This document shows, one piece after another, positions 1 to 64,000 of a stretch of 64,000 bases of DNA. The translations under genes were made by a program, and so were the position numbers. The DNA lies in NCBI RefSeq assembly GCF_022808695.1, contig NZ_JAKZKW010000013.1:1-64000 (forward strand), written 5' to 3'. Numbering within the stretch: the first letter of the stretch is position 1; each line of letters opens with the position of its first letter. The stretch comes from Fundidesulfovibrio soli (GTDB lineage Bacteria; Desulfobacterota; Desulfovibrionia; Desulfovibrionales; Desulfovibrionaceae). The notes under the pieces were generated by a model. That model was not told where the DNA came from, searched no databases, and saw only the letters and a list, made by a program, of their open reading frames with translations.

Positions 1-271
1 GTGCGGGGGCGGCTGATGTATTTGAAGAACTTCCGCCGCCCCCGCACCGGCCCGACCCCGAGACGCTTCGGTTCATGGCGGATGCATTTGAACGCTTCAG
101 GAATCCGCCAACGCGCAAACCGCCGCGCCAGTGGTCCTTCGCGGGAGCATGGCGGAATCCCTGGTTTACCGGTGAGTATTGGCCGTTTCCTGCGGCCTCT
201 GAATAAAACCCTGTCCTTCCATCACGGCACGTCGAAAACAGTCCGCCATGATTCGTGTTGCCGCTCCCGAC

Positions 272-324
272 GCGAAGCTGGAAGGGATTCCAAAGGGAGG
301 AACTCCCTTTGGCCGCCGGAGGCC
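272..324 (-). repeat. Dispersed 3' hairpin element, copy 1
   Basis: The core is a perfect 10-bp stem, CCAAAGGGAG and CTCCCTTTGG, with a 3-base loop (290-312). It is flanked by GGATT on one side and CCGCCGGAGGCC on the other. Almost the same sequence recurs at 17343-17395 and 45689-45741. In the sense of the upstream gene (minus strand here) it reads GGCCTCCGGCGGCC-hairpin-AATCC, about 90 bases past the stop codon of the aminotransferase. A role in 3' end formation or mRNA stability is inferred. Confidence 0.75.
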
Positions 325-353
325 CCTCCCCCTCCCCACTTTCTCTACCCCAA

Positions 354-386
354 CAAAAACGGGACGGCCCATCAGGCCCGCCCCGT
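354..386 (-). terminator. Intrinsic terminator of the glycan operon
   Basis: On the minus strand an imperfect GC-rich stem (outer ACGGG with CCCGT, then a G-U pair and CGG with CCG) is followed directly by TTTTTGTT. It lies about 30 bases after the stop of the last gene of the glycan locus, as expected for a Rho-independent terminator. Confidence 0.7.
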
Positions 387-413
387 CATCGTTCACAGCG
401 TTTCGTCAGTCCG

Positions 414-1529
414 CTATCCCGCGAACTCCGCGAGAACGCTCTCGATCACGTACTCCACCTCGGCGTCCGACATCTTCGGGTAGAACGGGATGGAGATGGT
501 CCTGTCGCCGATGGCTTCGGCGTTGGGGAAGTCTCCGCGCTTGAAGCCGAAGGTCTCCTTGAACCAGGTCAGGTTGTGGATGGCCCGGAAGTTCACGGCC
601 ACGCCCACGCCGCGCTGCTGCAGCCCGTGGAGGATCTGGTCGCGCCGCTCCGGCTCCGCCCAGACGGTGTAGAGGTGGTGCCCGCTCTTGCCGACCACTT
701 TGGGGCGGTGCACCTTGCCCTCGAAGGCGGCCTCGTAGCGCTTGAAAATCTCGTTCCGCCTGGCCCAGAGTCCGTCGAGGCGGTCCAGCTGGTTGACCAG
801 CAGGGCGGAGTGGATGTCGTCCAGGTTGCACTTCCAGCCCAGGCGCAGCATGTCCCAGTGCTGGTAGGCCCCGTGATAGCGCCCGGCGGCGTTCTTGCTC
901 ATGCCGTGCAGTGTGAGCAGCTTGACGTCGCGGGCCAGCTCCTCGTGGCGGGTGATGACCGCGCCGCCCTCGCCGCAGGCCAGGTTCTTGGTGGCGTAGA
1001 AGCTGTAGCAGGCCGCGTCGGAGAGGTGCCCAGGGCGCACGCCGTCGCGCTCGCCCTCCACGCAGTGGGCGCAGTCCTCGATGATGCGCAGGTTGTGCCG
1101 GTCGGCGATGGCGCGCAGGGCGGGCATGTCGCACATGACGCCGTAGAGGTGCACCGGGATGATGGCCTTGGTGCGCGGGGTGATGGCGGCCTCCACGGCG
1201 GCGGGGTCGATGCAGCCGGTGGCGGCGTCCACGTCCACGAGCACGGGCTTGGCCCGGGCGTGCTCAACGCAGGTGGCCGAGGCGATGAAGGTCAGGGGGG
1301 TGGTGATGACCTCGTCCCCGGGGCCGATGCCCAGGGCCTCCAGGGCCAGGTGCATGGCCGCCGTGCAGGAGTTCACGCAGACCACGTGGGGCACGCCGGT
1401 GTAGGCGGCGAACTTGCGCTCGAACTCGGCGGTGACCGGGCCTGTGGTCAGGAACACGGAGCCGAGCACGGAGACGACCTTGTCGATATCCGCCTGGTCC
1501 AGGGCGTGGCGGTAGAATTCAACCTTCAT
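414..1529 (-). CDS. DegT/DnrJ/EryC1/StrS-family PLP sugar aminotransferase
   Basis: A 371-residue cytoplasmic enzyme of the DegT/DnrJ/EryC1/StrS family, fold-type I aminotransferases that transaminate nucleotide-linked keto-sugars from glutamate. The PLP-binding lysine is K181 in the motif YATKNLACGEGG; the family region VEDCAH appears as IEDCAHCVEG near residue 150. GAGGA stands five bases before the ATG, supporting this start. It is the last gene of the minus-strand glycan locus, 30 bases after the other aminotransferase, and an intrinsic terminator follows. It probably makes an amino sugar for a surface polysaccharide or flagellin glycan. The exact sugar cannot be told from sequence. Confidence 0.9.
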   Translation of the reverse strand: MKVEFYRHALDQADIDKVVSVLGSVFLTTGPVTAEFERKFAAYTGVPHVVCVNSCTAAMHLALEALGIGPGDEVITTPLTFIASATCVEHARAKPVLVDVDAATGCIDPAAVEAAITPRTKAIIPVHLYGVMCDMPALRAIADRHNLRIIEDCAHCVEGERDGVRPGHLSDAACYSFYATKNLACGEGGAVITRHEELARDVKLLTLHGMSKNAAGRYHGAYQHWDMLRLGWKCNLDDIHSALLVNQLDRLDGLWARRNEIFKRYEAAFEGKVHRPKVVGKSGHHLYTVWAEPERRDQILHGLQQRGVGVAVNFRAIHNLTWFKETFGFKRGDFPNAEAIGDRTISIPFYPKMSDAEVEYVIESVLAEFAG

Positions 1530-1559
1530 GGCTGTCCTCGCGGGTGGGGGGTGGCGGGC

Positions 1560-2696
1560 TCAGGGTCTGAAAGAGGCCACGGCCTCGATGACCTCGTCCT
1601 GGCTTGCCTCGTCCAGGTCGTTGTAGAAGGGCAGGCGCAGCAGGCGGTCCGAGAGGTCCTCGGCCACGGGGCACTGCCCGGGGCGGCCGCCGAAGCTGCG
1701 ACCCATGGGGGAAAGGTGCAGGGGCACGTAGTGGAATACGGCCAGGATGGACTTGGCCTTCAGCTCCCCGATGAGGCGCTGGCGGCTCTCCAGCGAGGGC
1801 ATGAGCATGTGGAACATGTGGTAGGACTGGCCGCAGTGCTCCGGGATGGAGGGCAGGCGCACGCCGTTTGACGCGGCCCAGTCCGCCAGGCCCGCCTGGT
1901 AGCGCTCCCAGATGGCGCGGCGCTTGGCCTGGATCCGCTCGCGCTGCTCCAACTGGGCGTAGAGGAAGGCGGCCAGCACCTCGGAGGGCAGGTAGCTGGA
2001 GCCCAGGTCCACCCAGGTGTACTTGTCCACCTCGCCCCGGAAGAAGCTGGAGCGGTTGGTGCCCTTCTCGCGGATGATCTCGGCCCGGGCGGCCAGCTCG
2101 GCGTCGTTGACGACCAGCGCGCCGCCCTCGCCGCAGGTGAAGTTCTTGGTCTCGTGGAAGCTCTGGGTGGCCAGGGCCCCGAAGCTGCCCAGAGGCCTGC
2201 CCTTGTAGGTGCCGAACAGGCCGTGGGCGTTGTCCTCCACCAGGGCCGCGCCGCGCGGGGCGGTGAGCTCCAGGATGCGGTCCATCTCGCAGCCCACCCC
2301 GGCGTAGTGAACGGCCACCACGGCCCTGGTGGCCGGGGTCAGCAGGCCCTCCAGGGCGTTCTCGTCCAGGTTCAGGGTGTCCGGGCGGATGTCGGCGAAA
2401 ACGGGCTTGGCCCCGCGCAGGATGAAGGCGTTCACCGAGGAGACGAAGGTGAACGAGGGCACCACCACCTCCTGGCCCGGTTCCAGGCGCAGGAGCAAGG
2501 CCGCCATCTCCAGGGCGTGCGTGCAGGAGGTGGTCAGCAGCACCTTGGCGGCTCCGAGCTCGCGCTCAAGAAGCTCGTGGCACTTGCGGCTGAAGAGCCC
2601 GTCGCCGGAGATCTTGCCGCTGGCCAGTGCTTCGATGATGTGCTGCTGCTCGGCCCCGGCGAAACAGGGGCGGTTGAAGGGGATGCGGTAGTTCAT
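1560..2696 (-). CDS. wecE: dTDP-4-amino-4,6-dideoxygalactose transaminase (WecE/RffA type)
   Basis: A 378-residue sugar aminotransferase closest to WecE/RffA, which converts dTDP-4-keto-6-deoxyglucose to dTDP-4-amino-4,6-dideoxygalactose. Typical of this subgroup are the opening YRIPFNRP, GKISGDGLFSRKCHELLE, the SCTHALEMAALLL helix, VVPSFTFVSSVNAF and the PLP lysine K184 in SFHETKNFTCGEGG. The ATG overlaps the stop of the upstream glycosyltransferase as TGATG, so translation is probably coupled; a GTG one codon upstream is an alternative start. With the neighbouring aminotransferase it gives this locus two amination steps. Subfamily assignment is by motif recall, so the precise product is likely rather than certain. 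Confidence 0.85.
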   Translation of the reverse strand: MNYRIPFNRPCFAGAEQQHIIEALASGKISGDGLFSRKCHELLERELGAAKVLLTTSCTHALEMAALLLRLEPGQEVVVPSFTFVSSVNAFILRGAKPVFADIRPDTLNLDENALEGLLTPATRAVVAVHYAGVGCEMDRILELTAPRGAALVEDNAHGLFGTYKGRPLGSFGALATQSFHETKNFTCGEGGALVVNDAELAARAEIIREKGTNRSSFFRGEVDKYTWVDLGSSYLPSEVLAAFLYAQLEQRERIQAKRRAIWERYQAGLADWAASNGVRLPSIPEHCGQSYHMFHMLMPSLESRQRLIGELKAKSILAVFHYVPLHLSPMGRSFGGRPGQCPVAEDLSDRLLRLPFYNDLDEASQDEVIEAVASFRP

Positions 2697-3643
2697 CACT
2701 GCTTGGGGCGCTCCGGAAAATTCAGGCGCTGGGCCTCGGTGTAGACGGGCTTATCCATGAGGCGCAGGTACATGCGGGCGAAATATTCCCCGATGATGCC
2801 CAGCGCGAAGAGCTGCGCACCGGAAAATATGCAGATGATCGAAGCCAGGAAGGGGAATCCCTGCATGGTGGTGCCCTGGATCAGGTAGCGCCCGAGCACG
2901 AAGGCCAGCAGCCCAACGCCCGCCAGGGTCAGCACGAAGCCCACCAGGCTGGCCAGCTGCAGGGGCAGCACCGTGTAGCCGGTGATCATGTTCACGGCGT
3001 GGATGAGCAGCTTGCGCAGGTTGTAGCCCGAAACTCCCTCGCGCCGGGGCTCGTGGCGCACCTGCACCGCGCCGAAACGCGTGGTGCCCCAGGAGAGCAT
3101 CACATCGATGTTGGGCAGGGGGTTGCGGCAGTCCGCGAAGGCGTCGCGAAGCTCGGTGCGGAACACGCGGAAGGCCGAGACGCTCTGGGCCGCGGCCACG
3201 CCCATGGCCTGCTGGAGCACCCGCTTGGTCAACCGGGAGGCCAGATTGCGCAGCAGGCCGTGCTGCTCCTGGGCGCAGGCCCCGTAGACCACGGCGTGGC
3301 CCTTGGCGAACTCCTCCAGGAGCCGGGGGATCTCCTCCGGGGGGTGCTGCAGGTCGTCGTCCATGGTGACGATGACCGGGTACGTGGCCGCGCGGATGCC
3401 GCAGAGCAGCGCGTTGTGCTGGCCCTGGTTGCGCATCATGCGGATGGCCTTGCAGCGCGGGTCGGCGGCGGCCAGCTCCTCCAGGACGCTCCAGCTGCCG
3501 TCCGGGCTGGCGTCGTCCACGAAGACGACCTCGAAGCTCCCCGCGCAGATGTCCAGCACGGCGCGCAAGCGCTCCCACAGGGCGGGAAGGGTGGCGCGGC
3601 CGTTGTACACGGGGATGACGACGGAAATATCCAGCATGGACAT
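2696..3643 (-). CDS. Family 2 glycosyltransferase with two C-terminal membrane helices
   Basis: A 315-residue inner-membrane glycosyltransferase of the DPM1/GtrB/ArnC type, which moves a sugar from a nucleotide donor to undecaprenyl phosphate. The N-terminal GT-A domain has SVVIPVYNG, the donor-site FVDDASPDGS and TMDDDLQHPPEEI. Two hydrophobic helices follow at about residues 225-260 and 265-295, the usual arrangement of this group. AGGA lies just before the first ATG. It ends in the start of the wecE-like gene and follows a methyltransferase by 8 bases. Likely job: loading an amino or methylated sugar on the lipid carrier for glycan modification. Confidence 0.85.
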   Translation of the reverse strand: MSMLDISVVIPVYNGRATLPALWERLRAVLDICAGSFEVVFVDDASPDGSWSVLEELAAADPRCKAIRMMRNQGQHNALLCGIRAATYPVIVTMDDDLQHPPEEIPRLLEEFAKGHAVVYGACAQEQHGLLRNLASRLTKRVLQQAMGVAAAQSVSAFRVFRTELRDAFADCRNPLPNIDVMLSWGTTRFGAVQVRHEPRREGVSGYNLRKLLIHAVNMITGYTVLPLQLASLVGFVLTLAGVGLLAFVLGRYLIQGTTMQGFPFLASIICIFSGAQLFALGIIGEYFARMYLRLMDKPVYTEAQRLNFPERPKQ

Positions 3644-3651
3644 GGGGCTTC

Positions 3652-4452
3652 CTAGCCGTTTTTACGCAGGATGAACAGCTTCTGCACCCCGTAGTCCCCC
3701 CAGGAGGGCAGCATCCCGGCAAGGCGGTTGACCTCGCTCAGGGGGTCGGCGGCCTTGACCAGGGACCCGGGCAGATGCTCCAGCAGCGGCTTGAGCACGC
3801 GTGTGAACAGGTAATAGGTGCTGGAGAACTCCAGCGCCTCCACCGTGACGCCCGGCCCCCAGTCCTTTGCGGCCAGGGTTTCGGCGTCCAGGTAGAGGTT
3901 GAAGGCGGGCATGGAGAGGGGCTTCTGGCCCAACTCCGCGCGCAGGCGGTTCAGGGCTTCGAGGCCCTGCAGGGTGGCCTCGGAGAGCAGCACCTCGCCC
4001 CCGGGGCGCGCCACGCGCAGGCACTCGCGGATGCCCTGCTCCTGGGCCTCGGGGTTCTGCAGGTTGATGACCACCCGGGTGGTGATGACCGTATCGAAGC
4101 TGTCGCTCTCGAAGGGCAGCGCGCGGATGTCGCCGGTCTCGAAGCTGACGCGGCCGCGCAGGCCGGAGGCGGCCTCGCGCAGGTGCTCACGGGCGGCCTC
4201 GATCATCTCGGGCACGTAGTCCATGCCGGTGATGTCGATGTCGATGGCCTGCGCGTAGGACAGGGTGGCGTGCCCGTTGGAGCAGCCGATGTCCAGCACC
4301 CGGGAGCCCGTGCGCAGGCGCGGTGCGATGACCCGCTTCTCGATCTCGATGGCGTTGGCGTCGGACCAGGAGGCGCAGTGCGACGCGCCGTGGCGCTTGG
4401 CCTGGCTCGTCCAATGCTCCTTGATGCCGGAATCTTCCAGTTTGGCCTTCAT
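3652..4452 (-). CDS. Class I SAM-dependent methyltransferase
   Basis: A 266-residue cytoplasmic methyltransferase. The SAM-binding motif I is VLDIGCSNGHATL near residue 48, followed by an acidic strand (GMDYVPEMIEAA), FETGDIRALPFES and the post-motif VARPGGEVLLSEA. I start it at the ATG preceded by GGAG at five bases; the open frame continues about 60 residues further upstream but that part overlaps the neighbouring gene and looks non-coding. Substrate is unknown; position between glycan genes suggests O- or N-methylation of a sugar or lipid-linked intermediate. Confidence 0.8.
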   Translation of the reverse strand: MKAKLEDSGIKEHWTSQAKRHGASHCASWSDANAIEIEKRVIAPRLRTGSRVLDIGCSNGHATLSYAQAIDIDITGMDYVPEMIEAAREHLREAASGLRGRVSFETGDIRALPFESDSFDTVITTRVVINLQNPEAQEQGIRECLRVARPGGEVLLSEATLQGLEALNRLRAELGQKPLSMPAFNLYLDAETLAAKDWGPGVTVEALEFSSTYYLFTRVLKPLLEHLPGSLVKAADPLSEVNRLAGMLPSWGDYGVQKLFILRKNG

Positions 4453-4466
4453 GGTTTCTCCAGCGG

Positions 4467-5279
4467 TCACGCGCCTTTGACGGCGGTGACGAAGAACCCG
4501 GACGCGATGCGCTCCGCGCCGGGCTGGCGCTCCAGCAGGCGGTCCAGGTGTTTGAGCGGAAAGAGGGCCAGCATGAGCCCCAGGGCCAGCAGGTCCCGGG
4601 CCTTGGCGTTGCCGAAGCTGAAAACGAGCGAGAGCCACTCCACGGTCATCCAGAGCCAGCAGGACGTGGGCCCTGCCCCGACGGCGACATCCACCCGCTC
4701 GAAATCCTTGAACAGCTCCAGCGCGCCGCTCTGCGTCCAGCGGTTGTAGTCCGAGGGGGCGGCGTGCAGGGGCTGGCCGAAGGGGATGAAGCAGCAGACG
4801 CGTCCGCCCGGCTTGAGCACGCGGCGCATCTGGGCCAGCACGGCCTGCGGGTCGGGTACGTGTTCCAGCATGGCCAGGTTGAAGAGGCAGTCCACGGAGG
4901 CGTCCGGGAAGGGCAGGTCCGCCGCGTCGGCGCAGATGTCCACGCAGTCGAAGGGCGTGATGTCCACGTTGATGATGTCCGGGCGGCCCGGCAGGCCCAG
5001 GGGGCCGCTACCCAGGTTGACCACGGTCATGGGCGGGGGGCACTCGGCCAGGGCCTTTGCCAGACCTTCCCGCATGGCACGGGAGACGAGCACCGGCGAG
5101 AAGGCCTCCACCAGGAAGCGGTAGAGCCTGGGCCAGCGTTTGAGGAAGCCCTGCAGGCCGCCCGCGAGGCCGCCGCCAGCACTCTTGGAGGCGGGCACCG
5201 CCTCCACGCAGTGGAAGACCCCGTCCACGAGGGTATAGGGCTTTGTGAGCAGGGAAAGGATGATCTCGTGCTTGGACAT
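4467..5279 (-). CDS. SAM-dependent methyltransferase (Methyltransf_11 type)
   Basis: A 270-residue protein with a Methyltransf_11 core: VVNLGSGPLGLPG as motif I near residue 100, then FPDASVDCLFNLAMLEHVPDP and MRRVLKPGGRVCCFIPF. The chosen ATG begins MSKHEIIL; upstream residues in the same frame look like untranslated sequence. The hydrophobic stretch near the C-terminus (LLALGLMLALFPLKHL) could associate with the membrane. It precedes the other methyltransferase by 14 bases in the same direction. Such proteins are common in O-antigen and flagellar glycosylation loci; the acceptor here is unknown. Confidence 0.8.
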   Translation of the reverse strand: MSKHEIILSLLTKPYTLVDGVFHCVEAVPASKSAGGGLAGGLQGFLKRWPRLYRFLVEAFSPVLVSRAMREGLAKALAECPPPMTVVNLGSGPLGLPGRPDIINVDITPFDCVDICADAADLPFPDASVDCLFNLAMLEHVPDPQAVLAQMRRVLKPGGRVCCFIPFGQPLHAAPSDYNRWTQSGALELFKDFERVDVAVGAGPTSCWLWMTVEWLSLVFSFGNAKARDLLALGLMLALFPLKHLDRLLERQPGAERIASGFFVTAVKGA

Positions 5280-5389
5280 ATAGGGTTGCGTGTCCTGGAG
5301 GGTTCCTGACGGAAGCTCGCCGCTTCTACTCCAAGGTCTGGGCGACCGCAAGGGCGGCGCTCCTGCCTCCATCCTGGCTCAATCTTGGC

Positions 5390-8011
5390 TCAATCGGCGA
5401 AGCGCAGGGCCGCCTGGCGGGCTCCGGCTGGCACCGGCACCGCCACCACCCCGGCCGGGCCGGGCTCGGGGCGCACGGGCTTGCCGTCCACCTCGGCCTT
5501 CCAGCGATGGTGCCAGGGCAGGGCGAAGAGCACCCGCCCGGGTGCGCCGGGCTCCAACTGCGCGAAGGACGCGGCAGCAGTAACGCTGGCCCGGGAGATC
5601 ACCGGGGCGCCCGCCAGGGGCATGGGCCTGGCCTCGGCCTTGAGCAGGCGCACCGTGCCGCCCGCTTTTGCCGGGTTGAGCTCGTAATCCACATGGTCCC
5701 CGCCCTCGTAGGGCACGTGCAGCACCGTGGCTCCCGGCCCGGCCAGGTAGGAGCGCCGCGCCGGGCCGCCCGTGAGCACCACGTCCGCTGGGCCGTCCGA
5801 CTCGATCTCCAGGCGCACCTCCACGGGGCCGCCGCCTGGGTTCTCCAGCAGCCGCCCGGCGCCCGGCAGCGGGCGCAGGCGCACAAGGCCCCGGGTGGCG
5901 GCCTGGGTCGTCCAGGGCGCGTCCGGCGCGAAGAAGGCCTGCCCGCCGTAGCCCGGATACAGGAACGCGGCGGGCTCGCCCTCCCCGCCCGCGATGCCGG
6001 GGATACCGGGGGCGGGCAGGCGCTCCAGGCCGTAGGGGCCCAGGGCGTTGTCACGGAACTCGCCGTCCTGCCGGGCGAAGACATACTTCACCCCCCACAG
6101 GGTCAGCGCCAGGGGACCCGCATGGTGCACGAACGCCGCCGGGGAGGAGGCGTGGCGCAGGCTGCCAGCCAGCGCCGCCGTGGGGTACGGCAGGAGCGTG
6201 CCGCCCGACTTGGCGAACAGATCGAGCGTGATCGGGTAAAAGCGGGTCGCTTGGTACTGCAGCACCTGGAAGCCCTGCTCCGGGTCGCTCCGGACCAGAT
6301 CGCCCAGGGCCAGCTCTGCCTGGGCCTTTCCCGCTGGCGGGAGGGGCTGGCCTTCGCAGCGGTACACCCGGAAGACCTCGTCCTGGAACAAACCGATCTG
6401 GTCGCGTGGGAGCGTCCCGGCGCCGTCGAAGCTCGCCACCAGGCTGTAGCCGGGCACGTCCGGCGCGGGCTCGCCCAACTTGTCCGACACGGTGACCAGA
6501 TAGCCGGGCCTGCGCTCCGCCAGCAATTCGAGTCGTACCCCCACCGCCACTACGGCCCAGCGGAAGGGGTCCACACGCAGGAACTGCGACACCGGTTGCC
6601 CCGAGTCGCCCAGGGGCACGCCCACGCTGGCACCTTGGGGCACGTTGCGCTCGATCCAGCCGTGGCAGAGCTGGCGGTTGGAGGGCGAGGTCACGAAACG
6701 CAGCGCCGCCAGGTCCGCATTCGCCAGGGGCAACAACACCGCCGCGGCCAGGACGGCCGTCATGCCCCGCCTAGCCAGATCCCGCCCCGCAAGCCGTTCC
6801 CCGAGACGTTCCTGGACCCAGCCCAGTCCGCAGGACAGCAGCAGCAGGCCCAAGGCCGAGGAGGTGTAATAGTAGTAGGTGATCTCCGCGAAGGTCCGCC
6901 CGGCGGCCACGGCCATGTAGCCCATCTGGAGCAGGCAGGCCGCCCAGAGCGCGGCCCAGGCCGTCACTGTGAAGCGTTTGCCTGCCCAGAGCAGCCCCGC
7001 GCCGACCAGTGCGGCCGGGTAGGCCCACTTCAGGACCGGGCCGAAGAATACGTCCAGGGTGAGGAGGTGGCGCAGGATCTGACCCAGGTTCCCGCTCTGG
7101 GCCGCAGTTTCCTGGGCCTGGGGCGCGTGCATCACCTGCATGTAGCCGCCAAGCCAGCGCGCGATGTTGGCCAGCCCGAACAGCGGCAGCGGGTTGGCCG
7201 CCAGGAAGGCCGCGGCGCAGGCTGCGGCCGCCTGGGCCAGCCAGGGGAGCATGGGGGCGCCGTCCCTCCTGGCCCTGACCACGCCGAGCCAGAGCAGCAC
7301 CCCGGCGAAGGGCACGCAGGTCAGCTTGATGGAGGCCGAGAGCCCCAGCAGCCCCCAGGCCGCCAGCAGGTTGCGCCGCCCGCCGTCCCGGAGGTGGTTC
7401 AGGGCGAAGTGCAGGCTCAAAATGCCCATGAGCAGGGCCGCGCTGTCCGGCTTGAGCCGCGTCTCGAACCCGGTGAGGAAGGGGGTCAGGGCCAGCAGCC
7501 AGGCCGCCCATATCCCCGCCGGGCGGGAGACGTGGCGCGAGAGCAGCAGCCAGCCCGCCAGTGGCAGCCACATGGTGAAGGCCAGCAGCTGGTACACGGC
7601 GAAGGCCTTGTAGGCGCGCTCCAGTTCCCGGGGGTAGAGCAGGTAGAGGGAGGGGTCCTCGAAGCGGGTGATGAGCCCCAGGCGGTCCAGGGCGGCCATG
7701 ACCGGCCGTGCCGCGTGCAGCACCGGCCCGCCCACGCCGAACAGGTAGGAGAAGCGGTCCTCGTGCAGGGTGGAGTAGCCCAGGGCCGCGCGCAGCCCGA
7801 TGACGCCGTCGTCCTCGAAGGTGTTGACGCGCAAGGGTTTGGAGGTGTTGAGCGGGTAGCCCTCGGGGTCGGCTGCGCCGCGCAGGCCCATGATGGCCGT
7901 GAGCTGCACGGCCAGCAGCAGGAGCACGGCCAGCAGCACCGCGACCGGCGGCCGCTGGGCCCCGCCCCCCTGGTCCGGGCCGCACCCGGGAGGACGGCGG
8001 CCGCTTGTCAT
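5390..8011 (-). CDS. Large polytopic membrane protein, GT39/YfhO-like glycosyltransferase
   Basis: An 873-residue inner-membrane protein. The first half has about a dozen hydrophobic helices from residue 20 to about 440, as in GT39/PMT-type lipid-linked sugar transferases. The second half is mostly soluble, and its C-terminus (WHHRWKAEVDGKPV followed by VPVPAGA) matches the end of YfhO-type glycosyltransferases as I remember them. GGGGAG sits four bases before the chosen ATG; an 18-residue upstream extension is less likely. It is the first gene of the minus-strand glycan locus. The small MITE-like element begins about 25 bases upstream of its start. A polyprenyl-phosphate sugar donor and an extracytoplasmic acceptor are inferred. 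Confidence 0.7.
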   Translation of the reverse strand: MTSGRRPPGCGPDQGGGAQRPPVAVLLAVLLLLAVQLTAIMGLRGAADPEGYPLNTSKPLRVNTFEDDGVIGLRAALGYSTLHEDRFSYLFGVGGPVLHAARPVMAALDRLGLITRFEDPSLYLLYPRELERAYKAFAVYQLLAFTMWLPLAGWLLLSRHVSRPAGIWAAWLLALTPFLTGFETRLKPDSAALLMGILSLHFALNHLRDGGRRNLLAAWGLLGLSASIKLTCVPFAGVLLWLGVVRARRDGAPMLPWLAQAAAACAAAFLAANPLPLFGLANIARWLGGYMQVMHAPQAQETAAQSGNLGQILRHLLTLDVFFGPVLKWAYPAALVGAGLLWAGKRFTVTAWAALWAACLLQMGYMAVAAGRTFAEITYYYYTSSALGLLLLSCGLGWVQERLGERLAGRDLARRGMTAVLAAAVLLPLANADLAALRFVTSPSNRQLCHGWIERNVPQGASVGVPLGDSGQPVSQFLRVDPFRWAVVAVGVRLELLAERRPGYLVTVSDKLGEPAPDVPGYSLVASFDGAGTLPRDQIGLFQDEVFRVYRCEGQPLPPAGKAQAELALGDLVRSDPEQGFQVLQYQATRFYPITLDLFAKSGGTLLPYPTAALAGSLRHASSPAAFVHHAGPLALTLWGVKYVFARQDGEFRDNALGPYGLERLPAPGIPGIAGGEGEPAAFLYPGYGGQAFFAPDAPWTTQAATRGLVRLRPLPGAGRLLENPGGGPVEVRLEIESDGPADVVLTGGPARRSYLAGPGATVLHVPYEGGDHVDYELNPAKAGGTVRLLKAEARPMPLAGAPVISRASVTAAASFAQLEPGAPGRVLFALPWHHRWKAEVDGKPVRPEPGPAGVVAVPVPAGARQAALRFAD

Positions 8012-8036
8012 GCTCTCCCCTCGGTGCGCCGAGTTC

Positions 8037-8146
8037 CTAGTGTCGCGTACGCGAAATTCGCCCATATGGTTCCGGTGCGCAACACACGAAAACCATTGAA
8101 TTTAATCTTGAAAAACATGCCATGTTTTTCAAAATCGCGACACTAG
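8037..8146. mobile_element. MITE-like element with CTAG duplications
   Basis: An 11-bp perfect inverted repeat, CTAGTGTCGCG (8037-8047) and CGCGACACTAG (8136-8146), encloses 88 bp. It can be read as a 102-bp element (8041-8142) with 7-bp termini TGTCGCG/CGCGACA between 4-bp CTAG target duplications. Inside are CGCGTACGCG, a pair ATGGTT/AACCAT and a 25-base near-perfect palindrome (8108-8132, arms TTGAAAAACATG). There is no transposase and the inside is AT-rich. The right CTAG supplies the stop codon of the permease gene. A MITE is an inference from this structure. Confidence 0.55.
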
Positions 8147-8838
8147 CGCCCACGGGCCTGGTAGCGGTTGATCCTGCTTTCCAACCTGCGCGAGAACGCC
8201 GTGAGCACGTAGCAGATCACGAAGTAGAGCGCCGCGATGGCGATGAATATCTCCGAAGGGGCGTTCATGGTCCTGTTGTTGATCTGCGTGGCGGCCTTGG
8301 TCAGCTCGGTCACGCCGATGATGAAGCCCAGGGAGGTGTCCTTGGTGAGGGAGACGAACTGGTTCACGAAGGAGGGGATCATGTTGAACAGCGCCTGCGG
8401 CAGGATCACGTAGATCATGGCCTGCGTGTGGGAAAGCCCCGAGCCGCGCGCGGCCTCCATCTGGCCCTTGGGCAGCGAGAGCACGCCCGCGCGCACGATC
8501 TCCGCGATGTAGGCGCTGGTGAACACGATCAGCGCGATCATGGCGGCCTGCTCGCCCGGCAGGCTCTTGCCCATGACCACCGGGGCCAGGAAATAGAACC
8601 AGAAGATGACCATCAGGAGCGGCGTGCCGCGGATGATCTCGATGTAGACCAGCGCGGGCACGCGCAGCCACGCCCGCTTGGAGAGGCGGAACACCCCTAT
8701 CAGCAGGCCCAGCCAGAACGCGCCGAAGATGCCCACCAGGGCCATGACGATGGAGAGGGCCAGACCGCCCAGGGGCCCCTTGGGGTAGGCCCCCAGGAGC
8801 AGGTAGCTCATGTTGTTCCAGACTACTTCCCAGTGCAT
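8143..8838 (-). CDS. Amino acid ABC transporter permease (HisM/GltK type)
   Basis: A 231-residue inner-membrane permease of the His/Glu/Gln/Arg/opine family. It has five hydrophobic helices and the ATPase-coupling EAA loop (QMEAARGSGLSHTQAMIYVILPQA, near residues 130-155). The IEIIRGTPLLM stretch is typical of the family. It follows the sister permease by 3 bases and would pair with it as a heterodimer. Its stop codon lies inside the right CTAG of the adjacent MITE-like element. It is the last gene of the importer operon. Confidence 0.92.
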   Translation of the reverse strand: MHWEVVWNNMSYLLLGAYPKGPLGGLALSIVMALVGIFGAFWLGLLIGVFRLSKRAWLRVPALVYIEIIRGTPLLMVIFWFYFLAPVVMGKSLPGEQAAMIALIVFTSAYIAEIVRAGVLSLPKGQMEAARGSGLSHTQAMIYVILPQALFNMIPSFVNQFVSLTKDTSLGFIIGVTELTKAATQINNRTMNAPSEIFIAIAALYFVICYVLTAFSRRLESRINRYQARGR

Positions 8839-8841
8839 GGC

Positions 8842-9540
8842 TTACCTTCCCAGGCGCAGCACGCGCACGTTGTAGATCTGGATTGCGGCCGAGACCAGCA
8901 GCGAGATGCTCAGGTAGATGAGCGTGGCCGCCGTGAAGGCCTCGAAGCCGTGGAACGTCTGGGACTCGATCTGGCGGGCCATGTAGGTCAGGTCCATGAC
9001 GCCGATGGTCATCACCAGGGAGGAGTTCTTGATCAGGTTCAGAAACTGCGAAATCAGGGGCGGAATGATGATCCTGAAGGCCTGGGGCAGGATGACGTAG
9101 CCCATGGCCTGCAGGAAGGAGAGCCCGCAGGCGCGCGAGGCCTCCAACTGGGTCTTGGGGATGGCGAAGATGCCCGAGCGCAGGTCCTCCGCGATGAAGG
9201 CGGAGGTGTACACCGTGAGCGAGATAACGCCGGCGGCGAACTCGAAATCCTGGGCGTAGAGCCATTTGTTCCAGGCCACGGGCAGCACCGCGGCGGAACC
9301 GAAATACCAGAAGAATATCTGCACGAGCAGCGGCGTGTTTCTGAAGAACTCCGTGTAGGAGGCGCTGAGCCATTCGAGCGCCTTGACCTTGGTCAGGCGC
9401 ATGACGCAGATGAGCGTGCCCATCCCCAGAGAAAGGACGATGGACAGCGCGGAAATCTTGAGGGTGGTGACGAGGCCCTCGACGAGCATGACGCCGTATT
9501 CCCCGCTGACCACGAGACCCCAATCGAATTGATACGCCAA
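8842..9540 (-). CDS. Amino acid ABC transporter permease (HisQ/GltJ type)
   Basis: A 232-residue inner-membrane permease, partner of the next gene. It has the family stretch TEFFRNTPLLVQIFFWYF and the EAA loop QLEASRACGLSFLQAMGYVILPQA. The start is TTG with AGGAG seven bases before it; no better start is near. About 100 bases separate it from the binding-protein gene, and that gap holds a strong stem-loop, which may lower permease expression relative to the binding protein as in other importer operons (inference). Confidence 0.9.
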   Translation of the reverse strand: MAYQFDWGLVVSGEYGVMLVEGLVTTLKISALSIVLSLGMGTLICVMRLTKVKALEWLSASYTEFFRNTPLLVQIFFWYFGSAAVLPVAWNKWLYAQDFEFAAGVISLTVYTSAFIAEDLRSGIFAIPKTQLEASRACGLSFLQAMGYVILPQAFRIIIPPLISQFLNLIKNSSLVMTIGVMDLTYMARQIESQTFHGFEAFTAATLIYLSISLLVSAAIQIYNVRVLRLGR

Positions 9541-9605
9541 CGTGCTGCTCCTGTCGGGGCGGTGCGCCCCGGTCCCGCCCGGAGGCGGAGCCTCGCGCGG
9601 GGAAA

Positions 9606-9631
9606 GCCGGAGGGGCCTGGGCCCCCCCGGC
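9606..9631 (-). other. Stem-loop between binding-protein and permease genes
   Basis: Two 12-base arms (9606-9617 and 9620-9631) pair with one mismatch, directly after the stop codon of the binding-protein gene in the minus sense. There is no long T-run after it. Such intercistronic hairpins often stabilise the upstream mRNA of ABC importers or allow partial termination; which applies here is not visible. Confidence 0.5.
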
Positions 9632-9644
9632 GGTCAAGCGCCTG

Positions 9645-10460
9645 CTAGGGCCAGAGTTCCATGGTCCAGGTCAGGGGGATGTAGTACTTGGTGTCCTTGC
9701 CGAACCACTTGTTGTAGATCTGCTGGTACTTGCCCTCGGTCCACAGCTCCATCAGGGCGAAGTTGATGGCGTCGCGCAGCTTGGACTCGTTCTCGATGAT
9801 GCCCAGGCCGTAAGGCTCGGCGGAAATGGCCTCGCCAACCACGGCGAAGTCGTCGGGCTTGTCGTCCTTGTTGCGCAGGCCGTGCAGGATGGCTTCGTCG
9901 GTGGTCACGGCCTCGACCTTGCCCTGCTTGAGGGCCAGGAAGGCCTCGGGGTAGGTCTCGAAGGAGATGATGGTGGCCTGGGGCTGGGCGGCCTTGGCGT
10001 TCTTCTCGGAGGTGGAGCCCTTGGCGGAGCCGATCTTCTTGCCGGCCAGGTCCTTCACGGACTTGATGCCGCCGTCCTTCCTCACCAGGAGCTTCTGATC
10101 CGTGGAGAAGTAGGTGATGGAGTAGTCGATGGTCTTATCGCGCTCGCGGGAGTGGGTCATGGTGGCGGCCACCACGTCGATCTCACCCTGGCTGAGCATG
10201 GGGATGCGGGTGGAGGAGGTGACGGGCTTGATCTCGAGCTTCACGCCCATCTTCTCGGCTATGGCGGCCATCAGGTCGATCTCGAAGCCCACGATCTGCT
10301 TGCTGGCCTCGTCCACGTAGCCGAAGGGGGGCTGGGAGTCCTTCACGCCGGCGACCAGGACACCCTTCTTCTTGATGTCCTCGAACTTGTTGGCCAACGC
10401 CGGAAGGGCGGACAAGGCCAGGACCAGGATGGCCGTAACAGCAACGGCAAAACGCTTCAT
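9645..10460 (-). CDS. Periplasmic amino acid-binding protein of ABC importer
   Basis: A 271-residue family 3 solute-binding protein. A Sec signal peptide (residues 1 to about 23, ending ALPALA) is followed by KFEDIKKKGVLVAGVKDSQPPFG, the SBP_bac_3 opening, then GFEIDLMAAIAEKMG, the ligand-contact region TMTHSRERDKTIDYS and KIGSAKGSTSEKN. It captures a polar amino acid, probably glutamate or aspartate, but the side-chain specificity is not certain from sequence. GAGGAGG stands seven bases before ATG. It lies between the ATPase gene and the two permeases, the usual gene complement of one importer. Confidence 0.92.
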   Translation of the reverse strand: MKRFAVAVTAILVLALSALPALANKFEDIKKKGVLVAGVKDSQPPFGYVDEASKQIVGFEIDLMAAIAEKMGVKLEIKPVTSSTRIPMLSQGEIDVVAATMTHSRERDKTIDYSITYFSTDQKLLVRKDGGIKSVKDLAGKKIGSAKGSTSEKNAKAAQPQATIISFETYPEAFLALKQGKVEAVTTDEAILHGLRNKDDKPDDFAVVGEAISAEPYGLGIIENESKLRDAINFALMELWTEGKYQQIYNKWFGKDTKYYIPLTWTMELWP

Positions 10461-10490
10461 CGTCGAACCTCCTCGCGGTTGCAGGTTGGG

Positions 10491-11219
<729 letters not shown>

Positions 11220-11265
11220 CAGGTTCGTTCCTCCAGCAAAAATAAACACAATCGACAAACTCGGC

Positions 11266-11293
11266 AGATTACCCGGAAATCCCGCCATGTCAA
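11266..11293 (-). promoter_or_regulatory. Putative sigma-70 promoter of the amino acid importer operon
   Basis: On the minus strand a perfect TTGACA (11288-11293) is followed after 16 bases by TAATCT (11266-11271), a weak -10. A start near 11259 would leave a leader of about 40 bases containing the GGAGGA ribosome binding site of the ATPase gene. Confidence 0.45.
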
Positions 11294-11316
11294 GGCTGGC
11301 CTTCCCTCCGGGACTC

Positions 11317-12135
11317 TCAGCCCCCCTCCTGGGACGCGCACAACCCCATCTCCGCCTCAGGGCAACCCAGGCGGACCAGCACGGCCCGTTGCGGCCCGTC
11401 CGTGCGGCCCGCTCCGAGCGCAACGCCAGAGAGCGCCAGCCCCGCATGGGCGCAGATCATGGCCAGTTGGGACCGAACAGCCCCGTCCGGCCCCCCGCAC
11501 ACCACCCGCGACGCGCCCGGGGCTTCGGCCACCACCGCCAGCATCCGCTCGCCCAAGTGCAGGGTGTAGCGCAGCACGCCGCCCCCCTTCAGCGGAACCT
11601 CGCTGGCATAGGAGTAGCCCATGCCTGCCAGCTCGTCCTGGGCAAGCCCCCCAATGGCCTTGAGCGGACAGCCCACGAACCTGGGGAAGGCTCGCTCCAG
11701 GGCCTCCACCAGCCTGCGAACGGCCCGGCCCTCCCCCCGGGGGCCGAGCACCGCGTCCAGCTCCTTGTGGCGGGCCTCCTCCTGGCGGGAGTATTCCTCA
11801 AGCACGAGGCAGAACTGCTCGCTGCTCAGGGTGCCCTGCGTCAACAGGGCCTCGCCCAGGTGCACCTGGTGCACATGCTGGCGGAAGAGCAGGTCGTCCA
11901 TATCCCCGCGGGTGACGCCCCCCCCGGCCACGGCAAGCTCGCCGAAGCTCAGGTCGGCCTCGCGCTGGGCCGCGAGGATGGAGCGCACCTGCTCCGGCGT
12001 GAGCAGCCCCGCTTCCTCGGCCAGGTCACCCAGTCTGCGGTTGGCCTCCATCTGCAGGGCGATGGCCTGGTCAAGCTGGTTTTGCGTCACCAGCCCCTGC
12101 TTCAGCAGGTAATGCCCCAGGAACAGCTGGCTCAT
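11317..12135 (-). CDS. Unknown protein with four MshEN-like repeats and a possible CheX-like C-terminus
   Basis: A 272-residue cytoplasmic protein of unknown function. Residues 5-120 contain four repeats of about 30-36 residues with the pattern G-x-L-L-x-x-G-L-x-T-x-x-Q-x-x-x-x-L (for example [53 protein letters not shown]), like the N-terminal c-di-GMP-binding MshEN repeats of type II/IV export ATPases. The remainder (about 135-272) resembles CheX/chemotaxis-phosphatase-like domains but only loosely. No ATPase motif is present. Its ATG overlaps the stop of the TPR gene by four bases (ATGA), so the two are co-translated. Confidence 0.65.
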
Positions 12136-12950
12136 CCCTCACCCCGTTTGGCGGCTGCGGTCTCGAAGCTGGAGAGCTCCAGGCCGGTGACGGCGATGGT
12201 CTCCAAGGCTTTCTCCCGGATGTGGTCCGCGAACAAACGGGCTTCCGGGAAGTCCCGCTGGCGTTTGAGGGCCTGGTCCAGCATGCGCCTGGCGGCCCGG
12301 AGCCGGCCCATCTCGTAGAGGGTCCTGGCCAGGTTGTAGTAGAGGTTCTGGTCGTCCCGGCTCAGACGCAGGGCCTTGCAGTAGTGGAGCATGGCCTGCT
12401 TGAGCATGCCCGCCTTGCGCAGCTTGATGCCGAATTCGTTGAAGAGGTGCTTGTGCTCGGGGGCGGTCGCGCCCGAGAGGCGGGATATGCGCCTGAACAC
12501 CAGGAGCGCGCCTTCCTTCTCGCCCCGGTCCAGATAGGTCAGGCCCAGGCCGAAGCTGGCCCGCACGTGGTGCTCGTCCAGGCGCAGAGCGTTCTTGAAC
12601 TCGAACTCGGCGGAAAAGAGCGCCCCGTCGTCGCGCAGCTTCTCGGCCTGGTCCACCGTCTTCTCCAGTGAGGCCAGGGCCGGGAGCATGTGCTCCAGGT
12701 AGATGTCCGGCGCGGGGATGAAGGATTTGAACAGCGTCTCCCGGTCGATGACGCGCTTGCGCCCCAGGGGCACGTACTGCTGGGAGAGGGGCTGGCAGAC
12801 GATATCACCCGTGGGGGACTCCTCCACGTAGACGTACACTGTCTGCTTCACCCGGCGCTTGGTGGCGCCGAAGCCCACCACGGTCACGCTCTCGGTGGAG
12901 AATACGCCCTTGATGGCCTGCCCGGACTGCTTGTGGGTGTCGACGGTCAT
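12132..12950 (-). CDS. Tetratricopeptide-repeat protein, unknown role
   Basis: A 272-residue soluble protein. The first 80 residues are a basic domain I do not recognise; residues about 90-250 are TPR helices (AEFEFKNALRLDEHHVRASFGLGLTYLDRGE, KAGMLKQAMLHYCKALRL, NLYYNLARTLYEMGRLRAARRML). TPRs mediate protein-protein contact. It is the first gene of a two-gene operon with the repeat protein that follows. A divergent promoter region shared with the MacA-like gene lies upstream. A role as adaptor for its partner is inferred from coupling only. Confidence 0.75.
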   Translation of the reverse strand: MTVDTHKQSGQAIKGVFSTESVTVVGFGATKRRVKQTVYVYVEESPTGDIVCQPLSQQYVPLGRKRVIDRETLFKSFIPAPDIYLEHMLPALASLEKTVDQAEKLRDDGALFSAEFEFKNALRLDEHHVRASFGLGLTYLDRGEKEGALLVFRRISRLSGATAPEHKHLFNEFGIKLRKAGMLKQAMLHYCKALRLSRDDQNLYYNLARTLYEMGRLRAARRMLDQALKRQRDFPEARLFADHIREKALETIAVTGLELSSFETAAAKRGEG

Positions 12951-12964
12951 CGTGCCCGGTGTCT

Positions 12965-13016
12965 AGCAAATTACCCATCAACCGTCCACGCGCGCGTACG
13001 CCTGACCGAATTTGCT
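12965..13016. promoter_or_regulatory. Inverted repeat in divergent promoter region
   Basis: AGCAAATT (12965-12972) and AATTTGCT (13009-13016) form a perfect 8-bp inverted repeat with 36 bp between, in the 104-bp gap between the divergent TPR and MacA-like genes. Spacing fits a two-site operator or symmetrical promoter elements. No regulator gene is next to it. Confidence 0.35.
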
Positions 13017-13054
13017 GATGACCACGGGGCTTCGATGGGCTAAAGACCGCTTCC

Positions 13055-14269
13055 ATGAAGAGCGACCTCGAATCCCTGCGCATCAGGCGCGGCGCGGAGG
13101 ACGCCCCCGCAGGCGGCGGCCGCCGCTGGCGGCCCGGCGCCAAGACATGGCTCGCCGCCCTGGCCTTGCTAGCCCTGGCCCTGTGGTGGCTGACGCCCCG
13201 CACCACCCAGGTTGAAACGGTCCAGGCCGTGCTGGTGCACCCCACCCGCGCCCTGACCCTGGTGAACGCCACAGGCTACGTGGTGGCGGACCGCAAGTCC
13301 GCCGTGGCCTCCAAGATCACCAGCCGGCTGGTCTGGCTGGGCGTGGAGGAAGGCAGCCGCGTACGCAAGGGGGACGTGATCGCCCGGCTGGAGGGCGAGG
13401 ACGTCGCCGCCGCGCTCAAGCAGGCCGAGGCCGACCTGTCCGCCGCCCGCTTCATGGTGGATCAGACAAAAGCCGAGCTCGACGACGCCACCCTGAACCA
13501 CGACCGCTTCCGCGAGTTGGACAAGCGCAAGGTGGTGGCCCGCTCCGAGTACGACCAGGCCGTGGCCCGCTTCCGCAAGGCCCAGGCCGCCCATGAGAAC
13601 GCCGTGCGCCTTGTGGCCGCCCGCAAGGCCGGCCTGGAGCTGGCCAAGGCCAACCTGGAGTACACCGTGGTGCGCGCGCCCTTCGACGCCGTGGTGCTCA
13701 CCAAGAGCGCGGACGTGGGCGACATCGTGACCCCGCTCTCGGCCTCGACCACGTCCAAGGCCTCGGTGGTCACCCTGGCGGACCTGGGCTCCCTGCAGAT
13801 CGAGGCCGACGTCTCGGAATCGAACCTGGCCAAGGTGCGCCAGGGCCAGCCCGTGGAGATCATGCTCGACGCCTACGGCGAGGAGCGCTTCCCCGGCCGC
13901 GTGCACATGATCGTGCCCACGGCGGACAAGTCCAAGGCCACGGTGATGGTCAAGGTGCGCTTCGACGAACTGGACCAGCGCATCCTGCCGCAGATGAGCG
14001 CCAAGGTGGCCTTCCTGGAGCGCTCCCCCACCGCACAGGAGACGGCCCCGCGCCTGGCCGTACCCCTGCGCGCCGTGACCGGGCCGGACAACGCCAAGGC
14101 CGTGTTCCTGGTCAAGGACGGCAAGGCCCGCCTGACCCCCGTGACCCTGGGCATGAAACTGGGCGACATGGTGGAGATCACCTCGGGGCTCGCGTCCGGC
14201 GACAAGGTGGTGCTCTCCCCGCCCGACACCCTCAAGGACGGCGGCCGCGTGGAGGCCGCCGTGAAATGA
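13055..14269 (+). CDS. Periplasmic adaptor (HlyD/MacA family) of ABC export system
   Basis: A 404-residue membrane-fusion protein. One membrane anchor at about residues 28-48 is followed by the biotinyl-lipoyl-like halves (TGYVVADRKSAVASKITSRL and NLEYTVVRAPFDAVVLTKS), a long coiled-coil hairpin between them and a beta-barrel (LQIEADVSESNLAKVRQGQPVEI). It would link the two downstream FtsX-like permeases to an outer-membrane channel, which is not encoded here. Its stop overlaps the ATPase start (ATGA), so the four genes form one operon. Substrate unknown; macrolide, lipid or peptide export are all possible for this group. Confidence 0.88.
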   Translation: MKSDLESLRIRRGAEDAPAGGGRRWRPGAKTWLAALALLALALWWLTPRTTQVETVQAVLVHPTRALTLVNATGYVVADRKSAVASKITSRLVWLGVEEGSRVRKGDVIARLEGEDVAAALKQAEADLSAARFMVDQTKAELDDATLNHDRFRELDKRKVVARSEYDQAVARFRKAQAAHENAVRLVAARKAGLELAKANLEYTVVRAPFDAVVLTKSADVGDIVTPLSASTTSKASVVTLADLGSLQIEADVSESNLAKVRQGQPVEIMLDAYGEERFPGRVHMIVPTADKSKATVMVKVRFDELDQRILPQMSAKVAFLERSPTAQETAPRLAVPLRAVTGPDNAKAVFLVKDGKARLTPVTLGMKLGDMVEITSGLASGDKVVLSPPDTLKDGGRVEAAVK

Positions 14270-14967
14270 GCTCCGGCCCCCTGATCGAGATCCGCCGCCT
14301 GTACAAGTCCTACACGCGAGGCGGCCAGACCATCCCCGTGCTCACGGACGTCTCCTTCGAGATCGGGCGCGGGGAGTTCCTGGCCCTCATGGGCCCCTCG
14401 GGCTCGGGCAAGTCCACCCTGCTCAACTGCCTGGCGGGCATCGACCGGGTGGACTCCGGCGAGATCGTGGTCAACGGGCAGGACATCACCCTGCTGGGCG
14501 AGACCGACCTAGCCGCCTGGCGCAGCCGCAGCGTGGGCTTCATCTTCCAGTTCTACAACCTGATCCCCGTGCTCACCGCCCAGGAGAACGTGGAGCTGCC
14601 CCTGCTGCTCACGGACCTCTCCCGCCGGGAACGCCGCGAGCACGCCGCCGCGGCCCTGGCCGCGGTGGGCCTCTCCGACCGCAGCGACCACTACCCGGCC
14701 CAGCTCTCCGGCGGGCAGCAGCAGCGCGTGGCCATCGCCCGGGCCGTGGTCACCGACCCCGACATCCTTGTGGCCGACGAACCCACCGGCGACCTGGACC
14801 GCGCCTCCGCCGAGGAGATCCTCACCCTGATGAACCGCCTGAACCAGGAGCTGGAAAAGACCATCATCATGGTCACGCACGACCCGCGCGCCGCCCAGGA
14901 GGCCCACGTGCTGCGCCACCTGGACAAGGGGGAGCTCTCCCGTGCTGCTGATACGCCTGGCCGTTAG
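14266..14967 (+). CDS. ABC transporter ATPase (MacB/LolD type)
   Basis: A 233-residue ATPase for the FtsX-type permeases. Walker [10 protein letters not shown] near residue 43, the family-typical Q-loop [18 protein letters not shown], signature LSGGQQQR, Walker [13 protein letters not shown] and H-loop MVTHDPRA are all present. It overlaps the adaptor gene by four bases and the first permease by 26 bases, so the operon is tightly packed. Energises substrate extraction from or across the inner membrane. Confidence 0.92.
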
Positions 14968-16102
14968 AAACGCCTTCCGCCACCGGCTGCGCTCCGTGCT
15001 GACCATCCTGGGCGTGGCCGTGGCCATCCTGGCGTTCGGGCTGCTGCGCACCCTGGTGGACGCCTGGTACTCGGGCGTGGAGGCCAGCGCCGCGGACCGC
15101 CTTGTGACGCGCAACGCCATCTCCCTGACCTTCTCCCTGCCCCTGGCCTACCGCGAGAAGATCCGCGCCGTGCCCGGCGTCACCGAGGTCAGCCAGGGCA
15201 ACTGGTTCGGCGGCATCTACGTGGACGAGAAGAACTTCTTCGCCAACTTCGCCTACGACATCCCCTCCCTGCTGGCCATCTACCCGGAACTCGCCGTACC
15301 GGACAAGGAGCAGCTCACCGCCCTGCTGCGCGACCGCAAGGGCGCCCTGGTGGGGGACAAGCTGGCCAAGCGCTTCGGCTGGAAGGTCGGGGACCCGGTC
15401 ACCCTGCGCGGCACCATCTTCACCGGCGACTGGGACTTCACCATCCGCGCCATCTACAAGGCCACCCGCGCGGGGGTCGACGAGAGCCAGTTCTTCTTCC
15501 ACTGGACCTACCTCGACGAGACCCTGCGCTCCACCATGCCCACCCGGGCGGGCTACGTGGGCTTCTACCTGGTGGGCATCGACGACCCCACCCGCTCGGC
15601 GGACATCTCCCGCGCCGTCGACGCCCAGTTCGCCAACTCCCTGGCCGAGACCCTCACCGAGACCGAGAAGGCCTTCCAGATGGGTTTCGTCTCCATGTCC
15701 TCGGCCATAATCCTGGCCATCAGGCTGGTGAGCTTCGTGGTGGTCCTCATCATCCTGGCGGTCTCGGCCAACACCATGGCCATGTCCGCACGGGAGCGCA
15801 GCGGGGAGTACGCCGTGCTCAAGACCCTGGGCTTCAGCTCCTCCACCCTGGCCCTGCTCATCGCGGGCGAGGCCCTGGCCCTCTCCGTAACCGGGGCGTG
15901 CCTGGGCCTGGCCCTGGTGCTGCCCTGCGCCGAGGCCGTGGGCGCCTTCATGACCGACTTCTTCCCCGTTTTCCTCGTCAGCGAACAGACCATCATCATG
16001 GGCCTGGTCGCCGGGGTGGCCGTGGGGCTGCTCTCCGCCGTGTACCCGGCTCTGTACGCGGCCCGGGTGGGCATCGCCCAGGCCTTGCGCAAGGTGGGCT
16101 GA
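14942..16102 (+). CDS. FtsX-like ABC permease, first of pair
   Basis: A 386-residue inner-membrane protein with one N-terminal helix (about 17-38), a large periplasmic MacB-PCD-like domain (about 45-245) and three C-terminal helices (about 255-385), the FtsX/MacB topology. The GTG start lies inside the ATPase gene, giving a 26-base overlap. The paralogue that follows would form a heterodimer with it, unlike MacB, where ATPase and permease are one chain. Confidence 0.87.
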
Positions 16103-16103
16103 C

Positions 16104-17267
16104 GTGGCCATCCCCCTGAGCTACTCCTGGCGCAACCTGCTCACCCGGCGGGTGACAACCGTGCTCACCGCGGGCGGCATGGCCCTGGTGGTCTTCGTGT
16201 TCACGGCCACGCTCATGCTGGCCGAGGGCCTGCGGCAGACGCTCGTCTCCACCGGCAGCCCCGACAACGTGGTGGTGCTGCGCAAGAGCTCCGAGACGGA
16301 GGTGCAGTCCACCCTGGACCGGCAGGTCTCCAGCATCGCGGCAACCCAGCCGGAGCTGGCCACCGACTCCCAGGGGCGGACCATGGCCGCGCGCGAGGTG
16401 GTGGTGCTCTTCGTGCTGCCCAAGCGCAACGGCGAGAAGTCCAACGTGGTCATCCGGGGCATGGGGGAGACGTCGCTGGAGCTGCGGCCCCAGGTGCGCC
16501 TCATTGAGGGCAGGATGCCCGCGCCCGGCTCCACCGAGATCATGGTGGGCCAGAGCGTGCTCTCCAAGTTCGCGGGCGTGGGCCTGGGCCAGACCATGCG
16601 CTTCGGGCAGCGCCACTGGACCGTGGTGGGCGTGTTCGACGCGGGCAGGACGGGCTTCTCCTCCGAGATCTGGGGCGACGCCGAGCAGCTCATGCAGGCT
16701 TTCCGCCGCCAGGCCTTCTCCGTGGTGGTCGCAAAGCTGCGCGACCAGGACGCATTCGAGGCCTACAAGGCCCGCATCGAGGGCGACCCCAGGCTCCAGG
16801 CCGAGGTCAAGCGGGAGCGCCAATACTACGAGGACCAGTCCAAGGCCCTGTCGCGCTTCCTGAAGGTGCTGGGCGTCTCGCTCACGGGCATCTTCTCCGT
16901 GGGGGCCATGCTGGGCGCGAGCATCACCATGTACTCCTCCGTGGCCACCCGCACAGCCGAGATCGGCACGATGCGCGCACTGGGCTTCAGGCGCGGGGAC
17001 ATCCTGCTGGCCTTCCTGGCCGAGGCCCTGCTGCTGGGCGCCCTGGGCGGCGCGGCAGGGGTGGCGGCCTCGTCGCTGCTCGGATTTTTGACGTTTTCGA
17101 CAACCAACTTCCAGACCTTCTCGGAGCTGGCCTTCGGCTTCACCCTCACCGGGGAGATCGCGGCAACCTCCGTGGGCTTCGCCCTGTTCATGGGCGTGGT
17201 GGGCGGGTTCCTGCCCGCGCTGCGCGCCTCGCGGCTGGTCATCGTGGAGGCGCTGCGCTCGGGGTGA
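16104..17267 (+). CDS. FtsX-like ABC permease, second of pair
   Basis: A 387-residue inner-membrane protein with the same four-helix FtsX layout: a helix at about 15-38, a periplasmic domain with the MacB-type region VRLIEGRMPAPGSTEIMVGQSV, then three helices from about 255. The GTG start is one base after the previous stop. The motif ATRTAEIGTMRALGFRRGDI is the usual FtsX coupling segment facing the ATPase. Last gene of the export operon; a copy of the dispersed hairpin element follows 76 bases after the stop. Confidence 0.87.
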   Translation: MAIPLSYSWRNLLTRRVTTVLTAGGMALVVFVFTATLMLAEGLRQTLVSTGSPDNVVVLRKSSETEVQSTLDRQVSSIAATQPELATDSQGRTMAAREVVVLFVLPKRNGEKSNVVIRGMGETSLELRPQVRLIEGRMPAPGSTEIMVGQSVLSKFAGVGLGQTMRFGQRHWTVVGVFDAGRTGFSSEIWGDAEQLMQAFRRQAFSVVVAKLRDQDAFEAYKARIEGDPRLQAEVKRERQYYEDQSKALSRFLKVLGVSLTGIFSVGAMLGASITMYSSVATRTAEIGTMRALGFRRGDILLAFLAEALLLGALGGAAGVAASSLLGFLTFSTTNFQTFSELAFGFTLTGEIAATSVGFALFMGVVGGFLPALRASRLVIVEALRSG

Positions 17268-17342
17268 AATTCGAGCAGAATGAGGGGCGGACAGGGGAGG
17301 ATGACTTCGCAGAAACGAAAGGAGGATGAAGAAACTGAAGGA

Positions 17343-17395
17343 GGCCTCCGGCGGCCAAAAGAACTTAGTTCCTTTGGAATCCTCTATAGCTTCGC
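17343..17395 (+). repeat. Dispersed 3' hairpin element, copy 2
   Basis: It reads GGCCTCCGGCGGCC, then a 10-bp stem (CCAAAAGAAC and GTTCCTTTGG, one mismatch) with a TTA loop, then AATCC. Compared with copies 1 and 3 the inner stem bases differ on both sides in a mostly compensatory way (GGGAG/CTCCC against AGAAC/GTTCC). It lies downstream of the export operon and in its sense. Confidence 0.75.
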
Positions 17396-17461
17396 CCTTG
17401 TGACGGCGCACCTCCTTCTTCAGCCACGGGGGACTCACGGCATCCGGGTCTTGGGCTCCGC

Positions 17462-17490
17462 TTGACAGCCCGGACAGGCGGGACTAGTTT
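17462..17490 (+). promoter_or_regulatory. Putative promoter directly abutting the metal permease start
   Basis: A perfect TTGACA (17462-17467) and, 17 bases on, TAGTTT (17485-17490, a poor -10). The predicted transcription start, six to seven bases after the -10, falls on the ATG at 17497, and there is no ribosome binding site between. A leaderless message is possible. Confidence 0.4.
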
Positions 17491-17496
17491 TTGAAA

Positions 17497-18549
17497 ATGA
17501 GTTTCATTATCCACGTTTTCAACGAATCCTGGGCCGTCCTGCTGGAATCGGCTCCCTTCATGCTCTTCGGCTTTTTCCTGGCCGGGCTGCTCAAAGCCCT
17601 CGTGCCCCCGTCCCTGATGACCAAGCACCTGGGCGGCACAGGCCCCTGGCCCGTGCTCAAGGCCGCGCTGGTTGGCGTGCCAATCCCCCTGTGCTCCTGC
17701 GGTGTGCTGCCCGCGGCCGCCGGGTTGCGCGACGCCGGGGCCAGCAAGGGCGCGGCCACGGCCTTCATGATCTCCACCCCCGAGACAGGCGTGGACTCCA
17801 TCGCCGTGAACTGGGCCCTGCTCGACCCGCTGATGACCGTCGTGCGCCCCGTTGCCGCCTTCGTCACCGGCGCCCTGGCCGGGGTTCTGGTGAACCGCTT
17901 CGCCCCGGATGAAACACCCGGCGGAGCAAGGCCCAAGCCGCTCATCCCCCTGGACGCCTTCGCCGCGCGCAAACCGCCGTTGCTCACCAGGCTGCGGGCC
18001 GGACTCGCCTACTCCTTCGGGGAGATGCTTGCCGGCATCGGCCGCTGGTTCCTGCTGGGGGTGCTGGTGGCGGGCCTCATCGGCGCGCTCCTGCCCGCCG
18101 ACGGCCTTGAGCGCGCCCTGGGCACCGGGCTGTGGCCCATGCTGGCCATGCTGGCCCTGGGCATTCCGCTCTATGTCTGCGCCACCGCCTCCACGCCCAT
18201 CGCCGCCGCCCTGGCCATGAAGGGGCTCTCCCCCGGCGCGGCCCTGGTCTTCCTGCTGGCCGGACCGGCCACCAACGCGGCCGGGATCACCGTGGTGGCC
18301 CGCATGCTGGGGCTGCGCGCCACGGGCATCTACCTGGCCTGCATCGCGGGCTGCTCGCTGCTGTTCGGCCTGGCCGTGGACGCCCTCTATCTGGGCCTCG
18401 GGCTGGGTGTCTCCGGCTGGGTTCACGCTTCCGTGGAGGAGGCCGCAGGCTGGTTCGCGTACGCCTGCGCCGCGCTGCTGCTGGGCCTGGTGGCCCGGCA
18501 GGAGATCAAAAAACTGCGGCCGGGAGGACGCGCCCCCCGGCCGTGCTGA
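17497..18549 (+). CDS. SO_0444-type permease (DUF318/YraQ-like metal efflux)
   Basis: A 350-residue inner-membrane protein with about ten hydrophobic helices in two repeated halves. The conserved PLCSCGVLPAA motif (near residue 65) and the matching CATASTPIAAALAMKG in the second half are hallmarks of the ArsP/YraQ/SO_0444 permeases, proposed to export copper, zinc or arsenicals. ATG is chosen over a TTG two codons upstream. No clear ribosome binding site precedes it, and a promoter-like pair abuts the start. It converges with the small unknown gene downstream. Confidence 0.85.
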   Translation: MSFIIHVFNESWAVLLESAPFMLFGFFLAGLLKALVPPSLMTKHLGGTGPWPVLKAALVGVPIPLCSCGVLPAAAGLRDAGASKGAATAFMISTPETGVDSIAVNWALLDPLMTVVRPVAAFVTGALAGVLVNRFAPDETPGGARPKPLIPLDAFAARKPPLLTRLRAGLAYSFGEMLAGIGRWFLLGVLVAGLIGALLPADGLERALGTGLWPMLAMLALGIPLYVCATASTPIAAALAMKGLSPGAALVFLLAGPATNAAGITVVARMLGLRATGIYLACIAGCSLLFGLAVDALYLGLGLGVSGWVHASVEEAAGWFAYACAALLLGLVARQEIKKLRPGGRAPRPC

Positions 18550-18568
18550 GAATACCCTGGAAGGTTCG

Positions 18569-18817
18569 TTATTCCTCGGTCTGCCCGATGGTGCGCACGC
18601 AGAGCAGCTTTTCCCAGTCATAGTAGGTGTTGATGGACTCGGCGCCGCTCTTCTCGGTCACGCGCAGGAAATCCTCGCCCAGGAAAAGCACGGCGCCTTC
18701 GTAGACCTTGCCTTCGTTGATCTGGATCTTCAGGCCCTTGCGCAGCTTGCGGGACAGGGTCCCGTGGACGGGCATGGAGGCATATTCGAAAACTTTTTCC
18801 CATGTTGACTTGTTCAT
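18569..18817 (-). CDS. Small unknown protein, 82 residues
   Basis: A short soluble protein without cysteine clusters or membrane helices, one cysteine, slightly basic middle (SRKLRKGLKIQINEG) and an acidic tail. I do not recognise a family. Coding status is supported by AAGGAG seven bases before ATG, sensible codon use and a compact beta-rich pattern (VYEGAVLFLGEDFLRVTE) like SH3/Lsm folds. It converges with the permease gene and is divergent from cyclophilin. Confidence 0.7.
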   Translation of the reverse strand: MNKSTWEKVFEYASMPVHGTLSRKLRKGLKIQINEGKVYEGAVLFLGEDFLRVTEKSGAESINTYYDWEKLLCVRTIGQTEE

Positions 18818-18999
18818 AAGAATTCTCCTTGAGGAATTGTTCTGGCTTTAGCCTAGCACGCGCCTGCCCAGGATGCACCTTAAATTTACATTTTTCGCAA
18901 TTCAGCCCAGGCTCGGACTCAAACCCGCCGGGGATGGACTCCGGGCCGGATGTGGGATAAATGCCCCGCACATCGAACGCGCCAGCAAGGAGAGCACAC

Positions 19000-19494
19000 A
19001 TGGTACTTATGGAAACCTCCATGGGCCTGATCACCATCGAACTTTTCCCCGACAAGGCCCCCCAGACCGTGGCCAATTTCCTCAAGTACGTTGATGAGGG
19101 CTTCTACGAGGGCACCATCTTCCACCGGGTCATCCCCAACTTCATGATCCAGGGCGGCGGACTCTCCGCCACCATGAAGGAGAAGCAGACCCACGCCCCC
19201 GTGATCAACGAGGCCGACAACGGGCTCTCCAACGTGAAGGGCACCCTGGCCATGGCCCGCACCATGGACCCCCACAGCGCCACCGCGCAGTTCTTCATCA
19301 ACGTCAACGACAACCTCTTCCTGGATCACAAGGGCAAGACCCCCGACGGATGGGGCTACTGCGTGTTCGGCAAGGTGGTCGACGGCATGGACGTGGTGGA
19401 GAAGATCAAGAAGGTCCGCACCCGCAGGGCCGGCTTCCACGACGACGTGCCAGTGGAGCCCGTGACCATCAACAGCGTGCTGCGCGAGGAATAG
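19000..19494 (+). CDS. ppiB: Cyclophilin-type peptidyl-prolyl cis-trans isomerase
   Basis: A 164-residue cytoplasmic cyclophilin. Catalytic and binding residues are visible in [14 protein letters not shown] (Arg and the hydrophobic pocket), [21 protein letters not shown] and [16 protein letters not shown]. The ATG with AAGGAG seven bases before it gives the standard length; there is no signal peptide. The CMD-family gene follows within six bases, so they are probably co-transcribed. Confidence 0.93.
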
Positions 19495-19500
19495 CCCCGC

Positions 19501-19875
19501 GTGGATCAAGATCGCATCGGGCGGGGCCGGGAACTCCTGGCCCGCCTGAACCCCGACAACGACCGCCTGCTCCGGGGCCTTCTCGACGACCTGGCCCCGG
19601 AAATGGTCGAGATGATCCAGGGCTTCTTCGGCGACGTCTACGCCCGCCCGGGCCTGCCCCTGCGCGAGCGCATGATCGTCACGCTGGCGGCCCTGGCCGC
19701 GCTGGGCCACGCCCAGCCCCAGCTCCAGGCCCACGTGCGCAACGCCCTGAACGCGGGGCTCACGCCCGAGGAAATCACGGAGATTTTCGTGCAGATATCC
19801 GGCTACGCCGGGTTCCCTGCCTCGCTCAACGCCCTGGCCACGGCCAAGGGCGTTTTCCAGCAGAACAAACGCTAA
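19501..19875 (+). CDS. Carboxymuconolactone decarboxylase-family protein
   Basis: A 124-residue all-helical protein of the CMD family with the signature RERMIVTLAALAALGHAQPQLQAHVRNALNAGLTPEEI split over two helices. It has no cysteine, so it lacks the CxxC peroxidase site of the AhpD branch and is nearer the decarboxylase-like or orphan members; activity is unknown. GTG start six bases after the cyclophilin stop; then CobA-HemD after 19 bases. Confidence 0.85.
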   Translation: MDQDRIGRGRELLARLNPDNDRLLRGLLDDLAPEMVEMIQGFFGDVYARPGLPLRERMIVTLAALAALGHAQPQLQAHVRNALNAGLTPEEITEIFVQISGYAGFPASLNALATAKGVFQQNKR

Positions 19876-19894
19876 GCCCCAAGGCCACACCACC

Positions 19895-21412
19895 ATGCCC
19901 AACGTGTACCTCATCGGCGCAGGCCCCGGCGACCCCGGACTTCTGACCGTCAAGGCCAAGGCCATCCTCGAGACCTGCGACGTGCTGGTCTACGACTACC
20001 TGGCCAACAAGGCCTTCCTGGACTACTGCCGCCCCGGCGCCGAGATCATCTACGTGGGCAAGAAGGGCGGGGACCACACCCTGCCCCAGGGCGAGATCAA
20101 CAAGCTCCTGGTGGCCAAGGCCAAGGAGGGCAAGGTCGTGGCCCGGCTCAAGGGCGGCGACCCCTACGTGTTCGGGCGCGGCGCGGAAGAAGCCGAGGAG
20201 CTGCTTGAGGACGGCCTGACCTTCGAGGTCATCCCCGGCGTCACCAGCGCCGTGGCCGCCCCGGCCTACGCGGGCATCCCCATCACGCACCGCAAGTACG
20301 CCTCCTCCGTGAGCTTCATCACCGGCCACGAGGACCCCACCAAGGACGAATCCGCCCACAACTGGGACGCCCTGGCCAAGGCCGCGTCCACGCTGGTCTT
20401 CTTCATGGGCGTGAAGAACCTGGAGGACATCTCCCGCAGGCTGATCGAGGGCGGGCGCAGCCCCGAGACCCCGGCCGCCCTGGTTCGCTGGGGCACCACC
20501 TGCCGCCACCGCTCCATGGTCTCCACCCTGAAGGACATCCCCCGCGAGGCCCGCGAGAAGGGCTTCAAGGCCCCGTCTCTCTTGGTGGTGGGCGAGGTGG
20601 TGCAGCTGCACGACAAGCTCAACTGGTTCGAGCAGCGCCCCCTGCTGGGCAAGGGCGTGGTGGTCACCCGCTCGCGCGAGCAGGCCAGCGACCTGACCCG
20701 CGTGCTCAGCGACATGGGCGCCTGCACCTGGGAGTTCCCCACCATCGAGGTGGCCCCCCTGGCCGACACCACCCCGGTGCGCGAAGCCGTGGGCAACCTG
20801 GCCTGCTTCGACTGGCTGGTGTTCACCTCGGTGAACGGGGTCAAATATTTCTGGCACGAGATGCAAGCCATGGGTAAGGACGCCCGCGCCCTGGGCGGGC
20901 TCATGGTGGCGGCCATCGGCCCCGCCACGGCCCAGGCCCTGGCCGAGCGCGGCATCCGCGCCGACTTCGTGCCCGAGAAGTACGTGGCCGAGTCCGTGGT
21001 GGAGGGCCTCCTGGCCCTGCAGATCGGCGGCAAGCGCGTGCTCATCCCGCGCGCGCTCAAGGCCCGCGAAGTGCTGCCGGACGAGCTGTGCCGCGCCGGA
21101 GCCCAGGTGGAGGTGCTGCCGGTCTACGAGACCAAGCTGGCCAGCCACGATCCCGACGAGATCGTTGCCTCCATCGAGGAGGGCGAGATCCACTACCTGA
21201 CCTTCACCAGCTCCTCCACGGTGGAGAACTTCTTCCAGATGATCCCGGCGGACCGCCTGGCCCCGCTGCGCGAACGCATCAAGATCGCCTGCATCGGGCC
21301 CATCACGGCCGCCACCCTGGCCAAGTACGGCTTCACGCCGGACATCCAGCCCGAGAGCTACACCATCCCGGCCTTGGCCCAGGCCGTGGCTGAAAGCGCC
21401 AAGGAATCCTGA
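19895..21412 (+). CDS. cobA-hemD: Fused uroporphyrinogen-III C-methyltransferase / uroporphyrinogen-III synthase
   Basis: A 505-residue bifunctional tetrapyrrole enzyme. Residues 1 to about 245 are the SAM-dependent methyltransferase that makes precorrin-2 (VYLIGAGPGDPGLLT, VARLKGGDPYVFGRG, VIPGVTSAVAAPAYAGIPITHR). Residues about 250-505 are HemD (VVVTRSREQASDLTRVL, FTSVNGVKYF, LTFTSSSTVENFF), which closes hydroxymethylbilane to uroporphyrinogen III. The fusion feeds siroheme, cobalamin and the alternative heme route, as expected in sulfate reducers. GGCGCC-rich spacing of five bases to purN suggests one operon. Confidence 0.95.
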   Translation: MPNVYLIGAGPGDPGLLTVKAKAILETCDVLVYDYLANKAFLDYCRPGAEIIYVGKKGGDHTLPQGEINKLLVAKAKEGKVVARLKGGDPYVFGRGAEEAEELLEDGLTFEVIPGVTSAVAAPAYAGIPITHRKYASSVSFITGHEDPTKDESAHNWDALAKAASTLVFFMGVKNLEDISRRLIEGGRSPETPAALVRWGTTCRHRSMVSTLKDIPREAREKGFKAPSLLVVGEVVQLHDKLNWFEQRPLLGKGVVVTRSREQASDLTRVLSDMGACTWEFPTIEVAPLADTTPVREAVGNLACFDWLVFTSVNGVKYFWHEMQAMGKDARALGGLMVAAIGPATAQALAERGIRADFVPEKYVAESVVEGLLALQIGGKRVLIPRALKAREVLPDELCRAGAQVEVLPVYETKLASHDPDEIVASIEEGEIHYLTFTSSSTVENFFQMIPADRLAPLRERIKIACIGPITAATLAKYGFTPDIQPESYTIPALAQAVAESAKES

Positions 21413-21417
21413 GCGCC

Positions 21418-22089
21418 GTGACCCTTCCCATCGCCGTCCTGGTTTCCGGCTCCGGGTCGAACCTGCAGGCGCTCATCGAGCGCGTGCAGTCCGGAGCCCT
21501 GGACGCGCGCATCGCCCTGGTGCTCTCCAACCGGCAGGACTCCTACGCTTTGGAGCGCGCCCGCGCCCACGGCATCAAGGCCGTTGCCCTGCCGCACACG
21601 GCCTACCCCGACCGCCCGGCCTTCGACGCGGCCATGGTGGCCGCCATCCGCGAATCCGGGGCCGAGGCCGTGGTCATGGCCGGGTTCATGCGCCTGCTGA
21701 CCCCTGTGTTCCTGCAGGCCTTCCCCGGCCGGATCATCAACATCCACCCCGCCCTGCTGCCCAGCTTCGCCGGGGCCCACGGCCAGCGCGACGCCGCCGA
21801 CTACGGCGTGGCCATCTCCGGGGCCACAGTGCACTTCGTGGACGAGATCATGGACCACGGGCCAGTGGTCATCCAGGCCGCCGTGCCCGCCTACCCCGAC
21901 GACGACGCCGCCAGCCTGGGCGAGCGCATCCTGGCCTTCGAGCACCGCATCCTGCCCCAGGCCGTGCAGTGGCTTGCCACCGGCAGGCTCAGCATCGAAG
22001 GCCGCAAGGTGCGGCTGCGAGACGCGGGGCTGCCCAAGGCCGCCGTGGAAGGCGCGCTGGTCAACCCGCCGCTTGAGCAGGGGTTCTAG
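21418..22089 (+). CDS. purN: Phosphoribosylglycinamide formyltransferase
   Basis: A 223-residue GAR transformylase using 10-formyltetrahydrofolate in step three of purine synthesis. The phosphate loop GSGSNLQAL (residues 12-20), the catalytic triad region NIHPALLPSFAGAHGQ (Asn, His) and the Asp in HFVDEIMDHGPV are present. GTG start five bases after the cobA-hemD stop. Its stop overlaps a 10-base sequence (AGCAGTATTC) that recurs 766 bases on, at the other side of the AT-richer patch. Confidence 0.95.
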   Translation: MTLPIAVLVSGSGSNLQALIERVQSGALDARIALVLSNRQDSYALERARAHGIKAVALPHTAYPDRPAFDAAMVAAIRESGAEAVVMAGFMRLLTPVFLQAFPGRIINIHPALLPSFAGAHGQRDAADYGVAISGATVHFVDEIMDHGPVVIQAAVPAYPDDDAASLGERILAFEHRILPQAVQWLATGRLSIEGRKVRLRDAGLPKAAVEGALVNPPLEQGF

Positions 22090-22180
22090 CAGTATTCCGA
22101 GGGGTGCGGGGCGCGCCCGCGCTTCGATCCAGTCTTGTGGGCTTGCTGGGCTCGCCCGATGGGCTCTCGTCCGTTCTGAA

Positions 22181-22198
22181 GCAATTTCCGCCGCCCGG
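22181..22198. repeat. 18-bp repeat, copy A
   Basis: GCAATTTCCGCCGCCCGG is identical to 47291-47308. Here it immediately follows the stop codon of the minus-strand membrane protein gene. A related, degenerate form (TTCCGCCGCCCCCG) is at 32-45. Confidence 0.5.
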
Positions 22199-22663
22199 CT
22201 AGGGCGCGTCCAAGGCCTGATCGAAGGACACCGCGATGCGTTGCCCAGCCACCACAGGCCCGTTGTCCTCCAACTTGAGCGAGTGGCAGTCGAAGTAGCG
22301 GACGCTCACTTCGTTGTCGCTCAGCCAGACCACCGACACACCCCAGTCCCCTTTCGCATTGCGGCGAGCCCCGTAGAGCCATCCGGCCTTCTCAAGGAAG
22401 TATGTGTCGCCGCTTTCCCCGATGCTGACCAGATAATTGTGCGAGGTTGTGGCGCCGCAATTCCTGACCGTGACGGTGGCTTTGTATTTTCCCGAGGGGG
22501 AGAGCGTCGTGGAGAATGCGTCGTCAGAACACAGGTTGAAATAAAGATACCCCGCCCCGGACAGCAGGAAGACCAGAAGAAAGCCCACCATCCAGGCTAT
22601 GGCTCTGAGATCTTTTTTCGCCCTTTCGGTGAAACGCACAGCCCCTCTCATCTGTTCCAACAT
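22199..22663 (-). CDS. Small membrane-anchored protein, DUF5412-like
   Basis: A 154-residue protein with one membrane helix (about residues 18-40) and an extracytoplasmic domain. The stretch LSPSGKYKATVTVRNCGATTSHNYLVSI recalls DUF5412 proteins (SPDGKYKAV...CGATT), a family of unknown function. The start is uncertain: neither MLEQM nor the internal ATG four codons on has a strong ribosome binding site. Base composition is less GC-rich than the surroundings, as is its upstream region, hinting at recent acquisition. Confidence 0.6.
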   Translation of the reverse strand: MLEQMRGAVRFTERAKKDLRAIAWMVGFLLVFLLSGAGYLYFNLCSDDAFSTTLSPSGKYKATVTVRNCGATTSHNYLVSIGESGDTYFLEKAGWLYGARRNAKGDWGVSVVWLSDNEVSVRYFDCHSLKLEDNGPVVAGQRIAVSFDQALDAP

Positions 22664-22878
22664 GTTCGTTGGCAGACACTTACTCGCCCCGCCTGCAATG
22701 ACTGGCGTCCGTTGGTATGGAACATACACAGCCAGAGATCGGTATCCATCACACCCAATTATCGGCCACGTTTCTTCGAAGGCAGCCTCGCGCACCCGCT
22801 GTCTAGCGCGCCGACCCTTGACCACACAACGCAAAACACATAAATATTTGTGAAGCAGTATTCTGTGGAGCCGCTGGA
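22664..22878. other. AT-richer intergenic segment
   Basis: Holds the upstream region of the minus-strand membrane protein gene and then AT-rich sequence. A 10-base direct repeat of the purN-end sequence (AGCAGTATTC) is at 22854-22863. No promoter is clear. Confidence 0.4.
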
Positions 22879-22986
22879 ATGGACCTCTTCAAAAATGCCG
22901 GTGACTACACGCGGCGCGCGTTTGTGGAAGACACCCTTGTGAACTGGCTCGTCTACACAGCATTATATTATATTTGCTTCAGATAG
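22879..22986 (+). CDS. Candidate 35-residue membrane micro-protein
   Basis: ATG preceded by GGAG at eight bases. The peptide has a charged N-terminus (MDLFKNAGDYTRRAFVEDT) and a hydrophobic C-terminal half (LVNWLVYTALYYICF), so a single short membrane helix is possible. No family recognised. It is followed five bases later by a second micro-ORF of the same design. Length alone does not prove coding; the ribosome binding site and tandem arrangement are the support. Confidence 0.35.
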   Translation: MDLFKNAGDYTRRAFVEDTLVNWLVYTALYYICFR

Positions 22987-22991
22987 CCGTC

Positions 22992-23090
22992 ATGAACAAA
23001 TTGCTCTTGAAGATACTCTCCAATCTCATTGGGGTAGCCCTTGCTTTCGTGACTGTCTACTTCCTGAAGCTCACGGGATTGACTGGCTAG
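22992..23090 (+). CDS. Candidate 32-residue membrane micro-protein
   Basis: A lysine-flanked hydrophobic helix (MNKLLLKILSNLIGVALAF, then VTVYFLKLTGLTG) typical in look of small transmembrane proteins. It has no ribosome binding site of its own but starts five bases after the stop of the preceding micro-ORF, so translation could be coupled. Function unknown. Confidence 0.35.
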   Translation: MNKLLLKILSNLIGVALAFVTVYFLKLTGLTG

Positions 23091-23136
23091 CCCTGCCTGA
23101 ACAGCCAACACTGAAAACGGACTTCCACGCCAAGTT

Positions 23137-23562
23137 CTAGTCCTCCCCAACCTTCTGCGCCAGGCAGACCACGTACCCGTCCGGGTCGCGCACGTACCAC
23201 TCCCTCATGCCGTAGAAGCTGGTCTCCGGTTCCTTGATGGTGGGCACGATGGACTGGATGCGCCGGTGCAGGCCCTCCAGATCCTCCACGACCACGTAGA
23301 GCGTCAACGTGCCGCCCGTTGGCCTGCCCGTGAGCAGGGGCAGCTCGCGCTCCAGGCTGTCGCGGCGGTTGACCATCACCGCCGCCGGGCCGGAGACGAA
23401 CATGGCCCAGATCAGGTCCGCGCCGGGCATGCGCCCGTGGTACAGCTTGTGCTCCGCATCCACGCATTCGGCCACGCTGAAGCCCAGCAGCCCGACCCAG
23501 AAGTCGATGGAGCGGTTGACGTCCTCCACCATGAGGTTGGTGGTGATGGATTGAACCGCCAT
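23137..23562 (-). CDS. VOC-superfamily (glyoxalase/bleomycin-resistance) protein
   Basis: A 141-residue protein of two beta-alpha-beta-beta-beta modules. ITTNLMVEDVNRSIDFWVGLLGF opens the fold and FYGMREWYVRDPDGYVVCLAQK closes it, the latter carrying the usual metal-ligand region. GGAGGA lies seven bases before the ATG. Enzymatic identity is open: dioxygenases, glyoxalases and drug-binding proteins share this fold. It lies downstream of alaS but a strong terminator separates them. Confidence 0.85.
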   Translation of the reverse strand: MAVQSITTNLMVEDVNRSIDFWVGLLGFSVAECVDAEHKLYHGRMPGADLIWAMFVSGPAAVMVNRRDSLERELPLLTGRPTGGTLTLYVVVEDLEGLHRRIQSIVPTIKEPETSFYGMREWYVRDPDGYVVCLAQKVGED

Positions 23563-23586
23563 AAATCTATCCTCCGCTTAGAATTG

Positions 23587-23623
23587 AAAAAGGCCGGCAG
23601 CCGCTTGGATACGACTGCCGGCC
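23587..23623 (-). terminator. Intrinsic terminator of alaS
   Basis: Perfect 9-bp stem GGCCGGCAG (23592-23600) with CTGCCGGCC (23615-23623), followed in the minus sense by TTTTTC. It lies 28 bases after the alaS stop and isolates alaS from the VOC gene. Confidence 0.85.
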
Positions 23624-23650
23624 AGGATATCACTGAATCGCGGCTGACCG

Positions 23651-26296
<2,646 letters not shown>

Positions 26297-26353
26297 GAAA
26301 GGTCTCCTTGGGAAAGCGGCGATGCCCGCGGACCTCCCGGGCCCGCGTATTTA

Positions 26354-26922
26354 TCACCCCCCGGGCCGCATGCCCCGGGGGAAGGCGTTCATGTCCTCGA
26401 TCATGTCCCTGTTCAGGGGGCCCACGGCCATGGTCATCGCCACGTAGGACCGCGAACCCACGAAACACAGGGTGTATTCGATCACCATCTCCACGCCGTC
26501 CTTGCGCCCGAACAGGCGCACGTAGCGGCAGGGCAGCCCGCCCAGCTCCACCGCTCCGCTCTGGGAGACGCGCACGTCGAAGGTCAGGCGTTCGGCGTTG
26601 CGCACGGCCGCGGCCTCCATCCTGGCCGGGTCGAAGGGCGTCTGGTCCACCCAGACCGCGCCCAGCATCCTGCCGGAGCGGCCCGCGAACTGGAACTCAT
26701 AGGCCGGATTGGAGATGTCCTCCATCATTTCCCAGCGGGTGGGGTCGAAATAGAAGGCGTAGCCGTCCATGCCCCGCACGGAGGGCATCCCGGCCATGCC
26801 GGACGCCGGAGCGGGCGCATTGGCGGCGCGTCGCTTGTCCGCCGCGCAGCCGCAGAGCGCGGCCAGGGCCAGAAGCGCCCCCAGCACCGCCCCGAGGCGC
26901 GCCGTTGCTCCGGGCTGGAGCA

Positions 26923-26923
<1 letters not shown>
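26354..26923 (-). CDS. Predicted lipoprotein of unknown function
   Basis: A 189-residue protein with a lipoprotein-type signal (LGALLALAALCGC, lipid-modified Cys probably residue 26; the -2 position is Cys, which is unusual). The mature part shows MDGYAFYFDPTRWEMMEDISNP, RLTFDVRVSQSGAVELGGLPCRYV and VIEYTLCFVGSRSYVAMTMAVG, a beta-rich fold as in PsbP/DUF1795-like domains, but I cannot name the family. Its ATG overlaps the recA stop as TGATG, so the two are translationally linked. Confidence 0.7.
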
Positions 26924-27972
<1,049 letters not shown>

Positions 27973-28054
27973 GTGGGTGCGTCCTTGTTCGAAAGTGGGA
28001 AATGCCATGAGGCCATAGCAAATGCCCCGCCCCGGGGCAACGTCCATTTTTGCA

Positions 28055-28091
28055 GGACAAGCGGGCCGTTTTTGCGCCGCCGAGCTTGTCC
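28055..28091. promoter_or_regulatory. Inverted repeat between recA and mscL
   Basis: GGACAAGC (28055-28062) and GCTTGTCC (28084-28091) form a perfect 8-bp inverted repeat in the divergent recA/mscL gap. Two TTTTTGC words (28047 and 28069) lie in the same area. On the minus strand TTGCCC, 17 bases, TATGGC is a weak candidate recA promoter. No known LexA consensus is evident. Confidence 0.3.
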
Positions 28092-28139
28092 CGCCGCCAG
28101 GGAAGGGATACATTACGGCAAACCCCGTGAGGAGGCCAT

Positions 28140-28550
28140 ATGAGCTTCTTGAAAGAGTTCAAGGAATTCGCCATGCGCGGCAACGTCATGGACCTGGCCG
28201 TGGGCGTTATCATCGGTGCGGCCTTCGGCAAGATCGTGTCTTCCCTGGTGGCGGACGTCATCATGCCCCCCTTGGGAATGCTCCTGGGCGGCGTGGACTT
28301 CACCAGCCTCAAGCTCACCCTGGCCCCGCCCATCGACGGGATGAAGGGCGCCACCCTGAACTACGGGAACTTCATCCAGGCCATGGTGGACTTCATCATC
28401 GTGGCCTTCGCCATCTTCATGATGGTCAAGGGGCTGAACACCCTCAAGCGCAGAATGGAGCCCCCCGCGCAGGACGCCCCGCCGCCCGTCCCGGCGGACG
28501 TGGCCCTGCTCACGGAGATCCGCGACCTGCTCAGGGCCCGGCAGGCCTAG
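28140..28550 (+). CDS. mscL: Large-conductance mechanosensitive channel
   Basis: A 136-residue homopentameric inner-membrane channel that opens under extreme turgor. The amphipathic N-terminus [13 protein letters not shown], pore helix [39 protein letters not shown] and the second helix [20 protein letters not shown] are conserved; a cytoplasmic bundle ends with [15 protein letters not shown] stands four bases before ATG. Divergent from recA. Confidence 0.96.
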
Positions 28551-28644
28551 TATCGCCTTTTGCCTCGGTCGCTGATAGGCATGCGCCGGGCGGCGCTCCT
28601 CCGGGAGCGCCCGCATACGCATGAAGGAGACCTTTTTCCCCGCC

Positions 28645-29724
28645 ATGAAACAATACGACGCGCTGGCCATGTTCTCCGGCGGCCTGGATTCCATCCTGGC
28701 CGCCAAAACCGTCGCCGGGCAGGGCCTCAGGGTGCTCGGCCTGCACTTCGTCAGCCCCTTCTTCGGCCACCCGGACAAGGTGGCCCATTGGTCCGAGACC
28801 TACGGGCTGGACATCGAGACCGTTGACGTGGGCGAGCCCTTCGTCACGCTCCTGGCTTCGCGCCCGCCCCACGGGGTGGGCAAGTGCCTGAACCCCTGCG
28901 TGGACTGCAAGATCCTGATGCTCAGGCGCTGCAAGGAGCTGATGCCGGAATACGGCGCCAAGATGATCCTCACCGGCGAGGTCAAGGGGCAGCGGCCCAT
29001 GTCCCAGCGGCGCGACGCCCTGGACGTGATCAGCCGCGAGGCGGGCGTGCGCGACGTGCTGCTGCGCCCGCTCTCGGCCAAGAACATGAAGCCTTCCCCC
29101 GCCGAACTGGACGGCCTGGTGGACCGCGAGAAGCTGCACAACTTCAACGGCCGCACCCGCAAGCCCCAGTTCGCCCTGGCCAAACGCCTGGGCATCACCG
29201 AGTACCCCCAGCCCGCCGGAGGCTGCAAGCTGACCATCCTGGATTCGGCCAAGCGCTACGTGCCCCTGTTCGAGCACGCCGCCCCGCCGCGCGCGGCGGA
29301 CTTCCACCTGGCCAACGTGGGCAGGCAGTTCTGGGCCGGGCCCTACTGGCTGGCCATGGGCCGCAACCAGGAGGACAACGCCGCCCTGGCCGAGCTGGCG
29401 CAGGCCGGGGACATCCTGCTGGACGTGAAGGACCTGCCCAGCCCCTTCGGGCTCATCCGCCCCCTGCCCGGCGCGGACTGGAGCCGCGCCGCCCTGGAGG
29501 ACGCCGCCGCGCTGCTGGCCTCCTATTCGCCCAAGGCCGTGGCCGCGACCGGGAGCGGGGGCGGCACCGTCACGGTGCTGGCCACGCGCGGCGGCGAGAC
29601 CGCGGAGCTGGATGTGGTCCCCGAGCGCGCGTCGCGCCTGGGGCTCGCGGAGCTGGACTGGGAGAGCTGCCTGCCGGCGAAGCGGGCCCTGTTCGGGGAG
29701 GGAGACCAGGACGACGGGTATTAG
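28645..29724 (+). CDS. tRNA 2-thiouridylase-like PP-loop protein
   Basis: A 359-residue cytoplasmic enzyme. The ATP-pyrophosphatase loop SGGLDS lies near residue 9, followed by conserved KCLNPCVDCK and PQPAGGCKLT cysteines that could form the sulfur-handling or metal site of thiouridine enzymes. The C-terminal domain (VGRQFWAGPYWLAMGRNQEDNAALAEL) is an NFACT-like RNA-binding module. It probably thiolates tRNA but is not a standard MnmA. A start 24 bases upstream is equally open; I prefer this ATG because AAGGAG lies between the two and the PP-loop then sits close to the N-terminus. A GC hairpin (28592-28611) precedes it. Confidence 0.75.
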   Translation: MKQYDALAMFSGGLDSILAAKTVAGQGLRVLGLHFVSPFFGHPDKVAHWSETYGLDIETVDVGEPFVTLLASRPPHGVGKCLNPCVDCKILMLRRCKELMPEYGAKMILTGEVKGQRPMSQRRDALDVISREAGVRDVLLRPLSAKNMKPSPAELDGLVDREKLHNFNGRTRKPQFALAKRLGITEYPQPAGGCKLTILDSAKRYVPLFEHAAPPRAADFHLANVGRQFWAGPYWLAMGRNQEDNAALAELAQAGDILLDVKDLPSPFGLIRPLPGADWSRAALEDAAALLASYSPKAVAATGSGGGTVTVLATRGGETAELDVVPERASRLGLAELDWESCLPAKRALFGEGDQDDGY

Positions 29725-29803
29725 GCGGTGGGTCGCCGCCGCACAACCACTGCAACACATCGCGGTATTCGTTGCAACAGCGATACTGTGAGAGGACAAA
29801 CTA

Positions 29804-30598
29804 TTACTTCGACGTAGCACTTCGAGTGAAGTTCTGCTCAAGATGGGCAAGAAATGCAGCGATCATTTCTTCAGCATTTGACTTGGGGCGCGGGAAACTC
29901 TCCAGCAACCCGTTGACAAGCAGGATCGCAGGGATAGGGACGGCGAGTGTCGGTTTTGCCGCTACGCCATTGAATGAGGCAACCGCGCTGGCCACATCGT
30001 ATAAAAGAGGGATTTTCTTAACGCTGTTGTCCGGTTTGAATATTTGCGCACAGCAGCTGCTGGGTGAGCTGACTATATATTGACGACAGACCAGAGGGCG
30101 GAATTGATATATGGAGCACAACCTGTCCACAAGGAATGGGCATGGCAGTTGGAGCTCCCAGTACTTTTTCTGCATCTCGACCAAGCGGTCTGAGTCGCTG
30201 AAACAATTCGCATGGGAGTCGATGAGTTCCGCAAGCAGGCCGTTTTGTTCGAGAACCTGGAGCATCGACTTCAATGCGCCTTTAATCCGCGCCTGCTCAT
30301 TCGGCTCCATCAAGGACACTATGTGGGCGAGCAGCAGCGCTTCGTGATCGGACATCACGATCAGCTGGTAGCAACAGGAGACGCACCCTCTGTCGCATGA
30401 CAGGCGCAAGCCCTCCGCGCCGGCTTGCGACAGTGCCTGACCTATGAGCTCATTTGAGATTGTAAATATTTCCGGCAATATATCCACCAGGGCGACGTCC
30501 CCCTCCGGCGGAAAGAAAGCACATTCGACAGAGAGTCCCGCTGTGAACCCGATGTGGAGATTCTTCCCGGAGGTGGCGTCACTTATGCGGATGTCCAT
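29804..30598 (-). CDS. YkgJ-family cysteine-cluster protein
   Basis: A 264-residue protein of the CxxxCxxCC zinc/iron-chelating family. CDRGCVSCCYQL (near residue 80), PCPFLVDRLCSIYQFRPLVCRQY (near 170) and further cysteines (SSCCAQ) form the cluster. Function of the family is unknown; a metal centre, perhaps for protein or lipid modification, is inferred. ATG with GGAG five bases before it. Codon use is less GC-biased than in neighbours, suggesting transfer. It stands alone, converging with the thiouridylase-like gene. Confidence 0.8.
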   Translation of the reverse strand: MDIRISDATSGKNLHIGFTAGLSVECAFFPPEGDVALVDILPEIFTISNELIGQALSQAGAEGLRLSCDRGCVSCCYQLIVMSDHEALLLAHIVSLMEPNEQARIKGALKSMLQVLEQNGLLAELIDSHANCFSDSDRLVEMQKKYWELQLPCPFLVDRLCSIYQFRPLVCRQYIVSSPSSCCAQIFKPDNSVKKIPLLYDVASAVASFNGVAAKPTLAVPIPAILLVNGLLESFPRPKSNAEEMIAAFLAHLEQNFTRSATSK

Positions 30599-30696
30599 GC
30601 CTTCTCCACAATGCTCATGCACGTAAGCGGGAGCGGATACCCCCCGCATGGTTGCAAGTCGCGCTGGCGGCTCGTTGAATGATCACGGAACCTTCA

Positions 30697-30715
30697 ATGG
30701 TGACATTATCACCAT
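30697..30715. promoter_or_regulatory. Operator-like palindrome upstream of cysteine-cluster gene
   Basis: Perfect 7-bp arms ATGGTGA and TCACCAT separated by 5 bases, about 100 bases upstream of the YkgJ-family start. The size and position suit a dimeric regulator, but none is encoded nearby. Confidence 0.35.
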
Positions 30716-30834
30716 AGCTTCTCACGAAAAACCTACCAAGCCCGGGCAAGCCTATCAAGCGATCCGCCGCCCCTTGTCTGAACCGAGCGGACACCAAGAG
30801 GCGCCCGCCCGCAGGGGAACGGGCTGCCGCCGAC

Positions 30835-30871
30835 AAAACGCGCGGCGCGCGGGACCCCCCGCGCGCCGCGC
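30835..30871 (-). terminator. Intrinsic terminator after the dehydrogenase gene
   Basis: Perfect 14-bp stem (30840-30853 with 30858-30871) of pure GC, 4-base loop, then CGTTTTGTCGG on the minus strand. It follows the dehydrogenase stop by about 25 bases. Confidence 0.85.
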
Positions 30872-30894
30872 AATCCACTCCCAACTGGCCGCTC

Positions 30895-31809
30895 CTAGTC
30901 CCCCGCGACCTTCTGCAGGGCCAGGTACAGGGCCTGGGTTCCGTTGGAGCCGAAGCCCATGGCCTGGGCCTCGCGGTATATCTCCTCCACGAGCATCAGA
31001 CCTTTGAGCTTGAAGCCCATGCGCCTGGATTCCTCCAGGACGATGCCCATGTCCTTGATGAAGTGGTCGATGATGAAGCCCGGGGCGTAGTCGTCCTTGA
31101 GTATGCGCGGCCAGAGATTGTTCAGGGCCGGACAGGCCGCCGCGCCCGTGGCGATGGACTCCAGCACCCTGGATGGCTCCAGGCCCGAGCGCACCGCGTA
31201 GAGCAGGCTCTCGCACACGCCGATCATGTGCCCGGCGATGACGATCTGGTTGCACATCTTGGCGTGCTGCCCGCTGCCGGCCGGGCCCTGGTGCACGATG
31301 GTCTTGCCCATGACCCCGAACAGGGGGCGCACGGCCTCGAACACCTCGGGCTCGCCGCCCACCATGATGGAGAGGGTGGCGTTGCGCGCGCCCACGTCCC
31401 CGCCGGAGACCGGGGCGTCCAGGGCGAACATCCCGGCGTCCTCGGCCTTGTCCGCGATCTCCACGGCCAGGCTGGGGCTGTTGGTGGTCATGTCCACCAG
31501 GACGGCCCCGGTCCCGGCCCCGGCGAACACGCCGTCGGCGCCGAAATAGACCTCGCGCACGTCCTTGGGGAAACCCACGATGGTGAACACCACGTCGGAG
31601 GCCTGGGCCACTTCCCTGGGCGTGGCGGCCCAGCTCGCCCCTCTCGCCAGCAGGGGTTCGGCCTTGAGCCTGCTGCGGTTGTAGACGGTGAGCGCGTATC
31701 CGGCGTCCATCAGGTGGCCGCACATGGAGCTGCCCATGATTCCCGTGCCGATCCATCCTATGCGCGTGACGGACGGGTCCGCCGGGCGCAGGTTTGCCGC
31801 GTTGGTCAT
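30895..31809 (-). CDS. 3-hydroxyisobutyrate dehydrogenase-family oxidoreductase
   Basis: A 304-residue NAD(P)-dependent beta-hydroxyacid dehydrogenase (GarR/MmsB/GLYR group). The dinucleotide fold IGWIGTGIMGSSM, the substrate signature DAPVSGGDVGARNATLSIMVGG and catalytic K184 in GSGQHAKMCNQ are present. Substrate could be tartronate semialdehyde, 3-hydroxyisobutyrate or succinate semialdehyde. GAGGA six bases before the ATG fixes the start; the long upstream open frame is not coding. Single gene with its own terminator. Confidence 0.9.
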   Translation of the reverse strand: MTNAANLRPADPSVTRIGWIGTGIMGSSMCGHLMDAGYALTVYNRSRLKAEPLLARGASWAATPREVAQASDVVFTIVGFPKDVREVYFGADGVFAGAGTGAVLVDMTTNSPSLAVEIADKAEDAGMFALDAPVSGGDVGARNATLSIMVGGEPEVFEAVRPLFGVMGKTIVHQGPAGSGQHAKMCNQIVIAGHMIGVCESLLYAVRSGLEPSRVLESIATGAAACPALNNLWPRILKDDYAPGFIIDHFIKDMGIVLEESRRMGFKLKGLMLVEEIYREAQAMGFGSNGTQALYLALQKVAGD

Positions 31810-32138
31810 GGCTGATCCTCGCTTCGCTGTATTGGGTCCGTCGACCTTCTTTCGGCATAGCTCACGGCGCTGAAAAAGGCTATGCGGCTGGCTGCAGGCC
31901 TGCGCATGGCAAACAACCCGCACGCCTCCCCCGACAATCCCCCCTGCCTTAGGAATCGCTTCGCCGACTGGCCGCGCTGAGGTCACCCGCGTGCAATAAA
32001 ACCGACACAAAAACCAACATACCCCTTGAGTACAATTGTCAAAATGCAGTAACCTTTGACGAGTTTCGCAAAATGACCGGCAGCGCAGCCCGCACGCCGG
32101 ACTCAACCCAGCGCTGATGACCACCCTTGGAGGAGTTC
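31810..32138. other. Divergent intergenic region before the chemoreceptor genes
   Basis: No gene. AT-richer sequence near 32000-32070 (CTTGAGTACAATTGTCAAAA) is a likely promoter area for the chemoreceptor, but no sigma-28 or sigma-54 consensus is visible to me. Confidence 0.4.
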
Positions 32139-33905
32139 ATGCAGTTTTCCGTTCGTTCCAAGATGATGTTCGGTTTCGGATTGGTTCTCGCCATCATGGC
32201 GTTGGGGGCGCTCATCATGGCCTTCTCACTGGGCTCCATCCGCGAGAGGGCGGCCCTGGTCCGCTCCGAGAGCCTGCCCTTCGCGGCCCGCGCCGCGACC
32301 ATGAAGCTCATGGCGGTGGAGGTGCAGCAATACCTTACCGACGTGTCCGCTACAGGAGAGGACGACAGCCTGGCCGACGCCGAGAAGGCCGCCGCCAAGT
32401 TCCGCGAGTCCCTGGGCGAGTTCAAGGCCATGTTCACCCGCGAGCAGGACACCCAGATGCTCGCCGAGACCGAGGCCATCGGCAAGCTCTTCGAGGAGAT
32501 GTACTCCCTGGGCAAGCGCATGGCCGAAGTTTATGTGAAGGACGGGCGCGAGGCCGGCAACAAGATCATGAAGGATTTCGACGCCAAGACCGACGCCCTG
32601 GCCGACCGGATCGCCCCCCTGCAGGAGGGGCAATATAAAGAAGCCGACGAGCAGGTGGAGGCCGTGGTGGCCGCCATCACGGGCGACCTCAAGCGTCAGC
32701 TCGGGATGCTCGCCGTATCCCTGTGCATCGGCCTCGCGGCGGCGATGTGGGTCTCCCGCAGCATCCTGAACCAGTTGGGCGCCGAACCGGCCGAGGTTGC
32801 CGAGCTGGCCGCCAGCATCGCCAAAGGCGAGATTTCCCAGGTGCTCAAGGCCTGCACCGGCAAGGAGAAGGGCGTCCACTCCGCCATGCTGGACATGGCC
32901 GGCAAGCTCCAGGCGGCCTTCGACGAGGTTCACTCCGAGAAGGGCGAGGCCCTGGCCAAGTCCCACGAGGCCGAGAAGGCCCGCCACGAAGCCCTTGAGG
33001 CGCGGGCCATGGCCGAGCGCTCCCGCCTGGATGGCCTGCGGGAGGCCGCCGAGCGGCTGGACAGCTTCGCCGTGGAGATGGCCGCCCTGGGCCAAGCCCT
33101 CGGCTCCCGCGTGGAGCAGGTTGTGGACGGCACCCGCGAACAGAGCCAGCGCACCATGGAGACGGCCACCGCCATGGAGGAGATGGCCGCCACCGTGCTT
33201 GAAGTCGCCGGCACCGCGGCCAAGGCCGCCGACATTTCCAACGAGGCCGGGATACAGGCCCGCAAGGGGCTTGAAGTCGTGCAGGAGGTCGTGGCCGCCA
33301 CTGACGAGGTGCGCAGCCGCTCCGAGGCCATGAAGTCCAGCCTGGACAGCCTGGGCACCCACGCCGATGGCATCGGCAGGATCATGACCGTCATCTCCGA
33401 CATAGCGGACCAGACCAACCTGCTGGCCCTCAACGCCGCCATCGAGGCCGCCCGGGCGGGCGATGCGGGAAGAGGCTTCGCGGTGGTGGCCGACGAGGTG
33501 CGCAAGCTGGCCGAGAAAACCATGCAGGCCACCGGAGAGGTGTCCTCGGTGGTCGCGGCCATCCAGGCCGGGGTGAAGCAGAACATCACCGGCATGGAAG
33601 GCACGGCCACGGCCGCCAGCCGGACCTCCGGCCTGGCCGGCGGCGCGGGCAGGACCCTCATGGAGATCGTCTCCCGCATCGAGGGCACGGCGGATCAGGT
33701 CCGGGCCATCGCCACGGCGTCGGAGCAGCAGTCACAGGCCTCGGAGGAGATCAACCAGGCCGTGAGCGCCGTGAGCCAGATCGCCTCCCGCACCTCGGAG
33801 GAGATGGTCTCCGCCGGGCGCGACCTCGAGCGCCTCTCCGGCGCGGCCGCAAACCTCAAGAACCTCGTGGACGGTATGCGCCGCGAAGCCCTGGCCGCAT
33901 CCTAG
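32139..33905 (+). CDS. Methyl-accepting chemotaxis protein with four-helix sensor
   Basis: A 588-residue chemoreceptor. Helix one at about 8-32, a periplasmic four-helix-bundle-like domain (about 35-185, all alpha, no disulfides), helix two at about 190-212, then an abbreviated linker/HAMP-like region and the signalling bundle with the tip [23 protein letters not shown] and [25 protein letters not shown] precedes the ATG. No C-terminal CheR-tethering pentapeptide is seen. The next chemoreceptor has a different input domain but nearly the same signalling tip, so both probably feed the same arrays. A terminator follows. Confidence 0.92.
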
Positions 33906-33922
33906 CCCCCCGCTTTCGCTCC

Positions 33923-33955
33923 CCGGGGCCGGAAAGCGGCCCCGGGATTCTGTTT
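33923..33955 (+). terminator. Terminator after first chemoreceptor
   Basis: Perfect 10-bp stem CCCGGGGCCG with CGGCCCCGGG, loop GAAAG, then ATTCTGTTT. The T-tract is interrupted, so termination may be partial. Confidence 0.6.
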
Positions 33956-34094
33956 CCTCTCCATTCCCCCGTTGCATCCATCCCGCAATGTACAGGCATC
34001 CGCCACAGCAAAGCCCTTCCCTTGCGCTTCCCGTTACGGTATTGTGACAACAAGAATTGAGCACCTCAACAATTCGAACACGGGATGTAATGCT

Positions 34095-35699
34095 ATGGGC
34101 ATAAGATTTCTTATTTCTCCATGGTGGGTCTCCGCTCTGACAATATCCTCCTGCGCCATATTGTTGTCACTCTGGGCGTACGGAGCATCCATGGCGGCAG
34201 GTCTTGTCGCATCGCTTGTCCTCATATCCTTTGCGATACTGACTGCGGTGCTGATGGCCAAGAACGATTTTACCCTGACAATGCTTGCAAAGTCTTTCAA
34301 GCGCATCTCAGAAGGCGACTATTCAGCGCGTATTGAAGACATGCGGCATGATGCGAACGGTGCGGCGGGCGACGTAGCATCCGCTGCGAAAGCATCCGTG
34401 GATAAACTTCTTGGCGAGTTCGGGTTCGCCAGGGGCGTGCTCCAGGGCATGGCCACCCCGTGTGTGGTGGTGGACACCGAGCAGGTGTTGCGCTTCACCA
34501 ACAAGAACCTGCTGCGCATCCTGGAGCAGGACGGCGTCCCCACCGATTACTACGGCCAGAACGTGGCCTACTTCTTCTACGGCGACGCCTCCCGCCCCAC
34601 CGTGCTCGGCGTGGCCATGAAGGAGAACCGCGAGATCACCAAGGAGGTGGAGCTCACCGGGCGCAAGGGCGGCAAGCGCAGCCTGCGCATCGACGCATCC
34701 CCCCTCTACGGGCTCGACGGCAAGCTGATGGGCTCGCTGTGCGTCTACGCCGACCTGACCGAACTGCGCGTGCAGGAGGCCAGCCTCCTGGAGACCAACG
34801 CCCGCGTGGCCAGCGGATCGGCCCAGGCGGACGGGATCAGCGGCCAATTGGCCCAGGCGGCGCAGCAGCTGGCGAGCATCGTCTCATCCTCCCACACCGG
34901 GGCCGAGCAGCAGAACTCGCGCATCGCGGAGACCCTGGCGGCCATGTCCGAAATGAACAGCACCGTGCTGGAGGTCGCCCGCAACGCCTCCCAGGCGGCG
35001 GAGACCTCCTCCCAGGCCCGCAAGCAGGCCGAGGAAGGGGCCGGGGTCGTGGGCAAGGTGGTGGACGGCATCGCCCAGGTGCAGAGCGAAGCCCTGGCCC
35101 TCAAGCAGGACATGGCCCATCTGGGCGGACAGGCCGACTCCATCGGCAGGATCATGAACGTCATCAGCGACATAGCCGACCAGACCAACCTGCTGGCCCT
35201 GAACGCCGCCATCGAGGCCGCCCGCGCTGGCGAGGCGGGGCGAGGTTTCGCGGTGGTGGCCGACGAGGTGCGCAAGCTGGCCGAGAAGACCATGACCGCC
35301 ACCAAGGAGGTCGGCGACGCCATCCGTGGCATCCAGGACGGCACCGCGCACAGCATCCAGAGCGTGGAGCGGGCGGTGCAGCGCATCGACGAGGCCACGG
35401 GCCTCGCCGGGCAGTCCGGCCACTCCCTGCAGCAGATCGTCACCCTGGTGGAGGTCACGGCGGACCAGGTGCGCGCCATCGCCGCGGCCAGCGAGCAGCA
35501 GGCCGCCGCCAGCGAGCAGATCAACCGTTCCGTGGAGGACGTGAGCAACATTTCCCGGGCCACCGCCCAGGACATGACCCGGGCCGCCCGGGCCGTTGAC
35601 GAACTGGCGGACCGCGCCCGGGTGCTTCGCGACATCATCGAGGGCCTGCAAGGCAACGCAGCCCTGCAAGGCGGAACTCCCCGGCGCGCCATCTCCTGA
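34095..35699 (+). CDS. Methyl-accepting chemotaxis protein with PAS domain
   Basis: A 534-residue receptor. Two closely spaced hydrophobic helices (about residues 8-55) leave almost no periplasmic part, so sensing is cytoplasmic: a PAS domain at about 110-235 ([24 protein letters not shown] ... [25 protein letters not shown]). The signalling tip is [23 protein letters not shown]. The stretch coding for the first 100 residues is noticeably less GC-rich than the rest. The ribosome binding site is weak (GGATG about six bases before ATG). A redox or energy-taxis role is a guess from the PAS domain. Confidence 0.88.
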
Positions 35700-35715
35700 C
35701 GCCCCCTGAATGAAA

Positions 35716-35759
35716 CGGCCTGCGGCCTGCTCCCCTTCTGAGGGAGTTGCCGCAGGCCG
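35716..35759 (+). terminator. Hairpin after second chemoreceptor
   Basis: Perfect 11-bp arms CGGCCTGCGGC and GCCGCAGGCCG enclose a 22-base loop that can itself pair (CTCCC/GGGAG). The following sequence is C/T-rich without a T-run, so it is a probable but not classical terminator. Confidence 0.5.
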
Positions 35760-35891
35760 CCGCAGCCTCTTCCTGTCCGCCAAACTTCCCAAGTAGGACA
35801 AACTTCGATTTACTGCCGCTCGCCTCCTCTGGTAGCATCGGGTGACCGCCGTCTCCCCCCGGGAGGCAGTCCCCCGAAGGAGAGCCGACCC

Positions 35892-37931
35892 ATGCCCCCA
35901 GGAGCGGATGGCCCCCGCCCCCAGACCCCATCCAGCACGGCCCCCGCAGTCGCGCCCGAGACCCGGCGTTGCGGGATGGCCGCCGCGCTCTGCGCCGGGT
36001 TGCTCATCGCGGCGGCGGCCGCCCTGTTCCAGGCCAGCCCGCCGGGGCACCAGCTTGAGAGCCAGCTGCTCGATCTCTTCTTCCTGCTGCGCGGCCCCAG
36101 GCCGGCCCCGCCGGACATCGTCATCGCGGCCATCGACGAGCCCTCCATACAGGAGCTGGGCCTGGCCTGGCCCTGGCCCAGGCGCGTGCACGCCGCCCTG
36201 CTGCGGGAGCTCACGGACGCGGGCGCGAGGCTGGCGGTCCTGGACGTGATCTTCGCGGAGCCCTCCACCCCTGAAGACGATCAGGCCCTGGAGGACGCCC
36301 TGCGCGCAAACGGCCGCGCCCTGCTGGCCTCCACGGTGGACACGGCCGAGGACGCGGCCTTCAGCCGGGTGATGCTGGTGCGCCCCCTGCCCCGCTTCGA
36401 GCGCGCCGCCCTGGGCACGGGCCTGGCCATTCTCACGCCGGACCCGGACGGCACGGTGCGCCGCTTCTCCAGCGTCCTGGCCGGACAGGCCACGCTGCCC
36501 GCGGCGGCCCTGGAGGCCCTGGAACCCGGGCGGCGCGTCTTCCACAAAGGCGGGCTGGTGGATCATCCAGGCCCCGCGCGCAGCGTACGGACGGTCTCCT
36601 ACACGCAGGCCCTCGACTGGCGGGCCTCCCTGCCGCCCGGATTCCTGAAGGACAAGATCGTGCTGGTGGGCCGCTCCCTGGCTGCCAGCCCGGTGCTTTC
36701 CGTGCAGGCCGACGCCTTCCGCACCCCCTTCAGCCGCCAGTCCGGGGCCAACGTGCCCGGCGTGGAGCTGCACGCCGCCATCCTGGCCCAGCTGCTTGGC
36801 GGGCGGGCCGGAACCGTGGCCCCGGGCTGGGCCGTGGCCGGGGCAGCCCTGACGATCATCCCCGGGGCGGCGCTTCTGCTCAGGCGGCTGCGTCCCCTGC
36901 CAGCGGCCCTGGCCTCTCTGGGCGGGGCTGCCGGCGCGCTGGGGGCATCCTACGCGCTCTTCGCCGCCAAGCTGGCGTGGTTCCCGGCCCTGGGCCTCTC
37001 CGGCGGCATCCTGGCCGTGGAGGGCTTCCTGCTGCTGGAGGGCTACGCCCGCGCCGCGCGGGAGCGCAGGCAGATGCGCGCCGCCTTCTCGCGCTACGTG
37101 TCCCCAGCGGTGGTGGACATGCTCCTGGCCCGGCCCGAGCTTCTTGAACCGGGCGGCGAGGAGGCCGAGGTCACAGTGCTCTTCTCCGACCTGGCCGGTT
37201 TCACCTCGTTCTCCGAGCGCATGGCCCCGGGGGAGCTCATGGAGCTGCTCTCCGGCTACTTCACGCCCATGACCGAGGTCATCAAGGCCAACGCGGGCAC
37301 GCTGGACAAGTTCATCGGCGACGCCGTGATGGCCTTCTGGGGCGCCCCCCTGCCCGACGCCCGGCACGCGGCCCACGCCTGCCGGGCGGCCCTGGGCATG
37401 GCCCGCGCTCTTGAGGTGCTCAACGCCCGCCTGGAGCCCGGCGGAGGGCCCAGGCTGGCCGCGCGCATGGGCCTGCACTCGGGCAGGGTGGTGGCGGGCA
37501 ACGTGGGCTCTCGCGAGCACGTGAACTACACCTGCCTGGGCGACACGGTGAACCTTGCCTCGCGCCTGGAATCGGCGAACAAGCAATACGGCACCGGCAC
37601 GCTCCTGAGCGGCGAGACGCGGGCGTTTCTGGGGCAGGAGTTCGCCCTGCGCCGGGTGGACGCCATCCGGGTCAAGGGCCGGGCAAAGCCGGTGGAGATT
37701 TTCGAGCTGCTCGGCGAGGGATCTCCCCCGCCGTGGGCGGAGGCCTACGAACGGGGCCTGGCGGCCTACATGGCCCGGGACTTCGTCGAAGCGGCGGGGC
37801 ATTTTCAGGATGTGTTGGCGGAGCGTCCCGGTGACGGGCCCTCCCGGGTGCTGTTGGCGCGGTGCCAGACATTCATGGAAACGCCCCCCGCGCCTGAGTG
37901 GGACGGCGTACACGCGATGGAATCCAAATAG
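35892..37931 (+). CDS. CHASE2-domain adenylate/guanylate cyclase
   Basis: A 679-residue class III nucleotide cyclase. An N-terminal helix (about 30-52) leads to an extracytoplasmic CHASE2 sensor (about 55-310, with IDEPSIQELGLAWPWPRRVHAALLREL and VLDVIFAEPS). Three helices follow (about 315-385), then the cyclase domain with metal-binding Asp in FSDLAGFTSFSERM (about 434) and IGDAVMAFWGAP (about 477), and SGRVVAGNVGSREHVNYTCLGDTVNLASRLE. A single TPR-like motif ends the protein. AAGGAG stands nine bases before ATG. Fourteen bases separate it from the FecR-TPR-barrel gene, so the two are one transcription unit. cAMP is the more likely product but cGMP is possible. Confidence 0.92.
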   Translation: MPPGADGPRPQTPSSTAPAVAPETRRCGMAAALCAGLLIAAAAALFQASPPGHQLESQLLDLFFLLRGPRPAPPDIVIAAIDEPSIQELGLAWPWPRRVHAALLRELTDAGARLAVLDVIFAEPSTPEDDQALEDALRANGRALLASTVDTAEDAAFSRVMLVRPLPRFERAALGTGLAILTPDPDGTVRRFSSVLAGQATLPAAALEALEPGRRVFHKGGLVDHPGPARSVRTVSYTQALDWRASLPPGFLKDKIVLVGRSLAASPVLSVQADAFRTPFSRQSGANVPGVELHAAILAQLLGGRAGTVAPGWAVAGAALTIIPGAALLLRRLRPLPAALASLGGAAGALGASYALFAAKLAWFPALGLSGGILAVEGFLLLEGYARAARERRQMRAAFSRYVSPAVVDMLLARPELLEPGGEEAEVTVLFSDLAGFTSFSERMAPGELMELLSGYFTPMTEVIKANAGTLDKFIGDAVMAFWGAPLPDARHAAHACRAALGMARALEVLNARLEPGGGPRLAARMGLHSGRVVAGNVGSREHVNYTCLGDTVNLASRLESANKQYGTGTLLSGETRAFLGQEFALRRVDAIRVKGRAKPVEIFELLGEGSPPPWAEAYERGLAAYMARDFVEAAGHFQDVLAERPGDGPSRVLLARCQTFMETPPAPEWDGVHAMESK

Positions 37932-37944
37932 GACGGAGGCGGCG

Positions 37945-40900
37945 ATGCTCGCTGGCGGTGCAAAGGTTTCGCGGGGTGTATCGGGCTTTGTGGCGATGGT
38001 GCTTGCGTTTGCGCTGTGGGCGTCCACGGCGCTGGCGGCGGAAACCGCAGGGCGGCTGGTGTTCGCCCAGGGCGACGTTGCGGTTTCCTCCGGCCCCGGG
38101 GCCTGGAGGCCCGCTGCCACCGGCCTGGACCTGATCGCCGGCGACTCCGTGCGCACCGGTGCGGGTGCAAGGGCCGCCATCCTCTGCGCGGACGAGACCC
38201 AGATCAGGCTGGGCGAGAACACCCTTATCACGCTCAAGGCCGTGGCCGCCTCCTCGCGCCTTGGCTTCATGAATGCCTCGGGCGGCGAGGCCCCGCCCAA
38301 CAGCGTCTACGACCTCAAGACCGGCGAGGCCTGGCTGCGCAACAACAACGACGCCTCGAAATTCCAGCTCACCTCCCCGGCGCTCACCGCCGCCGTGCGC
38401 GGCACCGAGTTCACGGCCACGGTGGACGGGGCCGGGCTGACCCGCATTGCCCTGATCGAGGGCAGGCTGCTGCTCTCCAACCCGCAAGGCAGCCTGGACC
38501 TGGAACGCGGCGAACTGGGCCAGGCCAGGCCGGGCCAGGCCCCCACCAAGCAAGTGCTGGTCAACCCCGAGGACGCGGTGCAGTGGGTGCTCTACTACCC
38601 CACGGCCATCAGCTGGCGCGACCTGCGGCCCTCATCCCTGGCCGGGCCGCCGCCGGGCGCGGCCGAAGCCGCCCTGGACGCCGGGGACGCCGCCCGGGCC
38701 GGGGAGCTGGCCCTGAGCCAGGGCGACCAGACCGCTTTGGGCTGGGCCGCGTTGCGCCAGTACCGCGCGCAGGAGGCCCTGGAGGCCTTCGCCAAGGCCC
38801 CGCCCTCGGCCAGGGCCGCCGTGGGGCGCTGGCTGGCCATGGCCCAGGCCGGGCAGTCCGCCCAGGCCTGGAACGCCTGCAAGGCTGAACTTGCCGGGTA
38901 TCCGCCCTCACCCGCCCTGCTCGGCGCGGCGGCCTGGCTGGCGCTGGGCGCGGGCCAACCCGCGCAGGCCCGGGCCCTGCTCGACCAGGCCCTCTCGAAA
39001 TACTCCGCCGACCCCTTCTGCCGCTCGCTCATGGCCCAGATCGACCTGGCCCGCAATCGCAAGGACCAGGCCCTGGCCCAGGCCCAGCAGGCCGTGCAGA
39101 CCGCCCCCGAGTCCCCCACGGCGCGAGTGAGCGTGGCCCTGGCCCAGCTGGCCCGCTTCGACATCCCCGCCGCCAGGGAATCCCTGGATCAGGCGTTGGC
39201 CCTGGACCCCGCCTGCGTGAGCGCCTACGTGTACAAGGCCCAGATCGAGCTGGGGCACGACGCGCCGGACAAGGCCTGGGCCACCGTGGACAAGGCCCTG
39301 GCCCTGGCCCCGGACGACCCCCAGGTGCTGGCACTGGGCGGCTTCGCCAAGCTGGGCATGCGCAACTTCGACGAGGCCCAGGCCCTGTTCGAGCGCGCCG
39401 CCAAGGCCGACCCCGGGCTGCCCGAACCCCGCCTGGGCCTGGGCATGGTGGACTACGCCCGCAACAGGCGCTTCGAGGGCCTCTCGCAGATGCTCTCGGC
39501 CACCCTGCTGGACCCCCGCGTCTCGCTCTACCAGACCAGCCTGGGCAAGGCCTACTACGCCTCCCGCGCCCACGAGCGCGCCCTTGAGACCTACGACCAG
39601 GCCGCCCGCCTGGACCCGGCCGACCCCACGCCCCACCTCTACAAGGGCATCGCCCTGACCGACCTCTACCAGCCAGGCGACGCCGTGGAGGCCCTCAACC
39701 GCTCCATCAGCCTGAACGACAACCGGGCCATGTTCCGCTCCAGGCTGCTGCTGGACCGCGACCTGGCCGTGCGCAACTTCGACCTGGCCAAGGTCTACAA
39801 CCAGATCGGCCTGGGCGAATGGGCCTACTCCAAGGCCGTCACCGCCGTGAAGAAGGACCCCTTCGACTCCTCGGCGCACCTGTTCCTGAGCAGCGCCTTC
39901 GCCGCCACCAGGGCCAGGGTCTCGGCCGCGTCCTCCGAGCTGCTGCTCAACAGGCTGCTCTCCCCGGCCAACCAGAGCGCCTTCACGCTCTACAACGACT
40001 ACACCCCCATGTTCGAGGCCCCCTACATCCGCACGCAGCTCGTGGGGGGTGTGGGCTCGTGGGCCAACGGCAAGTCCATCGTGGAGTCCAGCGCGGAGGT
40101 GTACGGCGGCGTGCCAGGCGTGGCCGGGGACGTCTACGGCTCCTTCAATCAGGACAACGGCCTCCGGGGCGTCAACGGCGTCAGCCGCTCCGGCTTCGCC
40201 TTCGGGCAGTTCAAGTGGGAGCCGACCTTCAAGGATTCCCTCTACGCCTCGGCAACGCTCTCCCGCGCGCACACCGGGGACACCTCGAGCCTGAGCGCCT
40301 GGGAGTACAAGCCCTCGCCCTGGCAGATCAACGACTACTCCACCACGCTGCTGGAGGGCGGCTACGTGCGCCGCCAGGCCCCCGGCTGGACCACCATCGT
40401 CTACGGGGCCTACCACCAGAACGGCTGGACCACCTCCGACCGCCGCTACGACGCGGCCTCCCCCGACGGCCTGCCACTGGACAGCGTGACCCTGACCAAC
40501 CGCAACACCCCCCGCGAAATGGGCAACATCCAGTTGCAGCAGCAGATGACCCTGGGGGACCACTCCCTGATCGTGGGCGGAGACGTGTTCAGCTCCACCC
40601 TGCGCTACCGGCGCGACACCGAGCTGTTCATCCCCCTGCTGCCGCGCGTCTCCACCCTGGATTCCATCCGCAACGACCACTGGGAGCGCTCGCTCACCGT
40701 CTACGCCATGGACTACTGGCGGGTGCGCAAGAACCTGGTGCTCGAGCTGGGGCTTTCGGGGGAGTTCGGGGTCACGCCGCGCTTCGGGTTCGTCTCTGAC
40801 GTGGAGGACGCCCTGCTTGGCTTCCGCTTCGGGCTCAACTGGGAGGCCACCGGCAAGGACGTGATCCGCATGGCCGTGCAGCGCTACCTCAACAACCACA

Positions 40901-41559
40901 CGGCCCTGCAGCCCATGATCCAGCCCTCGGAGGTGGCCGGGTTCCCCACCCGGGTCAACGCCGACGACGGCTCGCGCGTGGTTGAGGCGGGCCTTGCCTG
41001 GGAGCGCCAGTGGAACGATGCCACCTTCAGCGTGCTGCGCGCCGACTACCACCACATAGAGAACCCGCAGTTCGACCCCTATCAGAGCTACGACCGCAAG
41101 ATCTGGTACGTCACGGACCGCTATCTGCTCACCGGCTCCTTCAACAGGGTGCTCACCCCCTACCTGGGCCTGAACCTGGTGGGCGCGGTGAAGTGGCTGG
41201 AGCCGCAGGGCGTGGAGCTGCACCGCAGCCCCGAGACCCGCTACTTCGAGATCAACGGCGGCGGCGGACTGACTTTCCTGTACAGGAACGGTTTCGGGGC
41301 CGGGGTCTCCGGGCTGCTGGTCAAGCAGACCTTCCCCGAGTCCACCGCCAGGGACCTGCTGGGCCGCCACCGCGACGAGACCCTGTTCGGGGTGCTCAAC
41401 GCGCGCATGTCCTTCGACTTCCCGGGCAAGCGCGGCTTCGTCTCGCTGGAGGGCGCCAACCTGCTCGACGTCAAGTTCTCCTACCAGCGCGAGCCCGTGG
41501 TGCTCGACTCCATCACGCCCTCGCGGCGGGTGATGCTGCGGCTCGGCCTGTTCTTCTAG
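37945..41559 (+). CDS. Giant FecR-TPR-outer membrane beta-barrel protein
   Basis: A 1204-residue exported protein. Signal peptide about 1-32 (FALWASTALAA). Residues about 35-200 are a FecR domain (LVFAQGDVAVSSGPGAWRPA, GDSVRTGAGARAAILCADET, AAVRGTEFTATVD). About 230-670 are a dozen or so TPRs. From about 690 to the end the sequence alternates aromatic and polar residues, as in a large beta-barrel, and ends in RLGLFF with the terminal Phe that outer-membrane proteins need for BAM. No TonB box or plug is visible, which separates it from TonB receptors. GGAGG five bases before ATG. Translated with the CHASE2 cyclase; a role in exporting or anchoring a surface polymer is one possibility. Confidence 0.8.
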   Translation: MLAGGAKVSRGVSGFVAMVLAFALWASTALAAETAGRLVFAQGDVAVSSGPGAWRPAATGLDLIAGDSVRTGAGARAAILCADETQIRLGENTLITLKAVAASSRLGFMNASGGEAPPNSVYDLKTGEAWLRNNNDASKFQLTSPALTAAVRGTEFTATVDGAGLTRIALIEGRLLLSNPQGSLDLERGELGQARPGQAPTKQVLVNPEDAVQWVLYYPTAISWRDLRPSSLAGPPPGAAEAALDAGDAARAGELALSQGDQTALGWAALRQYRAQEALEAFAKAPPSARAAVGRWLAMAQAGQSAQAWNACKAELAGYPPSPALLGAAAWLALGAGQPAQARALLDQALSKYSADPFCRSLMAQIDLARNRKDQALAQAQQAVQTAPESPTARVSVALAQLARFDIPAARESLDQALALDPACVSAYVYKAQIELGHDAPDKAWATVDKALALAPDDPQVLALGGFAKLGMRNFDEAQALFERAAKADPGLPEPRLGLGMVDYARNRRFEGLSQMLSATLLDPRVSLYQTSLGKAYYASRAHERALETYDQAARLDPADPTPHLYKGIALTDLYQPGDAVEALNRSISLNDNRAMFRSRLLLDRDLAVRNFDLAKVYNQIGLGEWAYSKAVTAVKKDPFDSSAHLFLSSAFAATRARVSAASSELLLNRLLSPANQSAFTLYNDYTPMFEAPYIRTQLVGGVGSWANGKSIVESSAEVYGGVPGVAGDVYGSFNQDNGLRGVNGVSRSGFAFGQFKWEPTFKDSLYASATLSRAHTGDTSSLSAWEYKPSPWQINDYSTTLLEGGYVRRQAPGWTTIVYGAYHQNGWTTSDRRYDAASPDGLPLDSVTLTNRNTPREMGNIQLQQQMTLGDHSLIVGGDVFSSTLRYRRDTELFIPLLPRVSTLDSIRNDHWERSLTVYAMDYWRVRKNLVLELGLSGEFGVTPRFGFVSDVEDALLGFRFGLNWEATGKDVIRMAVQRYLNNHTALQPMIQPSEVAGFPTRVNADDGSRVVEAGLAWERQWNDATFSVLRADYHHIENPQFDPYQSYDRKIWYVTDRYLLTGSFNRVLTPYLGLNLVGAVKWLEPQGVELHRSPETRYFEINGGGGLTFLYRNGFGAGVSGLLVKQTFPESTARDLLGRHRDETLFGVLNARMSFDFPGKRGFVSLEGANLLDVKFSYQREPVVLDSITPSRRVMLRLGLFF

Positions 41560-41566
41560 GCCGGGC

Positions 41567-42370
41567 CTACTGGGAGAAGACCTCCTTGAGGAAGCCCAGC
41601 AGGGCCTCCCAGGAGCGCATGTCCGCGCGCTTGTTGTAGGCCGCGTTGGCCATGCCCGCCTTGTCGGCGTCGGGGTTGGTGAAGCTGTGCCTCGTCCCGG
41701 AGAAGGTGATGAACTCCCAGACGGCCCCGGCTTCGTCCAGGCTCTTCTGGAAGGCCGCGACACGTTCCAGGGGGATCATGGCGTCGTCCGCGCCGTGGCA
41801 GGCCAGCACCTTGGCCTTGATGCTCCCCTTGGCCACGCCCTCGGCCGGGGGCAGCGCGCCGTGGAAGCTGGCCACCCCGCGCAGGTCCGCCCCCGCGTAG
41901 GCCATCTGCATCACCGTGGAGCCGCCGAAGCAGTAGCCCATGGCCGCCACCCGGGCCGGGTCCACCTCGGGCTGGCCTTTGAGGATGTCCAGGGCCTTGA
42001 GCGCGCGTTCCCGCCAGTTCTGGATGTTGGCCTGGATCTGCTTGGACCAGCCCGAAGCCTCGGGCGCGTGGGTGGTGACCATGCCGTCGCCGTACATGTC
42101 CGCGGCGAAGGCCACGTAGCCCAGCTCCGCCAGCATGGCGCAGCGCTTCTTCACGTAGTCGTTGAGCCCCCAGAACTCGTGCACCACCATCACGGCGGGG
42201 CGCTTGCCCTTCACGGCCTCATCCAGGAAGAGCACGCCTTTGCAGGCCGTGCCGCCGTGGCTGTACTCCACGGGCCGTGAGACCACTGCCCCGGACGCGG
42301 TTGAAGCCGCCCAGAGCGGGACGAACAGGAACAGGGCCAGCAGCGGGGTGAAGCGGAACGGTGCTTTCAT
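41567..42370 (-). CDS. Exported dienelactone hydrolase-family protein
   Basis: A 267-residue alpha/beta hydrolase with a signal peptide (about 1-27, FVPLWAASTASGA). The nucleophile is Cys in GYCFGGS, with His in SGTRHSFTNPDA and Asp in CHGADDAMIPLERV completing the triad, matching dienelactone hydrolases rather than Ser esterases. GGGAGG stands six bases before the chosen ATG. Substrate unknown; many such exported members hydrolyse unidentified esters or lactones. Converges with the FecR-TPR-barrel gene with 7 bases between. Confidence 0.88.
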   Translation of the reverse strand: MKAPFRFTPLLALFLFVPLWAASTASGAVVSRPVEYSHGGTACKGVLFLDEAVKGKRPAVMVVHEFWGLNDYVKKRCAMLAELGYVAFAADMYGDGMVTTHAPEASGWSKQIQANIQNWRERALKALDILKGQPEVDPARVAAMGYCFGGSTVMQMAYAGADLRGVASFHGALPPAEGVAKGSIKAKVLACHGADDAMIPLERVAAFQKSLDEAGAVWEFITFSGTRHSFTNPDADKAGMANAAYNKRADMRSWEALLGFLKEVFSQ

Positions 42371-42531
42371 GCGGTGCCTCCCGGGGGATGACGGTTGTCG
42401 ACGGTTATGGGCACAGTTAGCCCATTTCCGGGTGGGACGCATCCGGTTTCACCGCGCACACTGCGCGTGTGCGGTTGGCGCGGCGCGAACTCCGGCGCAC
42501 GCGGCCGCGCCATGATGAGGCGTCCATCCGC

Positions 42532-43257
42532 CTAGAAAGAATAGCCGATCCCGATGGAAACCACTGGAATGACCTGGAACAGCTCCGCCACGGACTTCAC
42601 GTCCGAGCGCAGCCTGGATATCGTAGTCGCCACGCCGGGAACAGCGGGGTTGTATCCCGTGATGCTTATGTTCGGGGCGCCCTGGAACAATGCCCCGAGG
42701 AGGAACTGCAGCCGCCAGCTGCTCTTGTCGTTGAACCAGCCTTGCCAGCCCAGGCCCGCGTATGGGCTGACAAGGTTGTACTTGAGCTTGGCCACCGGGG
42801 CTCCGACGACAAACCCGGGCGTGCCCAGCCCGCTGCCAAAGAGGGCGAGCGGATTGATCGCTCCCGTGGCGTTCACTTCGTTCCAGTTCAGATAGACCCC
42901 GCCGGACACGAACAGGTTCCTGGCGAACTGGTTCTCGAACTTGCCGAGCGGGTACACGTCCAGGACCGCGCCCAGGGTCGCCATCGTGAAATTGCTGCTG
43001 AACCGCACGCCCTTTTCCGATTTGCCCGCGATGTGCCAGTTGACGTCGTCGGCCACCACGCCGCCGACGCCCCAGCCGATGTAGTTGAAGTTGATCCGAG
43101 CGCTGACAAAGTCCCCGAATCTGTAGCCGACATCGCCCCCCACCCCCAGCGAGCTGACCTTCGCAACCGCGAAAACCCCCAAGTCCGCCGATGCGGCCGG
43201 GACGAAACCGACGCACATCGCGATGCACAACAAAGCAGTCAATGTCTGCTTCTTCAT
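42532..43257 (-). CDS. Outer-membrane beta-barrel protein of unknown function
   Basis: A 241-residue exported protein: signal peptide about 1-24 (LLCIAMCVGFVPAASA), then amphipathic strands (VGYRFGDFVSARINFNYIGWG, NLVSPYAGLGWQGWF) and a C-terminal Phe (VSIGIGYSF). This is the size and pattern of an eight-stranded OmpA/OmpW-like barrel, but I recognise no specific family. Stands alone on the minus strand, followed by inverted repeats in the gap to the hydrolase gene. Confidence 0.75.
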   Translation of the reverse strand: MKKQTLTALLCIAMCVGFVPAASADLGVFAVAKVSSLGVGGDVGYRFGDFVSARINFNYIGWGVGGVVADDVNWHIAGKSEKGVRFSSNFTMATLGAVLDVYPLGKFENQFARNLFVSGGVYLNWNEVNATGAINPLALFGSGLGTPGFVVGAPVAKLKYNLVSPYAGLGWQGWFNDKSSWRLQFLLGALFQGAPNISITGYNPAVPGVATTISRLRSDVKSVAELFQVIPVVSIGIGYSF

Positions 43258-43773
43258 CTTGCCACCCCCTGACGAGATTTAGATGACGCATGCAATGAAC
43301 GGCACGGCACGGACCAAAACGAAAGGAAGGACATACGGATCATACTGAGAAGGCTGCTGCCGCGGGATTCGCCCGCGACGTGGAAACGAACCGGTGGCCA
43401 ACCGGAGAGGAGCAACGACGGCCGCAGCCCCCCTCGGGAGCGCGCACGGAAGACTCAGCGCCCCTGACGGCATAAGGAGAGATTGAATACCATTATTGGC
43501 ACAATCACCGGGAGGGGAACAAGCGTTAAGTGGGTCAGGAGGAATGATTTAACCCAGGGACGCCGCCTGGGAGGCCGCCGCTGAACATTCCGTCAATCAT
43601 TGCAACGCGTTCGCGAGACTCTGCGGACGCGCGGCGATGGATTTTCCCTCCGCGTCTGCCCCAGGCCGCTCCGCCGCTGCTGCAGTAGCCCGGGTCCGGC
43701 GCCGGGAAAGGATCGAAACACCCGCACAAAGGAAAAGGGGTTACGGTTTGTAACCGTAACCCCTTGGGTTCCG
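43258..43773. other. Intergenic region with tRNA terminator
   Basis: About 500 bases without a convincing gene. It carries the likely promoter of the outer-membrane protein (not resolvable) and, at 43733-43765, the terminator of tRNA-Phe. A TTGGCAC word at about 43496 lacks the matching GC at the correct distance and is not a sigma-54 promoter. Confidence 0.6.
43733..43765 (-). terminator. Intrinsic terminator of tRNA-Phe
   Basis: Perfect 14-bp stem AAGGGGTTACGGTT with AACCGTAACCCCTT around a 3-base loop, followed on the minus strand by TTTTCC. It begins nine bases past the CCA end of the tRNA. Confidence 0.9.
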
Positions 43774-43849
43774 TGGTGCCGAGGGAGAGAATTGAACTCC
43801 CGACACGGGGATTTTCAGTCCCCTGCTCTACCAACTGAGCTACCTCGGC
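43774..43849 (-). tRNA. tRNA-Phe (anticodon GAA)
   Basis: A 76-base cloverleaf on the minus strand. Acceptor GCCGAGG pairs with CCTCGGC; D-arm with AGCTCAGTTGGTAGAGC; anticodon stem GGGGA/TCCCC around CTGAAAA, anticodon GAA; T-arm with GTTCAATTC. CCA is encoded. A strong terminator follows and hflX ends 29 bases upstream of it in the same direction. Confidence 0.97.
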
Positions 43850-43878
43850 GCGAGGAAGAGCGATCTACCGTCTTTCCC

Positions 43879-45540
43879 TCAGGTTGGCAAGCCCTTTTCC
43901 CATTTCAGGCGCGATAAAATTTCATTCACCAGGGGTTCCAGGCTCGGGCGGGTCCTGGCGGAGATGGGCACACCGCCGGGGTAGCGGCTGAGCACCCAGG
44001 TTCTGCCGTCCTCGTCCAGGGTGTCCCACTTGTTGAGCGCCAGGATGCGCGGCACCTTGTTAAGCTCCATTTCCTCCAGGATGGCCTCCACGGCCTCCAC
44101 CTGCCCGGCCAGCTCGCGGTGCCCGGCGTCGGCCACCAGGATGAGCAGGTCCGCGCTCTCCAGTTCCTCCAGGGTGGCCTGGAAGGCCTCCTTGAGCTCC
44201 TTGGGCAGCTCGCGGATGAAGCCCACCGTGTCCGTGAGCACCAGCTCGCGCTCCTGCGGGAAGCGCAGCCTGCGGCTCACGGGGTCCAGGGTGGCGAAGA
44301 GCTTGTTCTCGGCCAGCACCTCGGACTGGGTCAGGGTGTTGAGCAGCGTGGACTTGCCCGCGTTGGTGTAGCCCACCAGCGAGACGATGGGCAGCCCGGC
44401 CTTGGCCCGCCTGTCGCGCACCTGGGCGCGTTGCTTGCGCAGCTCCTGCAGTTCGCGCTTGATGCGGGTGATGCGCTCGCGGATGCGGCGGCGGTCCACC
44501 TCCAGCTTGGTCTCGCCGGGGCCGCGCCCGCCGATGCCGCCCATGAGCCGGCTCATGGCAGGGTTCTTTCCCACCAGCCTGGGCAGCGTGTACTTGAGTT
44601 GGGCCATCTCGACCTGCAACTTGCCCGAACGCGAGGTGGCCCGCTGGGCGAAGATGTCCAGGATGAGCTGGGTGCGGTCCAGGATCTTGCGCTCGGTCAG
44701 GTCTGCCAGGTTGCGCATCTGGGCCGGTGTCAGCTCCCCGTCGAAGAGCAGCACGGCCGCGCCCGAGGACAGGGCCATGATCTCAAGCTCGGAGAGCTTG
44801 CCCTTGCCGATGATGGTGCGTGGGTTCACCTGGGGTACGCGCTGCAGCACCCTGCCCGTCACCTTGAGCCCGGCCGTGGCGGCCAGGGCCTCCAGTTCGT
44901 CGAGTGAGGCCTCCAGCTCCAGGCGCGGCGCGCTGCCCACGCCCACCATGATCGCCCGGTCGGACACGCCCGCCTCGGAACCGGCCACGGGCTGGTCCAG
45001 CCGGGCGAACTCGTCCTCCAGGGCTTGGGTCATGGCCTCGAAATCGATGTCCAGGCGGTCCCAGGGGGCCGGGGGCAGCACCTCCCAGGGGTCGCCGCCC
45101 TCGCCTTCCGCGGTTTTGGGCAGCAGGTGCGCGGCGTAGATCCGGTCCGGCGCGGCCATGTCGTCCACGGTCAGGGCGGCCACGGAGTCCAGGCGCAGGA
45201 AGAGCATGTCCGTGAGGTCTTCCTTGTCCAGCCCGGCGTCGTGCAGGTGCGTGTGCAGCAGGCGCAGGCCGCGCAGGCGGCCCGAGCCCAGGCGGGAGCG
45301 GGGAAGCTCCGGGATGTAGATGGCGTGGGGCTCCCCCACCAGGACCATGTCCGGCCTGCCCTTGCGGTCTATGAGCAGGCCAATCTGCCTGCCAATGCCG
45401 TGGGAGATGGCCGCCAGTTCGCGGGCCTGGTCCGGGGTGTAGCCGGCCTGGGGGGGATAGCGCCGGGTGTAGAGCCGCTCAAGGGCCTTGAGCTGGCTGG
45501 GTTTGAGTCCTTCGGTGTTGCCTTGGGCTTTGCTGGCGAT
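43879..45540 (-). CDS. hflX: Ribosome-associated GTPase HflX, apparent ATC start
   Basis: A 553-residue HflX, a GTPase that binds and splits stalled 70S ribosomes. The G domain has P-loop GYTNAGKST (about 390-398), FATLDPVSRRL, DTVGFI and NKWD; before it lie the nucleotide-binding-like domain (IIGKGKLSELE) and the coiled coil. The first ATG/GTG/TTG in frame would begin at MVLVGEPHA (45348) and drop a 64-residue stretch typical of HflX in this group (GLKPSQLKALERLYTRRYPP, QARELAAISHGIGRQIGLLIDRKGRPD). GGGAGG lies six bases before ATC at 45540, where related proteins begin MASK. I therefore start at ATC. An additional CTG lies further upstream but is less likely. Confidence 0.75.
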   Translation of the reverse strand: MASKAQGNTEGLKPSQLKALERLYTRRYPPQAGYTPDQARELAAISHGIGRQIGLLIDRKGRPDMVLVGEPHAIYIPELPRSRLGSGRLRGLRLLHTHLHDAGLDKEDLTDMLFLRLDSVAALTVDDMAAPDRIYAAHLLPKTAEGEGGDPWEVLPPAPWDRLDIDFEAMTQALEDEFARLDQPVAGSEAGVSDRAIMVGVGSAPRLELEASLDELEALAATAGLKVTGRVLQRVPQVNPRTIIGKGKLSELEIMALSSGAAVLLFDGELTPAQMRNLADLTERKILDRTQLILDIFAQRATSRSGKLQVEMAQLKYTLPRLVGKNPAMSRLMGGIGGRGPGETKLEVDRRRIRERITRIKRELQELRKQRAQVRDRRAKAGLPIVSLVGYTNAGKSTLLNTLTQSEVLAENKLFATLDPVSRRLRFPQERELVLTDTVGFIRELPKELKEAFQATLEELESADLLILVADAGHRELAGQVEAVEAILEEMELNKVPRILALNKWDTLDEDGRTWVLSRYPGGVPISARTRPSLEPLVNEILSRLKWEKGLPT

Positions 45541-45688
45541 GGGGAACCTCCCGGGGCGCTCCGTCCGGAGCAGGCCCCTGCCCCGCTGATGTAGGACAGG
45601 CCAGGGCCGGAGGCAAGGGGGGCAGGTGAAAGCGAAGCCCCCGGAGCGGCCGCGAGGACACTCCGGGGGACGATATGCCGCCTCCCCC

Positions 45689-45741
45689 GCGAAGCCGGAG
45701 GGGATTCCAAAGGGAGGAACTCCCTTTGGCCGCCGGAGGCC
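45689..45741 (-). repeat. Dispersed 3' hairpin element, copy 3
   Basis: Nearly identical to copy 1: GCGAAGC, GGATT, the 10-bp CCAAAGGGAG/CTCCCTTTGG stem and CCGCCGGAGGCC. It begins 28 bases after the IMP cyclohydrolase stop and is in that gene's sense when read on the minus strand. It could end the purine transcript before hflX. Confidence 0.75.
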
Positions 45742-45768
45742 CTCCTCCTGTGCGGCCCGCCGCCCCGC

Positions 45769-46362
45769 CTAGGCCCGGCCCAGGTACTCCGCGATCATGG
45801 CGTCGTAGGCCGAAGTGGCCTTGAAGGTCTCCAGGGCCATCTTGTGGCGCAGGGCCAGGGGGGCCTGCATCGCGTTGGCCTTGAGGGCTTCGGTGATCTC
45901 TCCGTAGTAGACGGGTGAGGGCACGACCAGGATGGAGTGGAAGTTCTTGGCCGAGGCCCGCAGCATGGTGGGCCCGCCGATGTCGATCTGCTCCACGGCG
46001 GCCTTGAGGTCGGCCTTCTGGGCCACGGCCTTGGCGAAGTCGTAGAGGTTCACGCAGATGAGGTCGAAGGGCTTGAGGCTGAATTTCTCCAGGGTCTCAA
46101 GATGTTCGGGGTTGTCCTTGTCGGCCAGGATGCCCGCGTGGATGTGTGGGTGCAGGGTTTTGACGCGTCCGCCGAGCATCTCGGGGAAGCCGGTGACCTG
46201 ATCGACCGCCGTAACCGGCAGCCCGGCGTCGGTCATGGCCTTCTTGGTGCCGCCGGTGGAGACCAGCTCCACCCCGTTGCCGGAAAGGAACGCGGCGAAC
46301 TCGGCCAGGCCGGATTTGTCGGTGACGGATAGGATGGCCCTGCGGATAGGCAATAATTCCAT
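45769..46362 (-). CDS. Stand-alone IMP cyclohydrolase (PurH N-terminal domain)
   Basis: A 197-residue enzyme equal to the MGS-like N-terminal half of PurH, closing FAICAR to IMP. Seen: AILSVTDKSGLAEFAAFLSGNGVELVSTGGT, the signature VTGFPEMLGGRVKTLHPHIHAGIL and IDIGGPTMLRASAKN. The AICAR transformylase half is absent and not next to the gene, so formylation must be done by another protein. GAGG seven bases before ATG. A 16-bp inverted repeat lies upstream. Confidence 0.9.
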   Translation of the reverse strand: MELLPIRRAILSVTDKSGLAEFAAFLSGNGVELVSTGGTKKAMTDAGLPVTAVDQVTGFPEMLGGRVKTLHPHIHAGILADKDNPEHLETLEKFSLKPFDLICVNLYDFAKAVAQKADLKAAVEQIDIGGPTMLRASAKNFHSILVVPSPVYYGEITEALKANAMQAPLALRHKMALETFKATSAYDAMIAEYLGRA

Positions 46363-46443
46363 CTCTGCCTCGCTTTTTGCTTGGCAGTGCCAGACCCGGC
46401 GGCTCTTGGCAACCCGTGGGCCGGGCCCTCCCCAGTCTTTTAG

Positions 46444-46489
46444 TTGGTTCCCGGTCCGGCCGCCGGGAGCGAACCGGACCGGGAACCAA
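46444..46489. repeat. Long perfect inverted repeat upstream of IMP cyclohydrolase
   Basis: Arms TTGGTTCCCGGTCCGG (46444-46459) and CCGGACCGGGAACCAA (46474-46489) pair perfectly over 16 bp around 14 bases. On neither strand is the stem followed by a T-run, so it is not a simple terminator. It sits between two minus-strand genes. Confidence 0.8.
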
Positions 46490-46521
46490 TGGGGGAGGGG
46501 AGATTCGTAGGAAATTTCCGG

Positions 46522-47091
46522 CTAGGCCGCCCGCTCCAGGTGCACCTTGAGCTCCGTGGCGCAGGCGTGGGTGGGCTCGTGCTCCAGGATGCGCTCCAGC
46601 TGGGCCTTGGCCTCGGCTTCGCGCCCCTCGACCACCAGACAGCCCGCCAGGGTGTAGCGGATGTCGTGCTTGAGCGGGTCGATGGCCAGGTAGCCTTCGA
46701 GATAGGGCATCACCTCGGCCACGCGGCCGTTGCCGTGCCCCAGGCGGATCAGGCTGTAGAGCGCCACCATGTTCTCGGGATTGAACTCCAGAGCCTGGCT
46801 GAAGTGGTCGAAGGCGATTTCGGCTGCGCCCCGCTCCATTTCAATGAGGCCCATGCCCGCCAGGGCCTTGTCGCCCGCTTCCAGGTTGGCGGCCTTGCGG
46901 TAGTGGGCGTAGGCCTCGTCCAGGTTGTTGCGGTGCACGGCCACCGTGGCCAGCCCCAGATAGGGGGCGGGGTGGCTGCCGTTGGCCCCTGCGGCCTTGA
47001 GGTAGTATTCCTCGGCCTTCTCTAGGTCGCCCATGAACAGGTAGCACTCGCCCAGTTCCTTGTTGATTTCGTAATCCAAATGACCACTCAT
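46522..47091 (-). CDS. Tetratricopeptide-repeat protein
   Basis: A 189-residue soluble protein made almost wholly of TPRs (LGECYLFMGDLEKAEEYYLKAAGAN, PYLGLATVAVHRNNLDEAYAHYRKAANLE, ALAGMGLIEMERGAAEIAFDHFSQALEFNPEN). GGAGGGG six bases before ATG. It is divergent from the flagellar operon, and a role with flagellar assembly is possible but unsupported beyond position. Partner proteins are unknown. Confidence 0.82.
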   Translation of the reverse strand: MSGHLDYEINKELGECYLFMGDLEKAEEYYLKAAGANGSHPAPYLGLATVAVHRNNLDEAYAHYRKAANLEAGDKALAGMGLIEMERGAAEIAFDHFSQALEFNPENMVALYSLIRLGHGNGRVAEVMPYLEGYLAIDPLKHDIRYTLAGCLVVEGREAEAKAQLERILEHEPTHACATELKVHLERAA

Positions 47092-47290
47092 GACAGTCCC
47101 CTCCGGTGCGTGAACAGTCAGGCCGATATCCCTCCCGGGCCTGGCGCTCATCGGTTCGCTTGCGCGTTGTGGGGAACCCTCCTGGCCCCCGCCTCCCCTC
47201 AAACAGACCGCCCTGCCGTTCACGTCCCTCCCGGGGACTGGCAAGTCGGCGGAAACCACCTAGCAAGGCCTGTGCCAAGCCTTGTTCCGG

Positions 47291-47308
47291 GCAATTTCCG
47301 CCGCCCGG
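47291..47308. repeat. 18-bp repeat, copy B
   Basis: Identical to the sequence that follows the minus-strand gene at 22199. Here it lies in the divergent gap before the flagellar operon, about 85 bases upstream of the sigma-54 promoter. Confidence 0.5.
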
Positions 47309-47392
47309 GCTCTCCCGCCGCGCTGGCGAGCATCTCCCGTGCCGGAGGCGGACATGACGGGCCAATCCAAGTGATTTCATGATGTTATTGTT

Positions 47393-47408
47393 TGGAACGG
47401 TTGTTGCT
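47393..47408 (+). promoter_or_regulatory. Sigma-54 promoter of the flagellar operon
   Basis: TGGAACGGTTGTTGCT: the -24 GG (47394-47395) and the -12 GC (47406-47407) are exactly 10 bases apart, as RpoN requires. The start would lie near 47419, leaving about 60 bases before flgB. An FlrC/FleQ-type activator would be needed; none is in the window. Confidence 0.85.
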
Positions 47409-47482
47409 AGTCTGTGAGCCGAGGCGGCGCGACGCCAAGCGCCACACCAGGAAAAATCCGCCGCCGTCCAAGGAGCGACGCC

Positions 47483-47896
47483 ATGCCGAACATATACGGA
47501 GCCAATGCATCCCTGATCGCCAAGGTCATGGACCTGCGACTGGAGCGTCAAAACCTCGTCGTGTCCAACTTGGCCAACATCAACATCCCCGGCTACAAGG
47601 CCCGCACGCTGGAGTTCGAAAGCCAGCTGCAGCAGGCCGTCGGTTCCCAGGACATGCGCAACAACCTGAGCCGCACCAGCGGCAAGCACGTCCCGGGCAC
47701 GTTCGACGTGGCCGCCTACCAGGGCGAGAGCCTCAAGGAGTTCAAGCCCCGCACCATCTACGGGGCCGACGCCGTGGACATGGACAAGGAGATGACCGCC
47801 ATGGCCAAAAACTCGCTCATGTACAACGCCCTGACTACAGTGATGAAATCCAACTTCGAAGGCATCCAGAAAATCATCATGGATGGAGGCAAATAA
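47483..47896 (+). CDS. flgB: Flagellar basal-body rod protein FlgB
   Basis: A 137-residue proximal rod subunit. It has the rod-protein N-terminus (VMDLRLERQNLVVSNLANINIPGYKARTLEFESQL) and the C-terminal helix MTAMAKNSLMYNALTTVM that pack as coiled coils in the rod; no signal peptide, exported by the flagellar type III apparatus. AAGGAG seven bases before ATG. First gene behind a sigma-54 promoter, two bases from flgC. Confidence 0.95.
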   Translation: MPNIYGANASLIAKVMDLRLERQNLVVSNLANINIPGYKARTLEFESQLQQAVGSQDMRNNLSRTSGKHVPGTFDVAAYQGESLKEFKPRTIYGADAVDMDKEMTAMAKNSLMYNALTTVMKSNFEGIQKIIMDGGK

Positions 47897-47898
47897 TC

Positions 47899-48336
47899 AT
47901 GGACTTCATGACCGCACTCGACGTCGGCGGGTCCGCGCTGACCGCACAGCGCACCTACATGAACGTGATCTCCATGAACCTGGCCAACGCCAGGACCACG
48001 CGCACGGCGGACGGCCAAGGCCCCTACCAGCGCAAATCCGTGGCTCTGGAGTCCACCCGGGTCACGCCCTTCGGCAAGGCCATGGACCAGGCCCTGGGCC
48101 AGGAGCTCCAGGGCGTGCGCGTCACGGGCGTGGTCAACGACAACCGCCCCCCCAAGCAGGTCTACGAGCCCGGCCACCCCGACGCGGACCAGAACGGTTA
48201 CGTCAGCTACCCCGACATCAACGTGGTGGAAGAGATGACCAACATGATCCAGGCCACCCGCAGCTACGAGGCCGAAACCTCCACCATCAACACCATCAAG
48301 GCCATGTACAACAAGGCCCTCGAGATGGGCCGCTAG
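47899..48336 (+). CDS. flgC: Flagellar basal-body rod protein FlgC
   Basis: A 145-residue proximal rod subunit with the conserved ends: ALDVGGSALTAQRTYMNVISMNLANARTT and NVVEEMTNMIQATRSYEAETSTINTIKAMYNKALEMG. Starts two bases after flgB, with the GGAGG of its ribosome binding site inside the end of flgB. Confidence 0.95.
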   Translation: MDFMTALDVGGSALTAQRTYMNVISMNLANARTTRTADGQGPYQRKSVALESTRVTPFGKAMDQALGQELQGVRVTGVVNDNRPPKQVYEPGHPDADQNGYVSYPDINVVEEMTNMIQATRSYEAETSTINTIKAMYNKALEMGR

Positions 48337-48346
48337 GAGAGACGCC

Positions 48347-48688
48347 ATGGCCATCAACTCCATCGCCATGAACGCCTACCGCACCGCGCTTGGGCAGACC
48401 CAGGGCGCGGCCCGCAGCGCGGAGAGCGCGGTTTCGCAGGGCCTGGGCAAAACCGGCGGCGCGCAGAAGTCCGGCTTCATGGACGCGCTGAAGAACTCGG
48501 TGGGCGAGGTCAACGCGGAACAGCTCAAGAAGGACCAGATGGTCTCCTCCTTCGCCACCGGCGAGAACCAGAACGTGCACGAGCTGATGATCCAGCTGCA
48601 GAAGGCGGGCCTGGCCATGTCCATGACCTCCACGGTGCGCAGCAAGGTTCTGGATATGTACAAAGAACTCGTGAAGATGCCCTTCTAG
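48347..48688 (+). CDS. fliE: Flagellar hook-basal body complex protein FliE
   Basis: A 113-residue adaptor joining the MS ring to the rod. The C-terminal region is typical (ENQNVHELMIQLQKAGLAMSMTSTVRSKVLDMYKELVKMPF); the N-terminal 60 residues are variable as usual. AGGAGA is placed before ATG. In the standard flgB-flgC-fliE-fliF order. Confidence 0.93.
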   Translation: MAINSIAMNAYRTALGQTQGAARSAESAVSQGLGKTGGAQKSGFMDALKNSVGEVNAEQLKKDQMVSSFATGENQNVHELMIQLQKAGLAMSMTSTVRSKVLDMYKELVKMPF

Positions 48689-48714
48689 CCGGATAGCCCA
48701 AGGAGAAGAACCCC

Positions 48715-50313
48715 ATGCCCGCACTGCTCAAGAACCTCTGGGAACAGGCCACCCGTTTCTGGGCCGCCAGAACCATGGCCCAGCGCGTCCTCTTCGCGGG
48801 CGTGGCCATCTCCGTGGTGGCGGCCTTCGCGCTGATGATCTTCTGGTTCAACCAGCCCGACTACAAGGTGCTGTTCTCCAAGCTGAGCCAGGAGGACGCC
48901 GGGCGCGTCATGGAGAACCTCAAGGCCTCCAAGACCCCCTACAAGATCGAGGACAACGGGCAGACCATCCTGGTGCCCGCCGAATTCGTGAGCGAGACCC
49001 GCATCCGCATCGCCGGCGACGGCAAGCTGCGCGGCGCGGGCCTGGGCTTCGAGGTCTTCGACGACACCAAGGTGGGGCAGACCGACTTCGTGCAGCGCAT
49101 CAACTACCAGCGCGCCCTGCAGGGAGAGCTGGCCCGAACCATCGGCGAGTTCCCCCAGATCGAGAAGGCCCGCGTGCACCTGGTGCTGCCCCAGCGCAGC
49201 CTCTTCATCGAGGAGCAGCGCAAGCCCAGCGCCTCGGTGGTGCTCACGCTCAAGACCGGGGCCAAGCTCGAACCCAAGCAGGTCCAGGGCATCGTCAATT
49301 TCGTGGCCATGAGCGTCGAGGGATTGGATCCCAACCGCGTGACCGTCACCGACACGGCCGGCAAGATCGTCTTCCAGGCCAAGGACGGCTCCAGCATCGA
49401 CGGCATGACCTCCACCCAGTTCGAGTTCCGCAACAACTACCAGAACACCCTGGAGCGCCGCATCGAGGAACTGCTGACCCCCATCGTGGGCGGCGGCAAG
49501 TCCATCGCCAAGGTCTCGGCCAACCTGGACTTCTCCCAGAAGGTCACCAAGCGCCAGAGCTACGACCCCAACAAGACCGTGGTGCGCTCCGAGACCCGCG
49601 AGGAATCCTCCACCAACCAGAAGGCCAACGTCGACGGCTCCGTGCCCGAGACCAACTTCCGGGGCGACGGCTTCTCCGGCACCCAGAACAAGGTGGACCA
49701 GGCCTCAGAAAAGCGCATGACCAACTACGAGATCGACTCCGAACAGCAGGAGATCGTGTCCCCCTCCGGGGAGTTGCAGCGCCTCTCGGTCGCGGTTATC
49801 GTGGACCACATTCAGGACCCGGGCAGCAAGGAAGTGAAGTTCATCCCCCGTCCCGCGGAGGAGTTGGAGCGCATCAAGCAGGCCGTGTCCAACGCTGTCG
49901 GCATCGACTCCAGGCGCGGCGACACCATCGAGGTCAGCTGCATGGCCTTCGGCGAGCGCGAGCTGTTCACCGAGCCGAGCCTGACCCAGAACATGCTGGA
50001 GTACGCCCAGCGACTGGGCAAGCCCTTCCTCAACGGCCTGCTGGTGTTCCTCTTCCTGCTGCTGGTGGTCCGCCCGGTGGTCATGGCGCTCATCCGCCCC
50101 CGCGTCACCCGCGAGGAGATCGAGCAGATCAGCCGCCTGCCCGAAGGCGAGCGCCGCATCGCCCTGGCCGAACCGGAAGAGGAGGAGACGGAACACGTGG
50201 AAGTCTCCAAGCGGCTTGAAAACGCCAAGATTCTGGCGCAGCAGCTTTTCGAAACAAATTCCGAGCAGGCCATCCTGATCCTGCGCGGATGGCTCAAGCA
50301 GGAGGCCTCCTAA
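48715..50313 (+). CDS. fliF: Flagellar MS-ring protein FliF
   Basis: A 532-residue inner-membrane ring protein that seeds flagellar assembly. Helix one at about 23-43, two ring-building motifs (KVLFSKLSQEDAGRVMENLKASKTPYKIED, RIAGDGKLRGAGLGFEVFDDT), a long periplasmic part, helix two at about 440-462 and a cytoplasmic tail (acidic EPEEEETEH, then ANAKILAQQLFETNSEQAILILRGWL-like) that binds FliG. Length is normal. Four bases to fliG. Confidence 0.96.
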   Translation: MPALLKNLWEQATRFWAARTMAQRVLFAGVAISVVAAFALMIFWFNQPDYKVLFSKLSQEDAGRVMENLKASKTPYKIEDNGQTILVPAEFVSETRIRIAGDGKLRGAGLGFEVFDDTKVGQTDFVQRINYQRALQGELARTIGEFPQIEKARVHLVLPQRSLFIEEQRKPSASVVLTLKTGAKLEPKQVQGIVNFVAMSVEGLDPNRVTVTDTAGKIVFQAKDGSSIDGMTSTQFEFRNNYQNTLERRIEELLTPIVGGGKSIAKVSANLDFSQKVTKRQSYDPNKTVVRSETREESSTNQKANVDGSVPETNFRGDGFSGTQNKVDQASEKRMTNYEIDSEQQEIVSPSGELQRLSVAVIVDHIQDPGSKEVKFIPRPAEELERIKQAVSNAVGIDSRRGDTIEVSCMAFGERELFTEPSLTQNMLEYAQRLGKPFLNGLLVFLFLLLVVRPVVMALIRPRVTREEIEQISRLPEGERRIALAEPEEEETEHVEVSKRLENAKILAQQLFETNSEQAILILRGWLKQEAS

Positions 50314-50316
50314 GCC

Positions 50317-51312
50317 ATGAACCTGACCGGACCGCAAAAGACCGCCGTTCTCTGCCTGGCGCTCGGCGACAAATTCTGCTCCGAGGTGTTCAAACGCATG
50401 GAGCGCGGCGACATCGCCCGCATCTCCAAAGCCATGCTGGAAATCGACACCGTGGAGAAGGAGGACGTCGAGGAGGTGCTCAGGGAGTTCAACGAGTCCA
50501 TGCAGTACGGTCAGGACCTGCTGGTGGGCGGCGCGGACACCGTGAAGCGCATGCTCAGCAAGACCCTGGACTCCGACACGGCCAAGTACATCATGGACTC
50601 GCTGGAGATCTCCTCCGGCCCCATCCCCTTCCAGGAGCTGGGCAACACCTCGCCGCGCATCCTGGCCCAGATCCTGCGCAACGAGCATCCGCAGACCCTG
50701 GCGCTCATCCTGGGCCACCTGCAGCCGGACCAGGCCGCGGAGCTGCTCCAGAACCTGCCCTCGGGCGTGCGCGCCGAAGTGCTCCTGCGCCTGGCTAGGC
50801 TGGAGGCCGTGGCCGAGGAGATGCTCGTGGAGGTGGACCGGGTGCTCCAGAACCAGCTCATCGCCATGGGCGGCAAGGAAGGCAAGAAGGTGGGCGGCGT
50901 GCCCGCGGTGGCCGAGATCCTCAACGCGGTGGACCGCGCCACGGAAGAGGAAGTCCTCTCCGAGATCGAGGAGGAGTCCGCCCAGATGGCCGAGGACATC
51001 CGCAACCTCATGTTCGTGTTCGAGGACGTCAAGGTTCTGGACGACCGCTCCATCCGCGAGCTGCTCAAGGAGGTCTCCAACGAGGAGCTGACCCAGGCCC
51101 TCAAGGGCGCCTCCGACGAGCTCAAGGAGAAGTTCTTCAAGAACCTCTCCGAGCGCGCGGCCACCATGATCCGCGAAGATCTGGAGATCATGGGCCCCGT
51201 CCGGCTGGCGGACGTGGAGTCGGCCCAGCAGAACGTGGTCAAAACCGTGCGCAGGCTGGAGGCCGAGGGCAAGATAGCCATCGGCAGAGGCGGCGGCGAT
51301 GTCTTCATCTGA
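50317..51312 (+). CDS. fliG: Flagellar motor switch protein FliG
   Basis: A 331-residue C-ring protein. N-terminal FliF-binding helices, the middle domain with EHPQTLALILGHLQPDQAAELLQNLP, and the C-terminal motor domain with the charged torque helix (DDRSIRELLKEVSNEELTQALKGASDELKEKFFKNLSERAATMIREDLE). It overlaps fliH by 14 bases. Confidence 0.96.
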   Translation: MNLTGPQKTAVLCLALGDKFCSEVFKRMERGDIARISKAMLEIDTVEKEDVEEVLREFNESMQYGQDLLVGGADTVKRMLSKTLDSDTAKYIMDSLEISSGPIPFQELGNTSPRILAQILRNEHPQTLALILGHLQPDQAAELLQNLPSGVRAEVLLRLARLEAVAEEMLVEVDRVLQNQLIAMGGKEGKKVGGVPAVAEILNAVDRATEEEVLSEIEEESAQMAEDIRNLMFVFEDVKVLDDRSIRELLKEVSNEELTQALKGASDELKEKFFKNLSERAATMIREDLEIMGPVRLADVESAQQNVVKTVRRLEAEGKIAIGRGGGDVFI

Positions 51313-52039
51313 TCCGTCACGCGGCCTGCTGCCCGGCAACGCCAGGGTGGTCATGGGCATCGGGGCCAACGGTCCCACCGAGATGACCGTCCACGAGATC
51401 GAGGGCGCCAAGACCCAGACCCTGGACGAGAAGACCGAGCTGGAGTTCTGGGCCAGGGTCCGGGCCAAAGCCCAGGCCAAGGCCCGCGAGATACTGGAGC
51501 AGGCCCTGGCCGAGGCCGAGGCCGTGCGCGCCCAGGCCCGGGAGGAAGGCTTCCACCAGGGGCTGGCCGAGGCGTCCCAGGCCTGCGAGGCCCAGCTGGC
51601 CGCCATGGGCGGCACCCTGGCCGGGACCATGCAGGGCATCGAGGCGGAGCGCCCCAGGCTCTGGGCCGTGCACCGTCAGGAATTCGCCGCCCTGCTCAAG
51701 ATGGCGGTGGAGAAGGTGCTGCACACGGAGCTTTCCCAGCGCCGCCAGGAGATTCTCTCCAACCTGCTGGACCAGGCCATCGACCTGATGGACACCCGCA
51801 AGGGCTTCACCGTGCTGGTGAGCCCCCAGGACGAAGAGACCGTGGCCCACCTGCTGGAGGAGGCCAAGAAGGCCCACCAGGGCATGGGCCACTGGCGCGT
51901 CAAGGCGGACCCGTCCCTGGAGGCCGGAGGCGTGCGCCTGGAATCCGACGCGGGCATCGTGGACAACTCCGTGGACACCCGCTTCGAACAGATTTCCGAC
52001 CTTCTGGACCGCGTCGGCTTCGACGACGCCCAGCCCTGA
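51299..52039 (+). CDS. fliH: Flagellar assembly protein FliH
   Basis: A 246-residue regulator of the export ATPase FliI. A variable N-terminus is followed by an Ala/Glu-rich amphipathic helix (about 50-110, glycine-spaced repeats) and the conserved C-terminal domain (KADPSLEAGGVRLESDAGIVDNSVDTRFEQI). The start lies inside fliG, giving a 14-base overlap; ATGTCTTCATCTGATC is in frame +1 to fliG. Four bases to fliI. Confidence 0.9.
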   Translation: MSSSDPSRGLLPGNARVVMGIGANGPTEMTVHEIEGAKTQTLDEKTELEFWARVRAKAQAKAREILEQALAEAEAVRAQAREEGFHQGLAEASQACEAQLAAMGGTLAGTMQGIEAERPRLWAVHRQEFAALLKMAVEKVLHTELSQRRQEILSNLLDQAIDLMDTRKGFTVLVSPQDEETVAHLLEEAKKAHQGMGHWRVKADPSLEAGGVRLESDAGIVDNSVDTRFEQISDLLDRVGFDDAQP

Positions 52040-52043
52040 GTTC

Positions 52044-53369
52044 ATGGACGCCCAAGCCTGCATGAGCCTGCTCGACGGCCTGGACCCCGTGCGCACCTAC
52101 GGCAAGGTGAGCAAGGTGGTGGGCCTCATCGCCGAGGGCAAGGGCATCAAGGCCCCGCTCGGCGCGGTCTGCCAGCTCATGCCCGAAGGCTGCACCGACG
52201 CGGAGGCAGGCATCCCCGCCGAGGTGGTGGGCTTCCGGGACGACTCCTGCCTGCTCATGCCCTACGGCGACCTGCGCGGCGTCGGCCAGGGCTGCCTGAT
52301 CTGCAACACGGCCACCCCGCCGCTGCTGCCCGTGGGCAGGCGCTTCCTGGGCCGCGTCATCGACGCCTTCGGCAACCCCATCGACGACAAGGGCCCCATC
52401 GACCCCAGGCGCTACTACCCCCTGTTCAACGACCCGCCGCCCCCCATGAGCCGCCCGCGCATCAGCGAGCCCATGGACGTGGGCGTGCGCGCCATCAACG
52501 GCCTGCTCACCCTGGGCAAGGGCCAGCGCGTGGGCATCATGGCCGGTTCGGGCGTGGGCAAGTCCACGCTCATGGGCATGATCGCGCGCAACACCAAGGC
52601 CGACGTGAACGTCATCGGCCTGGTGGGCGAGCGCGGCCGCGAGGTGGTGGAGTTCATCGAGAAGGACCTGGGCCCCGAAGGCCTGGCCCGCTCCGTGCTG
52701 GTGGTGGCCACCTCGGACCAGAGCCCCCTGGTGCGCATGCGCGCGGCCTACGCGGCCACGGCCATGGCCGAATTCTTCCGGGACCAGGGCGCGGACGTGA
52801 TCCTGATGATGGACTCCGTGACCCGCTTCGCCATGGCCGGGCGCGAAGTGGGCCTGGCCGCCGGAGAGCCGCCCACCACGCGCGGCTACACCCCCTCCGT
52901 TTTCGCCCACCTGCCCAAGCTGCTGGAGCGCGCCGGGCGCAGCGCCGCCGGCTCCATCACCGGCATCTACACCGTGCTGGTGGACGGCGACGACTTCAAC
53001 GAGCCCATCGCCGACGCCGTGCGCTCCATCCTGGACGGGCACATGGTGCTCACCCGCGACCTGGCCGACCAGGGCCACTTCCCGGCCATCGACGTGCTGA
53101 AGAGCATCAGCCGCCTGCGCTCCGACGTGACCGGCAAGGAGGACCTCCAGGCCGGGCGCGAGATCATCCGCATGCTGGCCACCTACCGCCGCGTGGAAGA
53201 CATGGTGAACATCGGGGCCTACCAGGCCGGGGCCAACCCCGAGATCGACCAGGCCCTGCGCATGATCGGCCCCATCCGCGCCTACCTGCAGCAGCACGTG
53301 GGCGAGGCCGAGAGCCTTGAGGGCTCCTTCGCGGCCCTGCACGGGCTGCTGGCCCAGACCTCGGGCTGA
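52044..53369 (+). CDS. fliI: Flagellum-specific ATPase FliI
   Basis: A 441-residue ATPase of the flagellar export gate, related to F1-beta. Walker A AGSGVGKST (residues 167-175), the GER loop GLVGERGREVVEF, Walker B VILMMDSVTRFAMAGREVGLA and the switch GEPPTTRGYTPSVFAHLPKLLERAG are intact. Usual fliJ does not follow; the next gene is a hybrid kinase 140 bases on. No terminator is apparent between them. Confidence 0.96.
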   Translation: MDAQACMSLLDGLDPVRTYGKVSKVVGLIAEGKGIKAPLGAVCQLMPEGCTDAEAGIPAEVVGFRDDSCLLMPYGDLRGVGQGCLICNTATPPLLPVGRRFLGRVIDAFGNPIDDKGPIDPRRYYPLFNDPPPPMSRPRISEPMDVGVRAINGLLTLGKGQRVGIMAGSGVGKSTLMGMIARNTKADVNVIGLVGERGREVVEFIEKDLGPEGLARSVLVVATSDQSPLVRMRAAYAATAMAEFFRDQGADVILMMDSVTRFAMAGREVGLAAGEPPTTRGYTPSVFAHLPKLLERAGRSAAGSITGIYTVLVDGDDFNEPIADAVRSILDGHMVLTRDLADQGHFPAIDVLKSISRLRSDVTGKEDLQAGREIIRMLATYRRVEDMVNIGAYQAGANPEIDQALRMIGPIRAYLQQHVGEAESLEGSFAALHGLLAQTSG

Positions 53370-53509
53370 GGCCCGCTCCGCTCCCGCCGCGCCCTTTCGA
53401 GACGCCGTGCCCCGATTGCACTCTCGGGCCATTGCGGCTATTGTGTGCAAAAGTCGAAAGTGTGTATCCTCTCCCGCCAGTCTCCACCGCTTAGACGTAA
53501 GGACCGCGC

Positions 53510-57235
<3,726 letters not shown>

Positions 57236-57259
57236 GCCGGTTGTCCGGCGGAGGCGGCG

Positions 57260-58120
57260 GTGGAACAGCACGAAAAGGAACAGCTGGAGATCGACCTCTT
57301 CCTGGAAGGGGTCTTCCGCCGTTACGGATACGACTTCCGCAACTACGCCCGGGCGTCCCTGCAGCGGCGCATGCGGGGGCTCATGGCCGCCACGGGCCAC
57401 TCGAGCGTCATCGAAATGCTGCCCAAGGTCTTCTCGGACAGGGACTTCCTGGTGCGCGTGGTGGACGCCCTCTCCATCAACGTCACCGAGATGTTCCGGG
57501 ACCCGCCCTTTTTCCTGGCCCTGCGCGAGAAGGTGGTGCCCTACCTCAAGACCTACCCCTTCATCAAAGTCTGGCACGCCGGGTGCGCCAGCGGGGAGGA
57601 GGTGTACTCCCTGGCCATCCTCTTCAAGGAGGAAGGCATCTACGACCGCACGACCTTCTTCGCCACGGACTTCAACGCCGGCACCCTGGAGAAGGCCAAG
57701 GCGGGCATCTACCCCCTGGACACCATGAAAAAGTTCGCCGGCAACTACCTTGCCGGGGGCGGCAAGGCCGCCCTGTCCGACTATTTCCACGCCGAGTACG
57801 ACAGCGCCATCATCGACGGCTCGCTGAAGAAGAACGTGACCTTCGCCATGCACAATCTCGCCACGGACGGCGTCTTCGGGGAGATGCACCTGATCCTGTG
57901 CCGCAACGTGCTCATCTACTTCGACGCCCAGCTGCAATGCAGGGTGACCGCCCTCTTCGACGACAGCCTCGTGCACGGCGGCATCCTGGCCCTGGGCAGC
58001 AAGGAGACCCTGCGCTTTACCGAGCTGGCGGACTACTACGACCTGCTGGACGAGAAATGGCGGCTCTACAAGAAAACCGGCACCGCCCACCAGGCCGCGC
58101 ACTGGGGGACGCCCACGTGA
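57260..58120 (+). CDS. cheR: CheR-type methyltransferase
   Basis: A 286-residue SAM-dependent glutamate methyltransferase. Motifs: SINVTEMFRDPPFF, SAM-site WHAGCASGEEVYSLAI, TDFNAGTLEKAKAGIYPLD, and LCRNVLIYFD. GTG start with GGAGG five bases before it. Its stop overlaps the CheB start (GTGA). In this cassette without a chemoreceptor the substrate may be a chemoreceptor elsewhere, such as the two at 32-36 kb, or the hybrid kinase. Confidence 0.92.
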   Translation: MEQHEKEQLEIDLFLEGVFRRYGYDFRNYARASLQRRMRGLMAATGHSSVIEMLPKVFSDRDFLVRVVDALSINVTEMFRDPPFFLALREKVVPYLKTYPFIKVWHAGCASGEEVYSLAILFKEEGIYDRTTFFATDFNAGTLEKAKAGIYPLDTMKKFAGNYLAGGGKAALSDYFHAEYDSAIIDGSLKKNVTFAMHNLATDGVFGEMHLILCRNVLIYFDAQLQCRVTALFDDSLVHGGILALGSKETLRFTELADYYDLLDEKWRLYKKTGTAHQAAHWGTPT

Positions 58121-58755
58121 GCCCGGGGCGCAGGATGCAGGCGGTGGTCATGGGGGCCTCGGCCGGGGGATGGTCCGCCTTCTCCCGCATCCTCATGGCC
58201 CTCCCGGGCGACTACCCGCTGCCCGTGGCCATGGTGCTGCACGTTCACCCCGTGCAAGGGGACGACTACCCCCTGCACATGGCCCCGGGGCGGAGCATCC
58301 CCGTGCGCCCCGCGCAGGATAAGGACCCCTTCCTGCCGGGCACGGTCTACTTCGCGCCGCCGGATTACCACCTGCTCATCGATTGGGACCGGACCCTCTC
58401 CCTCTCGGCGGACCCCAAGGTCTGCTACTCCCGGCCATCCATCGACGTGCTCTTCGAGAGCGCGGCATCGGTCTACGGCCCCGGGCTGCTGGGCGTCCTG
58501 CTCACCGGAGCCAGCAGCGACGGCACGCAGGGGGTCAAACGCATCAACGAGCTGGGCGGCCTGACAGTGGTTCAGGACCCGGACACGGCCGAACATCCCG
58601 CCATGCCGCGCTCCGCCGTCACCCACGCATCACCCTGGCGCGTGCTCGGCCTGGACGCCATCACGCAATTGCTGCTCGATCTGGCCCAGGGGCCACGTCC
58701 AGCTTTCCTTGATCTTGAGAGTGGGGCGTCAGCGCCCGAAAGGAGCCGCCCGTGA
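58117..58755 (+). CDS. cheB: CheB-type methylesterase, catalytic domain only
   Basis: A 212-residue protein-glutamate methylesterase/deamidase lacking the usual N-terminal receiver domain. The triad lies in VVMGASAGGWSAF (Ser), VAMVLHVHPVQ (His) and LLTGASSDGTQGVKR (Asp). The GTG overlapping the CheR stop is chosen; an ATG six codons in is the alternative. Without a receiver its activity cannot be set directly by CheA-type phosphorylation, so it may be constitutive or set by the adjacent kinases. It overlaps the next gene by four bases. Confidence 0.88.
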   Translation: MSPGRRMQAVVMGASAGGWSAFSRILMALPGDYPLPVAMVLHVHPVQGDDYPLHMAPGRSIPVRPAQDKDPFLPGTVYFAPPDYHLLIDWDRTLSLSADPKVCYSRPSIDVLFESAASVYGPGLLGVLLTGASSDGTQGVKRINELGGLTVVQDPDTAEHPAMPRSAVTHASPWRVLGLDAITQLLLDLAQGPRPAFLDLESGASAPERSRP

Positions 58756-60449
58756 CGTCAACGCCCAAAATCCTCATCGTGGACGACAAGCCCGAGAACC
58801 TGATCGCGCTGGAGAGCGTACTGGCCCCCCTGGGTGCGGCCATCCTGAAAGCCACCACCGGCGACGAGGCTCTGCGCCTCTCCCTGCGGAACTCCTTCGC
58901 CCTGGCCATTCTGGACGTGCAGATGCCGGTGATGGACGGTTTCGAGATCGCCCGCCTGCTTCGGCTGGACATGGCGTCCAGGAACACGCCCATCATTTTC
59001 CTCTCGGCGGTCTACTCCGACGACTACCACCAGTTCCTGGGGTACCGCTCCGGCGCGGTGGACTTCATCACCAAGCCCTTCAACCCCGAGTTCCTGCTCC
59101 AGAAGGTCAACGTCTTCCTGGAGATGTACAAGAGCAATGCGGCCCTCAAGCAGAGCAAGGAGCAGCTGGAAGGCCTCCTGGACGCGCAACAGCGCACCAA
59201 CACGGCCCTCCAGAAGGAGATCGCCCGGCGCATCGCCATCGAGAACCAGCTCCAGGCCGCCAAACGCCAGGCCGAGACGCTCAGCCGCGCCAAGAGCGAG
59301 TTCCTGGCCACCATGAGCCACGAGATCCGCACGCCCCTGAACGGCATCATGGGCATGCTCCAGCTGGCCCAGTCCCTGCCCATGGACGCCGAGCTCAGGG
59401 ACTACGTGGACAACGCCCTCTCATCCAGCAGGAGCCTGCTGCGCATCCTCTCGGACATCCTGGACATCTCCAAGGTGGAGGCGGGCATGCTCGAACTGGT
59501 CGACGAGGAGTTCGACCTGGAGGAGGTCATCCGGCCCATCGTGGCATCCTTCTGCGACACCGCGGCAGGCAAAGGCATCGGCTACGAAGTCCGGGTGGCC
59601 CCGGGGGTGCCCGCCCGCCTGATGGGCGACCCGAGCCGCATGCGCCAGATTCTGTTCAACCTCGTGGGCAACGCCATCAAGTTCACCACTTCAGGCCACG
59701 TCCTGCTGGATATGTACACCCTTCCGCATTGCCCCCGGCAGGACTACGTGAACCTGCACTTCAGCGTGACGGATACGGGCATCGGCATCCCCGAGGACAA
59801 GGTGGCCCACATCTTCGGCATGTTCACGCAGGTGGAGGGAAGCTACAGCAGGCGATTCGGCGGCACGGGCCTCGGCCTGGCCATCGTGCGGCAGTTGGTG
59901 AATCTCATGGGGGGCACCCTGAGCATAGCCACCGAGCTGGGCCACGGCACCGAGATGCACGTCACCCTGCCTCTGCGCGCCAAGCTGGAGCCGGCTCAGG
60001 CCGCAAAGACGGCAGCCCGGGCCTGCTGCCCGTCGGAAAAGCCCGGCAACCGGGTGCTCGTGGTGGAGGACGAAAGCATGAACCGCCTGACCGCCGTGCG
60101 CTTCCTGCAGCACCTCGGCTTCGAATCCGTGGGCGTGTCGGACGGCCAGCAGGCGCTTGACATCCTGACCCGAAGCCGCTTCGACGTGGTGCTCATGGAC
60201 ATTCAGATGCCGGAGATGGACGGATTGGAAGCCACCCGGCGCCTGCGCGCGGGCGGCACCATCAACCGCGACGTGCCGGTGGTGGCGCTCACCGCTCACG
60301 CCATGTCCGGCGACAGGGACAGGTTCCTGGCTGCGGGGATGGACGAATATCTGACCAAACCCATGGAGATGCAGGCCCTGCGGGAGGTGCTCACCAGGCT
60401 GTTGCCCGGAGCCCCGGGACAGTGCGCCCCGGCCGGGCAGCAAGGCTGA
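58752..60449 (+). CDS. Soluble hybrid kinase: receiver, kinase core, receiver
   Basis: A 565-residue cytoplasmic protein with no membrane helix. REC1 (residues about 4-120, [10 protein letters not shown], acceptor Asp in [13 protein letters not shown]), a short coiled coil, His[17 protein letters not shown], HATPase ([18 protein letters not shown]) and REC2 (about 435-550, [22 protein letters not shown]). REC1 resembles the receiver of the neighbouring diguanylate cyclase ([25 protein letters not shown] against GAVDFLYKPVNADILLGKVAVFLEL), so the two may share phosphate from one donor. It overlaps CheB by four bases and converges with the cyclase with 12 bases between. Confidence 0.9.
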
Positions 60450-60461
60450 GCGGAGGGGCCG

Positions 60462-61514
60462 TCAGTCCCACTCGCAGCGGCAGGAGGGGCCGTCCATGAC
60501 GCAGCGGACGCCGAAGGCCCTGTCGCGGCCGCCCCGCTTGGCCTCGTAGAGGGCCTTGTCCGCGGCGTCCAGCAGGTGTTGCGGGTTGGACTCCTCACTG
60601 GGGCGGGCCGTGGCCACGCCGAGGCTCAGGGTCACGTGCCGCACGCCGTCCACCACGGACCCGGCATGAGGGATCGCCAGCATGCGCACCCTGGCCAGCA
60701 CCTCGTCGGCCAGCTCCATCGCCCCCTCGTGGTCCGTGCCGGGCAGCACCATGGCGAACTCCTCGCCTCCGAACCGGGCCACGAAGTCCGCCGGGCGCCT
60801 GGCCGTCCCCGAGAGCAACCTGGCCACCTCGCGCAGGCAGTTGTCTCCCTCCAGGTGGCCATAGAAGTCGTTGTAGGGCTTGAAGCCGTCGATGTCGGCC
60901 ATGACCAGCGAAACGGGCCTGCCCTCCCGGGCGGCCCGGCGCCATTCGCGCTCCAGGGTCTCGTCGAGGCAGCGGCGGTTGTGCAACCCGGTCAGGCCGT
61001 CGGCCATGGACATGCGCAGCAGCGCGTAGTTGGCCCGCTCCAGCTCATCCTTGATCCGGGTGAGTTCCTCCACCTTTTCGGCAAGCTCCTTGCGCTGCCT
61101 GTGCAGCTCCAGAAACACGGCGACCTTGCCCAGCAGGATGTCGGCGTTGACCGGCTTGTACAGGAAGTCCACCGCGCCGGAGGTGTAGCCCTTGAACACG
61201 TGGTGCTCGTCATAGGCGGCGGCGGTCAGGAAGATGATGGGCATGGCCCGGTTCTCGCGCTGGGTCCGCAAGAGGGTCGCCAGCTCGTAGCCGTCCATGC
61301 CTGGCATGCGCACGTCCACGATGGCCAGGGCGAAACTCTCGTTGAGGGCGGCGCGCAGGGCCTCCTCCCCTCCCAGCGCGTTCACGCAGGTGACGTCCAG
61401 CGCGGAAAGCACGCAGGCCAGGGCCGTCAGGTTTTCGCTCCTGTCGTCCACAAGCAGGATCTTGTCCCGCGCGTCATTCCCGACGTGTTGGTTCTTGGTC
61501 GGTTGCGTCGTCAT
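60462..61514 (-). CDS. Response regulator diguanylate cyclase (REC-GGDEF)
   Basis: A 350-residue c-di-GMP synthase of PleD/WspR type. REC at about 17-135 (ILLVDDRSEN, Asp in AIVDVRMPGMDG, switch Thr and Lys present), a short coiled-coil linker (about 140-175) and GGDEF at about 175-335 with the active site FGGEEF and, five residues before it, the RPAD inhibitory site. An inhibitory site and intact active site predict active, product-limited synthesis. The ATG start has no clear ribosome binding site. It faces the hybrid kinase tail to tail. Confidence 0.9.
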   Translation of the reverse strand: MTTQPTKNQHVGNDARDKILLVDDRSENLTALACVLSALDVTCVNALGGEEALRAALNESFALAIVDVRMPGMDGYELATLLRTQRENRAMPIIFLTAAAYDEHHVFKGYTSGAVDFLYKPVNADILLGKVAVFLELHRQRKELAEKVEELTRIKDELERANYALLRMSMADGLTGLHNRRCLDETLEREWRRAAREGRPVSLVMADIDGFKPYNDFYGHLEGDNCLREVARLLSGTARRPADFVARFGGEEFAMVLPGTDHEGAMELADEVLARVRMLAIPHAGSVVDGVRHVTLSLGVATARPSEESNPQHLLDAADKALYEAKRGGRDRAFGVRCVMDGPSCRCEWD

Positions 61515-61675
61515 GCACAATCCGGGGCAGGCGGGCGAAAGGGCCGTCCGGCTTCCCCCCGGACAGCGGTCGACTCCTAACGCCCAATTATCCGCATCCG
61601 CAATTGCACACTTTTCCGGTCTGGTAAAGATAAGCGCAAATTCAGGGCAACCAGACGGGATCCCCTCCGTAAGCG

Positions 61676-63577
61676 TCATCGCCCTGGCGGGCTCTTCAGC
61701 CCGCGCATCCTGCGCCACAGCGTGGAGCGGCTGACGCCCAGCTCCCTGGCCGCCTCGCAGACCCTTCCGCCGCAACGCTCCAGCGCCTCGCGGATGCGCT
61801 CCTGCTCGGGGTGCCGCGGGGTTTGCGCCGCCGAAGCGGGCTCTGCCGGGCCGCTCCCGGCGGGGGGGGCGTCCAGGAGGCTGTGTATCAACGCGCCTGT
61901 TATGGCCTGATCGCGATGCACGGCCACCACCCGGGCCATGACGTTCTGGAGTTCGCGCACGTTGCCGGGCCAGGCATGGGCCTGCAGCGCCGCCAGCGCG
62001 CCATCCTCCAGTTTGTAGCCTTGCTGGTGGGCCCTGTGCCCCGAGGCCTGCTCCAGAAAGTGCGCCGCCAGGCCGGGGATGTCCTCCCGGCGGGAGCGCA
62101 GGGGCGGCAGGCGCAGGCGCAGCACGTTCAGGCGGTAGAAGAGGTCGTCGCGGAAGGCCCCGGCGGCCACGAGGCGGCCCAGGTCCTTGTTGGTGGCGGC
62201 CACCACGCGCACGTCCACGGGGATCACCTGGTCGCTGCCCAGGCGCATGACCTTTTTCTCCTGCAGCACGCGCAGGAGCCTGCCCTGGGTGGGCAGGTCC
62301 ATCTCCGCGATCTCGTCCAGGAAGATGGTGCCCCCGTGGGCCAGCTCGAAGAGGCCGGGCTTGCCCTTCTGGCTGGCCCCGGTGAAAGCCCCGGGCACGT
62401 AGCCGAACAGCTCGCTCTCCAGCAGCTGGCCGGGCAGGGCAGCGCAGTTCACGGCCACGAAGGGGCCGCCCCGCCTGGCGCTGGCATTGTGGATGCCCTG
62501 GGCGAAAAGCTCCTTGCCGGTGCCGGTTTCGCCGTGGATGAGCACCGTGGCCGAAGTTCGGGCATAATCCGCGCCCATGGCCAGGGCCTGGCGCAAGGCC
62601 GGGCTCTCGCCCCGGATGTCCTGGAAGCGCGAGGCCGCCACGTGGCCCGAGGCCAGGATGCGCTTGCGCACCGTGGCCTCCATCTTCTGGATCTGGCGCA
62701 CGTCGTGGAAGGTGGCCACCGCGCCCACGGTCTCCCCGCGCACGTTGATGGCGGTGCGCGCGCACATGATCTCCTGGTCGAACACCCGCTCCACCTGGCC
62801 GGCCTGGCCCTGGCCCGTCTCCAGCAGGCGCTCGAGCCCGGAGCGGGCCCAGACCTCGCCCACCGGGCGGCCCACGGCGTCGGCCTCGGTCATGCGCAGG
62901 AGCCTGCCCGCCACGGGGTTGAGCACCGTGACCACCCCGCGCCGGTCCACTGCCAGGATGCCGTTGTCCGTTGAGGTGAGCACCGCGCGCATGAGCTGGC
63001 TCTTGGCCTTCTCCACCCTGCGGCCGTGGGCGATGCGCTTGGCCTCCCGGGCGGCGGCCAATATGCTCTGCGCCCCGCTCTCCACGGGCTGGCAGGGCAC
63101 GCCGAGACGCGAGGCGATGAGCGCCGTGATGTAGCCCCCCACCACGATCCCGGCTCCGTCCTCCCTGGCGCGCATCAGCGCCGGGGCGATGCCCTCCTGG
63201 GAATCCCATCCGTAGACGGACACCTCCACGCCGAGCATGGCCCCCATCTCCCGCGCGCCGTCGGACATGGGCGGGAAGGCCACAACCGCGATTCGCTCCG
63301 CGCGGGCCCTGGCCTTGTGCAGGGCGGTGAGCAGGTCCATGCTGGAGGTGGAGATGTCCACCACGGAGAGGTCCGGCAGGGCCTGCTGGATGCACCGGGC
63401 CGTGGCCCCACGGGAGATGACCACCTCCACCCCGGCTGCGGCCAGCTTCGCGGCGGTCTCGGCCGCGCCGTCCATGAGCCCCTCGGCCAGGCGGATGTCG
63501 TCGTGGACCCCGGCGAAGACCTGCCTGGCGGTTTCGAGCATGCCCCCGTGCAAGGCGATGAAGGCGATGGTGTCCAT
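61676..63577 (-). CDS. PrpR-type sigma-54-dependent transcription activator
   Basis: A 633-residue enhancer-binding protein. Residues 1-185 are a PrpR_N/ periplasmic-binding-like domain ([27 protein letters not shown]), about 195-305 a PAS domain, about 320-560 the AAA core (Walker A GETGTGKE 349-356, GAFTGA 396-401, Walker B GTIFLDEI) and the last 50 residues a Fis-type helix-turn-helix ([18 protein letters not shown]). The GAFTGA loop is intact, so it can activate sigma-54. Its N-terminus suggests a small carboxylate-type ligand. Divergent from the transporter gene, which has its own sigma-54 promoter. Confidence 0.93.
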
Positions 63578-63607
63578 GAAGATTCCCCCTGCGACATGGC
63601 GCGACGG

Positions 63608-63639
63608 ATTGAAACAGATTGAGACATAGCTGTTTCATT
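63608..63639. promoter_or_regulatory. Inverted repeat, candidate activator site
   Basis: ATTGAAACAG and CTGTTTCATT (9 of 10 match) are 12 bases apart, with TTGAGACA as a related word between. It lies in the 208-base gap of a sigma-54 activator and its target, about 50 bases upstream of the -24 site. A direct repeat CCTGCGAC (63588 and 63640) flanks it. Confidence 0.6.
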
Positions 63640-63686
63640 CCTGCGACGCAAGCGCGCAACATCCACGCATAATTGGTTTTATTATT

Positions 63687-63702
63687 TGGAACGGAACCTG
63701 CT
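63687..63702 (+). promoter_or_regulatory. Sigma-54 promoter of the transporter gene
   Basis: TGGAACGGAACCTGCT with GG at 63688-63689 and GC at 63700-63701, exactly 10 bases apart. It drives the gene at 63786 and is near the divergent sigma-54 activator gene, which should control it. Confidence 0.88.
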
Positions 63703-63785
63703 TTCAAAACGGGTGTCTTGGTTCGTCGAACCGGTCCCCGCCTGCGCCGGAGTGCGCTACGGGGCCAAACGCAAAGGAGCAGCGC

Positions 63786-64000
63786 ATGAAACTCGACTGG
63801 AAGGCCGTCCTGCCGCTGGCCATAGGAGTGATCCTGTGGTTCGTCCCCACTCCCCAGGGCCTGCAGCCCTACGCATGGCAGTATTTCGCCCTGTTCGTGG
63901 CCGTCATCGCGGCGCTGGTCATCGAGCCCATCCCGGCGGCCGCAGCCGGGCTCATGGGCGTGACCCTGGCCGCGGCGCTCAACCTGGTGCCCGCCACGGC
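63786..64000 (+). CDS. Anion:sodium symporter (DASS/SLC13 family), 3' end outside window
   Basis: The first 71 residues of an inner-membrane transporter, cut by the window end. MKLDWKAVLPLAIGVILWFVP then QPYAWQYFALFVAVIAALVIEPIPAAAAGLMGVTLAAAL match the opening of YbhI/CitT/TtdT-type di- and tricarboxylate carriers. AAAGGAG six bases before ATG. A sigma-54 promoter and the divergent PrpR-type activator imply induction by a carboxylate; the substrate is not identifiable. Confidence 0.8.
   Translation, partial: MKLDWKAVLPLAIGVILWFVPTPQGLQPYAWQYFALFVAVIAALVIEPIPAAAAGLMGVTLAAALNLVPAT

Follow-up and report, generated by a model that had tools for sequence, protein, structure and literature searches.

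Where does translation of hflX begin in the sulfate reducer Fundidesulfovibrio soli? Within the stretch of 64,000 nucleotides analysed here (the window), the hflX frame opens on the minus strand after a TAG at 45769..45771, which is also the stop codon of a purH-like gene. It then runs for 76 codons to an ATC (45538..45540, minus strand) and for a further 64 codons to its first canonical in-frame start, the ATG of the sequence MVLV (45346..45348, minus strand; residue 65 when counted from the ATC). A sequence-only reading of this DNA had claimed that the frame lacks ATG, GTG and TTG between the upstream stop and MVLV, that the 64 stop-free codons before MVLV look like HflX, and that GGGAGG lies exactly six bases before the ATC at 45540, and it had taken AUC for the start codon, with a CTG at 45573 as another candidate. 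On the window itself, the number of ATG, GTG and TTG codons in frame between the TAG and the ATG of MVLV was indeed zero, and GGGAGG was found at 45547..45552 (minus strand), exactly six bases 5' of the ATC. Read from this codon, full-length hflX occupies 43879..45540 on the minus strand (553 codons and a stop). The CTG at 45573 is present in the hflX frame; however, neither this codon nor the internal ATG at 45346-45348 is directly preceded by GGAG, AGGA or GAGG in the window sequence.

Some neighbouring features can be mentioned here. A tRNA-Phe (GAA) gene lies immediately 3' of hflX (43774-43849, minus strand). Upstream of hflX, the hexamers TTGCCT and TACATC are separated by 17 bases (45588-45616, minus strand) and are partly conserved in some congeners; they could represent a promoter of hflX's own. 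A consensus scan of the region 5' of hflX for sigma-70 promoters and terminators gave zero of each and did not call this pair.

We then turned to relatives. The gene hflX was found in all seven genomes searched in the genus, and a match was present in 146 of 149 genomes of the family sample; in seven of these 146, however, the best match was a weak one of the sort given by other GTPases, with E values no better than 2e-8. A search with the N-terminal region matched 145 of 150 order genomes (one copy being broken) and 229 of 296 genomes of the phylum sample. Altogether 305 loci were tried (genome loci, 80 named loci and fetched stretches), and 288 of them held the hflX N-terminal region, the 17 without it being weak-match loci of other GTPases. 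Removal of exact duplicates over about 40 codons around the start (52 of the 288) left 175 sequences of the order and 61 from outside it. The former comprise 107 genome loci, 59 records named as Desulfovibrionales and nine records without an order name, which were assigned to the order by likeness and one of which has ATG. The latter comprise 57 top-ranked of 216 matching genomes plus five named loci minus one duplicate, and thus represent the best-scoring part of the matches, lower-scoring genomes being left out. As a separate observation, one order genome of 1.4 Mb (G486, C1:350938-351357) carries an N-terminal match with four in-frame stops, and five other order genomes of 1.4-2.5 Mb gave no match to the N-terminal query of hflX; the gene may have been lost in reduced genomes of the order.

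At the site of the window's ATC, the order-wide sequences had ATA in 79 cases, ATC in 74, ATT in 20 and ATG in two, i.e. ATH (AUH in the mRNA) in 173 of 175; these are counts of distinct sequences, not of independent events. All six of the order's family codes contained ATH only, and the two ATG codons belong to named records (L074 and L121). Relatives therefore do not start with MASK, as the sequence-only reading had assumed; their in-frame consensus at the site is I-A-x-K. Among the 61 sequences from outside the order, we found ATC in 16, ATT in 14, ATA in seven, ATG in 14, TTG in eight and GTG in one, while one (L295) offered no candidate codon. ATH thus occupied the site in 37 of these 61 best-scoring matches from the rest of the phylum, spread over 22 of the 35 family codes read. 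As far as these alignments tell, an ATH start of hflX is common in the phylum sample and far wider than first noted. On the other hand, 23 of the 61 have ATG, TTG or GTG at the site, indicating that some lineages can do without the rare start. Other phyla with a long HflX were almost unsampled, the one such relative found being that of Fusobacterium vincentii, with an ATG start; a scan of viral_contigs gave none.

Several observations bear on whether the ATH codon is really the initiation site. In 135 of 173 order loci, and in 28 of 37 from outside, no ATG, GTG or TTG occurs between the upstream stop and ATH, and the stop lies within ten codons of ATH in 51 of 173 and 17 of 37, respectively. 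A Shine-Dalgarno core, defined as GGAG, AGGA or GAGG ending 4-11 nt before ATH, was in register in 159 of 171 order loci and in 33 of 36 outside it, most commonly at a spacing of 7 nt (two order rows and one outside row with too little upstream DNA were left out). It was missing in 12 of the 171; five control windows of 8 nt further upstream contained such a core in only 4-15 of 171 and 0-5 of 36 loci. Codon use at the site is also unlike that within the genes: ATA makes up 79 of 173 starts in the order against 326 of 3375 internal isoleucine codons of the same genes, an approximately 4.7-fold excess (Fisher p = 8.5e-32). Outside the order the excess was not significant (7 of 37 starts against 86 of 659 internal isoleucine codons, p = 0.32). 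In an ungapped comparison of 134 loci of equal spacing, codons 1 and 2 matched the window protein with identities of 0.99 and 0.93, against a range of 0.04-0.25 over codons -1 to -15. By this measure, conservation begins at the ATC codon of hflX.

The DNA on the two sides of the ATC differs accordingly in five congeners, the nearest one being left out. Changes within codons 1-64 (45349..45540, minus strand) fall mainly at third positions (in one congener, L006, 24 third-position changes stand against 6 at the first position and 2 at the second). Upstream of the ATC, by contrast, 27-32 of the 46 bases between -60 and -15 are different in an ungapped comparison. In 62 sequences from across the phylum, G11, L12, R51, Q52 and R59 are invariant. 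Taken together with the Shine-Dalgarno core and the codon counts, these patterns make it near certain that hflX is initiated at AUH. The 64 codons that the sequence-only reading called HflX-like are conserved, change mostly at third positions and fall within a predicted domain.

This domain belongs to a long form of HflX. Read from the ATC, it is HflX by TIGR03156 (443.8 bits, cut-off 216.75, residues 195-543), contains the domains GTP-bdg_N, GTP-bdg_M and MMR_HSR1, and is 97% identical over the best segment to its counterpart in Fundidesulfovibrio agrisoli SG106. The best PDB chains of HflX match it from residue 193-195 onward only. Compared with the HflX of TIGR03156, the window protein has about 190 more N-terminal residues before the part matched in PDB. 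AlphaFold2, run with 62 sequences, gave a mean pLDDT of 84.0 for the whole protein and of 90.6 for residues 1-190 alone, with values of 82-98 for each ten-residue block across residues 1-64. Residues 1 to about 182 (44995..45540, minus strand), which lie outside the NCBIfam and Pfam models of HflX, are predicted to form an extra domain, in which two helices (14-25 and 36-49) are followed by a hairpin with strands at 53-57 and 63-68. The region encoded before MVLV (64 codons) is thus confidently predicted to be part of this domain. Since Met65 falls within the second hairpin strand, a protein started at MVLV would lack the first hairpin strand along with the two helices. No Pfam family matched the extension. 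In a Foldseek search none of 573 matches reached E <= 0.001; many of the top rows were JAB1/MPN proteins (best E 0.002), with low TM-scores. The window extension contains HTH and conserved Asp residues, without a full JAMM motif, and the matching domain of the Fusobacterium HflX reads HTHPGG...SSVD, presumably a JAMM-like motif. On this weak resemblance, we suspect that the extension may adopt a JAB1/MPN-like fold.

Against this background, other ways of starting the protein can be weighed. If translation began at the ATG of MVLV or at the CTG at 45573, the conserved stretch before MVLV would be untranslated. MVLV does offer the first canonical in-frame codon, and many relatives have ATG at the same codon; however, codons 1-64 change in the manner of protein-coding DNA and carry invariant and near-invariant residues in the 62 sequences, the MVLV methionine falls within a predicted strand, and both codons lack a Shine-Dalgarno core just before them. 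CTG fares no better in relatives, an in-frame CTG within 15 codons upstream of ATH being present in 16 of 173 loci only. We regard this reading as highly improbable; the start at MVLV was rejected on the conserved codons 1-64 and the predicted domain, and the CTG at 45573, put forward earlier as a candidate, was dropped as not conserved and without a Shine-Dalgarno sequence. It also seems very improbable, if slightly less so, that the cell makes two forms of HflX, a long one initiated at AUH and a short one initiated at the internal ATG. Methionine is the majority residue at position 65 in the 62 sequences, as two forms would have it, yet the internal ATG has no core before it in the window and the short form would cut a domain.

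A canonical start might, in principle, also be hidden by an error of sequencing or assembly, or lie in another frame and be reached by frameshifting. We found no point in favour of either. ATH was read in 173 of 175 distinct sequences, which by their titles come from 175 different genomes or records, and comparison with relatives thereby rules out a sequencing error; homologues with ATG at the same place, which would have spoken for such an error, number only two of the 175. As for frameshifting, no start codon recurred at a fixed position in any frame between -30 and +30, the maximum being nine of 172 loci for ATG and ten of 172 for ATG, GTG and TTG together, and this alternative was rejected as well. 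The chance that either explanation holds is practically negligible. Individual loci do have a canonical codon close by: it lies within 12 codons upstream of ATH in 18 of the 173 order-wide loci. In two loci of one genus (L254 and L259) ATG is found two codons upstream of ATH, one base after the Shine-Dalgarno core; another (L077) has ATG four codons upstream, and four (L045, L055, L057 and L067) have GTG three codons upstream, which in L045 touches the Shine-Dalgarno sequence.

Next, we examined whether the start codon itself is under selection. On a FastTree phylogeny of 235 sequences (140 residues, first codons omitted), the order requires a minimum of 32 substitutions that stay within ATA, ATC and ATT, as against two at the site that lead to or from a canonical codon. 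At codon 2, however, GCG accounts for only two of 143 GCN codons, so that third-position G is rare there too, and pressure on base composition near the start may help to exclude AUG. This weakens avoidance of AUG as sole proof of selection, and comparison with other genes therefore matters. Four control genes were chosen by design, namely infC, hpf, frr and der. Both hpf and frr, each read in 14 of 15 matching genomes of the same order, start with ATG in 14 of 14 loci. By contrast, infC, read in 45 of 61 matching genomes of the order only, has mostly ATA, and otherwise ATT or ATC, as its start in 45 loci (L306-L350), preceded by a GGAGG core; 40 of these starts were picked automatically, and in the other five (L343, L321, L335, L326 and L311), where the automatic pick fell on a different codon, a conserved ATA was read by eye. 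The infC gene of the window genome itself (contig C16) has an ATA start behind AGGAGG. For der (engA), a crude comparison showed that homology sets in close to a canonical codon in 11 of 13 relatives, and the remaining two alignments begin upstream of the likely start. The difference between hpf and frr on the one side and infC on the other indicates that ATH starts are no general habit of these genomes and mark, among the few genes tested, IF3 and HflX. Among 38 genomes in which the infC pick was valid, the start codons of hflX and infC were identical in six, so that co-variation at the level of the codon is absent. The ready interchange of ATA, ATC and ATT, together with their rare identity to the infC codon, fits a need for a codon that is not AUG, GUG or UUG, with no special codon preferred.

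A further control of specificity was made within the window. Among 18 open reading frames conserved in at least two of six congeners, three were flagged for conservation ahead of their first canonical codon. Besides hflX, these are the purH-like gene, the leader of which is conserved as DNA with indels in two congeners, and 49768-51675 on the minus strand, which we take to be a shadow of conserved genes on the opposite strand. Limited synteny, and alignments that start well inside several of the reading frames, make this control small and insensitive. Comparison among genomes shows the position of the hflX start, its conservation, its Shine-Dalgarno sequence, its reading frame and its contrast with hpf and frr, and the rare start appears to have been kept by selection across relatives, with the rarity of G at codon 2 as a caveat.

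The leader of the purH-like gene is an observation in its own right. Upstream of the ATG at 46362, a conserved leader (46363-46521, minus strand) contains a long hairpin, TTGGTTCCCGGTCCGG ... CCGGACCGGGAACCAA, which, as read by eye, sits within an outer helix of C-rich and G-rich strands. It is near-identical in one relative (L370) and conserved with indels in two others (L361 and L368), and had no Rfam match at the gathering threshold. It could be an attenuator, or a terminator of the gene upstream.

What might be the use of such a start? We propose that the AUH codon of hflX was selected for being non-canonical, and that IF3 probably keeps HflX low and lets it rise when IF3 becomes scarce. 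Translation would start at AUC (AUA or AUU in relatives), aided by a strong Shine-Dalgarno sequence in register, and the ordinary initiator tRNA would insert fMet. IF3, by rejecting weak third-position pairs with the initiator anticodon, would hold HflX synthesis low; with too little IF3 for the 30S subunits present, HflX synthesis would go up. Weak third-base pairs are reported to be disfavoured by IF3 in vitro (PMC10158994), and reporters starting at AUA or AUU reached about 10% of the AUG level in S. aureus grown in poor medium (PMC13009471). IF3 is further described as preventing 30S subunits from re-joining after splitting, with HflX as an alternative splitting factor (PMC9067457). Because infC also starts with AUH in the order, a single circuit would join the splitting of 70S ribosomes by HflX to the action of IF3 in keeping 30S subunits free. 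The same class of start codon and a strong Shine-Dalgarno sequence suggest repression of hflX by IF3 and a joint response with infC; this would tie HflX to the supply of IF3, in keeping with the precedents of infC and sigR. The analogy with infC drawn by the sequence-only reading was strengthened by the ATA, ATT and ATC starts of infC in its 45 loci and by ATG in 14 of 14 loci for each of hpf and frr. Its interpretation as a whole is partly supported: the AUC start is very strongly supported by the alignment of homologues (ATH in 173 of 175), and feedback on initiation fidelity via IF3 is something that we infer.

The main rival to this proposal is a fixed brake without feedback. According to it, the AUH start is real but sets a constant low level of HflX and does not report the supply of IF3. 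Such a brake would fit the identical comparative facts, i.e. the ATH codons, the Shine-Dalgarno sequences and the counts of codon use, and it has a precedent: in 2002, Binns and Masters reportedly found E. coli pcnB to be translationally limited by its AUU start. For a constant low level, however, a weaker Shine-Dalgarno sequence or promoter would suffice, yet that of hflX is strong and in register, as at infC. Moreover, since no AUH start should escape the action of IF3, a fixed brake would presumably need constant IF3. We consider a fixed brake rather unlikely.

As for the age of gating by IF3, shared AUH starts might reflect an ancient circuit of IF3 and HflX across the phylum. An excess of free or newly split 30S subunits over IF3 would lower discrimination, and the cell would then make more HflX as well as more IF3 to hold the subunits apart. 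With infC starts read in the order only, we regard the case for such a phylum-wide circuit as evenly balanced. If it is true, the identity of the start codon would define a small regulon that senses the supply of subunits without a dedicated regulator. With hflX as a second gene for a translation factor that starts at AUH, throughout an order and in many families of the phylum, IF3 proofreading would seem to act as a regulatory signal for the splitting of ribosomes, an idea that is testable by changes of a single codon. We would also predict that gene finders limited to ATG, GTG and TTG shorten hflX by tens of codons in these genomes, and that other such hidden genes with AUH starts remain.

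IF3-sensitive non-canonical starts are a known kind of control, of which hflX would be a member unreported in the literature searched. IF3 represses non-canonical starts, and infC regulates itself in this way (PMC5472188); the same source counts few experimentally characterised non-canonical start codons in bacteria, and further cases of AUU, AUC, AUA and GTC starts are described in PMC13009471, PMC1780047, PMC9410913 and PMC5472188. The titles and abstract openings covered, all from open-licence PMC articles, contained no report of an AUH start of hflX; with the search limited to that collection and its matches partly covered, this is weak evidence of absence. The gene has the features expected of a start gated by IF3, namely a non-canonical codon with no usable canonical start and a strong Shine-Dalgarno sequence at normal spacing. 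Among the non-canonical starts drawn here from the literature, the widely conserved ones are those of infC and of ccpN, the latter from S. aureus to B. subtilis (PMC13009471).

Compared with infC, hflX shares the AUH start, the strong Shine-Dalgarno sequence at normal spacing and the deep conservation, in the same order. It differs in that IF3 regulates its own gene, whereas HflX is another protein, so that the loop would be one of cross-regulation, and in that the codons of the two genes differ in most genomes compared. Streptomyces sigR, like hflX, has a non-canonical start and an extensive ribosome binding site; its start is reported as GTC in 32 of 34 and GTT in two sequences within the genus, and repression by IF3 was demonstrated with extra infC and with infC fidelity mutants (PMC5472188). 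Unlike sigR, hflX is a different gene, belongs to the AUH class and not to GUC, and is conserved at another breadth; IF3 repression is shown for sigR and putative for hflX. The AUA start of ccpN and the AUU start of cvfC1 in Staphylococcus are likewise described as conserved and accompanied by strong Shine-Dalgarno sequences (PMC13009471). These genes, however, encode a metabolic repressor and a putative virulence factor, and their starts came from initiation profiling, that of hflX from comparison of genomes. A further parallel is lepA, which encodes another translational GTPase, for which an AUU start was inferred to restore the full-length protein; lepA was described with two species given as examples, while AUH starts of hflX occur throughout the order and are frequent in the phylum sample.
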